A model generated the notes under the pieces. That model was not told the origin of the DNA and ran no database searches. It saw only the letters and a list, made by a program, of their open reading frames with translations. DNA of 34,145 nucleotides from Candidatus Obscuribacterales bacterium (GTDB taxonomy: Bacteria > Cyanobacteriota > Vampirovibrionia > Obscuribacterales > Obscuribacteraceae): NCBI GenBank assembly GCA_020050835.1, contig JAGVKB010000124.1, forward strand, positions 1-34,145. Reading direction: 5' to 3'. Made by a program: the position numbers and the translations under genes. Position 1 is the stretch's first letter; the number at the start of each line of letters is the position of its first letter. Positions 1 to 34,145 of the stretch are shown here, one piece after another.

Positions 1-244
1 AACAATCCGCTTGCTGCCAGAAAGAAAAAGGATGGTATCACTCTCGGCGATCTCTTCAAAGAGTATCTTCATGGGTACGCCATCGATCATTGCAAGACAT
101 GGAAAGTGATCGAAGAATGCTTTTACCGAACGCACCGCCCGCGAAGTTGCACATAAGAAGATGTTCGAAAAGCCAGAGAAAAAGGAAACCAATGTCATCG
201 AACTCGATTCAGCACGAGAAATCAGCAAAACCGTCGAATTCTAG
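1..244 (+). pseudogene. Tyrosine-type integrase remnant (two out-of-frame pieces)
   Basis: An open frame enters from the left edge and stops at 154-156. Its peptide has the look of the SAM-like core-binding domain of phage integrases: a basic run, then TLGDLFKEYL and a TWK..E motif. A second frame, running to the stop at 242-244, encodes a short basic helical peptide (AREVAHKKMFEKPEKK) that resembles the tail of such a recombinase. No catalytic R...HxxR...Y region lies between them, so the catalytic domain is missing and the pieces are frameshifted. The integrase identity of the first piece is moderately supported; the second is only suggestive. The natural reading is a mobile element relic. 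The gene start lies outside the window. Confidence 0.45.
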
Positions 245-270
245 GGCGTTTTGCATAAAATGTTGCAGAA

Positions 271-300
271 TGGTATAAATTTGGTATAATAATGGTATAA
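271..300 (+). repeat. Three TGGTATAA direct repeats at 11-bp period over a promoter -10
   Basis: TGGTATAA occurs at 271-278, 282-289 and 293-300, so the copies begin exactly 11 bp apart, about one helical turn. The middle copy contains a perfect TATAAT at 285-290. A plausible -35 (TTGCAG, 263-268) lies 16 bp upstream. The block ends 17 bp before the start codon of the receiver-antitoxin gene, so it is probably that gene's promoter and operator. Xre/ParS-type antitoxins bind such phased repeats to autoregulate; that link is inferred. Confidence 0.6.
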
Positions 301-317
301 ACCGCGGAACTTATGCC

Positions 318-1058
318 ATGAATGAACGCCTAAATGTCGCCATATTGGACCCAGACGCTTGCCTTTCACAACTGGACAAGGCAACAGGACCAGTTGAGCT
401 AACTTTGGTCCCCTCTGCCTCAGCAGCGGATTTACTTAGATCAGTTGCTACTGATGAGCCCGACATCATACTTCTTGACTTCGAAATGCCTGGAATCTCG
501 GGGTTAGAACTGACTAAACGGCTGCGTGCAGCAAATCCTAGTGTTCCAATTCTCCTGCTCTCAGCTAACCCTGATTGGTCAATTTTAGAAGGTGATCCAT
601 TCATAGAAATCGTTAGAAGCCCGATTGATCCTCGGGAAGTCATTCAACGAATATCGAGATTATTACACGGTCTTTCGCTAGATGAAACGTCGCGAAGTTT
701 TCGCTTACCGAACATGGTCGTCGACGAATTGCGCGCCGAGAGCGGCCGCATCGACGCGAAGAAAGTTGCAGAAATGTTCGACATGTCAATTCCTGCTCTA
801 GCAAAAATAATTGTGGTTGGTGAACCAGCGCTGTACAAGACGCCTGACGCTCGTTCAGTGCAAACCAAATTGATTGATTTTGAGCGCATCGCATGGGGAT
901 TGCTTAAACTAACAGGTTCTATTCGTGGCATGCGCATTTGGTTGAATGCACCGAATGTTGAACTGGACAATGAGCTGCCAATCGATTACATCAAGGACGG
1001 ACATGTGGAGGATGTTGCAGCAATGGTTGAAGACGCACTATTAGGGCATCCGAGCTAA
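318..1058 (+). CDS. Receiver domain fused to Xre/MbcA/ParS-type antitoxin domain
   Basis: This is a 246-aa two-domain protein. Residues 5-118 look like a CheY-type receiver: acidic residues at D11/D13, phospho-acceptor D54 in ILLDFEMPG, and a Ser at the switch position (S82). The usual invariant Lys is Arg (R100 in IVRSPID), so phosphotransfer may be altered or lost. Residues about 135-243 match the MbcA/ParS/Xre toxin-binding family: a helix-turn-helix-like AKKVAEMFDMS, a conserved middle Arg region, then MRIWLNAPNVEL and a DYIKDG...VEDVAAMVEDAL ending. Such antitoxins normally precede a RES toxin, and here a broken RES gene begins in the overlapping TAATG. The gene is intact although its toxin is not. 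The antitoxin identity is supported by both sequence and context. Confidence 0.72.
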   Translation: MNERLNVAILDPDACLSQLDKATGPVELTLVPSASAADLLRSVATDEPDIILLDFEMPGISGLELTKRLRAANPSVPILLLSANPDWSILEGDPFIEIVRSPIDPREVIQRISRLLHGLSLDETSRSFRLPNMVVDELRAESGRIDAKKVAEMFDMSIPALAKIIVVGEPALYKTPDARSVQTKLIDFERIAWGLLKLTGSIRGMRIWLNAPNVELDNELPIDYIKDGHVEDVAAMVEDALLGHPS

Positions 1059-1431
1059 TGCGACCAGAAGCCGATCTGCCCGCAATTATCAACGCATTGC
1101 CCCTGGGAAACTACAGCGCGCCCTGTTATCGAATAGTTGATTTCGCGACTTTGACAGGATCAATACTTCTGTCGATGAACTCACCGGTCCTTGGCGAAAA
1201 CAAATGATCAAAAAGATCTTCTGCCCAACGCATGTACTTGCAAATGCAGTCTACGCCCATGGCAACATTCAAGCCATGCGATATCCTTCAGCACAAGGAC
1301 ACGATTATTCAAACCTGATCATCTGGGAAGAACGTGTCCAGCTGCCATCTTTTGTGCAGGTGCGAGACACAACCGGAACACTGTCAGCTCGAATCCCGCC
1401 CAAGCGTGCTTATCGTAAACGAACTACTTGA
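1058..1431 (+). pseudogene. Broken RES-domain toxin
   Basis: An ATG overlapping the antitoxin stop (TAATG) opens a frame encoding NYSAPCYRIVDFATL, which fits the conserved YR(V/I)VD opening of RES toxins, and stops at 1207. The neighbouring frame, open from 1141 and stopping at 1431, contains PTHVLANAVYAHG then MRYPSAQGHDYSNLIIW. That fits the C-terminal RES consensus (A..GxxGIxYPSxR..G..NLxLF). The central part with the GGRWN segment and catalytic Tyr is missing. This is a frameshifted, internally deleted NAD-degrading toxin of the ParT/Res class. No start-to-stop frame spans it, so it should be inactive. Confidence 0.6.
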
Positions 1432-1646
1432 GCCCCACGCCGATAGTGTGGATATTTCCTTTACTTTGAATGCAGCAAAACTTGCTACTACAGATCACTC
1501 AATCGGCCGCAAGACTGATATGAATCAGTCCTGAGCACCTCACAGTCCTTCGTCAGCTCTGGAATGATTACAGTATACAATTGCCTCCGTCAATGAAGGC
1601 GCCAGAGCATAATCGGGACTTTCCACCGAAATCTTCGGAGAGACCG
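1432..1646. other. Noncoding interval with one hairpin
   Basis: I see no convincing gene between the RES remnant and the arsR promoter. A hairpin with perfect 6-bp arms (GACTGA at 1513-1518, TCAGTC at 1525-1530, loop TATGAA) lies in it. No T-run follows, so a rho-independent terminator is not well supported. Confidence 0.4.
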
Positions 1647-1682
1647 TTGACATTCCATCGATATTTCGATAATACTGGAACT
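1647..1682 (+). promoter_or_regulatory. arsR promoter with ArsR-type operator in the spacer
   Basis: A consensus -35 TTGACA (1647-1652) is followed after 15 bp by GATAAT (1668-1673). The spacer carries a perfect dyad, ATCGA (1657-1661), TATT, TCGAT (1666-1670), placed where a bound repressor would block polymerase. The ATG follows the -10 by only 9 bp with no clear Shine-Dalgarno, so the transcript may be nearly leaderless. Assignment of the dyad as the ArsR operator is inferred from its position. Confidence 0.55.
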
Positions 1683-1982
1683 ATGAAAAACAAAGACGCG
1701 GTCAGGGCACTTTCGGCTCTGGCGCAAGAATCACGTTTGGAAGTATTCAGACTGCTGGTCCGTAAGGGTCCAAGCGGATTAGCAGCAGGTGAGCTGAGCG
1801 AAAAGCTCGGACTTCCACCGGCGACGATGTCCTTCCATCTAAAGGAACTCTCAAATGCCGGATTGATTACGTCCAAACGCGAGAGCCGGTCAATTATATA
1901 TTCAGCGGATTTTGCGCATATGCAAGAGCTGATCAATTTCTTGCTTGAAAATTGCTGTGCGGACAATGGAGGCAAATGCTAA
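1683..1982 (+). CDS. arsR: ArsR-family As(III)-responsive repressor
   Basis: The 99-aa winged-helix repressor has the ArsR/SmtB pattern: ALAQESRLEVFRLLV, then the recognition helix in LPPATMSFHLKELSNAGL and the wing ESRSIIYS. The As(III) ligands are most likely the C-terminal C91, C92 and C99. This resembles the ArsR type with three C-terminal cysteines rather than the ELCVC type with sites in the DNA-binding helix. The frame is open further upstream to an ATG at 1581, but family length and the promoter placement favour 1683. It is the first gene of the arsenic operon and overlaps arsI by the TAATG. It should repress the operon and release on As(III) or a methylated arsenite. Confidence 0.88.
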   Translation: MKNKDAVRALSALAQESRLEVFRLLVRKGPSGLAAGELSEKLGLPPATMSFHLKELSNAGLITSKRESRSIIYSADFAHMQELINFLLENCCADNGGKC

Positions 1983-2446
1983 TGAAAAGATTTCATGTAC
2001 ACGTTGCAGTAGCTGACTTGGAGCAATCTATTCAGTTCTATACAACGTTCTTCAACACACAACCCTCTGTGAAAAAAGAGGACTACGCGAAATGGATGCT
2101 CGATGATCCCCGCATCAACTTTGCAATTTCGAAACGCGGCACTCAACCCGGTCTCGATCACCTGGGCATTCAAGTCGAAGACGCGGAATCTCTCAAGGAA
2201 ATATCTGTTCGTTTAAAGGAAGCAAAACAACAGATCCTAGAACAAGAGAAAACTACCTGCTGCTATGCACAAGGTGACAAAGCTTGGGTGCATGATCCGC
2301 AAGGCATTGCCTGGGAATCGTTCCATACAATCGGCGAAGCGACCACTTATGGTGAAGAGGTGCAATTGCAGCGCGAGAGCAAAGCAGCTTGCTGCGCACC
2401 AGAGCTAGTGCCAGTACAAATCGAAAAGAAGGAGTGCTGCAAGTGA
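1982..2446 (+). CDS. arsI: ArsI-type C-As lyase (VOC dioxygenase)
   Basis: The 154-aa vicinal-oxygen-chelate protein fits ArsI, a nonheme Fe(II) dioxygenase that splits the carbon-arsenic bond of trivalent methyl or aromatic arsenicals. The expected residues are visible: metal ligands H5 (KRFHVHVAV), H60 (GLDHLGIQ) and E112 (AWESFHTI), and the substrate cysteine pair C93-C94 (TTCCYAQGDKAWVHDP). VOC relatives such as fosfomycin or glyoxalase enzymes lack that CC pair. The C-terminal tail adds CCAP and a terminal CCK. The start is the ATG in the TAATG overlap with arsR; the tail overlaps the GTG of arsC. No ArsM is seen here, so the methylated substrate would be environmental or made elsewhere. 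Confidence 0.87.
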   Translation: MKRFHVHVAVADLEQSIQFYTTFFNTQPSVKKEDYAKWMLDDPRINFAISKRGTQPGLDHLGIQVEDAESLKEISVRLKEAKQQILEQEKTTCCYAQGDKAWVHDPQGIAWESFHTIGEATTYGEEVQLQRESKAACCAPELVPVQIEKKECCK

Positions 2447-2844
2447 AGGTCTTGTTTATCTGTATAGAGAATAGTTGTCGCAGCCAGATAGCCGAAGGTT
2501 TTGGCCGCCAGCTAGGTCTTGAGGCCGACAGCGCCGGTGTTAAGGCCGGCAGTGGCGTCAATCCAGACGCGGTGAAGGTCATGGAAGAAGCAGGTATCGA
2601 CATATCTAAGCAATTCTCCAAAGCCATCGACAACGAGAAACTCGCCGACTATGACGCGGTTATTTCTATGTGCTCAGTCACAACCGCTGATTTCTGCCCA
2701 TCCACATTCATAGGCACCCAGGCGAATTGGAATATCGACGACCCAATGGGACAACCCATCGAAGAGTTTCGGCGTGTGCGTGATCAGATCAAAGCCAAGG
2801 TAGAAGAACTCGCCAAGGCCAATGTCGCCATGGATAGTAAATGA
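2443..2844 (+). CDS. arsC: Arsenate reductase, low-molecular-weight phosphatase type
   Basis: The 133-aa protein has the LMW-PTP fold signature: P-loop CIENSCRS (C7-X5-R13) near the N-terminus. Candidate shuttle cysteines are C77 and C85 in ISMCSVTTADFCPS, and a DDPMG segment lies near residue 107. It would reduce As(V) to As(III) using thioredoxin, as in Bacillus subtilis ArsC; the C77-C85 spacing of 8 is one longer than I recall for that enzyme. I chose GTG 2443 because it starts exactly at the conserved KVLFIC strand and overlaps the arsI stop. It overlaps the acr3 start by 4 nt, so expression is coupled. Confidence 0.88.
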   Translation: MKVLFICIENSCRSQIAEGFGRQLGLEADSAGVKAGSGVNPDAVKVMEEAGIDISKQFSKAIDNEKLADYDAVISMCSVTTADFCPSTFIGTQANWNIDDPMGQPIEEFRRVRDQIKAKVEELAKANVAMDSK

Positions 2845-3929
2845 GCACTCAGGTAGCAGAAGTGGCAGACAGCGGAGCAACCCAGGCATCTTTAGGGTTC
2901 TTCGAGCGTTGGCTAACAGTGTGGGTTTTTCTCTGCATTGGCGTAGGAATTGCGCTCGGTCAGCTCTTGCCGGGTCCGGTCAAATTCATCGGTTCGCTTG
3001 AAATTGCCAGAGTAAATATTCCAGTTGGAATCTTGATTTGGCTTATGATTGTGCCGATGCTTTTGAAGATTGACTTCGGAGCGCTGGGACAAGTAAAGCA
3101 ACACTGGAAAGGCATCGCAGTGACACTGCTCATAAACTGGGCGGTCAAGCCGTTCTCCATGGCTCTTCTGGCTTACATCTTCATTCGCGTTGTTTTCGCT
3201 CCGTATCTGCCGCACGATCAGCTCGATAGTTATGTAGCGGGATTGATTCTGCTTGCGGCTGCTCCGTGCACGGCAATGGTGTTCGTCTGGAGCCAGTTGA
3301 CCAAAGGCGATCCCTATTTCACGCTATCGCAAGTTGCCGTTAACGACCTGATCATGATCTTTGCCTTTGCGCCTATCGTCGGGCTCTTGTTGGGTTTATC
3401 CTCTATTACTGTCCCGTGGGATACGCTACTAATGTCGGTTGGTCTGTACATTGTGATACCGGTATTGATTGCACAGGCGTGGAGAAGTGTATTGCTAAAG
3501 CAGGGTCAGAGCGCATTTGATAAAACGCTCGCGTTTCTCCATCCCGTTTCACTTTCGGCTTTGCTCACTACACTTGTGTTGCTGTTTGCGTTTCAAGGCG
3601 AAGCAATTCTCAAACAGCCCCTCGTGATCGCTATGCTGGCGGTGCCAATTCTAATTCAGGTGTTTTTCAATTCGTCGCTTGCATACTTACTTAATAAGAA
3701 GTTGGGTGTTGCTCATTGCGTCGCTGGTCCCTCAGCGCTCATCGGTGCCAGTAACTTTTTTGAGCTTGCAGTGGCTACCGCAATTAGTTTGTTTGGATTC
3801 AATTCAGGCGCAGCTCTTGCCACCGTAGTTGGTGTCCTGATCGAAGTCCCTGTGATGCTTGTTGTCGTCAAAATCGTCAACAATAGTAAGGTTTGGTACG
3901 AAAGAGGTATTCAGAAGAAGTCAATTTAA
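2841..3929 (+). CDS. acr3: Acr3 arsenite efflux permease
   Basis: This 362-aa polytopic membrane protein of the bile/arsenite/riboflavin transporter superfamily has about ten predicted transmembrane segments from residue 25 onward. Family-diagnostic stretches are present: PVGILIWLMIVPMLLKIDF, APCTAMVFVWSQLTKGDP with the conserved Cys (C143), NDLIMI, and GASNFFELAVATAISLFG with its conserved Glu. It exports As(III) from the cytoplasm, driven by the proton gradient. Its ATG overlaps the arsC stop (ATGA). It ends the tightly coupled first block; 66 bp with a fresh strong ribosome site precede arsD. Confidence 0.93.
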   Translation: MSTQVAEVADSGATQASLGFFERWLTVWVFLCIGVGIALGQLLPGPVKFIGSLEIARVNIPVGILIWLMIVPMLLKIDFGALGQVKQHWKGIAVTLLINWAVKPFSMALLAYIFIRVVFAPYLPHDQLDSYVAGLILLAAAPCTAMVFVWSQLTKGDPYFTLSQVAVNDLIMIFAFAPIVGLLLGLSSITVPWDTLLMSVGLYIVIPVLIAQAWRSVLLKQGQSAFDKTLAFLHPVSLSALLTTLVLLFAFQGEAILKQPLVIAMLAVPILIQVFFNSSLAYLLNKKLGVAHCVAGPSALIGASNFFELAVATAISLFGFNSGAALATVVGVLIEVPVMLVVVKIVNNSKVWYERGIQKKSI

Positions 3930-3995
3930 TAGTTAATTGGATGGAACCAGTAACGGACTGATGAGTCCTTTAGTTAGAACTTAGGGAGGCTAAGC
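3930..3995 (+). promoter_or_regulatory. acr3-arsD spacer with small hairpin and strong Shine-Dalgarno
   Basis: GGACT-GATG-AGTCC followed by TTTAG could form a weak 5-bp hairpin and attenuate the operon. A strong AGGGAGG ends a few bases before the arsD ATG at 3996, implying independent high translation of arsD. No clear -35/-10 pair is seen. Confidence 0.35.
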
Positions 3996-4445
3996 ATGAA
4001 ACTTCAGATTTTCGATCCACCGATGTGCTGCTCGACAGGCATTTGTGGACCAGGCGTAGATCCGGCTCTTGTAGCGTTCACAGCTGATCTCGATTGGTTA
4101 AAACGGCAGGGCGTTGAGATAGAACGATATAATCTTTCCCAGCAGACGCAAGCTTTCATAAGCAACACAACTGTTAGCGATGCGCTCAAAAAAGGCGGCA
4201 ACGATTGTCTTCCCATCGTACTTCTCGACGGGAAAATCATTCTGCAAGGTGCTTATCCGACACGGGAAAAGCTTGCGGAAGTAACGGGAATTAAGGTTAC
4301 TGAGACTGCGCCCAAGAGTTCGCTCAAGTTTACGGTTGAACAGCCAGCCTCTGTCGGCTCTGGTTGCTGCGCTCCGGCTGCGAAAGACGAAGCATGTTGT
4401 GAGGAATCCGATGAGAAGTCAGACAAGAAATCCACTTGTTGTTAA
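3996..4445 (+). CDS. arsD: ArsD arsenic metallochaperone
   Basis: This 149-aa protein has a thioredoxin-like fold family signature. The essential triad is in DPPMCCSTGICGPGVDP (C11, C12, C17), equivalent to C12/C13/C18 of the plasmid R773 protein. ArsD passes As(III) from cellular thiols to ArsA. The C-terminal tail is unusually cysteine-rich: C124-C125 (CCAP), C134-C135 and a terminal CC at 148-149, with Lys/Asp/Glu-rich spacers. The strong AGGGAGG site sets the start. The next gene is its partner ArsA. Confidence 0.93.
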   Translation: MKLQIFDPPMCCSTGICGPGVDPALVAFTADLDWLKRQGVEIERYNLSQQTQAFISNTTVSDALKKGGNDCLPIVLLDGKIILQGAYPTREKLAEVTGIKVTETAPKSSLKFTVEQPASVGSGCCAPAAKDEACCEESDEKSDKKSTCC

Positions 4446-4522
4446 TCTCGTGTTCTACACTCATATATCTGTAATGGATGCCACTACGGCGTTTCAATAT
4501 TGCGAATTAAAAGGAGCATCCA

Positions 4523-6298
4523 ATGAATCTCGTTGATCAAGCTACAAAGTACATGTTTTTTACCGGCAAGGGCGGTGTCGGGAAAACCTCGGTATCATGC
4601 GCGATAGCGATAGCACTTGCTGACACTGGCAAACGAGTACTGCTAGTCAGCACCGATCCTGCCTCAAATCTGGATGAAGTGCTTCATGTCGCACTAAGTT
4701 CTACTCCCACGTCGGTGCCAGGTGTTGTCGGTCTCGACGCTCTTAATATAGATCCTGAAGCCGCTGCACGGGAGTACCGGGAGAGACTGATTACGCCATA
4801 TCGCGGTCTCTTGCCTGAGGCAAGTTTGAAGAGCATGGAAGAACAACTATCTGGCTCGTGCACTACAGAAATTGCGGCTTTCGATGAATTTGCTCGTCTG
4901 CTCGGCGACGCCGATAAGACTGCCAATTATGACCACGTCATTTTCGATACTGCCCCGACCGGCCACACGATGCGCCTTCTGTCTTTGCCAAAGTCATGGA
5001 CTACATTTATCGAAGGCAATACGACGGGCACTTCTTGCCTCGGTCCACTTGCCGGTCTCCAGCAGCAGCAGGACACCTACGCTTCATCCGTTCGAACGCT
5101 GATGGATGGTGCCCGAACAACTCTTGTGCTCGTCTCTCGTCCAGAGCAAACAGCACTAAGAGAAGCCGCAAATACGAGCGCGGAGTTACGGGAGATCGGC
5201 GTTGCCAATCAATGCCTCGTGTTGAACGGAGTGTTGAATGGTGCTACTACCGGCGATGCCATCGGATCTGCCTTTGCAACTCGAGGACAGTCCGCTGTGC
5301 AATCCATGCCGAAAGAATTGACAAAGCTTCCGACCCAGGAAATACTTCTCAGTGCACGAGCGCTAATTGGTGTTGAAGCATTGCGCAACATGTTCAAGTC
5401 AGAGCTTTCAGTGACTGCTCACGATCAACACTCAACAACTGATGAACTTCCACCGCCTCTTTTGAATATTGTTGACGAGTTGGAGAAGTCCGGTAAAGGC
5501 GTGATTATGACCATGGGCAAAGGTGGCGTCGGCAAGACCAGCATAGCTGCAGCAATAGCCGTAGAACTCGCTCGTCGCGGTCATCCAGTTCATTTGAGTA
5601 CCACAGATCCAGCCGCGCACATCTCCTGGGTTGTTGATAATCCGCTTCCCCTCCTGACGATTAGTCGCATCGATCCTTCCGAAGAGACCAAGGCATATCA
5701 AGACGAAGTTATGCAAACTGCAGGCAGCAACCTTGATGAAGAGGGGCGCGCACTGCTTGACGAAGATCTCCGTTCCCCTTGCACAGAGGAAGTCGCAGTC
5801 TTTAGAAGTTTTGCAAATGTGATGGCAAAAGGACAAGCCGGTTTTGTGGTACTGGATACGGCACCGACCGGACACACAATCCTCTTGCTGGATGCTGCTC
5901 AGGCATACCACAAAGAGGTCCTGCGCCAATCCAGCAATATGCCTGATGCGGTCATCAACTTATTGCCGCGACTGAGAGACCCCGAATTTACTCGCATACT
6001 GATTGTAACTTTGCCCGAAGCCACTCCAGTTCATGAGGCGAAGCGCCTCCAGGAGGACCTCGCCAGAGCAGATATTCACCCATTTGCTTGGATTATCAAT
6101 CAATCGCTCTCTCCGGTACAGACAAGAAATGCGGTTTTGGTCGCACGCCAGCAAAACGAAAAACTATATATGGACGAAGTGAAGCAACTTGCCAATCGCG
6201 TTGCCATCGTTCCGTGGTTACTTGAAGCACCAACACATTCGTCCGGCTTGGACAAATTGCTTGGAGGCAAAACTCAATTGAAAAGCATGGTGCGATAG
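4523..6298 (+). CDS. arsA: ArsA arsenite-activated ATPase (two-domain)
   Basis: This 591-aa ATPase has two homologous halves. P-loops GKGGVGKT lie at residues 15-22 and 332-339, and each half carries a DTAPTGHT signal-transduction motif (about 142-149 and 443-450). The metalloid site cysteines are present: C113 (SGSCTTE), C172 (GTSCLGPL) and C420 (RSPCTEE), matching C113/C172/C422 of the E. coli enzyme. The complete double form argues for a true As(III) pump ATPase rather than a Get3-like protein. It couples ATP to As(III) export, here with Acr3 instead of ArsB. AAAGGAG precedes the ATG. Confidence 0.95.
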   Translation: MNLVDQATKYMFFTGKGGVGKTSVSCAIAIALADTGKRVLLVSTDPASNLDEVLHVALSSTPTSVPGVVGLDALNIDPEAAAREYRERLITPYRGLLPEASLKSMEEQLSGSCTTEIAAFDEFARLLGDADKTANYDHVIFDTAPTGHTMRLLSLPKSWTTFIEGNTTGTSCLGPLAGLQQQQDTYASSVRTLMDGARTTLVLVSRPEQTALREAANTSAELREIGVANQCLVLNGVLNGATTGDAIGSAFATRGQSAVQSMPKELTKLPTQEILLSARALIGVEALRNMFKSELSVTAHDQHSTTDELPPPLLNIVDELEKSGKGVIMTMGKGGVGKTSIAAAIAVELARRGHPVHLSTTDPAAHISWVVDNPLPLLTISRIDPSEETKAYQDEVMQTAGSNLDEEGRALLDEDLRSPCTEEVAVFRSFANVMAKGQAGFVVLDTAPTGHTILLLDAAQAYHKEVLRQSSNMPDAVINLLPRLRDPEFTRILIVTLPEATPVHEAKRLQEDLARADIHPFAWIINQSLSPVQTRNAVLVARQQNEKLYMDEVKQLANRVAIVPWLLEAPTHSSGLDKLLGGKTQLKSMVR

Positions 6299-6330
6299 AA
6301 CCCTCTAACAAATGCAATGGTACTGGAGGT

Positions 6331-6352
6331 AAATCATCCACTTGGATGATTT
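6331..6352 (+). promoter_or_regulatory. Perfect 9-bp dyad downstream of arsA
   Basis: AAATCATCC (6331-6339) and GGATGATTT (6344-6352) pair perfectly around ACTT. No T-run follows the right arm. It sits between arsA and the HdrA-like gene, right after a GGAGG (6325-6329). It may be an mRNA processing or attenuation hairpin or an operator. Confidence 0.45.
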
Positions 6353-6446
6353 ATCAATCAGCCCGCGTGCTCAGGTTTTTCGCCGATGGAGCTGCAATGA
6401 TACAAAGGTCAAGAAACTTGGCGCAGATCTGGTGAGGTCTTGGAAC

Positions 6447-6884
6447 ATGCCTAAGAAAATCAAGCTACTTTTGTGCAATTGCAAAGGGCTCTGCCCTTCC
6501 TTCAAGGACGTGAACATGAACACGTTGCCTTTTGAATGTGAATCAGATCTGTCAATTGATTATGTCGCCATGAATCCCCAGCTTTGCGGAGCGGGTGGAA
6601 ACAAGGTATTACGCGATGCCATGAAAACAGCAGATCCCGATACCTACATCGTCTCTGGCGCATGTGCCCCAGACGCGCAAAAGAAGCTGTTTAAAAGAGT
6701 CTTGCGGGAGTCTGGCTTCGATCCTAAGAAGTTCATCGCAGTCGACATCAGGGAAACAGACAATGCTGGCGTTCTGAAGCGGCTGTCGGAAACAATCGAT
6801 TTCGTAGAAGAGAAGGGCGTTTGCCCATGTCAGTTTGCAGCTGGTGAATGCCCGGAAGAAATAGCTCCGATAGAACACGCCTAA
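6447..6884 (+). CDS. Nine-cysteine HdrA-like Fe-S protein in the ars operon
   Basis: The 145-aa protein opens with a hydrophobic strand and a CNCKGLC motif (C10, C12, C16). It also has C31, C47 in NPQLCGAGG, C73 in SGACAPDAQKKLFKRVL, and a C-terminal CPCQFAAGEC (C126, C128, C135). The order resembles the N-terminal cluster-binding segment of HdrA-type proteins (CxCG..., MCSDPG, ACSPRLHEPTFRR). It lacks the HdrA flavin domain, so this is a stand-alone module. Function is unknown; an Fe-S electron carrier or thiol-metalloid binder serving the ars enzymes is possible. Start: ATG 6447 has GGTGAGG 10 nt upstream. A TTG at 6342 would add 35 poorly conserved-looking residues. Confidence 0.65.
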   Translation: MPKKIKLLLCNCKGLCPSFKDVNMNTLPFECESDLSIDYVAMNPQLCGAGGNKVLRDAMKTADPDTYIVSGACAPDAQKKLFKRVLRESGFDPKKFIAVDIRETDNAGVLKRLSETIDFVEEKGVCPCQFAAGECPEEIAPIEHA

Positions 6885-6895
6885 TTGAAATCGAC

Positions 6896-6920
6896 TAGCG
6901 AATGCCGTTTGCGCTATTTT
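6896..6920 (+). terminator. Weak terminator hairpin between convergent operons
   Basis: TAGCG (6896-6900) pairs with CGCTA (6912-6916) around an 11-nt loop and is followed by TTTT. It lies just after the last ars-cluster gene and overlaps the end of the opposing DsbD-alpha gene. The stem is short, so termination strength is doubtful. Confidence 0.35.
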
Positions 6921-7444
6921 GTCTCGACTTTCAAATCGAGAGAAATTTTGCTGTTTCCAGGAACGCAGCTATGCTTGCAGGCAAGCCATTTTGCTGCCGC
7001 TTTGATGCTCACCGACTCCCCGGATTTCAAACCTTTAGAAGGTGTGACCATCGTTGAAAGGCGCACCTTTTTTGAATAGCCATATGTAACGATGCCAGCT
7101 TCCTTGTAAGTTTCCGCCGGCGGCCAGCTTAGCGCCTGTGCCGTGAAGCCTTTAGGCAACATCAAATCTACTTGCGTCGGCATCCCGCTTTGTCCAGGGT
7201 CTTTGTAATAGATGTGCCAGCCGGGCTCCATATCGTAGGAGACAAAAAGCTTGAAGGGTTTACCAGGCACGATCAGCTGTGTCTCACTGCTGAGGGAAGC
7301 TTTGATGGGTGACACCAGCAACTTATTACTCTGATTCTGAGCGAGACACGATTCTGTTGAGAACCCAATCATTGCACCCCAGAAAGTCAGTCCGGCGAGA
7401 ATTACGACACGGACCGTGTTTTTCAAATACTTTGCTTTTTGCAT
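6914..7444 (-). CDS. Secreted stand-alone DsbD-alpha-like domain protein
   Basis: This 176-aa protein has an N-terminal hydrophobic signal segment (about residues 10-35, ending near SCLAQ). It is followed by one DsbD N-terminal/DsbC-corrector type domain: PGWHIYYKDPGQSGMPTQVD, then LSWPPAE, then WLACKHSCVPG with a C156/C160 pair. In DsbD this periplasmic domain receives electrons from the membrane domain and passes them to oxidised partners. No membrane DsbD part is encoded nearby, so it must work with another reductant or bind metal ions. The ATG has GAGG 8 nt upstream. It is the last gene of the minus-strand thiol cluster. Confidence 0.75.
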   Translation of the reverse strand: MQKAKYLKNTVRVVILAGLTFWGAMIGFSTESCLAQNQSNKLLVSPIKASLSSETQLIVPGKPFKLFVSYDMEPGWHIYYKDPGQSGMPTQVDLMLPKGFTAQALSWPPAETYKEAGIVTYGYSKKVRLSTMVTPSKGLKSGESVSIKAAAKWLACKHSCVPGNSKISLDLKVETK

Positions 7445-7509
7445 TTACTGAACCTCATCATCGCATTCAAGATCTGGTCTAAACTATCATGGTTGCTGGT
7501 TCTGACTCG

Positions 7510-8592
7510 TCAGTTTGTCTTGCTGGACAGTCGCCGTAATGTCTTCAATCTGCGTATTTCCTTGGGCGAAAGTGCCTGATCATTTACCACTTCGGTGATA
7601 AATGCCGGTCGTGATTGATCGGCGGACTCAGTCTTCATCCAGTCGATAAGTTTCTCAACGAGCGGTGGCGAGAATTTTCCCTCTTCAAGAACAAGATGCT
7701 CACCCTTCCCATCAATGAGAAACGTCTTGTTGTCAGAAGGGATGTCTCTGACGAGTTTGGCAACGGCTTTAGGTGATACCAGATGGTCATCGAGTCCTTG
7801 AACCACCAAGACTGGCTTTGCCAGTTGTTTGGCGTAGGACTCTGTCTTCGAGATGAAGCGCAAGAGAGAAGTTGCTTCTTTAAAAGATAGTTTCAACTTA
7901 TGCGATGGATCTGTCAGCCAGTGCTCTGTTAGCTCAGGGTCAGTCGTTGCTTGATGCATCATAGCTCGCCCAGCAGGACCGGGATGACTTCCGGGAAACA
8001 AGAACAATTCAAAGACGCCTTTTATAGCAGTTTGCCGCATCTTGAGTAACTTCCATGCAGGAGCAGAGCAGACGACACCATCGACGAGCGCTGGATTCTC
8101 AGCGGCAATTCTTATGGCTAGTGCGCCACCCATTGATTCACCAATGAGGAAGACCTTGTAGTCAGGCTGTTCTTTACGAATGTTGGTAAGCAGTTTGCTC
8201 ACGTCGCCGACCGTCTCTACGCAATTCAACTTCGCGCGATCGGGTTTGTCTCTGTCTGGACCAAAGCCGCGCACGTTCACACCGTATCCATCGATGCCTG
8301 CGGCAGAAAATTCCTTAGCTAATGGTTTGTAGGCCCTCGCGCACAGCCCCAGTCCGTGGATGCACACGACAATTATTTTGGCCGGTGCCTGACTCTTCCA
8401 CTCCAGCATGTGCGTTTCGCCGACAATAACGCATGAGGGATCTTCCGTACAACGCGCACCAACAGGTGATGAGATTGGAGCACCATTCGTCGGGCACTCT
8501 TCGGACCACGCAGCGCTGCTGAAGTTCAATGCAATCAGTAAGCACAACAGTGTCAAACAGATTGATCTAATCGCTTTTGCCTGGTTCGCCAT
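7510..8592 (-). CDS. Secreted alpha/beta hydrolase, monoacylglycerol-lipase-like
   Basis: This 360-aa protein has a Sec signal peptide (hydrophobic 10-28, cleavage near SSAAWS). The serine hydrolase features are an oxyanion HG motif (CIHGLG, 79-82), nucleophile elbow GESMGG (S153), acid in QGLDDHLVSP (D268 or D269) and H299 in KGEHLVLEE. The overall pattern is that of monoglyceride lipase/lysophospholipase-like hydrolases. A charged C-terminal tail of about 35 residues (KEIRRLKTLRRL) is extra. The start ATG overlaps by 26 nt the end of the UGA-containing small gene upstream in another frame, so its translation may be coupled to it. The substrate cannot be read from the sequence. Confidence 0.82.
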   Translation of the reverse strand: MANQAKAIRSICLTLLCLLIALNFSSAAWSEECPTNGAPISSPVGARCTEDPSCVIVGETHMLEWKSQAPAKIIVVCIHGLGLCARAYKPLAKEFSAAGIDGYGVNVRGFGPDRDKPDRAKLNCVETVGDVSKLLTNIRKEQPDYKVFLIGESMGGALAIRIAAENPALVDGVVCSAPAWKLLKMRQTAIKGVFELFLFPGSHPGPAGRAMMHQATTDPELTEHWLTDPSHKLKLSFKEATSLLRFISKTESYAKQLAKPVLVVQGLDDHLVSPKAVAKLVRDIPSDNKTFLIDGKGEHLVLEEGKFSPPLVEKLIDWMKTESADQSRPAFITEVVNDQALSPKEIRRLKTLRRLSSKTN

Positions 8593-8755
8593 GCTTAATA
8601 GGTTCTTGCTTCTCTTGCTGAATAGTTGTTGTCTTCTGCTGCTCGACCGAGCAGCTCCGCGACATTCAAGTAGGTATGCCGAGTTTCGGTAGTATCCACA
8701 GCTGCATCGCGAAGTAGAACACTATAAATCCAACGAACCAAATCGTACTGTCCAT
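8567..8755 (-). CDS. Candidate small membrane selenoprotein (in-frame UGA)
   Basis: ATG at 8755 has a strong AAAAGGAGGG nine bases upstream. It encodes one transmembrane helix (STIWFVGFIVFYFAMQLW) then ILPKLGIPT. UGA at 8668-8666 is codon 30. The same frame continues 32 more codons as MSRSCSVEQQ and a polar, charged tail to UAG. If UGA is selenocysteine, the product has 62 residues with a U30-MSRS-C35 redox motif just after the membrane. A perfect hairpin with a GG-starting loop follows the UGA at the spacing of bacterial SECIS elements. Neighbours handle thiols and sulfur. If the UGA is a plain stop, a 29-aa membrane peptide results. I do not recognise the family; no selenium genes are in the window. 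Confidence 0.55.
8638..8655 (-). promoter_or_regulatory. Bacterial SECIS-like hairpin
   Basis: On the minus strand GCTGCTC (8655-8649) pairs perfectly with GAGCAGC (8644-8638), leaving loop GGTC. Seventeen nucleotides separate the UGA (8668-8666) from the two loop guanines. Known bacterial SECIS elements are short stem-loops lying directly after the UGA at about this distance with a G in the first loop positions; E. coli fdhF is very close to this geometry as I recall it. The hairpin is coding, as expected for bacterial elements. Confidence 0.5.
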
Positions 8756-8829
8756 GGGGCTTTGCCCTCCTTTTCCCTTTGATACTATTATAGAGTCGTT
8801 CATTCCAACACTCGCTTTTTGCCAACCTT

Positions 8830-10587
8830 CTATTTAGCTAGCACCGCTGGTGGTGCGCTCTGATGATCCAGTTCTTCCTTCTTGCCAAGCTGCATCGAGT
8901 TCCATGTTAGGTATCCACCAGACAAGTTCTTGACACTGAATCCGTTCTGCTTGAGGAATCGGGATGCGTTGTAGGAACGCTGACCACTTTGACAATATGT
9001 GACTATTTCCTTTCCAACTGGTACCTCTGACAGTCGTTTTCTCAGCTCTGGAAGCGGAATATGAAGACTGCCATCAATGAAGCCCTTAGCACGCTCGCCG
9101 CGAGAGCGAACATCGATTATTACGGCTCCGCCTTTAGCCAAAGCAAGGACCTGATGCCATTGCACTTGCTCGGTCAAACCATCTAGTACGTTCGTGCCGG
9201 CCATTCCCGCCAAATTGATTGGATCTTTTGCTGAGCCAAAAGGCGGTGCATATGCTAGTTCCAGTTCGGACAGATCGCGTATGGTCATGCGTGCCTTGAT
9301 TGCAGTCGCGAGTACGTCTATTCGCTTATCGACGCCTTCTTTACCGATTACCTGTGCGCCCAGCAACGTCCCTGTTTCCTTATGGAAGAGCACCTTCATG
9401 TCAAGACGCTCTGCGCCTGGATAATAGCTTGCGTGATGGCTAGGATGAACGAAGATCGCTTCGTAAGGAATGGAGCTTGATTTCAATTGCACTTCGTTGA
9501 GACCTACCGATACCACAGTCAGATCGAACACCCGAAGGATGGCTGTGCCTATGGTGCCGTCGTAGCTTTGTTTTGCGCCGAAGATGTTGTTCGCCGCAAT
9601 GCGTCCCTGTCGATTGGCCGGACCGCCCAATGCAATGAGTGTCCACTCTCCGTTTACTGGATTACGCACCTCAATTGCATCGCCTACAGCCCATATGTTA
9701 GGTGAACTGGTTTGCAGATGTTCATCTACCCGAATACCGCCCCGCTCTCCGATGGTTAGTCCGGTTGTGCGCGCTAACGTTACTTCTGGTCTGATTCCTA
9801 GTCCCAGGATTACAAGATCCGCTGGCATTGGCTCATGTTCACGGGCTAGAACCCAGCAGGATTTTGGAGCATCTTCGGCAGCTCCCGCAATTTCGCCCGG
9901 TGCACGGAAGCCTTCAATCGAACTACCAAGCACGAGCTTAATGTCATGCTTGCTCAATTCCTTATGCACAAGTTCTGCCATTTCAATATCAAGCGGTGCC
10001 AGCACCTGATCTTTGCCGTCAATGAGTGTGACATCAAGTCCTCTGTGAACTAGCTGTTCCGCCATCTCCAGACCAATGAAGCCACCACCTGCCACTACTG
10101 CTGTGCGCGGCCTCTGAATTTCGAACCACGATTGAATTGATTCGACATCTTCAATACTGCGCAGTGTAAACAGGCCTGGCAGGTCGATGCCAGGTACTCT
10201 TGGTCTGATGGGAGCTGCTCCCACAGACAGAATCAGATCGTCATAACTCTCCTGATAGATCCTTTCAGTGGTTGTCTCTCTGACCGATACCATCTTCGCT
10301 TTCGCGTCGATCTCAATGACTTCATGATGAACGCGAACATCGAGATTCAGCTTGTTCTTCAAGGCGTCAGGAGTTACCACTATCAATTGTTCTTGCGATT
10401 GAATCTCTCCGCCTAGAAAATATGGTAATCCGCAATTGGCATAGGAGACGTATCCGCTTCGTTCAAGGACGATAATTTCTGAATCCTCAGAGAGGCGTCT
10501 AGCTCTGGCAGCCGCACTCATTCCACCTGCGACACCACCGACGATGACAATTTTCCTTGCTGGAACGTCGGAACCATTCTCTTTCAT
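8830..10587 (-). CDS. CoA-disulfide reductase fused to rhodanese
   Basis: This 585-aa flavoprotein has an N-terminal FAD Rossmann motif (IVIVGGVAGGMSAAARARR, 13-31). The active-site Cys is C52 in YVSYANCGLPYFLGG, typical of CoA-disulfide, NADH-oxidase and polysulfide reductases. A second nucleotide-binding motif is AVVAGGGFIGLEMAEQL. The dimerisation domain ends near 470. Residues about 480-570 form a rhodanese domain with catalytic C532 in TYCQSGQRS. This is the CoADR-Rhd architecture, which reduces CoA-disulfide or CoA-persulfide and polysulfide with NAD(P)H. The ATG follows GAGAGGAG. It lies between the rhodanese gene and the small UGA gene. Confidence 0.9.
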   Translation of the reverse strand: MKENGSDVPARKIVIVGGVAGGMSAAARARRLSEDSEIIVLERSGYVSYANCGLPYFLGGEIQSQEQLIVVTPDALKNKLNLDVRVHHEVIEIDAKAKMVSVRETTTERIYQESYDDLILSVGAAPIRPRVPGIDLPGLFTLRSIEDVESIQSWFEIQRPRTAVVAGGGFIGLEMAEQLVHRGLDVTLIDGKDQVLAPLDIEMAELVHKELSKHDIKLVLGSSIEGFRAPGEIAGAAEDAPKSCWVLAREHEPMPADLVILGLGIRPEVTLARTTGLTIGERGGIRVDEHLQTSSPNIWAVGDAIEVRNPVNGEWTLIALGGPANRQGRIAANNIFGAKQSYDGTIGTAILRVFDLTVVSVGLNEVQLKSSSIPYEAIFVHPSHHASYYPGAERLDMKVLFHKETGTLLGAQVIGKEGVDKRIDVLATAIKARMTIRDLSELELAYAPPFGSAKDPINLAGMAGTNVLDGLTEQVQWHQVLALAKGGAVIIDVRSRGERAKGFIDGSLHIPLPELRKRLSEVPVGKEIVTYCQSGQRSYNASRFLKQNGFSVKNLSGGYLTWNSMQLGKKEELDHQSAPPAVLAK

Positions 10588-10653
10588 GATCGGTCTCCTC
10601 TCAAAACTATTGTTGTTGTTGTGCTCGACGGGTCAAACTCAGCGTAGTTCCGT

Positions 10654-11271
10654 CTATTTGCAGCAACTCCCTTTCGATTTTGCATTGCCGGTGCTTTCGG
10701 CTGTGTTCGTGACTGGTAGTTGATTCCAGGGTGCTTTCATTAACAGAAGACCCAGAGCGCAAGCTCCAGACAGACCTGCAAAGGTTAGCCCCGCTCCGAA
10801 AAATCCAGGAATGACGAGAAACCATGGACTAATGAAGACGCCGAGGAGAACGCCCGTCAAAACGCCAATGCCAACAATGAGCTGAATCTGGCGTTCTATT
10901 GGAAGCATCTTCTTGCCTTCCTTGACTGGCAGCCCGGCTTTGCGCCACGCAACTAGCCCTCCCTCCAGGACCTTGGGCTGAAAACCTTTGCCTAAAAGGG
11001 CATAGGCGCCTCGCTCTGCTCTTTTGCCAGATCTACATATGACGACGAGCTGTCCTTGCCGGGGCACTTCTTCACAGCGCGCTTCAAGCTCGTTGAGAGG
11101 CACATTTACGGAATTAGCTATGTGTTCCGTCTCAAATTCGATTGGGCTGCGAACGTCGAGAAGCACGGACTCTCCAGCATTTGCTGCCAGGTCGACAGGT
11201 GCTATTTGCTGGCAAACACTGGAATTAGACAGTTCTGGCACAGACAAGCCCTCACTTGGAATTAAATTCAC
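10654..11271 (-). CDS. Rhodanese with DUF2892-type membrane tail
   Basis: The 205-aa protein joins a rhodanese sulfurtransferase domain (about 20-115; SPIEFETEHIANSVNVPL, catalytic C79 in VVICRSGKRAERG) to a two-helix membrane segment (about 128-178; LIVGIGVLTGVLLGVFISP) of the DUF2892 kind. The rhodanese part would face the cytoplasm and handle persulfide sulfur. The tail ends in GSCCK, a cysteine pair like those on ArsI and ArsD. The start is GTG 11271, lying against an operator-like dyad; the Shine-Dalgarno is weak. It is the first gene of the minus-strand thiol cluster, followed after 66 bp by the CoA-disulfide reductase. Confidence 0.85.
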   Translation of the reverse strand: MNLIPSEGLSVPELSNSSVCQQIAPVDLAANAGESVLLDVRSPIEFETEHIANSVNVPLNELEARCEEVPRQGQLVVICRSGKRAERGAYALLGKGFQPKVLEGGLVAWRKAGLPVKEGKKMLPIERQIQLIVGIGVLTGVLLGVFISPWFLVIPGFFGAGLTFAGLSGACALGLLLMKAPWNQLPVTNTAESTGNAKSKGSCCK

Positions 11272-11272
11272 T

Positions 11273-11292
11273 ATATCACCGTTTGGTTATAT
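11273..11292. promoter_or_regulatory. Imperfect palindrome at the rhodanese start
   Basis: ATATCACC (11273-11280), GTTT, GGTTATAT (11285-11292) pair at 7 of 8 positions. The site abuts the GTG start of the rhodanese gene, a good place for a repressor. The AT-rich ends could also supply the -10. Confidence 0.4.
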
Positions 11293-11299
11293 GGCGACT

Positions 11300-11337
11300 C
11301 AACCGCAAGATTGATTGAAGAAACAATCTTACGGTTG
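11300..11337. promoter_or_regulatory. Large inverted repeat between rhodanese operon and divergent regulator
   Basis: The arms CAACCGCAAGATTG (11300-11313) and CAATCTTACGGTTG (11324-11337) are complementary at 13 of 14 positions around a 10-bp centre. The dyad occupies the 100-bp gap between divergent genes, one of which is an ArsR/SmtB regulator remnant. It is a strong candidate operator for that regulator, inferred from position and symmetry. Confidence 0.6.
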
Positions 11338-11371
11338 TAGGCTGGAATTAGTGGATACCAGGCTTTCCAAC

Positions 11372-11597
11372 ATGAAAGACAAAAACGAATTACTGTCACG
11401 ACCGGCTCTCGAAATCGTTGCTGCCCGTTTCCGGGCTCTATCCGACGCTTCCAGATTGCAAATACTGCAATACCTCTTTAAGGAATAGCATTCGGTACAG
11501 GAATTGTGTGAGTTGAGCGGCATGAGCCAGGCGAACGTCAGTAAGCACTTGTCCGTGCTGGCGGAACAGGGGATTGTTCAAAAACGACGGCAGGGAC
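11372..11597 (+). pseudogene. ArsR/SmtB-family repressor, nonsense-interrupted and 3'-truncated
   Basis: The frame from ATG 11372 reads ALEIVAARFRALSDASRLQILQYLFKE, then TAG at 11486-11488. It continues in the same frame as HSVQELCELSGMSQANVSKHLSVLAEQGIVQKRRQGL. Together these form a clear ArsR-type winged helix with recognition helix SQANVSKHLSVL. The family normally continues with a wing strand and C-terminal helix, but similarity ends near 11597. There the truncated DUF4062 gene on the other strand begins. A premature stop plus 3' loss makes this a pseudogene. It probably once repressed the divergent rhodanese operon through the dyads in between. Confidence 0.8.
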
Positions 11598-12312
11598 TCT
11601 TAAACTCGTCGAGTTTTTTTGAGTTGGTTTTGTCTATCAAGGTTGTGGGCCAGCTTGCATTTTCATCAATGACAAATGCCGCAAGTGGAATATTCTTCTC
11701 GATTGCATACTCGTATTCGAGCTGCGTGTAACTAACTACTTTCTCTGGATGAATCGAGCCGTAATTGTGCGCAATGATTACAAGGAAATAGTCGCACTCG
11801 TCCAACTTACGCGTTATCAAATTCCATTGATCTGTGTTTCCAGCGTTGAACATCTCCATTGCGACCGGAATATGATTTAAGCGGTAGATCGCTTCGATAA
11901 CGGCATTTCGTTCCTTTTGTAAATCTCGTTGCGTGGAACTAACGAACACTTGATACTTCTTCCGTGTGCTTTGCCGCAACATTCTTCCCTCCGGTGCTTG
12001 GTCAAACAGACTTTGCTTATTATCTTTACCTCCTTCGGTGTTTGGGATTGCCGTCCACGGATAAGCTAAACCGCACTTATGACAATGTGCAGGTCGATTG
12101 TAGTCGAAACCGCCAATGACTCCGGGCGCGACATACGCCCCAGTGATTGAGGCATTGCATTTTTTGCACGAGCTTATTGTTTGTGCACCACATTCGGGGC
12201 AATAGTCTTTATTGGCTTCAGGAAATTCACGCATGGAATCATTGATTACATGCCCTTTCTCACAGATTAATGCGACGTCATAGCCCATGCCTTCGTTATA
12301 CCTTTTGACCAA
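11578..12312 (-). CDS. DUF2321-DUF4062 protein, C-terminally truncated
   Basis: This 244-aa protein has an N-terminal zinc-ribbon-like DUF2321 part (about 10-90: YDVALICEKGHVINDS, four CxxC pairs at CPECG, CKKC, CHKCG and similar). It is followed by a DUF4062 domain (from about 119: YQVFVSSTQRDLQKERNAV, then DECDYFLVIIAHNYGS, then YTQLEYEYAI). DUF4062 is a TIR-like nucleotide-related fold that often heads defence-associated proteins. The frame ends shortly after KLDEFK, where homologues continue, and the last residues come from antisense of the broken regulator. The C-terminal part is therefore lost. Start choice: an ATG with few alternatives; a shorter start at MGYDVAL (eight codons in) is equally likely. 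Confidence 0.65.
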   Translation of the reverse strand: MVKRYNEGMGYDVALICEKGHVINDSMREFPEANKDYCPECGAQTISSCKKCNASITGAYVAPGVIGGFDYNRPAHCHKCGLAYPWTAIPNTEGGKDNKQSLFDQAPEGRMLRQSTRKKYQVFVSSTQRDLQKERNAVIEAIYRLNHIPVAMEMFNAGNTDQWNLITRKLDECDYFLVIIAHNYGSIHPEKVVSYTQLEYEYAIEKNIPLAAFVIDENASWPTTLIDKTNSKKLDEFKSPCRRF

Positions 12313-12436
12313 CCCCGGCCAAGACTGTCAATCGAGCAGTCGACTGTTATTTAAGCCTTTATCTGAAAACGGAAAGTGCATGAGCGAAACATGTGGATGG
12401 CATGTGGACGGCCCATGTGGCAGGTCTGTAAAAGAG

Positions 12437-12500
12437 CCTGCCCGGGAAGACTCGAACCTCCGGACTCATGGTTCGTAGATCTGAGACCGACTTAGCGTCC
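12437..12500 (-). other. tRNA-like 3' relic (possible tRNA-Arg(ACG) fragment)
   Basis: On the minus strand, T-stem GGAGG, loop TTCGAGT and CTTCC are followed by a 7-nt acceptor-like CGGGCAG. At the canonical distance upstream is an anticodon-like loop CTACGAA (anticodon ACG) and a D-loop-like AAGTCGGT. The anticodon stem pairs poorly, and no matching 5' acceptor (CTGCCCG) lies where it should. It is therefore not a functional tRNA. It may be a decayed tRNA end left by an integration event. Confidence 0.3.
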
Positions 12501-12851
12501 CCAATACTTCAAGAGTAGCGCCTCTGGCTCAACCATGGACTGGACGCACAAGGAAAGAGTGAGACAATCACTTAAATCGCAGAGAACATTGCCAAAGAAC
12601 CTCAGTATGGACTGGTTTGTCCAGTCGGTTCAAAAAGTCCACGGGCAGCGTCCAGCCGACGTGGCTGGTCCCATATTTGATGGCGGAGCTCCCAGTTCTT
12701 GCTTTGATAGACTCTAAGCCAGTCAGCTAATCATGCAGCTTTGTGCATGCAGATTAAGGATCGGCAATCGACGTAAATGGGACAAATCTGCGGTCACACA
12801 CAGAGTACCTTGCTACCCCAGAAATCGCGATATGAATCGTTTGAAAGTCTC
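12501..12851. other. Noncoding interval before tRNA-Leu
   Basis: I see no convincing gene. There is a hairpin GACTGG (12610-12615), TTTGT, CCAGTC (12621-12626), and the string TGGACTGG occurs twice (about 12536 and 12608). A tmRNA was considered because of the tRNA-like end at 12437, but no matching 5' half or tag frame is visible. Confidence 0.4.
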
Positions 12852-12935
12852 TGCCGAAGGTCGGAGTCGAACCGACACGGGTGTTGAGCCCGGCTGATTT
12901 TGAGTCAGCTGCGTCTGCCATTTCGCCACTTCGGC
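12852..12935 (-). tRNA. tRNA-Leu (anticodon CAA)
   Basis: The minus strand folds as a complete class II tRNA. The acceptor is GCCGAAG/CTTCGGC, with a D-arm containing GCGAAATGGCAGACGC. The anticodon arm is GCTGA-CTCAAAA-TCAGC with anticodon CAA. The long variable arm is CGGGCTCAACACCCG. The T-arm is GTCGG-TTCGACT-CCGAC, with discriminator A. The long variable arm and anticodon give leucine. CCA is not encoded. Confidence 0.96.
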
Positions 12936-12998
12936 TTACTAGGTAACAGACATTCTACACTATGATTAGGGAACCCCAGTACAGGCTTGAAGTTTTTG

Positions 12999-13706
12999 AT
13001 GCGATTGATCGTTACAGGTTTTGAAAGGTTCGCCGACTTTACTTACAACCCAAGCCAGTTGGCAGTTGAGATGCTTCCGGACGAGATATCACTGGCCAAC
13101 GGAGACGACTTAGTAAGGGTAAACAAGCTGGTTTTCAAGGGAAACAGCCAAGATCCCTGGAAAGAATTGTCTTCAGTTTTGAAGCAAACTGAGGGCTCTC
13201 CAACAGTTGTAATCCTTACCGGGCTTGCTGGAACTCGAGACCGGATCTGCCTCGAGCGTTTTGCTCTCAACATTAGAGACTTTCGAATTCCTGACAATTC
13301 GGGCAATCAGCCGCAGGACGAGCAGATCGCCGCCGGGGGGCCGGAAGGGCTGCGAACGCGCCTGCCATTGCCCCGGATTTCACAACATCTGAATAACTGC
13401 GGCTACCACTGCGCTGTCTCCAACCACGCCGGCACCTTCCTTTGTAATGAAATTTACTACCAAAGCCTTCTGAGCGGTGAGCTCAGGGGTCACCCGCATG
13501 TCTCTTTATTCGTGCACCTGCCGCTGCCGGAATACTATGGAGCAGGCGAAGAGGGCGGGAGCGGCAAAGCAAGCGAGTTGACACAAGAACAGACGGAAGC
13601 AGTTATCGCCCTCTATTCCGCAGCACTGGCAGAGATTGGTGACTTTGCCTGCACTTGGCTCAGCGACGAGCTAAAAACACGCACGGCGCTGCTCGAAGGT
13701 TTGTAG
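12999..13706 (+). CDS. pcp: Pyroglutamyl peptidase I
   Basis: This 235-aa cysteine peptidase of family C15 removes N-terminal pyroglutamate from peptides in the cytoplasm. The catalytic triad is clear: E86 (RICLERFALN), C149 (NHAGTFLCNEIYY) and H173 (FVHLPLPE). The 63- and 24-residue spacings equal those of characterised Pcp enzymes (E81, C144, H168). The N-terminal MRLIVTGFERFADFTYNPS is also typical. I prefer ATG 12999; an in-frame TTG at 12987 would add four residues. No strong Shine-Dalgarno is visible. A TauE/SafE gene follows after 15 bp. Confidence 0.93.
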   Translation: MRLIVTGFERFADFTYNPSQLAVEMLPDEISLANGDDLVRVNKLVFKGNSQDPWKELSSVLKQTEGSPTVVILTGLAGTRDRICLERFALNIRDFRIPDNSGNQPQDEQIAAGGPEGLRTRLPLPRISQHLNNCGYHCAVSNHAGTFLCNEIYYQSLLSGELRGHPHVSLFVHLPLPEYYGAGEEGGSGKASELTQEQTEAVIALYSAALAEIGDFACTWLSDELKTRTALLEGL

Positions 13707-13721
13707 TCGGGGCAAGATTAA

Positions 13722-14450
13722 ATGACATTTCTAATCGTCGTTGGCATTGCCGCCTACTTCGCTGCCGCAATCGCTTCAGTAGCAGGTTTTGGCATCGGCG
13801 CAGTTCTCACACCGATTCTGGCACTAGCACTGGGCATGAAGACCGCCGTTGCTGTCACGGCGATCCCGCATGCACTTGCTTCTAGCTACCGATTATGGAT
13901 TTTAAGAGCACAAGTCGACCGCAGATTATTGCTCAACTTCGGACTAAGCAGTATAGCGGGCAGTCTTTGCGGTGCCGGAATTCATGCAGCTGCTTCAAAC
14001 AATGCTCTTTCAATCTTGCTGGGAGTTCTCTTGATCTTAGCCGGAGCGGGCGGCTTGACTGGCTTCACAGAGTCGTTCCGCCTGGGACGCAAAGCTTCAT
14101 GGATAGCCGGATTTACATCCGGTGCGCTGGGTGGACTGGTTGGGAATCAAGGAGGAATCAGATCTGCTGCCATGCTGGCCTTTGAGGTTCCCAAAGAATC
14201 ATTCGTTGCCACGGCAACCGCAATCGGTCTGTTAGTTGACGCTGCAAGATTGCCGATTTACATCTTTGTTTCGAGAGTCGATTACAGCCAAGCTTGGAGC
14301 GTCATCACCGTGTGCTGCCTAGCAGTTATAGTCGGAACACTTACCGGCGCAACTGTCCTTCGACGAATCCCTGAGCATTTGTTCCGCAAGGTAGTTTCGG
14401 CGATCATACTTATGTCCGGAGTCTTGATGCTCATCAAGGGCAACTCCTAG
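13722..14450 (+). CDS. TauE/SafE-family membrane transporter
   Basis: This 242-aa integral membrane protein has about eight hydrophobic helices. It shows the TauE/SafE repeats: SVAGFGIGAVLTPILALALGM near the N-terminus and GFTSGALGGLVGNQGGIRSA in the middle. The family moves sulfite, sulfoacetate or related anions, and some members export sulfur compounds. It follows pcp by 15 bp in the same direction, probably in one transcript. The substrate cannot be told; the sulfur genes 3 kb away are not contiguous with it. Confidence 0.85.
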   Translation: MTFLIVVGIAAYFAAAIASVAGFGIGAVLTPILALALGMKTAVAVTAIPHALASSYRLWILRAQVDRRLLLNFGLSSIAGSLCGAGIHAAASNNALSILLGVLLILAGAGGLTGFTESFRLGRKASWIAGFTSGALGGLVGNQGGIRSAAMLAFEVPKESFVATATAIGLLVDAARLPIYIFVSRVDYSQAWSVITVCCLAVIVGTLTGATVLRRIPEHLFRKVVSAIILMSGVLMLIKGNS

Positions 14451-14768
14451 ACCCAATACCGTTTCCTCTGCAGCTGGTCGTTGTCCGGGAGCGCCGCCAG
14501 CCTGTCAGCTTCGGGTAGAGCAAGTCCCGCACAGGAGCCGGCTGGCAGCCGGCGCTCCCGGGAAGCCCAGCCTGAGCTGTGTTGGGTACAACTCGTTGCC
14601 GCGCAAGCAACCGGCATTGCTCCTTGACCAGCCTGATGTCACGCCTTTTCAAGAGACGTCGCTTCATCTAAAAAATCTCTCGCCTGAACCTTGCATGCAC
14701 AGAGCCTCTCAGCGAAATAAGACTGCTAAGATCGTAGCTCTGCTGATGGTTTTACAAAAGAGGGGCGC
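14451..14768. other. Intergenic region with long inverted repeat
   Basis: This 318-bp gap between the TauE gene and glpK holds no convincing gene. Its main content is the inverted repeat listed separately at 14485-14561. The 3' part should carry the glpK promoter; I cannot pick a clear -35/-10 pair. Confidence 0.5.
14485..14561. repeat. GC-rich imperfect inverted repeat (REP/BIME-like)
   Basis: The left arm is CCGGGAGCGCC directly followed by GCCAGCC (14485-14502). The right arm is GGCTGGC, AGCC, GGCGCTCCCGG (14540-14561). All 18 bases pair, with a 4-nt bulge in the right arm, around a 37-nt centre. There is no T-run, so it is not a simple terminator. Such elements are usually dispersed extragenic palindromes; no second copy is in the window. 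Confidence 0.6.
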
Positions 14769-16265
14769 ATGAAACGCTACATACTTAGCCTGGACCAGGG
14801 TACTACGAGCAGCCGGGCTATCCTTTTTGATAAGGACGGCAAGACCCTCGGCGTTGGACAACGCGAATTTACTCAACATTTTCCACAACCAGGTTGGGTG
14901 GAGCACGATGCGATGGAGATTCTGTCCGTGCAGCTAGGTTGTATTGCCGACTGCCTCAAGCAAGCCGGCGCATCTCCGGATGAAGTAGCTTGCGTGGGCA
15001 TCACCAATCAACGCGAAACCACGGTTGTCTGGGATAGAGAGACAGGCAAGCCGATTCACAGAGCGATTGTTTGGCAATGCCGCAGAACGCAACCGTTAGC
15101 CGAGCAGCTGAAGCGAGAATCGGATGAGTTTCGCAAGAAAACCGGACTCGTACCGGATGCATATTTTTCCGGTCCGAAGATTACCTGGCTTCTCGAAAAC
15201 GTTCCGGATGCAATGAAATTGGCCAAAGACGGGCGCCTCGCCTTCGGCACAATCGACACCTGGCTGATTTGGAATCTAACCGGCGGCAAGAGCCATCTTA
15301 CCGAGCCAAGCAATGCCTCGCGAACGATGGTCTACAACCTGCACACGCTCGATTGGGATGACCAGCTGCTTGCACGACTCTCCATTCCACGCGCAATGAT
15401 GCCACAGGTGGTATCCTCCGACTCAAACTTCGGAACCACAAAACGCGAATTGGTAGGATTCGAAGCACCGATTCTCGCCAATTTGGGAGATCAGCAGTCA
15501 GCCCTTTTCGGTCAAGCTTGCTTCGAGCAAGGGATGGCAAAATGCACTTACGGCACCGGCAATTTTCTACTGGCGAATATCGGCAGCACTCCGCGCCAGG
15601 CTGCCGGTATGCTCACAACGGTAGGCTGGAAGCTCGGCAACCAACCGGCAGTCTATGCATTCGAGGGCGCGATCTTCATTACCGGCGCGGCAGTTCAATG
15701 GTTGCGCGATGGTCTGAACATCATCGAGTCGAGCGCCGAAACTGAGCAACTAGCGACTTCCATTGCGTCCAACGAGGGAGTTTACTTCGTTCCCGCTCTA
15801 GTTGGTCTCGGCTCGCCCTGGTGGAATTCGGATGTGCGCGGAACAATAACCGGGTTGACCAGAGGAAGCAGCAGAGCTCATCTGGTAAGAGCTGCTCTCG
15901 AAGCGATGGCCTATCAAGTCGCCGACGTCGCGAAGGATATTGAGAGCCAGGGGATCAAGCTCGAGGAGCTACGCGTAGATGGTGGGGCAACTCGTAATCA
16001 GTTTGTTATGCAATTCCAGTCCGACCTTTTAGGAATTCCGGTTACTCGTTCTTCTCAAATTGAATCAACCGCCTGGGGCGTCGCTGCCTTGGCCGGACTC
16101 AAATCCGAGTTAATCGATGGAATTGATTCCATTCAAGAGGGCTGGCAAAATAACGGGACGTTTAAGCCATCGCAGGACCGAACGGCAGAATATGAAGGAT
16201 GGCGATGTGCACTTCGTGGAGCCTTTGCACAAGCCGGAGCAGATTGGTTGATCCCCCAGTCCTGA
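14769..16265 (+). CDS. glpK: Glycerol kinase
   Basis: The 498-aa FGGY-family kinase phosphorylates glycerol to glycerol-3-phosphate with ATP. The N-terminal phosphate-binding DQGTTSSRAILFD, the WVEHDAMEI segment, GITNQRETTVVWDRETG, WLIWNLTGG, the YGTGNFLLANIG loop and the late LRVDGGATRNQFVMQFQSDLLG are all diagnostic of GlpK rather than xylulose or gluconate kinases. Length equals the family norm. AGAGGGG precedes the ATG. No glpF or glpD is adjacent, so it stands alone. Confidence 0.96.
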   Translation: MKRYILSLDQGTTSSRAILFDKDGKTLGVGQREFTQHFPQPGWVEHDAMEILSVQLGCIADCLKQAGASPDEVACVGITNQRETTVVWDRETGKPIHRAIVWQCRRTQPLAEQLKRESDEFRKKTGLVPDAYFSGPKITWLLENVPDAMKLAKDGRLAFGTIDTWLIWNLTGGKSHLTEPSNASRTMVYNLHTLDWDDQLLARLSIPRAMMPQVVSSDSNFGTTKRELVGFEAPILANLGDQQSALFGQACFEQGMAKCTYGTGNFLLANIGSTPRQAAGMLTTVGWKLGNQPAVYAFEGAIFITGAAVQWLRDGLNIIESSAETEQLATSIASNEGVYFVPALVGLGSPWWNSDVRGTITGLTRGSSRAHLVRAALEAMAYQVADVAKDIESQGIKLEELRVDGGATRNQFVMQFQSDLLGIPVTRSSQIESTAWGVAALAGLKSELIDGIDSIQEGWQNNGTFKPSQDRTAEYEGWRCALRGAFAQAGADWLIPQS

Positions 16266-16318
16266 TCGAAGTTAATCTTCAACCTCCCTAAACTTCGTTC
16301 TCAATGCGTAAACCAATC

Positions 16319-16380
16319 AGGGAGCATTGCTAGGAGCTGCACAACTACCCATCCCAAACGTGCAGCCCGGGCAGCTCCCT
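16319..16380. terminator. Nested hairpin between convergent glpK and cobB
   Basis: The outer arms AGGGAGC (16319-16325) and GCTCCCT (16374-16380) enclose inner arms GCTGCAC (16336-16342) and GTGCAGC (16360-16366). All are perfect 7-bp pairs. Placed between convergent genes, it may end transcription from both sides, although it lacks a T-run on either strand. Confidence 0.4.
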
Positions 16381-16441
16381 GCCCCTTTCCAATCCACCGC
16401 AGGCCAGCCACGCGCCGAGAATTTTGCCAACAGCAAACAGA

Positions 16442-17194
16442 CTAACCGGATTCCTCAACAGCAATTGCGCGTAACTGCTCGATCAAGTTCGAAAGAATCC
16501 GACCAGACGGCCCCTGCAAGAAACAGTCGGCGATATCTGTAATCGGAGTTTCCTCCGGATTCACTTCTACAATGTAGGCGCCTGCTTGCTTGCCGATATA
16601 CGGCAGCGAAGCTGCTGGTTGAACAAGTCCGGAAGTACCAACTACGAAAATAAAGTCGGCCGAGCGTACTTCAGCAAACGCTTTCTCTAATGAGTCTGGC
16701 GGCAACGCCTCGCCGAACCATACTACATCTGGACGAATTAAAGATCCGCATCGGCAGCAAGGCGGCTGCTTCAATTTTAGCGGGACTTTTTCCTGTTGAT
16801 GCCGATTGTCAAAGCAGATGTGTCTCGTGATATTGCCATGCAATTCGATGATATCGCGCGATCCGGCTTTGGCATGTAAACCATCGATGTTTTGCGTCAC
16901 TATCACCACTACCGGTATCATCTTCTCCAGCTCGGCCAGAGCATAATGACCGGGATTTGGTTGGACATCGGCAATTTTCTCGCGGCGCATGTCATACCAC
17001 TGCCAAACCAGCGGTGGATCGGCAAGAAATCCTTCCGGGGTCGCCAAACGCTCGGGATCATAATCTTTCCACAAACCAGTCTGCGCATCTCGAAATGTCG
17101 GAATGCCGCTTTCCTTGGAAACGCCGGCTCCAGTCAAAGCTACAACCTTTTGCGCAGACCGCAGCCGTTCGACCACACTCTCGTTATTCTTCAT
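16442..17194 (-). CDS. cobB: Sirtuin NAD-dependent protein deacylase, CobB type
   Basis: This 250-aa Sir2-family enzyme has the NAD-binding GAGVSKESGIPTFRD (22-36), TQNIDGLH, catalytic ELHGN, FGEALP and GTSGLVQPAASLP. Zinc ligands include one Cys in RHICFDN and the pair CRCG; the first pair appears reduced to one Cys. The substrate-loop Y67-x-x-R70 (WYDMRRE) is the signature of class III sirtuins that remove succinyl and other acidic acyl groups as well as acetyl. Its ATG overlaps the stop of the GNAT gene upstream (TAATG), pairing a putative acylation writer and eraser. Confidence 0.92.
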   Translation of the reverse strand: MKNNESVVERLRSAQKVVALTGAGVSKESGIPTFRDAQTGLWKDYDPERLATPEGFLADPPLVWQWYDMRREKIADVQPNPGHYALAELEKMIPVVVIVTQNIDGLHAKAGSRDIIELHGNITRHICFDNRHQQEKVPLKLKQPPCCRCGSLIRPDVVWFGEALPPDSLEKAFAEVRSADFIFVVGTSGLVQPAASLPYIGKQAGAYIVEVNPEETPITDIADCFLQGPSGRILSNLIEQLRAIAVEESG

Positions 17195-17823
17195 TACTCT
17201 TCAGGCTTCCAATCCTGTTTGAGGATTGAATACAGATATGAATCTCGCCATCGCCCTTTGACCTTAATGTCTTCAATCAGGTGACCTTCTCGTTTCATTC
17301 CGGACTTCTCCAGAACGCGGGCCGACCCTTTGTTCTCCACATCACAAGTGGCAAAAATCTTGTGCAGGCTCAACTGCTCGAATCCAAACTTAATTACCGC
17401 GGTTGCGGCTTCAGTGGCATAGCCTTTGCCCCAGGCGGCTTTTCCGAAGCAATAGCCGACTGCTGCATTCTGATCGCGTGTATGCGAATAAGGATCGACA
17501 TTGTAATCGCCGGCAGTGGCCAAGCCGACCGATTGCGACGAGCCTTCCGACACAGTATGAGTAATATGGAAGCCACAGCTGCCAATCAACTGTCCATCTG
17601 ATTTAGCGATCACTGCAAAATCAAAAACTTTGCGCTGCGGTTCCTGTTGCCATTCCAACAATTGCCTCACAAAATTTTGGGTATCTTGCTTGCTATTAGG
17701 CCCCCAAACCATGAAGCGAACAACTTCCGGATCGCAAGCATATACATGGGACGAAACCCAATCATCCATAACAAAATCCCGCAAAGTTAACCGCGGGGTC
17801 TCTATCTTTATGTAGCTTTCCAT
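17194..17823 (-). CDS. GNAT acetyltransferase, RimJ/RimL-like
   Basis: This 209-aa protein has the RimJ/RimL pattern: ETPRLTLRDFVMDDW at the N-terminus, the acetyl-CoA loop in AAWGKGYATEAATAVIKFGFEQLSLHKIFATCDVENKGSARVLEKSGM and the closing GRWRDSYLYSIL. This subgroup acetylates N-terminal amines of ribosomal or other proteins, or small amines; the target is not readable. The start is the ATG at 17823. It is transcribed with cobB, which begins within its stop codon. Confidence 0.9.
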   Translation of the reverse strand: MESYIKIETPRLTLRDFVMDDWVSSHVYACDPEVVRFMVWGPNSKQDTQNFVRQLLEWQQEPQRKVFDFAVIAKSDGQLIGSCGFHITHTVSEGSSQSVGLATAGDYNVDPYSHTRDQNAAVGYCFGKAAWGKGYATEAATAVIKFGFEQLSLHKIFATCDVENKGSARVLEKSGMKREGHLIEDIKVKGRWRDSYLYSILKQDWKPEE

Positions 17824-17984
17824 ACTTTCTCTTGCCCTTGCACCCTCTGATCACTACTCAAATGAATGATCGTTAAGAGGCCTTTCCCTCGTTACATGAG
17901 CCCAATCGGACTGACATTCTGGTCTATGATCTCATGCGAGTCTATTTCAGATCGCCCAAGAGTTGGTTCGGAGGATTTCCCGAG

Positions 17985-18401
17985 ATGAGCAAGGTCGTCG
18001 TTAAGTCACAGCCAGAGCAGCAATACAAGCAAGAGATTAAGGTCGGAAAGTTTACTTTGCTCGCCGATGCACCAGCGGAAGTAGGTGGTAGCGACCTGGC
18101 GCCCGATCCGCATGATTTATTACTCAGCTCACTGGGTGCCTGCACGTCGATCACCATGCAGATGTTCGCCAAGAGGCGTGGTTGGGACTTGCAAGAAGTG
18201 TCCATTGAGCTGGGAGAAGAGAAGGTCGATGACCCTGCTCAGCCAGGCAAGCAGATGTCCAAGATCACCCGCGAGATAGCGGTCAAGGGCGAGCTAACCG
18301 CCGAGCAGATAGACGGTTTGCGAGCGGTCGCGGACAAATGCCCGATTCACAAACTCTTGACTGGCTCTAAGGAAGTGGTGACCACCTTAAAAAATGGATA
18401 A
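17985..18401 (+). CDS. OsmC/Ohr-family peroxiredoxin-like protein
   Basis: This 138-aa OsmC-fold protein has the two redox cysteines, C53 (SSLGACTSITMQMFA) and C119 (VADKCPIHKLLTG), with a PDPHDLLLSSL lead-in. Such proteins reduce organic or inorganic hydroperoxides with thiols; the YhfA-like subgroup is closest by eye. ATG 17985 has GGAGG ten bases upstream. An in-frame ATG at 17934 is less likely. It overlaps the birA start by 8 nt. Confidence 0.87.
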   Translation: MSKVVVKSQPEQQYKQEIKVGKFTLLADAPAEVGGSDLAPDPHDLLLSSLGACTSITMQMFAKRRGWDLQEVSIELGEEKVDDPAQPGKQMSKITREIAVKGELTAEQIDGLRAVADKCPIHKLLTGSKEVVTTLKNG

Positions 18402-19263
18402 GCTGAGCAACACCGGCAGCTTCGGGCGGCTGGACCTGCCGGTGCTGCGCTCCATGCTATCCACCAACCGACTGGGCAGAGCACCAGCCTGGGACAACGA
18501 GCTATGGGATTGTATTGATTCCACGAACAACCGCGCTGCCGAGCTCTTTACGCAAGGAGCCCCGGAAGGCGTGCTTATCTTGGCACGTCAACAAACCGCC
18601 GGACGCGGCAGGCAGGGTCGCACCTGGATCTCACCGCCTGACGCTGGTGTCTACATGAGCTTTCTGCTCAGACCAAGTAAAGACAGAACTGACCTTCCTC
18701 TGCACACTCTGGCCTGCGGCGTAGCTTGTGTAAAGGCCATCTGGGAGTGCGCCGGACTCGAAGTCGGACTGAAGTGGGTTAACGATCTGGTCGTATCCGG
18801 CAAGAAAGTCGGTGGCATTCTGGCAGAGATTCCCAGCTCACAGGACGGAAGGGCAGCCGGACCGACTGCCTCGATTCCGCTTGTGCTTGGCATTGGCATT
18901 AACATGCAGTTGGACTTGTCGGAGCTTCCCGAAGAGCTGAAAGATCGCGTCGATTCACTCGAGAATCTCGCTGGGCAACCAGTTGACCCCAACCTTTTGG
19001 TCTCATCCATATCCCGGCACCTGGAGCAGACTCTCGATCTTCTTGCATCGGGGCACCCTGCCGAGGTGCTAGACGCCTGGCGGCTGCATTCAGTAACTCT
19101 GGGGAAGCACGTAAGCGCCGTCTCCGGAACTACTGAGATCGAAGGTCTGGCGGTCGACATAGACCAAGGTGGCGGATTGATAATCGAAACTGCCACCCAG
19201 GGACGGGTGACGCTGCACGCCGGAGAGATTACGATTAGAAATTCTGACGGAACATATGCTTAG
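18394..19263 (+). CDS. birA: Biotin--[acetyl-CoA carboxylase] ligase
   Basis: This 289-aa BPL/LPL-family ligase transfers biotin to the carboxyl carrier protein. The motifs are STNNRA, GRGRQGRTW (70-78, biotinyl-AMP loop), KWVNDL (127-132), KKVGGILAE and GIGINM; the C-terminal SH3-like part ends in VTLHAGEIT. The N-terminal DNA-binding helix-turn-helix of E. coli BirA is absent, so this is the non-regulatory class. It overlaps the OsmC gene by 8 nt. Confidence 0.93.
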   Translation: MDKLSNTGSFGRLDLPVLRSMLSTNRLGRAPAWDNELWDCIDSTNNRAAELFTQGAPEGVLILARQQTAGRGRQGRTWISPPDAGVYMSFLLRPSKDRTDLPLHTLACGVACVKAIWECAGLEVGLKWVNDLVVSGKKVGGILAEIPSSQDGRAAGPTASIPLVLGIGINMQLDLSELPEELKDRVDSLENLAGQPVDPNLLVSSISRHLEQTLDLLASGHPAEVLDAWRLHSVTLGKHVSAVSGTTEIEGLAVDIDQGGGLIIETATQGRVTLHAGEITIRNSDGTYA

Positions 19264-19272
19264 TTAGACAGT

Positions 19273-19323
19273 CCTGTAGATACAGGCAGGTCAAGCTTGT
19301 CGATTGACAACTCGTGTTAAAAT
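19273..19323 (+). promoter_or_regulatory. Candidate promoter and operators of the RND operon
   Basis: A perfect palindrome CCTGTA-GA-TACAGG lies at 19273-19286. A second dyad TTGTC-GATT-GACAA lies at 19297-19310. TAAAAT at 19318-19323 is a plausible -10, with TTGTCG (19297-19302) as a weak -35 at 15 bp. RND pumps are commonly repressed by TetR or MarR proteins binding such sites; no such regulator gene is adjacent. Confidence 0.4.
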
Positions 19324-19384
19324 GACCTGAAGCCGTTGGATCGGCTGGCGCTTTGATTCTGTACAGGCATCCTGGTGGGTAGTT

Positions 19385-20833
19385 ATGAAGTTCGAAGTAG
19401 ATTTCAGTCCGAGTTCCGTGTCAGCGGAGACGGCTGGAAGCAACAAGACTCGTGATGCATCCAGTAAATCTGGTGGTCTGAAATCCGTGAAAGCGTTAGC
19501 TTCAAGACCAGTGGTTCTATCACTGCTGGCCATTCTAGTGGTCGCTGCCGGCACAGCTGTTGTCTTCAGGAACAGTTTCTTTCACGGCGCAGAGATTGCT
19601 GCCAGCGAGCCACCTCCTGTGGTGACAGTCTCCACATCAACCGTGGGTCTCTCACCAGTCAATCACAGCCTGGAGGTCACAGGCTCTGTATCGGCCTGGG
19701 ATCCTCTTTCAATCGGCTCTGAGGCAAACGGACTAAAGATCGAGACAATCAATGTTGAAGAGGGGGACCGTGTCAGCAAAGGTCAAGTTCTCGCCACCCT
19801 AAACTCTGCGGTGCTTCGAGCACAGCTGGAGCAAGCGCAGGCGCGTTTGCTTTCCAGCCAGAATCACCTCAAAAAGGCGATTCAACCGAACCGCTTCGAA
19901 GATATTCAGTCACTTAAGGCAGCGCTTTCTCAATCCAAAGCTAATATCGCTCAACAGGAAGCGATGCTTGCGCAGGCCGAGGCCAATCTTGCCAATGCCG
20001 AGCGCAACGAAGGTCGCTTTGCCGGTTTGGTATCCCAGGGGGCAGTCAGCCAGGCAGACTATGACGCCCGTCAGACTACCGCCAAAACTGCTCAGGCGGA
20101 AGTTAATCATATGAAGGAATCGATCCGCTCTGCACACTTCGGCTGGCGACAAGCACAAGAAAAGCTCTCGATGGCGGAGATCGGCGGTCGAACTGAAGAT
20201 ATAGATATCTCGAAAGCATCAGTCGCCGAAAACCTGGCTACTGTAAGACAGTTGCAAGCTCAAGTGGATCAAACAATTATTCGCGCTCCGGCTGATGCGC
20301 TGGTAATCAAGAGAGACGGTCATATCGGCGATATCACCTCGGCCGGCAAGCCGTTGTTCACCTTAATGCGCAACAATCGCCTGGAGCTACGCGCACAAGT
20401 GCCGGAGGCAGATCTCGTCCACTTGAGCGCCGGACAGAAAGTCAAGCTCGCATCGTATGCTGATTCGGCTCTGGAGATAATCGGTGTCATTCGCGAGATC
20501 AGTCCGATCGTAGATGCCGAAAGCAGGCTTGGTACGGTACGAATCGATGTTCCATCCGACTCAAAGATCAGACCGGGCATGTTCTTGCGCGGCATGGTCG
20601 ATCTGGGCAAGCGGCCAGCAATTACGGTGCCATCGACTGCCGTATTCAATCGAGATGGTCAGGTCTTTGTCTTTACCCTTTCCGGGAAGCAAGCCAGGAG
20701 ACGAACCGTCCAGACCGGCACATACACTTCCGATGCAGTCGAGATTGTATCCGGGCTCAAGGCCGACGATGTCGTCATCTCGAACGGCGGCGGTTTTTTG
20801 AAGGACGGCGACTACGTTCGCGTCAGTCAGTAG
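19385..20833 (+). CDS. RND efflux periplasmic adaptor (HlyD/MFP family)
   Basis: This 482-aa membrane-fusion protein has a cytoplasmic N-terminus of about 45 residues and one transmembrane anchor (about 44-62, LSLLAILVVAAGTAVVF). The lipoyl half-motif is around LKIETINVEEGDRVSKGQVLATLN. A long alpha-helical hairpin (about 140-290) is rich in Ala, Gln and Glu. The second lipoyl half is IIRAPADALVIKRDGHIGDITSAGKPLFTL, followed by beta-barrel and membrane-proximal domains. GGTGGG precedes the ATG. It links the downstream RND pump to an outer-membrane channel, which is not encoded here. Confidence 0.92.
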   Translation: MKFEVDFSPSSVSAETAGSNKTRDASSKSGGLKSVKALASRPVVLSLLAILVVAAGTAVVFRNSFFHGAEIAASEPPPVVTVSTSTVGLSPVNHSLEVTGSVSAWDPLSIGSEANGLKIETINVEEGDRVSKGQVLATLNSAVLRAQLEQAQARLLSSQNHLKKAIQPNRFEDIQSLKAALSQSKANIAQQEAMLAQAEANLANAERNEGRFAGLVSQGAVSQADYDARQTTAKTAQAEVNHMKESIRSAHFGWRQAQEKLSMAEIGGRTEDIDISKASVAENLATVRQLQAQVDQTIIRAPADALVIKRDGHIGDITSAGKPLFTLMRNNRLELRAQVPEADLVHLSAGQKVKLASYADSALEIIGVIREISPIVDAESRLGTVRIDVPSDSKIRPGMFLRGMVDLGKRPAITVPSTAVFNRDGQVFVFTLSGKQARRRTVQTGTYTSDAVEIVSGLKADDVVISNGGGFLKDGDYVRVSQ

Positions 20834-20840
20834 GTGCTTG

Positions 20841-23800
20841 ATGCAAGATCAACAACATCAAGGACGCTGGAACATTTCAGCCTGGTCCATCCGCAATCCG
20901 ATTCCAACCATTGTCTTATTCCTCGTGTTGAACGTGATGGGCATCATCTCGTTTATCAAACTCGGCATCGACGAGAACCCGAACATCGACGTTCCAATCG
21001 TCTCTGTTACAGTCACACAAGTCGGCGCAGCGCCGGCTGAGCTTGAAACCGAAGTAACTCGAAAGATCGAAGACGCAATCGCCTCGATTGGAAACATTAA
21101 GCACATAACTTCAGCCGTCAATGAGGGAAGCTCAGCGACCGAAATCGAATTCGTACTGGGAACCAATACGGACCGGGCTGTCAATGACGTCAGAAATGCT
21201 ATCTCAAAGATCCGCCAAAAGTTACCACAAGGGATCGAGGAACCGGTGATCGAGCGACTGGATTTCGTCGGGGGTCCATTCGTCACGTTTACCATATCGT
21301 CTGATTCACTGACTGAAGCCGAGCTCAGTTGGCTGATCGACAATGATATCTCGCGTTCGCTTTTGTCGGTGCCAGGCGTCGGTCAAGTCTTGAGAGCCGG
21401 TGGAGTCGACCGGGAAGTAAGAGTCAATCTACACCCGACAGCGCTCGAGGCAATCGGTATCACCGCCGATATGGTGAACTCTCAAATTAGAGCGCTAAAC
21501 ATCAACCTGCCCGGCGGCAGAATGGAAGTAGGCACAGGCGAAGAATCGGTACGAACACTGGGAAGCGCGTTGACCGTAGCCGATTTGGCTGCTACGCGGA
21601 TCTATCTTCCCAACGGTAATTATGCGCGACTTGATACGCTTGGAGAAATAACAGATGGAACCTCCGACCAGAGGCAAATGGCTACGGTCGACGGCAAACC
21701 GGTTGTATCCTTTTCGGTGGTACGCAGTACCGGCAGCAATTTGGCCGACGTCGAAAAGGCTGTCGATGAGAAGCTCCAGCAGATGAAGAAGACTCTGCAC
21801 CCGGACTTGAAACTCAAGAAGATATTCACCACTGCTGAGTTCGTGCGCGAGTCGTATCACGCTTCGATGGATGCACTGGTGCTTGGCGCAGTGCTGGCAG
21901 TGATAGTAATTTGGGCATTCCTTCGCGATTGGAGAGCTACGCTCATCTCGGCCATGGCAATGCCACTATCGGCAATACCGACTTTCGCCGTCATGAAATG
22001 GTCCGGATTTACCCTCAACAATATGTCCTTGCTGGGACTGGCACTTGTGATCGGAATACTGGTAGACGATGCAATTGTCGAAATTGAAAATATCGTCAGG
22101 CACATCAGGATGGGTAAGACTCCTTATCAAGCCGCAGTTGATGCTTCAGACGAGATCGGTCTGGCGGTGATCGCTACCACCATGACTATCCTGGTTACTT
22201 TCGTACCGGTAGCATTCATGGGCGGAATCCCCGGACAATTTTTCAAGCAATTTGGCTTGACCGTTGCTGTGGCAGTATTTTTCTCGCTGGTGGTAGCCCG
22301 AATGGTTACACCGATGTTTGCCGCCTATTGGATGAAGCCGATGGCAGGGCAAGAGCATGCCAGCAAACTAAGTACTCTTTACGGTCAGGTTTTAGCATGG
22401 GCGCTTCGGCATCGAGTAAAAACAATTGCCATAGCACTCGGAATTTTCATTTTGAGCCTTTTTCCAATTCTTTTGTTGCACACATCCTTGATCGGTGATG
22501 TGGATCGCGGCAAGGTACTTCTGGAAGTAGACTTGCAGCCCGGTTCGACGATCAGAGATACACGCAAAGTCACAGATCGGCTGACCGGTATCATCAAAGC
22601 TCGCTCAGAGGTCGACACGGTTTTTGCCATGATCGGGGGAGCCGGCACAACCGGAAAGAGCGGAGTAAACGCCGCTAGGCTTTACATTTCACTGAAGCCT
22701 CGAGCCGAACGGCGTCTTTCTCAGAAACAGTTTGAAGACAGCATACGTCCGGAGTTGTTAAAGGTGCCGGGCGCTCGACTCGGTTTTTCAAGAGCAGCCG
22801 GCATGCCAGGAAAACCGCTCCGCTTGCTGCTTACCGGTAATGATTCGGAAGTGCTGAGCAAAGCCGCAGAGACTCTCACTGATGAGATGCGCAAGCTCCA
22901 CGGGCTGTCAGACGTTACTTCCAGCGCTTCTCTGCTCAGGCCGGAGATTTTGGTCAAGCCAGACTTCACGCGCGCAGCAGAACAAGGAGTGTCAGTTCAA
23001 GCGATCGCCCGAACAGCACTGATTGGCACTCTGGGTGATACCGACTACAACCTGGCAAAATTCAATCTAAAAGACCGCCAGATAAACATTCGCGTTCAGA
23101 TCGATCCGAGTTATCGCAATGAAATTGACATCATCAGGAATATGAAGGTTTCGGGAAAAGACGGCCGGTTGATTCCCCTGCGCAATGTGGCTGAAGTGGA
23201 GATGGGAAGCGGCGCAGCCCAAATTGATCGCTTCGATCGTTCCCGACAAGTCGCAATTGAATCAAGCCTGGAAGGCAGTATGACCTTAGGACAAGCGATG
23301 GAGCAGGTGCACAAACTGCCTGCGTACAAGCATCTTCCACACGGGGTAAGCGAACAGCCATCAGGTGATGCGGAGATTCAGCGCGATGTGTTCGATGGCT
23401 TTGGCGGAGCAATTGGAGCAGCCGTTCTATTGATTTATGCGGTATTGGTCTTGCTTTTCGAGGGCTTCCTCCAGCCGATGACGATCATGCTGTCACTGCC
23501 ACTTGCTTTAGGCGGTGCCTTAATCGGACTCTTCGTTACCGGAAAGTCCTTGGGGATGTATGCGCTGATTGGAATCGTAATGTTGATGGGACTGGTGACC
23601 AAGAATGCCATTTTGCTGGTCGAGTATTCGATCATGGCGATGAAGTCTGGAGTACCTCGCTGGCAAGCGATTATGAGCGCAGGCGAGGCCCGCATGCCGC
23701 CGATCTTGATGACGACCGTAGCCATGATCGCCGGGATGTTTCCGATCGCGCTCGGTCTCGGCGCAGGCTCGGAAGCGCGAGCGCCGATGGCGGTCGCCGT

Positions 23801-23960
23801 TATTGGTGGTTTGCTTACTTCAACGGTACTTACTCTAGTTGTCGTTCCAGTCGTATTCTCGTATGTCGATGATTTTCAATCATGGCTAGAGCGACGCTTC
23901 AAGAGCCGGCAGAAAGACTCTGCCTTAGAAGCCAAGATTCCAAGCAGTCATACTCGTTAG
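20841..23960 (+). CDS. RND multidrug/hydrophobe efflux permease (AcrB-like)
   Basis: This 1039-aa inner-membrane pump has the RND architecture: a TM1 helix, two large periplasmic loops, and helices TM2-6 and TM8-12. Proton-relay aspartates are at about 409-410 in GILVDDAIVEIENIV, and the TM10 lysine lies in GLVTKNAILLVEY. These match AcrB D407/D408/K940 and indicate a hydrophobe rather than heavy-metal (CzcA-type) class. The start is ATG 20841, 7 nt after the adaptor stop, with AGGTG upstream; a TTG one codon earlier is possible. Co-transcribed with the adaptor. Confidence 0.94.
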   Translation: MQDQQHQGRWNISAWSIRNPIPTIVLFLVLNVMGIISFIKLGIDENPNIDVPIVSVTVTQVGAAPAELETEVTRKIEDAIASIGNIKHITSAVNEGSSATEIEFVLGTNTDRAVNDVRNAISKIRQKLPQGIEEPVIERLDFVGGPFVTFTISSDSLTEAELSWLIDNDISRSLLSVPGVGQVLRAGGVDREVRVNLHPTALEAIGITADMVNSQIRALNINLPGGRMEVGTGEESVRTLGSALTVADLAATRIYLPNGNYARLDTLGEITDGTSDQRQMATVDGKPVVSFSVVRSTGSNLADVEKAVDEKLQQMKKTLHPDLKLKKIFTTAEFVRESYHASMDALVLGAVLAVIVIWAFLRDWRATLISAMAMPLSAIPTFAVMKWSGFTLNNMSLLGLALVIGILVDDAIVEIENIVRHIRMGKTPYQAAVDASDEIGLAVIATTMTILVTFVPVAFMGGIPGQFFKQFGLTVAVAVFFSLVVARMVTPMFAAYWMKPMAGQEHASKLSTLYGQVLAWALRHRVKTIAIALGIFILSLFPILLLHTSLIGDVDRGKVLLEVDLQPGSTIRDTRKVTDRLTGIIKARSEVDTVFAMIGGAGTTGKSGVNAARLYISLKPRAERRLSQKQFEDSIRPELLKVPGARLGFSRAAGMPGKPLRLLLTGNDSEVLSKAAETLTDEMRKLHGLSDVTSSASLLRPEILVKPDFTRAAEQGVSVQAIARTALIGTLGDTDYNLAKFNLKDRQINIRVQIDPSYRNEIDIIRNMKVSGKDGRLIPLRNVAEVEMGSGAAQIDRFDRSRQVAIESSLEGSMTLGQAMEQVHKLPAYKHLPHGVSEQPSGDAEIQRDVFDGFGGAIGAAVLLIYAVLVLLFEGFLQPMTIMLSLPLALGGALIGLFVTGKSLGMYALIGIVMLMGLVTKNAILLVEYSIMAMKSGVPRWQAIMSAGEARMPPILMTTVAMIAGMFPIALGLGAGSEARAPMAVAVIGGLLTSTVLTLVVVPVVFSYVDDFQSWLERRFKSRQKDSALEAKIPSSHTR

Positions 23961-24041
23961 TCTTCCCTGTTCACCAAGAGCCTCTTCGAGCTGTCGTTGC
24001 TTGGAAACAGAAGTACGACAAATCGACACCTCAGGCAAAGC

Positions 24042-24074
24042 CAGAGAGAGAAAGCCGGCGGCTTCCTCTCTCTG
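24042..24074. terminator. Bidirectional terminator-like hairpin
   Basis: CAGAGAGAG (24042-24050) pairs with CTCTCTCTG (24066-24074). After one mismatch, AAGCC (24052-24056) pairs with GGCTT (24060-24064) around loop GGC. The 14 paired bases lie between the convergent RND permease and DUF1264 genes. Neither side has a long T-run. Confidence 0.6.
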
Positions 24075-24094
24075 CAGATCCAAGCTTTCAATTT

Positions 24095-24691
24095 TTAGTA
24101 GGTGGGATCAACCTTGCGTGCAGCTACGCTCTTTTTGGTAGTGGAGCTGATCTTGTCCGGGTCTACGTTCCACATAAGAGTTGGCTCCCCGAGCGGAACT
24201 TCGTCGGCCAAGTTTGGCCAAACCTGCCAGGTCTTGCCGTGAGTTAAGCGCAAGACTCCCAAAATCTCCTTTTGCTTCTCTTCCGGCAGTCCAGGCAGAA
24301 TGAGCAATCCAGAGTCAACTTCGCTGTCATGTGGGTGCCACAATTTTTGCTCGGCAGCAGACAGTGTATTGAACAACTTATCAGTGATTACGTATTCGAC
24401 ACCGATACATTTTGCGTTGGCGCTGTTGCCATCGTAGATCAGGCATTGGAACATGTCCGGATTGACCTGCTTGCAATAATGGGCAGTTCTTACTTGCTTC
24501 TGCTGTTCTCCGGCCAGTTTTTCCTCGTGCTTGTATGTATGATATCCATCGAGGTACATTCCAACTTCCTTGATTGGAGCCAGATTCTGTCCAGTTGAGC
24601 AAGAGTCCTTTGCCGAATCCTCTGCTAACGCAGACGAAAATGAACACAGCGATGCCGCTAGGATGCCGATAAGCGCAAACTGTTTTCTCAT
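24095..24691 (-). CDS. Secreted DUF1264 (oil-body-associated-like) protein
   Basis: The frame is open further upstream, but the ATG at 24691 gives a clean signal peptide (MRKQFALIGILAASLCSFSSALA) and a preceding GAGAGGA site. The 198-aa product matches the DUF1264/OBAP family: MYLDGYHTYK near the start, HYCKQVNPDMFQCLIYDG, GVEYVITDKLFNTLS, KLWHPHDSEVDSGLLILPGLPE and THGKTWQVWPN. The HPHD and HYC motifs are diagnostic. The biochemical function of this family is unknown. It is probably periplasmic or surface-attached here. It is transcribed alone and converges with the RND operon. Confidence 0.83.
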   Translation of the reverse strand: MRKQFALIGILAASLCSFSSALAEDSAKDSCSTGQNLAPIKEVGMYLDGYHTYKHEEKLAGEQQKQVRTAHYCKQVNPDMFQCLIYDGNSANAKCIGVEYVITDKLFNTLSAAEQKLWHPHDSEVDSGLLILPGLPEEKQKEILGVLRLTHGKTWQVWPNLADEVPLGEPTLMWNVDPDKISSTTKKSVAARKVDPTY

Positions 24692-24839
24692 AAGGTCCTC
24701 TCGATTAACTGGGCTACAGGTGCTGTCCGCACAGCGGGCCAAGTTTAGCATCAGTCGGACGCCCCGGCGTTTGACACTTCTAATCACAGAAGAGCGTCTG
24801 TCCGAGCCGATCATAAAGGCAAGATTAAGAACCGGATCC

Positions 24840-25439
24840 CTAAAATGTCAGCATCGAAAATGCCTCAACATCTTTCGGAAGCCGCTGCCGACCTGGCAAG
24901 AAGCCCAGTTCTGTCACGAATCCAAGGCCGACCACGTCGGCGCCGACTGTGCGCAACAACTGGCAGGCTGCCGATGCAGTGCCACCGGTTGCTAAAAGAT
25001 CGTCAATCAATACTACTTTCGCGCCCCGCTCCACCGCATCTACGTGCACTTCGACCGAATCGGTACCATACTCGAGATCGTAAGTCTGGCGTTCGACCTT
25101 GTAGGGCAGCTTTCCTTTCTTCCTAATTGGAATGAAGCCTATACCTAGCTTGTAGGCAACGGCCGCTCCCAATATAAAACCTCTCGCTTCAATACCAGCA
25201 ACATAAGCCGGCTCTAATGATCTGTATTTTTCAGACAAAATATCGATCACATAAGCAAACGCTTCGGCATTGCTCAGCAAGGTTGTCAGATCCTTGAACA
25301 TTATGCCGGGCTTGGGAAAGTCAGGCACATCCCGGATCGTGCTCTTCAGCCAATCGATGTCAGTCTGAGTGAGCGGCAGCTGCGCCGACCGCGTCTTCCG
25401 GTCCGATGCTGTCTGCGCCTTGGAATTCGTCGAACTCAT
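24840..25439 (-). CDS. apt: Adenine phosphoribosyltransferase
   Basis: This 199-aa protein makes AMP from adenine and PRPP in purine salvage. The core has IRDVPDFPKPGIMFKDLTTLL, IEARGFILGAAVAYKLGIGFIPIRKKGKLP, and the PRPP loop VVLIDDLLATGGTASA. About 30 polar N-terminal residues precede the core and are unusual for Apt. ATG 25439 has GGGAGG four bases upstream; a TTG at 25457 is the alternative. The first 80 nt overlap the 3' end of recJ in another frame, so the two are translationally coupled. Confidence 0.93.
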   Translation of the reverse strand: MSSTNSKAQTASDRKTRSAQLPLTQTDIDWLKSTIRDVPDFPKPGIMFKDLTTLLSNAEAFAYVIDILSEKYRSLEPAYVAGIEARGFILGAAVAYKLGIGFIPIRKKGKLPYKVERQTYDLEYGTDSVEVHVDAVERGAKVVLIDDLLATGGTASAACQLLRTVGADVVGLGFVTELGFLPGRQRLPKDVEAFSMLTF

Positions 25440-28116
25440 CGGTCCTCCCGGTTGCACCTTGCAGAGTCTTCAAGTCTATCTGATTCGGCGTAACCGCTGA
25501 TTGTATCTCTTTAAGACTGCCTTCGGCGCACCAGGTACGGAACTGATGGATTTCGTTAAGAGCATCGGAGAGTTGACGAAATTCCGGCAGGCTTTCCGGC
25601 GAACCGGCCGTTTGTTCAAAGAGGTCCAAATAAAGGAAACCGTCCTCTGCAAACCAATCAACGACATTGAGCTTGCGCAGAATGGTCAATCCCAGAGCGA
25701 TGCAGATCTTGGTGCTTCCTAAAGCCGCCTCGAGCTTTTCACTCTCGGCTTTGCCTTCCCGCTGATTAACCGCGAAACGCACCAGGCCGATCAACTTTTT
25801 GAGAAATGAAGACGGCTCTTCAGGCGGAAGCAACGCAGACTTCAAAAGATAAACGTGATTCGCGCCTGACTTCAGAAGCAGGTTCTTAAAGACTTGCACC
25901 GACGGCGGATATTGCCAGAGCAAGAGATGCCCTTGATTGACAATAGTAGTCCGATCGACGAAGCTAACCGCCGGCACTTTCGGCAGTGTTTCGCTGAATA
26001 CCAAGAGCTTCCCACCAAGCTTGCGGCTAGCCGCATTAAGCAGATCTACCGCCGTGCCGTGCTCGCGCAAATCCTTCCAAGAAAGATTGACCGCAGCGAG
26101 CGCTCCGCCCCGCACTGCATTCGGTGGCACCGGCTGATTGAGCCTGGCAACGGACAGCTCCGGCTGCTCGGCAGTCGTTTCTGTGAGAAAGTTCTGCTCG
26201 GTGTCTGTTTGATTCGTTGCCGGAGACTCGACGGTCTTGCCGTCGGGCGACTTGCCGGCACTATCATTTAACGCCGGCACTTGAGCCCGAGCTGGCAAAC
26301 GGCCGCTCCTTGCGCCTGCCGCGCCCGGTGCAGTCAACTCTGCCGCCCGCCGAGCATCCGGCGCGGAAGCCTCCGATCCGGACTGATTGCGTCCGGTCCC
26401 GCCGGCGGTGAGGTCTATCCAGTCAGAGAGCACCAATTGCAACCGATTCTGCCCGTTATAACTGTTGATCTCCGCATTGAACGCGGCATCGAGCAGCTGA
26501 TTGTCCACCGGCACACGACCTTTGCTGTTCCACAAGACGCTCTCAAACAGAGCACCGGATTCCGGGTCCTTAAGCATGATTCGACTATGCTTGCCTTCCT
26601 TTCCCAACGACCGGCTGCCGGCACAGAGCAACTTACTCATGGCTAGCAACGGCTTCTTGTTTGACATTCCAAAGGGCGCCAGCCGAGCCAGCCGGTTCAC
26701 CAGGTCGATTGATACTTGCGCCGGAGCGACGACTGCATCTATCTCCAGAACTGGTTTCATGCTTTTCTCGGCCAGCATCCGATTGCAAGTGTCGGTGATA
26801 GCCCGGCAAAATGCTTCCGCCTTGTCAGCTTCGACGGCAAAGCCGGCGGCCATCTTATGCCCACCCCAGCGCGACAGCAAATTTTCATTTACTTTCAACG
26901 CTTCGTAAAGGTCAATTCCCTCAACTCCGCGGGCAGATCCTTTCACTATCTGTTCGTCTGGATCCAGTTCTCCGATAAAGACCGGCCGGTGATACTTGTC
27001 TACCAACCTGGAAGCGACTATTCCCACTACTCCGTGATGCCAACCTTCTTTATAAATCGCAATCGCCCGGTCGCTGGCAAAATCAACTTTCTCAGAAAGC
27101 ATTCTTTCTGCATCCAGCAATATCTGATCACAGAGCTCCTGTCGCTTGGCATTTTCATTTTGCAATTGATTGGCAATCTTCTCGGCCACGCTCGGATCTT
27201 CGGTGGTCATCAGCTCAACAGCCAGGTTTGCATCAGAAAGGCGCCCGACTGCATTGATTCTGGGAGCCAGTCCGAATCCCACGACATCGGTACCGCCATT
27301 CGTCTTGACTTGCGCAAGCAAAGCCTTAAGACCAGGCCGACGGGAAGCCACCAGCTTCGGCAGCCCGATCTGAACCAGATAGCGATTCTCTCTAACCAGC
27401 GGTACAAGATCGGCGATCATCCCCAAGGTCACGAAATCGAGGAGCTCCTCTACTTCGTCAGGCATGCCTCCGTCCTGCAGCAGCGCTTCGCAAAGCTTGT
27501 AGGCCACCCCGACTCCAGGCAGATGGAAGAGAGGATGCTCCTCAGCCAACAACTTCGGATGAAGGATTGCCACTGCTGGCGGTAGCAATTCCGGCATCGT
27601 ATGATGATCGGTCACAATGGTGTCGACGCCGAGCGAGCGAGCGAAATTAATTTCGGCAAAATTGGAGACACCGCAGTCACAAGTGATGATTAGTTTCGTC
27701 CTTCTCTTACTGGCGATAATGCTAACCGCCTTCAAGTTAAGTCCGTAACCCTCACCGGCTCGATTTGGAATATAGTAATCAACATCGGCGCCCAACTTGG
27801 CCAAAACCGAGACCAGCACCGACGTACCTGTAACTCCATCGACGTCGTAGTCACCATATATGGTGATATGTTCTTTCTGGGCGATCGCCTGGCTGATCCG
27901 CACAATCGCCTTTGCCATATCCGGCAAATCCATCGGATTTGAAGGAGTGTAACGCTCCGGATTGAGAAAAACTTCAGCCTCGGCTGCGGTACGAATGCCA
28001 CGCCGGATCAAGAGCTTGCTCAGCAAAGGCGAGTCATCGGCAACAGCCAGCAACTTCTCGTCAACTTGTATCTCCGGAGGGAATCTCCACTCTTTACCGC
28101 TTATTGATATCGACAC
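25360..28116 (-). CDS. recJ: Single-strand-specific 5'-3' exonuclease RecJ, long form
   Basis: This DHH/DHHA1 nuclease is about 918 aa. It has the metal-binding motifs GDYDVDGVTG, CDCGVSNF and VTDHHTMPE, then NAVGRLSDANLAVELM and the DHHA1 GGHKMAAGFAV, followed by an OB-like domain ending near LQLVLSDWIDL. RecJ acts in recombination, mismatch and excision repair. Beyond this core lies an Ala/Pro/Ser-rich linker of about 90 residues and an extra C-terminal domain of about 230 residues, comparable to RecJ_C of Firmicutes. The start chosen is GTG 28116 with CAGGAG upstream; a TTG at 28140 is possible. It overlaps apt by 80 nt. Confidence 0.93.
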   Translation of the reverse strand: MSISISGKEWRFPPEIQVDEKLLAVADDSPLLSKLLIRRGIRTAAEAEVFLNPERYTPSNPMDLPDMAKAIVRISQAIAQKEHITIYGDYDVDGVTGTSVLVSVLAKLGADVDYYIPNRAGEGYGLNLKAVSIIASKRRTKLIITCDCGVSNFAEINFARSLGVDTIVTDHHTMPELLPPAVAILHPKLLAEEHPLFHLPGVGVAYKLCEALLQDGGMPDEVEELLDFVTLGMIADLVPLVRENRYLVQIGLPKLVASRRPGLKALLAQVKTNGGTDVVGFGLAPRINAVGRLSDANLAVELMTTEDPSVAEKIANQLQNENAKRQELCDQILLDAERMLSEKVDFASDRAIAIYKEGWHHGVVGIVASRLVDKYHRPVFIGELDPDEQIVKGSARGVEGIDLYEALKVNENLLSRWGGHKMAAGFAVEADKAEAFCRAITDTCNRMLAEKSMKPVLEIDAVVAPAQVSIDLVNRLARLAPFGMSNKKPLLAMSKLLCAGSRSLGKEGKHSRIMLKDPESGALFESVLWNSKGRVPVDNQLLDAAFNAEINSYNGQNRLQLVLSDWIDLTAGGTGRNQSGSEASAPDARRAAELTAPGAAGARSGRLPARAQVPALNDSAGKSPDGKTVESPATNQTDTEQNFLTETTAEQPELSVARLNQPVPPNAVRGGALAAVNLSWKDLREHGTAVDLLNAASRKLGGKLLVFSETLPKVPAVSFVDRTTIVNQGHLLLWQYPPSVQVFKNLLLKSGANHVYLLKSALLPPEEPSSFLKKLIGLVRFAVNQREGKAESEKLEAALGSTKICIALGLTILRKLNVVDWFAEDGFLYLDLFEQTAGSPESLPEFRQLSDALNEIHQFRTWCAEGSLKEIQSAVTPNQIDLKTLQGATGRTDEFDEFQGADSIGPEDAVGAAAAHSD

Positions 28117-28403
28117 GGCTACTCCTGCCCCACAACTCAAAGCCGGCTAAATATACTTTTGGGCGACTTGATATGTCGACCAGCTGTCACCAGCAGCGAT
28201 GTCACTCGACTATTTGCGATACGACTTCGCGATCTCCGGCTAGCATACTGGAAGTCACCGCGAATACCTCATTAAAAATGGATCTCCAGCGCTGTGCAAG
28301 ACCAGATCGCAATCCAGCTCCTATGCATTTCCGCTCGCTATCTCTTTGACGCTCAATCAATTCGAAAAGTTCAATGTCCTGACAGCACAGCAACACATAG
28401 ACA
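28117..28403. other. Intergenic region, no gene seen
   Basis: This 287-bp gap between recJ and the DUF2071 gene, both on the minus strand, should contain the recJ promoter. I see no convincing coding frame or strong hairpin. Confidence 0.5.
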
Positions 28404-29117
28404 CTAGATATTCACGACAAGCGGAACGGCCGGAAACACGGAGATCCCAGAGCCCTTCGCAAAGACAACCGAATAGGTGCTGGCAGCTTGAAGGAAGTTC
28501 CACTCCGGTCCATACACCACCGACCAGTCCAGATCAACCGCCAACGATTCGAGCGGATAGATATCCCAGACCGGATGAGTCACCTCATAAAGTAGCGGGC
28601 GGCCGGTCCGCGTTTGCCCAAATCCCCAGCTGTGCTCTTTGAAGAAATGCTCGGGACCATCTTCGGCTGGTCGATACGATTGCTTACTTCCTCTCACAGC
28701 GATGGTGTTGAGTCTGCCGCCATAGGCAAGTTGATACCGCGCTTCAATCTTTTCGTCGAACCGGGTCACGGCATCGGTTAGCGGTGCCGCGAGGTAAGGT
28801 TCGTTGTAAAGCGATTTCGCCAACCAAGCCACCAGCGGTTGCGGCACGAACTCCCGAATGAAGTAGACTCCGCGCTTGTCACCATGTTTTACATACACTC
28901 GCAGATTGAGCTCAGGGAAACTGCGAAATCCCGGCCAAGAGATGCCTAAGACTTTCGTTTTCAGAAATTGGAAGGCAACCAGACTGACAAATGCATGGCC
29001 GTCACGCGTGTCAGGCTCCAGCCAGGAAGGGATAACTCTGCCGATAAACCCCGGCTCGACCGCATAAGTAACAATGCAAAGATTCGACCATTCCGCAGTC
29101 AGAAACGGTTCAGTCAT
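28404..29117 (-). CDS. DUF2071 (YqjF-like) protein
   Basis: This 237-aa soluble protein matches DUF2071/COG3361: AEWSNLCIVTYAVEPGFIGRVIPSWLEPDTRDG, then VSLVAFQFLKTKVLGISWPGFRSFPELNLRVYVKHGDKRGVYFIREFVP, and a VVYGPEWNFL region. The family is an acetoacetate-decarboxylase-like beta-barrel fold with no established reaction. The start ATG lies in an 8-nt overlap with the stop of the TonB-like gene upstream, so the two form an operon. Confidence 0.85.
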   Translation of the reverse strand: MTEPFLTAEWSNLCIVTYAVEPGFIGRVIPSWLEPDTRDGHAFVSLVAFQFLKTKVLGISWPGFRSFPELNLRVYVKHGDKRGVYFIREFVPQPLVAWLAKSLYNEPYLAAPLTDAVTRFDEKIEARYQLAYGGRLNTIAVRGSKQSYRPAEDGPEHFFKEHSWGFGQTRTGRPLLYEVTHPVWDIYPLESLAVDLDWSVVYGPEWNFLQAASTYSVVFAKGSGISVFPAVPLVVNI

Positions 29118-29454
29118 TTAGCTTCGGGTCTCTGAACTCATACAATTTCTTCGCCTTGCCGACGTTGGGCCAGTTCTGGAGGTCTATCTCAATAACCGAA
29201 GTAATCACCGGACTCTTAGGCCAGGGCAACGCCCAACCCATGCACCAGATGACCGGTAAGAGCAGAACATGAAACGTACTGGCCAGACAAAATGCCTCGA
29301 AAAGCGGAATATTATCCACAACAGTTGTAAGAACAAACTTTCTTAACGCGACGACCGAATAAAGCGCGTCATCACTCAGCTTTTCCGCTTCAGTGGCAGG
29401 TAAGTTCACTTCCGGACTCTTCGTGTCTGGTACTATTTGGACTACTCTTAACAT
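29110..29454 (-). CDS. Short membrane-anchored hypothetical, TonB-N-terminus-like
   Basis: This 114-aa protein has a polar N-terminus, a Val/Leu-rich patch, and one likely transmembrane stretch (about 52-75, FEAFCLASTFHVLLLPVIWC). That is followed by VITSVIEIDLQNWPN. The membrane segment followed by an IEIDL strand recalls the start of TonB-family energy transducers, but no Pro-rich linker or C-terminal TonB domain follows. ATG 29454 is preferred over an upstream start at 29520, which would run into the divergent gene. It overlaps the DUF2071 gene by 8 nt. Function unknown. Confidence 0.55.
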   Translation of the reverse strand: MLRVVQIVPDTKSPEVNLPATEAEKLSDDALYSVVALRKFVLTTVVDNIPLFEAFCLASTFHVLLLPVIWCMGWALPWPKSPVITSVIEIDLQNWPNVGKAKKLYEFRDPKLND

Positions 29455-29463
29455 ACAACGAAC

Positions 29464-30192
29464 ATGAAATTCTATCGCAATGGCGCTACCGGATTTTGTC
29501 TGCTCCTGCTGGCAGCTCACTTTAGCCTGGCTAACCCCGGCTGGACGGACGAGATTTATGGTCCTGTAAATCTACTTAAGACTACGCCGACTCCATTTGG
29601 AGCAGCAGCGCCAAACGTCGGCGGCACCTGGGAATTCTCCGAGCAGTCCAGCCTGGACGCCAACCCAATTGCATCCGCAGCAAGAACGGCCGTCCTGCCG
29701 CGCCGAAGCCTGTCCGACCGCCTGGTCCAGTCCCGACTGTACTTGCCGGGGAGAATGGTGCTGGGCAGACCGGCAGAGTTCACTATCAAAGGGCGTCCTG
29801 GCTATCATGCCGCTCTAGCCATGGCTGACAAAGACGCGGGCGCAAAACCAATTTATGGACACGCACTCAGACTGGGCCCGGACCGCAAATTGGTCTCATT
29901 AGGCGACATTCCGAGCGAAGGAGTTCTTCAGCTTGTGATTGAAACCCCGATTGAAGGTGACTTGATCGGGCAAAATCTTTTCTTCGAGGCGGCCATATGG
30001 CAGCGCCCGGATTTCAGCGATCTCGAGATTGCAACACCGGTAAACTCGGAAGGACAGATCGGAGTTAAGAACGGCGTTCTAGTCTCGGCCGAATCGGAGC
30101 AGAAAAGGGGAATTAGATTCGTTCCAGATTCAACGATGCCCACTCAAAAGATACTTGAATCCAGCTTTGGAGTAGGCTCTGGACGACCGTGA
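29464..30192 (+). CDS. Secreted hypothetical protein upstream of DUF4127 gene
   Basis: This 242-aa protein has a signal peptide (MKFYRNGATGFCLLLLAAHFSLA). The mature part is beta-rich: SRLYLPGRMVLGRPAEFTIKGRPGYHAALAMAD, then PIYGHALRLGPDRKLVSLGDIP and LVIETPIEGDLIGQNLFFEAAIW. That resembles an immunoglobulin-like or envelope-associated domain. I do not recognise a named family. It ends in a GTGA overlap with the DUF4127 gene, so they are co-translated and probably act together in the envelope. Its start is only 9 bp from the divergent gene's start. Confidence 0.7.
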   Translation: MKFYRNGATGFCLLLLAAHFSLANPGWTDEIYGPVNLLKTTPTPFGAAAPNVGGTWEFSEQSSLDANPIASAARTAVLPRRSLSDRLVQSRLYLPGRMVLGRPAEFTIKGRPGYHAALAMADKDAGAKPIYGHALRLGPDRKLVSLGDIPSEGVLQLVIETPIEGDLIGQNLFFEAAIWQRPDFSDLEIATPVNSEGQIGVKNGVLVSAESEQKRGIRFVPDSTMPTQKILESSFGVGSGRP

Positions 30193-31661
30193 CAACACTC
30201 TTGCTTCCGATCGACGACAGACCGGTTACCTGCATCTATCCGCAGCTGGTTGCAGCCCTGTCCGGTACCGCTGTCATCGCGCCGCCCCGCAAAATGCTGG
30301 GTTCGTTAACCAATCCAGCCGATGCAGCTACGTTGATCGGCTGGATAGATAACGCGCTATCGGCCCAATCAGTAAGCGGCATCCTGCTCTGCCTGGACAG
30401 CCTGCTTTATGGCGGGCTGGTAAACTCCAGGCGGTGCGATACCTCATTGAAACAGGTTCTTGAACGCTGCCACTCACTTGTGCGCTGGCGTAAGAAAACC
30501 GGTCCGGCCACACCCATTTACGGGCAATCCAGCATCATGCGCATTTCGGACAACTATGATGCAACAGAGGAAAAACCGTATTGGGCCCGCTACGGCAAGG
30601 ACATCTTCACTTGGTCTACCTACTTACACCGTCTACAGCGCGGGGAAAAGCTTCCGTCCGGCGTTTTGGCCAGTACTGAGGCAAAAATCCCAGCAGAAGT
30701 CCGAAAAGATTACCTGGCTGGCCGCGGCCGCAACTTCCAGGTGAATCGCCAACTAATCGAGCATGTCAAGAGTGGAGATCTCGACTTTTTGGCTTTCAGC
30801 CTCGACGACAGCGGGGCAAGCGGGCTGAACGTGCTCGAGAAAGACAGGCTAGCATTGGAAGCCGAAGCACTAATCGCGCAGTCAAAGATACAGACCTACG
30901 CCGGAGCAGATGAAGTGCTGCTTGCTCTCTTTGCGCGCTGGCTCATTGCGAAGTCTTTGCGCAAACCGCGCGCTCGAGTCATATACAGCCCAGCTCCTAC
31001 CGCTGACTGCAACAGCCGTTATGAAGGTCAGTCAGTCAAACAAACCGTTTCCGCCCAGCTTCAAGCCTGCTCAATTGACAGCGTAGAAGCCGATCAGGAC
31101 TTCATTGTATTGGTGCACGGTCGGGCCGGACAGCAAGGCGATCACATCCTGCTACCCGGAGAAGCCGACGCCCGGAGCCTGGACACGAGCGTCGAGGTCG
31201 CACAGACCATTTCAACTCTTAAAACGAGCGAAAGTCCGGTTGTGCTCTGTGATGTCGCTTACGCCAACGGTGCCGACCCGCTTTTAGTGCCGGCTCTCTT
31301 GAAGAGCCCGGAGCTCTCGGCGAAACTCTGGGCTTATGCCGGCTGGAATACAACCGGCAACACGGTCGGCTCTGCTCTGGCCACCGGCGTTGCGCGCTGG
31401 TTTGCCGGACAGCAACCGGACGCCAGTCAAAACTCGATCGCTCAGTCCCTCAAACGTTGCCTGTTTGTGCGGTTTGCAGATGACTGGGCCTACCAGGCAG
31501 TCTCCCGCAGCACCCTCAACGGCCCGGCAGACAATCAACAATTGCAGGCTGGATTGGCTTCCTACCTCAAGGACATCTCGGATTCGCTCGGCTATCTACC
31601 GACCAGGCTCGAGCTGAGACACCCGTGGCAAAGAACTTTTGAGATCGAAGTCGCCTTATAA
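30189..31661 (+). CDS. DUF4127 family protein
   Basis: This 490-aa protein starts with GTG in a GTGA overlap. It matches DUF4127: the opening LLLPIDDRPVTCIYPQLVA, then ISGILLCLDSLLYGGLVNSR, SSIMRISDNYDATEEKPYW, the acidic FSLDDSGASGLNVLEK, LVHGRAGQQGDH, VVLCDVAYANGADPLL and YAGWNTTGNTVGSALATGVARW. The invariant Asp, Asn and Gly residues suggest a metal-dependent hydrolase-like fold, but no reaction is established for the family. There is no signal peptide, in contrast to the upstream gene. The trypsin-like protease gene follows after 11 bp. Confidence 0.85.
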   Translation: MTTLLLPIDDRPVTCIYPQLVAALSGTAVIAPPRKMLGSLTNPADAATLIGWIDNALSAQSVSGILLCLDSLLYGGLVNSRRCDTSLKQVLERCHSLVRWRKKTGPATPIYGQSSIMRISDNYDATEEKPYWARYGKDIFTWSTYLHRLQRGEKLPSGVLASTEAKIPAEVRKDYLAGRGRNFQVNRQLIEHVKSGDLDFLAFSLDDSGASGLNVLEKDRLALEAEALIAQSKIQTYAGADEVLLALFARWLIAKSLRKPRARVIYSPAPTADCNSRYEGQSVKQTVSAQLQACSIDSVEADQDFIVLVHGRAGQQGDHILLPGEADARSLDTSVEVAQTISTLKTSESPVVLCDVAYANGADPLLVPALLKSPELSAKLWAYAGWNTTGNTVGSALATGVARWFAGQQPDASQNSIAQSLKRCLFVRFADDWAYQAVSRSTLNGPADNQQLQAGLASYLKDISDSLGYLPTRLELRHPWQRTFEIEVAL

Positions 31662-31672
31662 TCTCCTATGAA

Positions 31673-32851
31673 GTGAGCGGACAACAGCCCAATGTATCCG
31701 GTGGCGATTTGAGACAATCCACTTTTCAGTCCCACAGAAGGTCCAGGTTAGGGCACGAGCCCAGCCGGACTAGTCAATTGGCCGGACTGCTCGCGCTTTT
31801 CGCCGTGCTGACTATTTCGGCCGTGCAATCGGCAGCATCAGAGTCCTGGGAGAAGCTGGACAAACGGCTCAAGGGACAGATTTATCAAATTAACGTGGGC
31901 TTGAAACTGCGCTTGAAAAATGGCGGCTGGGCTCAGTTGTCGGATCTCTCTCCCAAGTATCGCTACCCGGTTTTCAGCACCACCGCCGACGACAAAGGCT
32001 TTCGCGTAGTGGGTTTCGGTACTGCCTTTCCGATCAAAGCCTTGCGCAACGAAAGAACCTACTTTATAACCAACCGGCATGTCGTCGACAGCAGCGAACC
32101 AATTATCAAAGAATGTGAACGCTTCTTTGCCGCCATGCGACTCTACGCCGAGCAGACCGCCACCACCAGCGATGGCGATCGGCGCTTTCGCGAGTTGCAG
32201 TCGATCGTAAACCTTGCCGGCAAAAAAGAGATGTCCGGCGCGGAAAAGGCCACCTATCAGGCTACGGTTGATGCAATCTGGGACACATACGAAACCTACC
32301 TCTCAGTCAAGGCCGATCCTGGCCGGATTCTGTTTCCGAAGTATCTTTCACTGGTTGGGGTGGACACGGAGATCGGCTATTTCCTGCACGCTCCCGGGCC
32401 GGTCACGCTGCCGGCCCTGCAAGCACTGCCATTCAAAGTCGCAAAGGCTGACGGCGAACCAGATCTCGCGTTATTGACCGTGAGCGGGCTGCGCACTTTC
32501 CCGCTGGAATTTGATGCAGTCCCTCCCACCGAGGGGCAAGAGATCCAGGTAATCGGCTACCCAGCAGCCTCCGAACAGATAGACGTCGATGCATCGAGAT
32601 ACTATTCGCCGACCTTCAACACCGGAAGAATCAGCCGCATCGCTCCGCATATTTTGCAAGTGGACGCGCCGATCACTAAGGGCAACAGCGGCGGTCCAGT
32701 GATCAGCCATCGCGGCAAGGTACTGGGAGTGGTGGCAGTGCGCGCTCTGTCGGATCAAGGTGGCGAGTTGCCGAACTTTGGCGGCGCGATCACGATCAAG
32801 TCGATCAAGGCGTTTGCCCCAGAACTTTTCGATAAGCTCAGCTCCCGTTAG
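31673..32851 (+). CDS. Secreted trypsin-like serine protease with long insertion
   Basis: This 392-aa protein starts at GTG 31673. An N-terminal hydrophobic anchor or signal lies at about 36-55 (LAGLLALFAVLTISAVQSAASE). The chymotrypsin-fold triad is H136 (YFITNRHVVDSS), D264 (GEPDLALLTV) and S339 (ITKGNSGGPVISHRGKVLGVVAV), with IQVIGYPAA before the serine. That is the pattern of HtrA/Do-like S1C proteases, but no PDZ domain follows. About 100 residues of charged helix (about 143-245) separate His from Asp, much more than usual, perhaps a regulatory insertion. It follows DUF4127 by 11 bp and is probably in the same operon. Confidence 0.85.
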   Translation: MSGQQPNVSGGDLRQSTFQSHRRSRLGHEPSRTSQLAGLLALFAVLTISAVQSAASESWEKLDKRLKGQIYQINVGLKLRLKNGGWAQLSDLSPKYRYPVFSTTADDKGFRVVGFGTAFPIKALRNERTYFITNRHVVDSSEPIIKECERFFAAMRLYAEQTATTSDGDRRFRELQSIVNLAGKKEMSGAEKATYQATVDAIWDTYETYLSVKADPGRILFPKYLSLVGVDTEIGYFLHAPGPVTLPALQALPFKVAKADGEPDLALLTVSGLRTFPLEFDAVPPTEGQEIQVIGYPAASEQIDVDASRYYSPTFNTGRISRIAPHILQVDAPITKGNSGGPVISHRGKVLGVVAVRALSDQGGELPNFGGAITIKSIKAFAPELFDKLSSR

Positions 32852-32885
32852 TACTGACCTGCCTAAATTCACGTAAGTCCGTAGG

Positions 32886-32977
32886 GGCTGGGCCACGCCC
32901 AGCCGGCAGGAGATGCCATGCATCTCCCCTCCGCGTTTTTCATTGCAAGTCGGTACTAGAGCGCGCGTGGCGCGCTC
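32886..32977. repeat. Cluster of three 8-bp hairpins with 3-nt loops
   Basis: Three perfect hairpins occur. GGCTGGGC-CAC-GCCCAGCC is at 32886-32904, GGAGATGC-CAT-GCATCTCC at 32909-32927, and GAGCGCGC-GTG-GCGCGCTC at 32959-32977. Each has an 8-bp stem and a CAY loop (the third on the minus strand), with a shared core GC-CAY-GC. TTTTT at 32936-32940 follows the second, which may serve as a terminator for the protease gene. The third lies inside the last codons of the VWA gene. Confidence 0.7.
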
Positions 32978-34017
32978 GATACGGCTTCTACCAGCGCCCG
33001 GCCGAGCCCGACCTGACGAAGGTGATCGAATCCTTGAATTCTTACGATCCGATAGTGCGCGCCCCGATCCAGCAATCCACCCGAAACATCTTGCAGAAAT
33101 TTGATTCCGTCCGAATCAAAACCAATCTGGAGAAATACGACAGTAACTTCGGCTGGATTTCGCATTTTCTTAGTCGCCTCGATGATCGCCTTGGCAACAG
33201 CATGAGTGCCACTGGGTGCGCCATCGGATATAATCGCCACCACCAGCGGCTTACTGCCGCCGAAAGACTGACCTCGCATTCGAAAGTAAGAGTCGAGCTG
33301 ATGATCGAGAGCCGGGCCTAAATTAGTGCCGCCATCCGGTCTGTTTTCAGAGAAAACGCGAGCCACCTGATTGATGTCTGAATTGCGGTATTCTCTCCAG
33401 TCGGACGAAAAGGGAACGACTGTAATTCCTTGTCCAAATACCTGCGCCGTTTGCCGGCTGAAATTGAGCGCTTGCTCGCGGCACCAATCCCAACGAGAGA
33501 TCTCCGAACCAGTAAAGGCTGTAACCTGGCGGAACAATGACCCCAAACCGGATGGAGCAGGACCAAAAGCCGGGCAGTCCACGGTGCCCATCGAGCCGGA
33601 CTTGTCCACCATTACAACTATGTTATGCGCGCCAAGAAGCGCAAGATCGGCTCGCGAAAGGGCTACCACGAAGCTGGAAGCAGCAGCGCCCATCCCTTGA
33701 GCGCCGGACTGCGGAGAAAGCTGCACGCTTGACGAATTGACATTCCGGCCTCCGGCCGAAAATGCCGATGGATCGACGAGCGAAGAGGACGGGGGGCGAT
33801 TGTAATTGGACGAATTTGAATCGCCTGAAGAATTGTTGTACTGCCTTGCCGACGAGTCACCAGCGTAATTGCCATTTGACTGGCTGTTCACATAGCGCTT
33901 AGCCACATCAGTCAATACATTGAACAAAGTCGAACCACCGTCGGCGAAAGCAGGCTGTAAAGCTGACACTAGGCTCACAGTAAGAATCAGGCAAACGGTT
34001 ATCCAGCGATCTTTCAT
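32956..34017 (-). CDS. Secreted von Willebrand factor A (VWA) domain protein
   Basis: This 353-aa protein has a signal peptide (MKDRWITVCLILTVSLVSALQPAFA). An Asn/Ser/Tyr-rich low-complexity linker (about 45-100) follows, then a VWA domain from about 130. The metal-ion-dependent adhesion site is complete: DKSGSMG (D138), the Thr in RPDGGTNLGPALDHQL and the Asp in AIISDGAPSGTHA. VWA domains mediate protein contacts and need Mg2+; this one should act outside the cytoplasm. ATG 34017 gives the signal peptide and has GGGTGG upstream; an ATG at 34086 is in frame but adds non-signal residues. The last codons (SSAPRAL) are made of the third hairpin repeat. Confidence 0.85.
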   Translation of the reverse strand: MKDRWITVCLILTVSLVSALQPAFADGGSTLFNVLTDVAKRYVNSQSNGNYAGDSSARQYNNSSGDSNSSNYNRPPSSSLVDPSAFSAGGRNVNSSSVQLSPQSGAQGMGAAASSFVVALSRADLALLGAHNIVVMVDKSGSMGTVDCPAFGPAPSGLGSLFRQVTAFTGSEISRWDWCREQALNFSRQTAQVFGQGITVVPFSSDWREYRNSDINQVARVFSENRPDGGTNLGPALDHQLDSYFRMRGQSFGGSKPLVVAIISDGAPSGTHAVAKAIIEATKKMRNPAEVTVVFLQIGFDSDGIKFLQDVSGGLLDRGAHYRIVRIQGFDHLRQVGLGRALVEAVSSAPRAL

Positions 34018-34145
34018 AATCCACCCGCAACTCATTGTCGTTGAAGACGAAACTCCGGCGCCCTTGTTCCATTGACAAACGCTCAAGGATTAAATTTGAC
34101 GGGACTTGGCAAGCATCCTGCCGGCTGCCAGTTGCCACGCATGAC

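Follow-up and report, generated by a model that had tools for sequence, protein, structure and literature searches.

Does a short reading frame that carries an in-frame UGA encode a complete selenoprotein, or does its product end at that codon? The question is raised by a minus-strand gene at positions 8567..8755 of the window, by which we mean the whole stretch of 34,145 nucleotides of Candidatus Obscuribacterales DNA that was analysed. The gene has 62 codons including the UGA, stops at UAG and reads MDSTIWFVGFIVFYFAMQLWILPKLGIPT-UGA-MSRSCSVEQQKTTTIQQEKQEPIKHGEPGKSD-UAG. A sequence-only reading had proposed it as a membrane selenoprotein. When the sequence was re-read, the start, the Shine-Dalgarno-like GGAGGG (8765..8770, minus strand; 9 nt upstream of the ATG), the transmembrane segment, the UGA, the MSRSC stretch and the UAG were all found as described. 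AGGAG-type sites, which are similar to GGAGGG, also precede many of the homologues. In the encoded protein a single transmembrane helix (about residues 2-24) is followed by LPKLGIPT-U-MSRS-C and a polar tail. The helix at residues 2-24 is the sole high-confidence part of a structure model (mean pLDDT 63.9), in which the tail has low confidence. A weak Pfam hint to OATP (E=0.08) falls short of the cut-off and was discarded as a hydrophobic match due to chance.

We consider it very probable that this gene represents a new selenoprotein family of tiny proteins that span the membrane once, with UGA read as Sec. Insertion of Sec is inferred and there is no protein-level evidence for it. The computed support consists of the Sec machinery, the exchange of UGA and Cys codons among homologues, coding conservation past the UGA, a SECIS-like hairpin and the gene neighbourhood.

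Conservation across the UGA codon

The UGA is codon 30 (8666..8668, minus strand). Two paralogues in the host genome have UGA at the same codon, one on contig C101 (74% identical) and one on C19 (59%, without the N-terminus). When GTDB genomes were scanned, relatives came up in MAGs of Melainabacteria/Obscuribacterales, mostly with UGA, and in MAGs of Deltaproteobacteria, with Cys. Using a profile search, we detected the family in 34 of 53 Obscuribacterales genomes, 32 with UGA and two with Cys forms only. A phylum-wide search of 386 genomes returned only the host genome itself, and that sample apparently contained no other genome of the order. Complete reading of 50 members gave UGA at the site in 44 and a Cys codon in six, and in these members neither another residue nor another stop codon (UAA/UAG) occurs there. 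In a 35-row alignment the invariant positions are Q18, P23, G26, T29, U/C30 and C35. The proposal could have failed here if homologues had ended at the UGA without a conserved downstream segment. None stops at that position; UGA or Cys is kept, and the segment MSxxCSVEQ is conserved behind it. Since the frame beyond the UGA is conserved in the 44 UGA-form genes, the codon is not a chance stop.

A second profile search, built around a deltaproteobacterial member, gave matches in 31 of 379 genomes, and UGA stands at the site in most of these. Two subtypes were seen in this deltaproteobacterial phylum. Members of the first resemble PRLGVSTUMSxSC; those of the second resemble PRLGVPTUMVPxPRRSxR, in which the near Cys (C35) is absent and a distant C-terminal Cys is found instead. 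The UGA forms extend over the Cyanobacteriota/Melainabacteria group and a deltaproteobacterial phylum, and UGA is kept in relatives from about 50 genomes of these two bacterial groups, with a matching RNA signal in most.

The hairpin downstream of the UGA

The earlier description of a perfect 7-bp hairpin with loop GGTC, 10 nt and 17 nt from the UGA, was exact. The element, GCTGCTC-GGTC-GAGCAGC, lies at 8638..8655 on the minus strand; its stem begins 10 nt past the UGA and its loop 17 nt past it. The folded stretch that contains the hairpin has an energy of -16.4 kcal/mol, and no other GGTC-loop hairpin of at least 6 bp exists on either strand of the window. In the published model of bacterial SECIS elements (PMC13188914) the loop opens with G at a distance of 16-37 nt from the UGA, and the hairpin satisfies the criteria of that work with its 7-bp stem, loop GGUC and distance of 17 nt.

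Codon use was compared among 39 UGA members whose spacing is standard. No variation occurs in the loop codons, Ser being TCG in 38/38 and Val GTC in 38/38. Elsewhere codons are varied: five are used for Ser at +2, four for the invariant Ala at -14 and six for Leu at -11. In the 38 aligned hairpins all pairs of a 6-bp stem are formed in every sequence (100% of cells). Two pairs have changed on both sides, one from C-G to U-A in three sequences and the other from C-G to U-A or G-C in three. These six double compensatory cells all fall on third codon positions, at synonymous sites. The stem covariation score was reached by none of 500 shuffles, and slid pairings were only 20-54% paired. Judged from these aligned genes, conservation of the hairpin is not explained by selection on the protein alone, and the comparison indicates that it is kept by selection on RNA.

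Seven members of the second deltaproteobacterial subtype have the same type of loop at a distance of 16-19 nt from the UGA, in hairpins such as CGCGCC-GGTC-GGCGCG. In these members (L202, L205, L199, L201, L203, L204 and L196) the hairpin lies in the RRSxR codons. L187 has no convincing hairpin. In one further UGA member, L169 (G426:C70), SRQCATGS stands in place of the usual TGCTCGGTCGAGCA hairpin, so that its SECIS, if there is any, must differ.

Sec machinery and alternative readings of the UGA

A reading as Sec would be refuted by the absence of Sec machinery from the genome. A search for selA, selB, selC and selD in the host genome (7.0 Mb, 95.7% complete) found the full set: SelA (459 bits), SelB (342 bits against a cut-off of 242, covering profile positions 3-575 of 581), SelD (372 bits) and a tRNA-Sec with UCA anticodon (70 bits, contig C100). 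The hairpin, beginning 10 nt further on, would direct SelB and Sec-tRNA(UCA) to decode the UGA at codon 30.

Across the order, tRNA-Sec over the Rfam cut-off was present in 30 of the 32 genomes with a UGA form compared to 12 of the 21 others (Fisher p=0.004, shared ancestry ignored). The two UGA genomes without a detected tRNA-Sec are 75% and 83% complete, and 11 of the 19 Obscuribacterales genomes without the family still have tRNA-Sec. One genome with a Cys form (G447) has no detected tRNA-Sec, and the loop there has changed by drift to GGTT; in another (G407), which has tRNA-Sec, the Cys form retains GGTC. Of the 31 matching deltaproteobacterial genomes, 28 have tRNA-Sec over the cut-off, for which there is no background rate of the phylum to compare, and in one deltaproteobacterial UGA genome it was not detected.

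UGA is also an ordinary stop in the host genome, for example in the next gene downstream, an alpha/beta hydrolase. Genome-wide reassignment of UGA was rejected because that gene terminates at UGA. The same use of UGA in other host genes is what speaks for an ordinary stop at codon 30 as well, which would leave a 29-residue membrane peptide and make the hairpin an unrelated regulatory element. We regard this as very improbable: the residues past the UGA are conserved as protein, with C35 invariant and MSxxCSVEQ retained, and homologues have Cys in place of UGA with the same downstream segment, while UAA or UAG was never seen there in the fully read members. It is just as hard to maintain that the UGA is read as Cys by a second tRNA of the host that is shaped like tRNA-Sec (C17:124713-124808, equal to L012:4714-4809 minus; 55 bits, RF01852). 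This tRNA has a GCA anticodon, U73 and an encoded CCA, and is similar to selC* tRNA-Cys. The selC* tRNA-Cys has been described as a mimic of tRNA-Sec, with a tRNA-Sec-like shape, U73, a GCA (or UCA) anticodon and an 8/4 branch with a bulge, and Firmicutes, Thermodesulfobacteria, Nitrospirae and Proteobacteria are named as its hosts (PMC7609411). Shape, GCA and U73-CCA match, but the host tRNA folds with an 8-bp acceptor and a 5-bp T-stem rather than the bulged 8/4 form. Such a tRNA was found in only one of the 53 Obscuribacterales genomes (E<=1e-6), whereas the UGA gene occurs in 32. Moreover, GCA and UGA do not pair by normal rules, the host also has a genuine tRNA-Sec(UCA) besides a normal tRNA-Cys(GCA), and neither a second selB nor cysS adjoins the tRNA. 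The Sec machinery, the UGA and Cys homologues and the conserved downstream segment all support the proposed reading as Sec, without experimental proof.

Gene neighbourhood and possible function

The neighbours of the gene had been said to act, without exception, on thiols, persulfides or disulfides. This is overstated, although genes of this sort are present; the assignments below are from Pfam and the counts from the compared loci. Next upstream is a CoA-disulfide-reductase-like protein (Pyr_redox_2) fused to a rhodanese (8830..10587, minus strand; 10 loci, next upstream in nine), followed by a rhodanese with a YgaP-like transmembrane domain (10654..11271, minus strand; 17 loci). The latter is the commonest neighbour in Obscuribacterales, and the selenoprotein gene is often part of an operon with these rhodanese and CoA-disulfide-reductase-like genes. 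A DsbD_N domain protein is encoded at 6914..7444 (minus strand; three loci). ArsA ATPase (4523..6298, plus strand) and ArsD (3996..4445, plus strand) are convergent and were each found in nine loci. The statement does not fit the gene next downstream, the alpha/beta hydrolase (S33; 7510..8592, minus strand; 12 loci, downstream in 11), the ATG of which falls inside the last part of the selenoprotein frame. A gene for a 180-residue cysteine-containing protein without a Pfam match (6342-6884, plus strand) is located between the operon and ArsA. An ArsR regulator is near the gene in 12 Obscuribacterales loci, and the four deltaproteobacterial Cys forms sit before a gene for a CcdA-thioredoxin protein; both names come from reading the sequences rather than from a library match. 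Several paralogues lack a sulfur operon around them. Nor was one found near the distant UGA members, in GC-rich loci where ORF calling was too poor for neighbourhood statistics; their few annotated neighbours (DUF302, HGD-D) have no shared theme. At one locus of the second subtype, L217, a DUF302 gene follows.

Over the 50 members, the N-terminal side of the helix carries 9 K/R and 46 D/E and the C-terminal side 137 K/R and 47 D/E. From this positive-inside bias the topology is probably N-out/C-in, and the U-x4-C pair would then lie where the membrane meets the cytosol. On the basis of the gene neighbours, the helix model and the charge counts, we infer as the best-supported function that the protein could well relay disulfides or persulfides through its selenol and thiol, anchored in the membrane and facing the cytosol, a redox role that we put forward tentatively. 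The selenolate would attack a disulfide or persulfide and C35 would resolve the product as a selenenylsulfide, with re-reduction by a cytosolic disulfide reductase or thioredoxin; alternatively, electrons or sulfane sulfur may be handed to a membrane partner. In Obscuribacterales the candidate partners would be the rhodanese-YgaP protein and the CoA-disulfide-reductase-rhodanese fusion; in Deltaproteobacteria it would be the CcdA-thioredoxin protein. The strength of this inference is limited by the several paralogues and distant UGA members without sulfur context and by the subtype that lacks C35. More doubtful still is the wider suggestion that this is an old family in which a selenolate at the inner membrane face shuttles electrons, or sulfane sulfur in perselenide form, between membrane proteins and rhodanese/disulfide-reductase enzymes of the cytosol.

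As(III) can be held by a Sec and a Cys that lie close together, and with ArsA and ArsD nearby in nine loci the selenoprotein might instead bind or sense arsenite or another soft metal(loid), without any thiol or persulfide relay. We think this improbable, as ars genes occur in just these nine of the compared loci, whereas rhodanese neighbours are commoner (17), and the Cys forms are accompanied by CcdA-thioredoxin.

Comparison with known selenoproteins

According to a 2022 review, Cyanobacteria appear to lack Sec (PMC9312934). In contrast to that statement, use of Sec is widespread in Obscuribacterales, where tRNA-Sec was found over the cut-off in 42 of the 53 genomes. The family is easily missed because standard annotation would end its proteins at residue 29. 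It puts Sec in a membrane protein beside persulfide-handling enzymes, and what a membrane selenol does in sulfane-sulfur chemistry can now be tested directly.

Neither Pfam nor NCBIfam models match the family, and the 119 prokaryotic selenoprotein families and subfamilies of a 2026 inventory (PMC13188914) include no comparable membrane family with U-x4-C. Literature searches on selenoproteins in Melainabacteria and on selenocysteine in Obscuribacter gave nothing relevant, with most subscription journals outside the search. In the absence of a model match, a catalogue entry and a relevant paper, we take the family as new, though its kind is known. Thioredoxin-like folds predominate in the selenoprotein catalogue (PMC13188914), to which this adds a very small family without a thioredoxin fold.

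TsoB (NF045694), which is rhodanese/DsbD fusion-like and has the motif UxxxxU, resembles the present protein in having a redox pair spaced by five residues and a rhodanese/DsbD theme, but the present protein has 62 residues, neither a rhodanese nor a DsbD domain and no NCBIfam match. The putative mercuric transport selenoprotein (PF02411, C/SxxU) is likewise a small membrane selenoprotein; the present family differs from it in having one helix, another motif and no PF02411 match. With the SelB/bSECIS selenoproteins of bacteria it has in common the in-frame UGA, a hairpin directly downstream, the Sec machinery and homologues with Cys.
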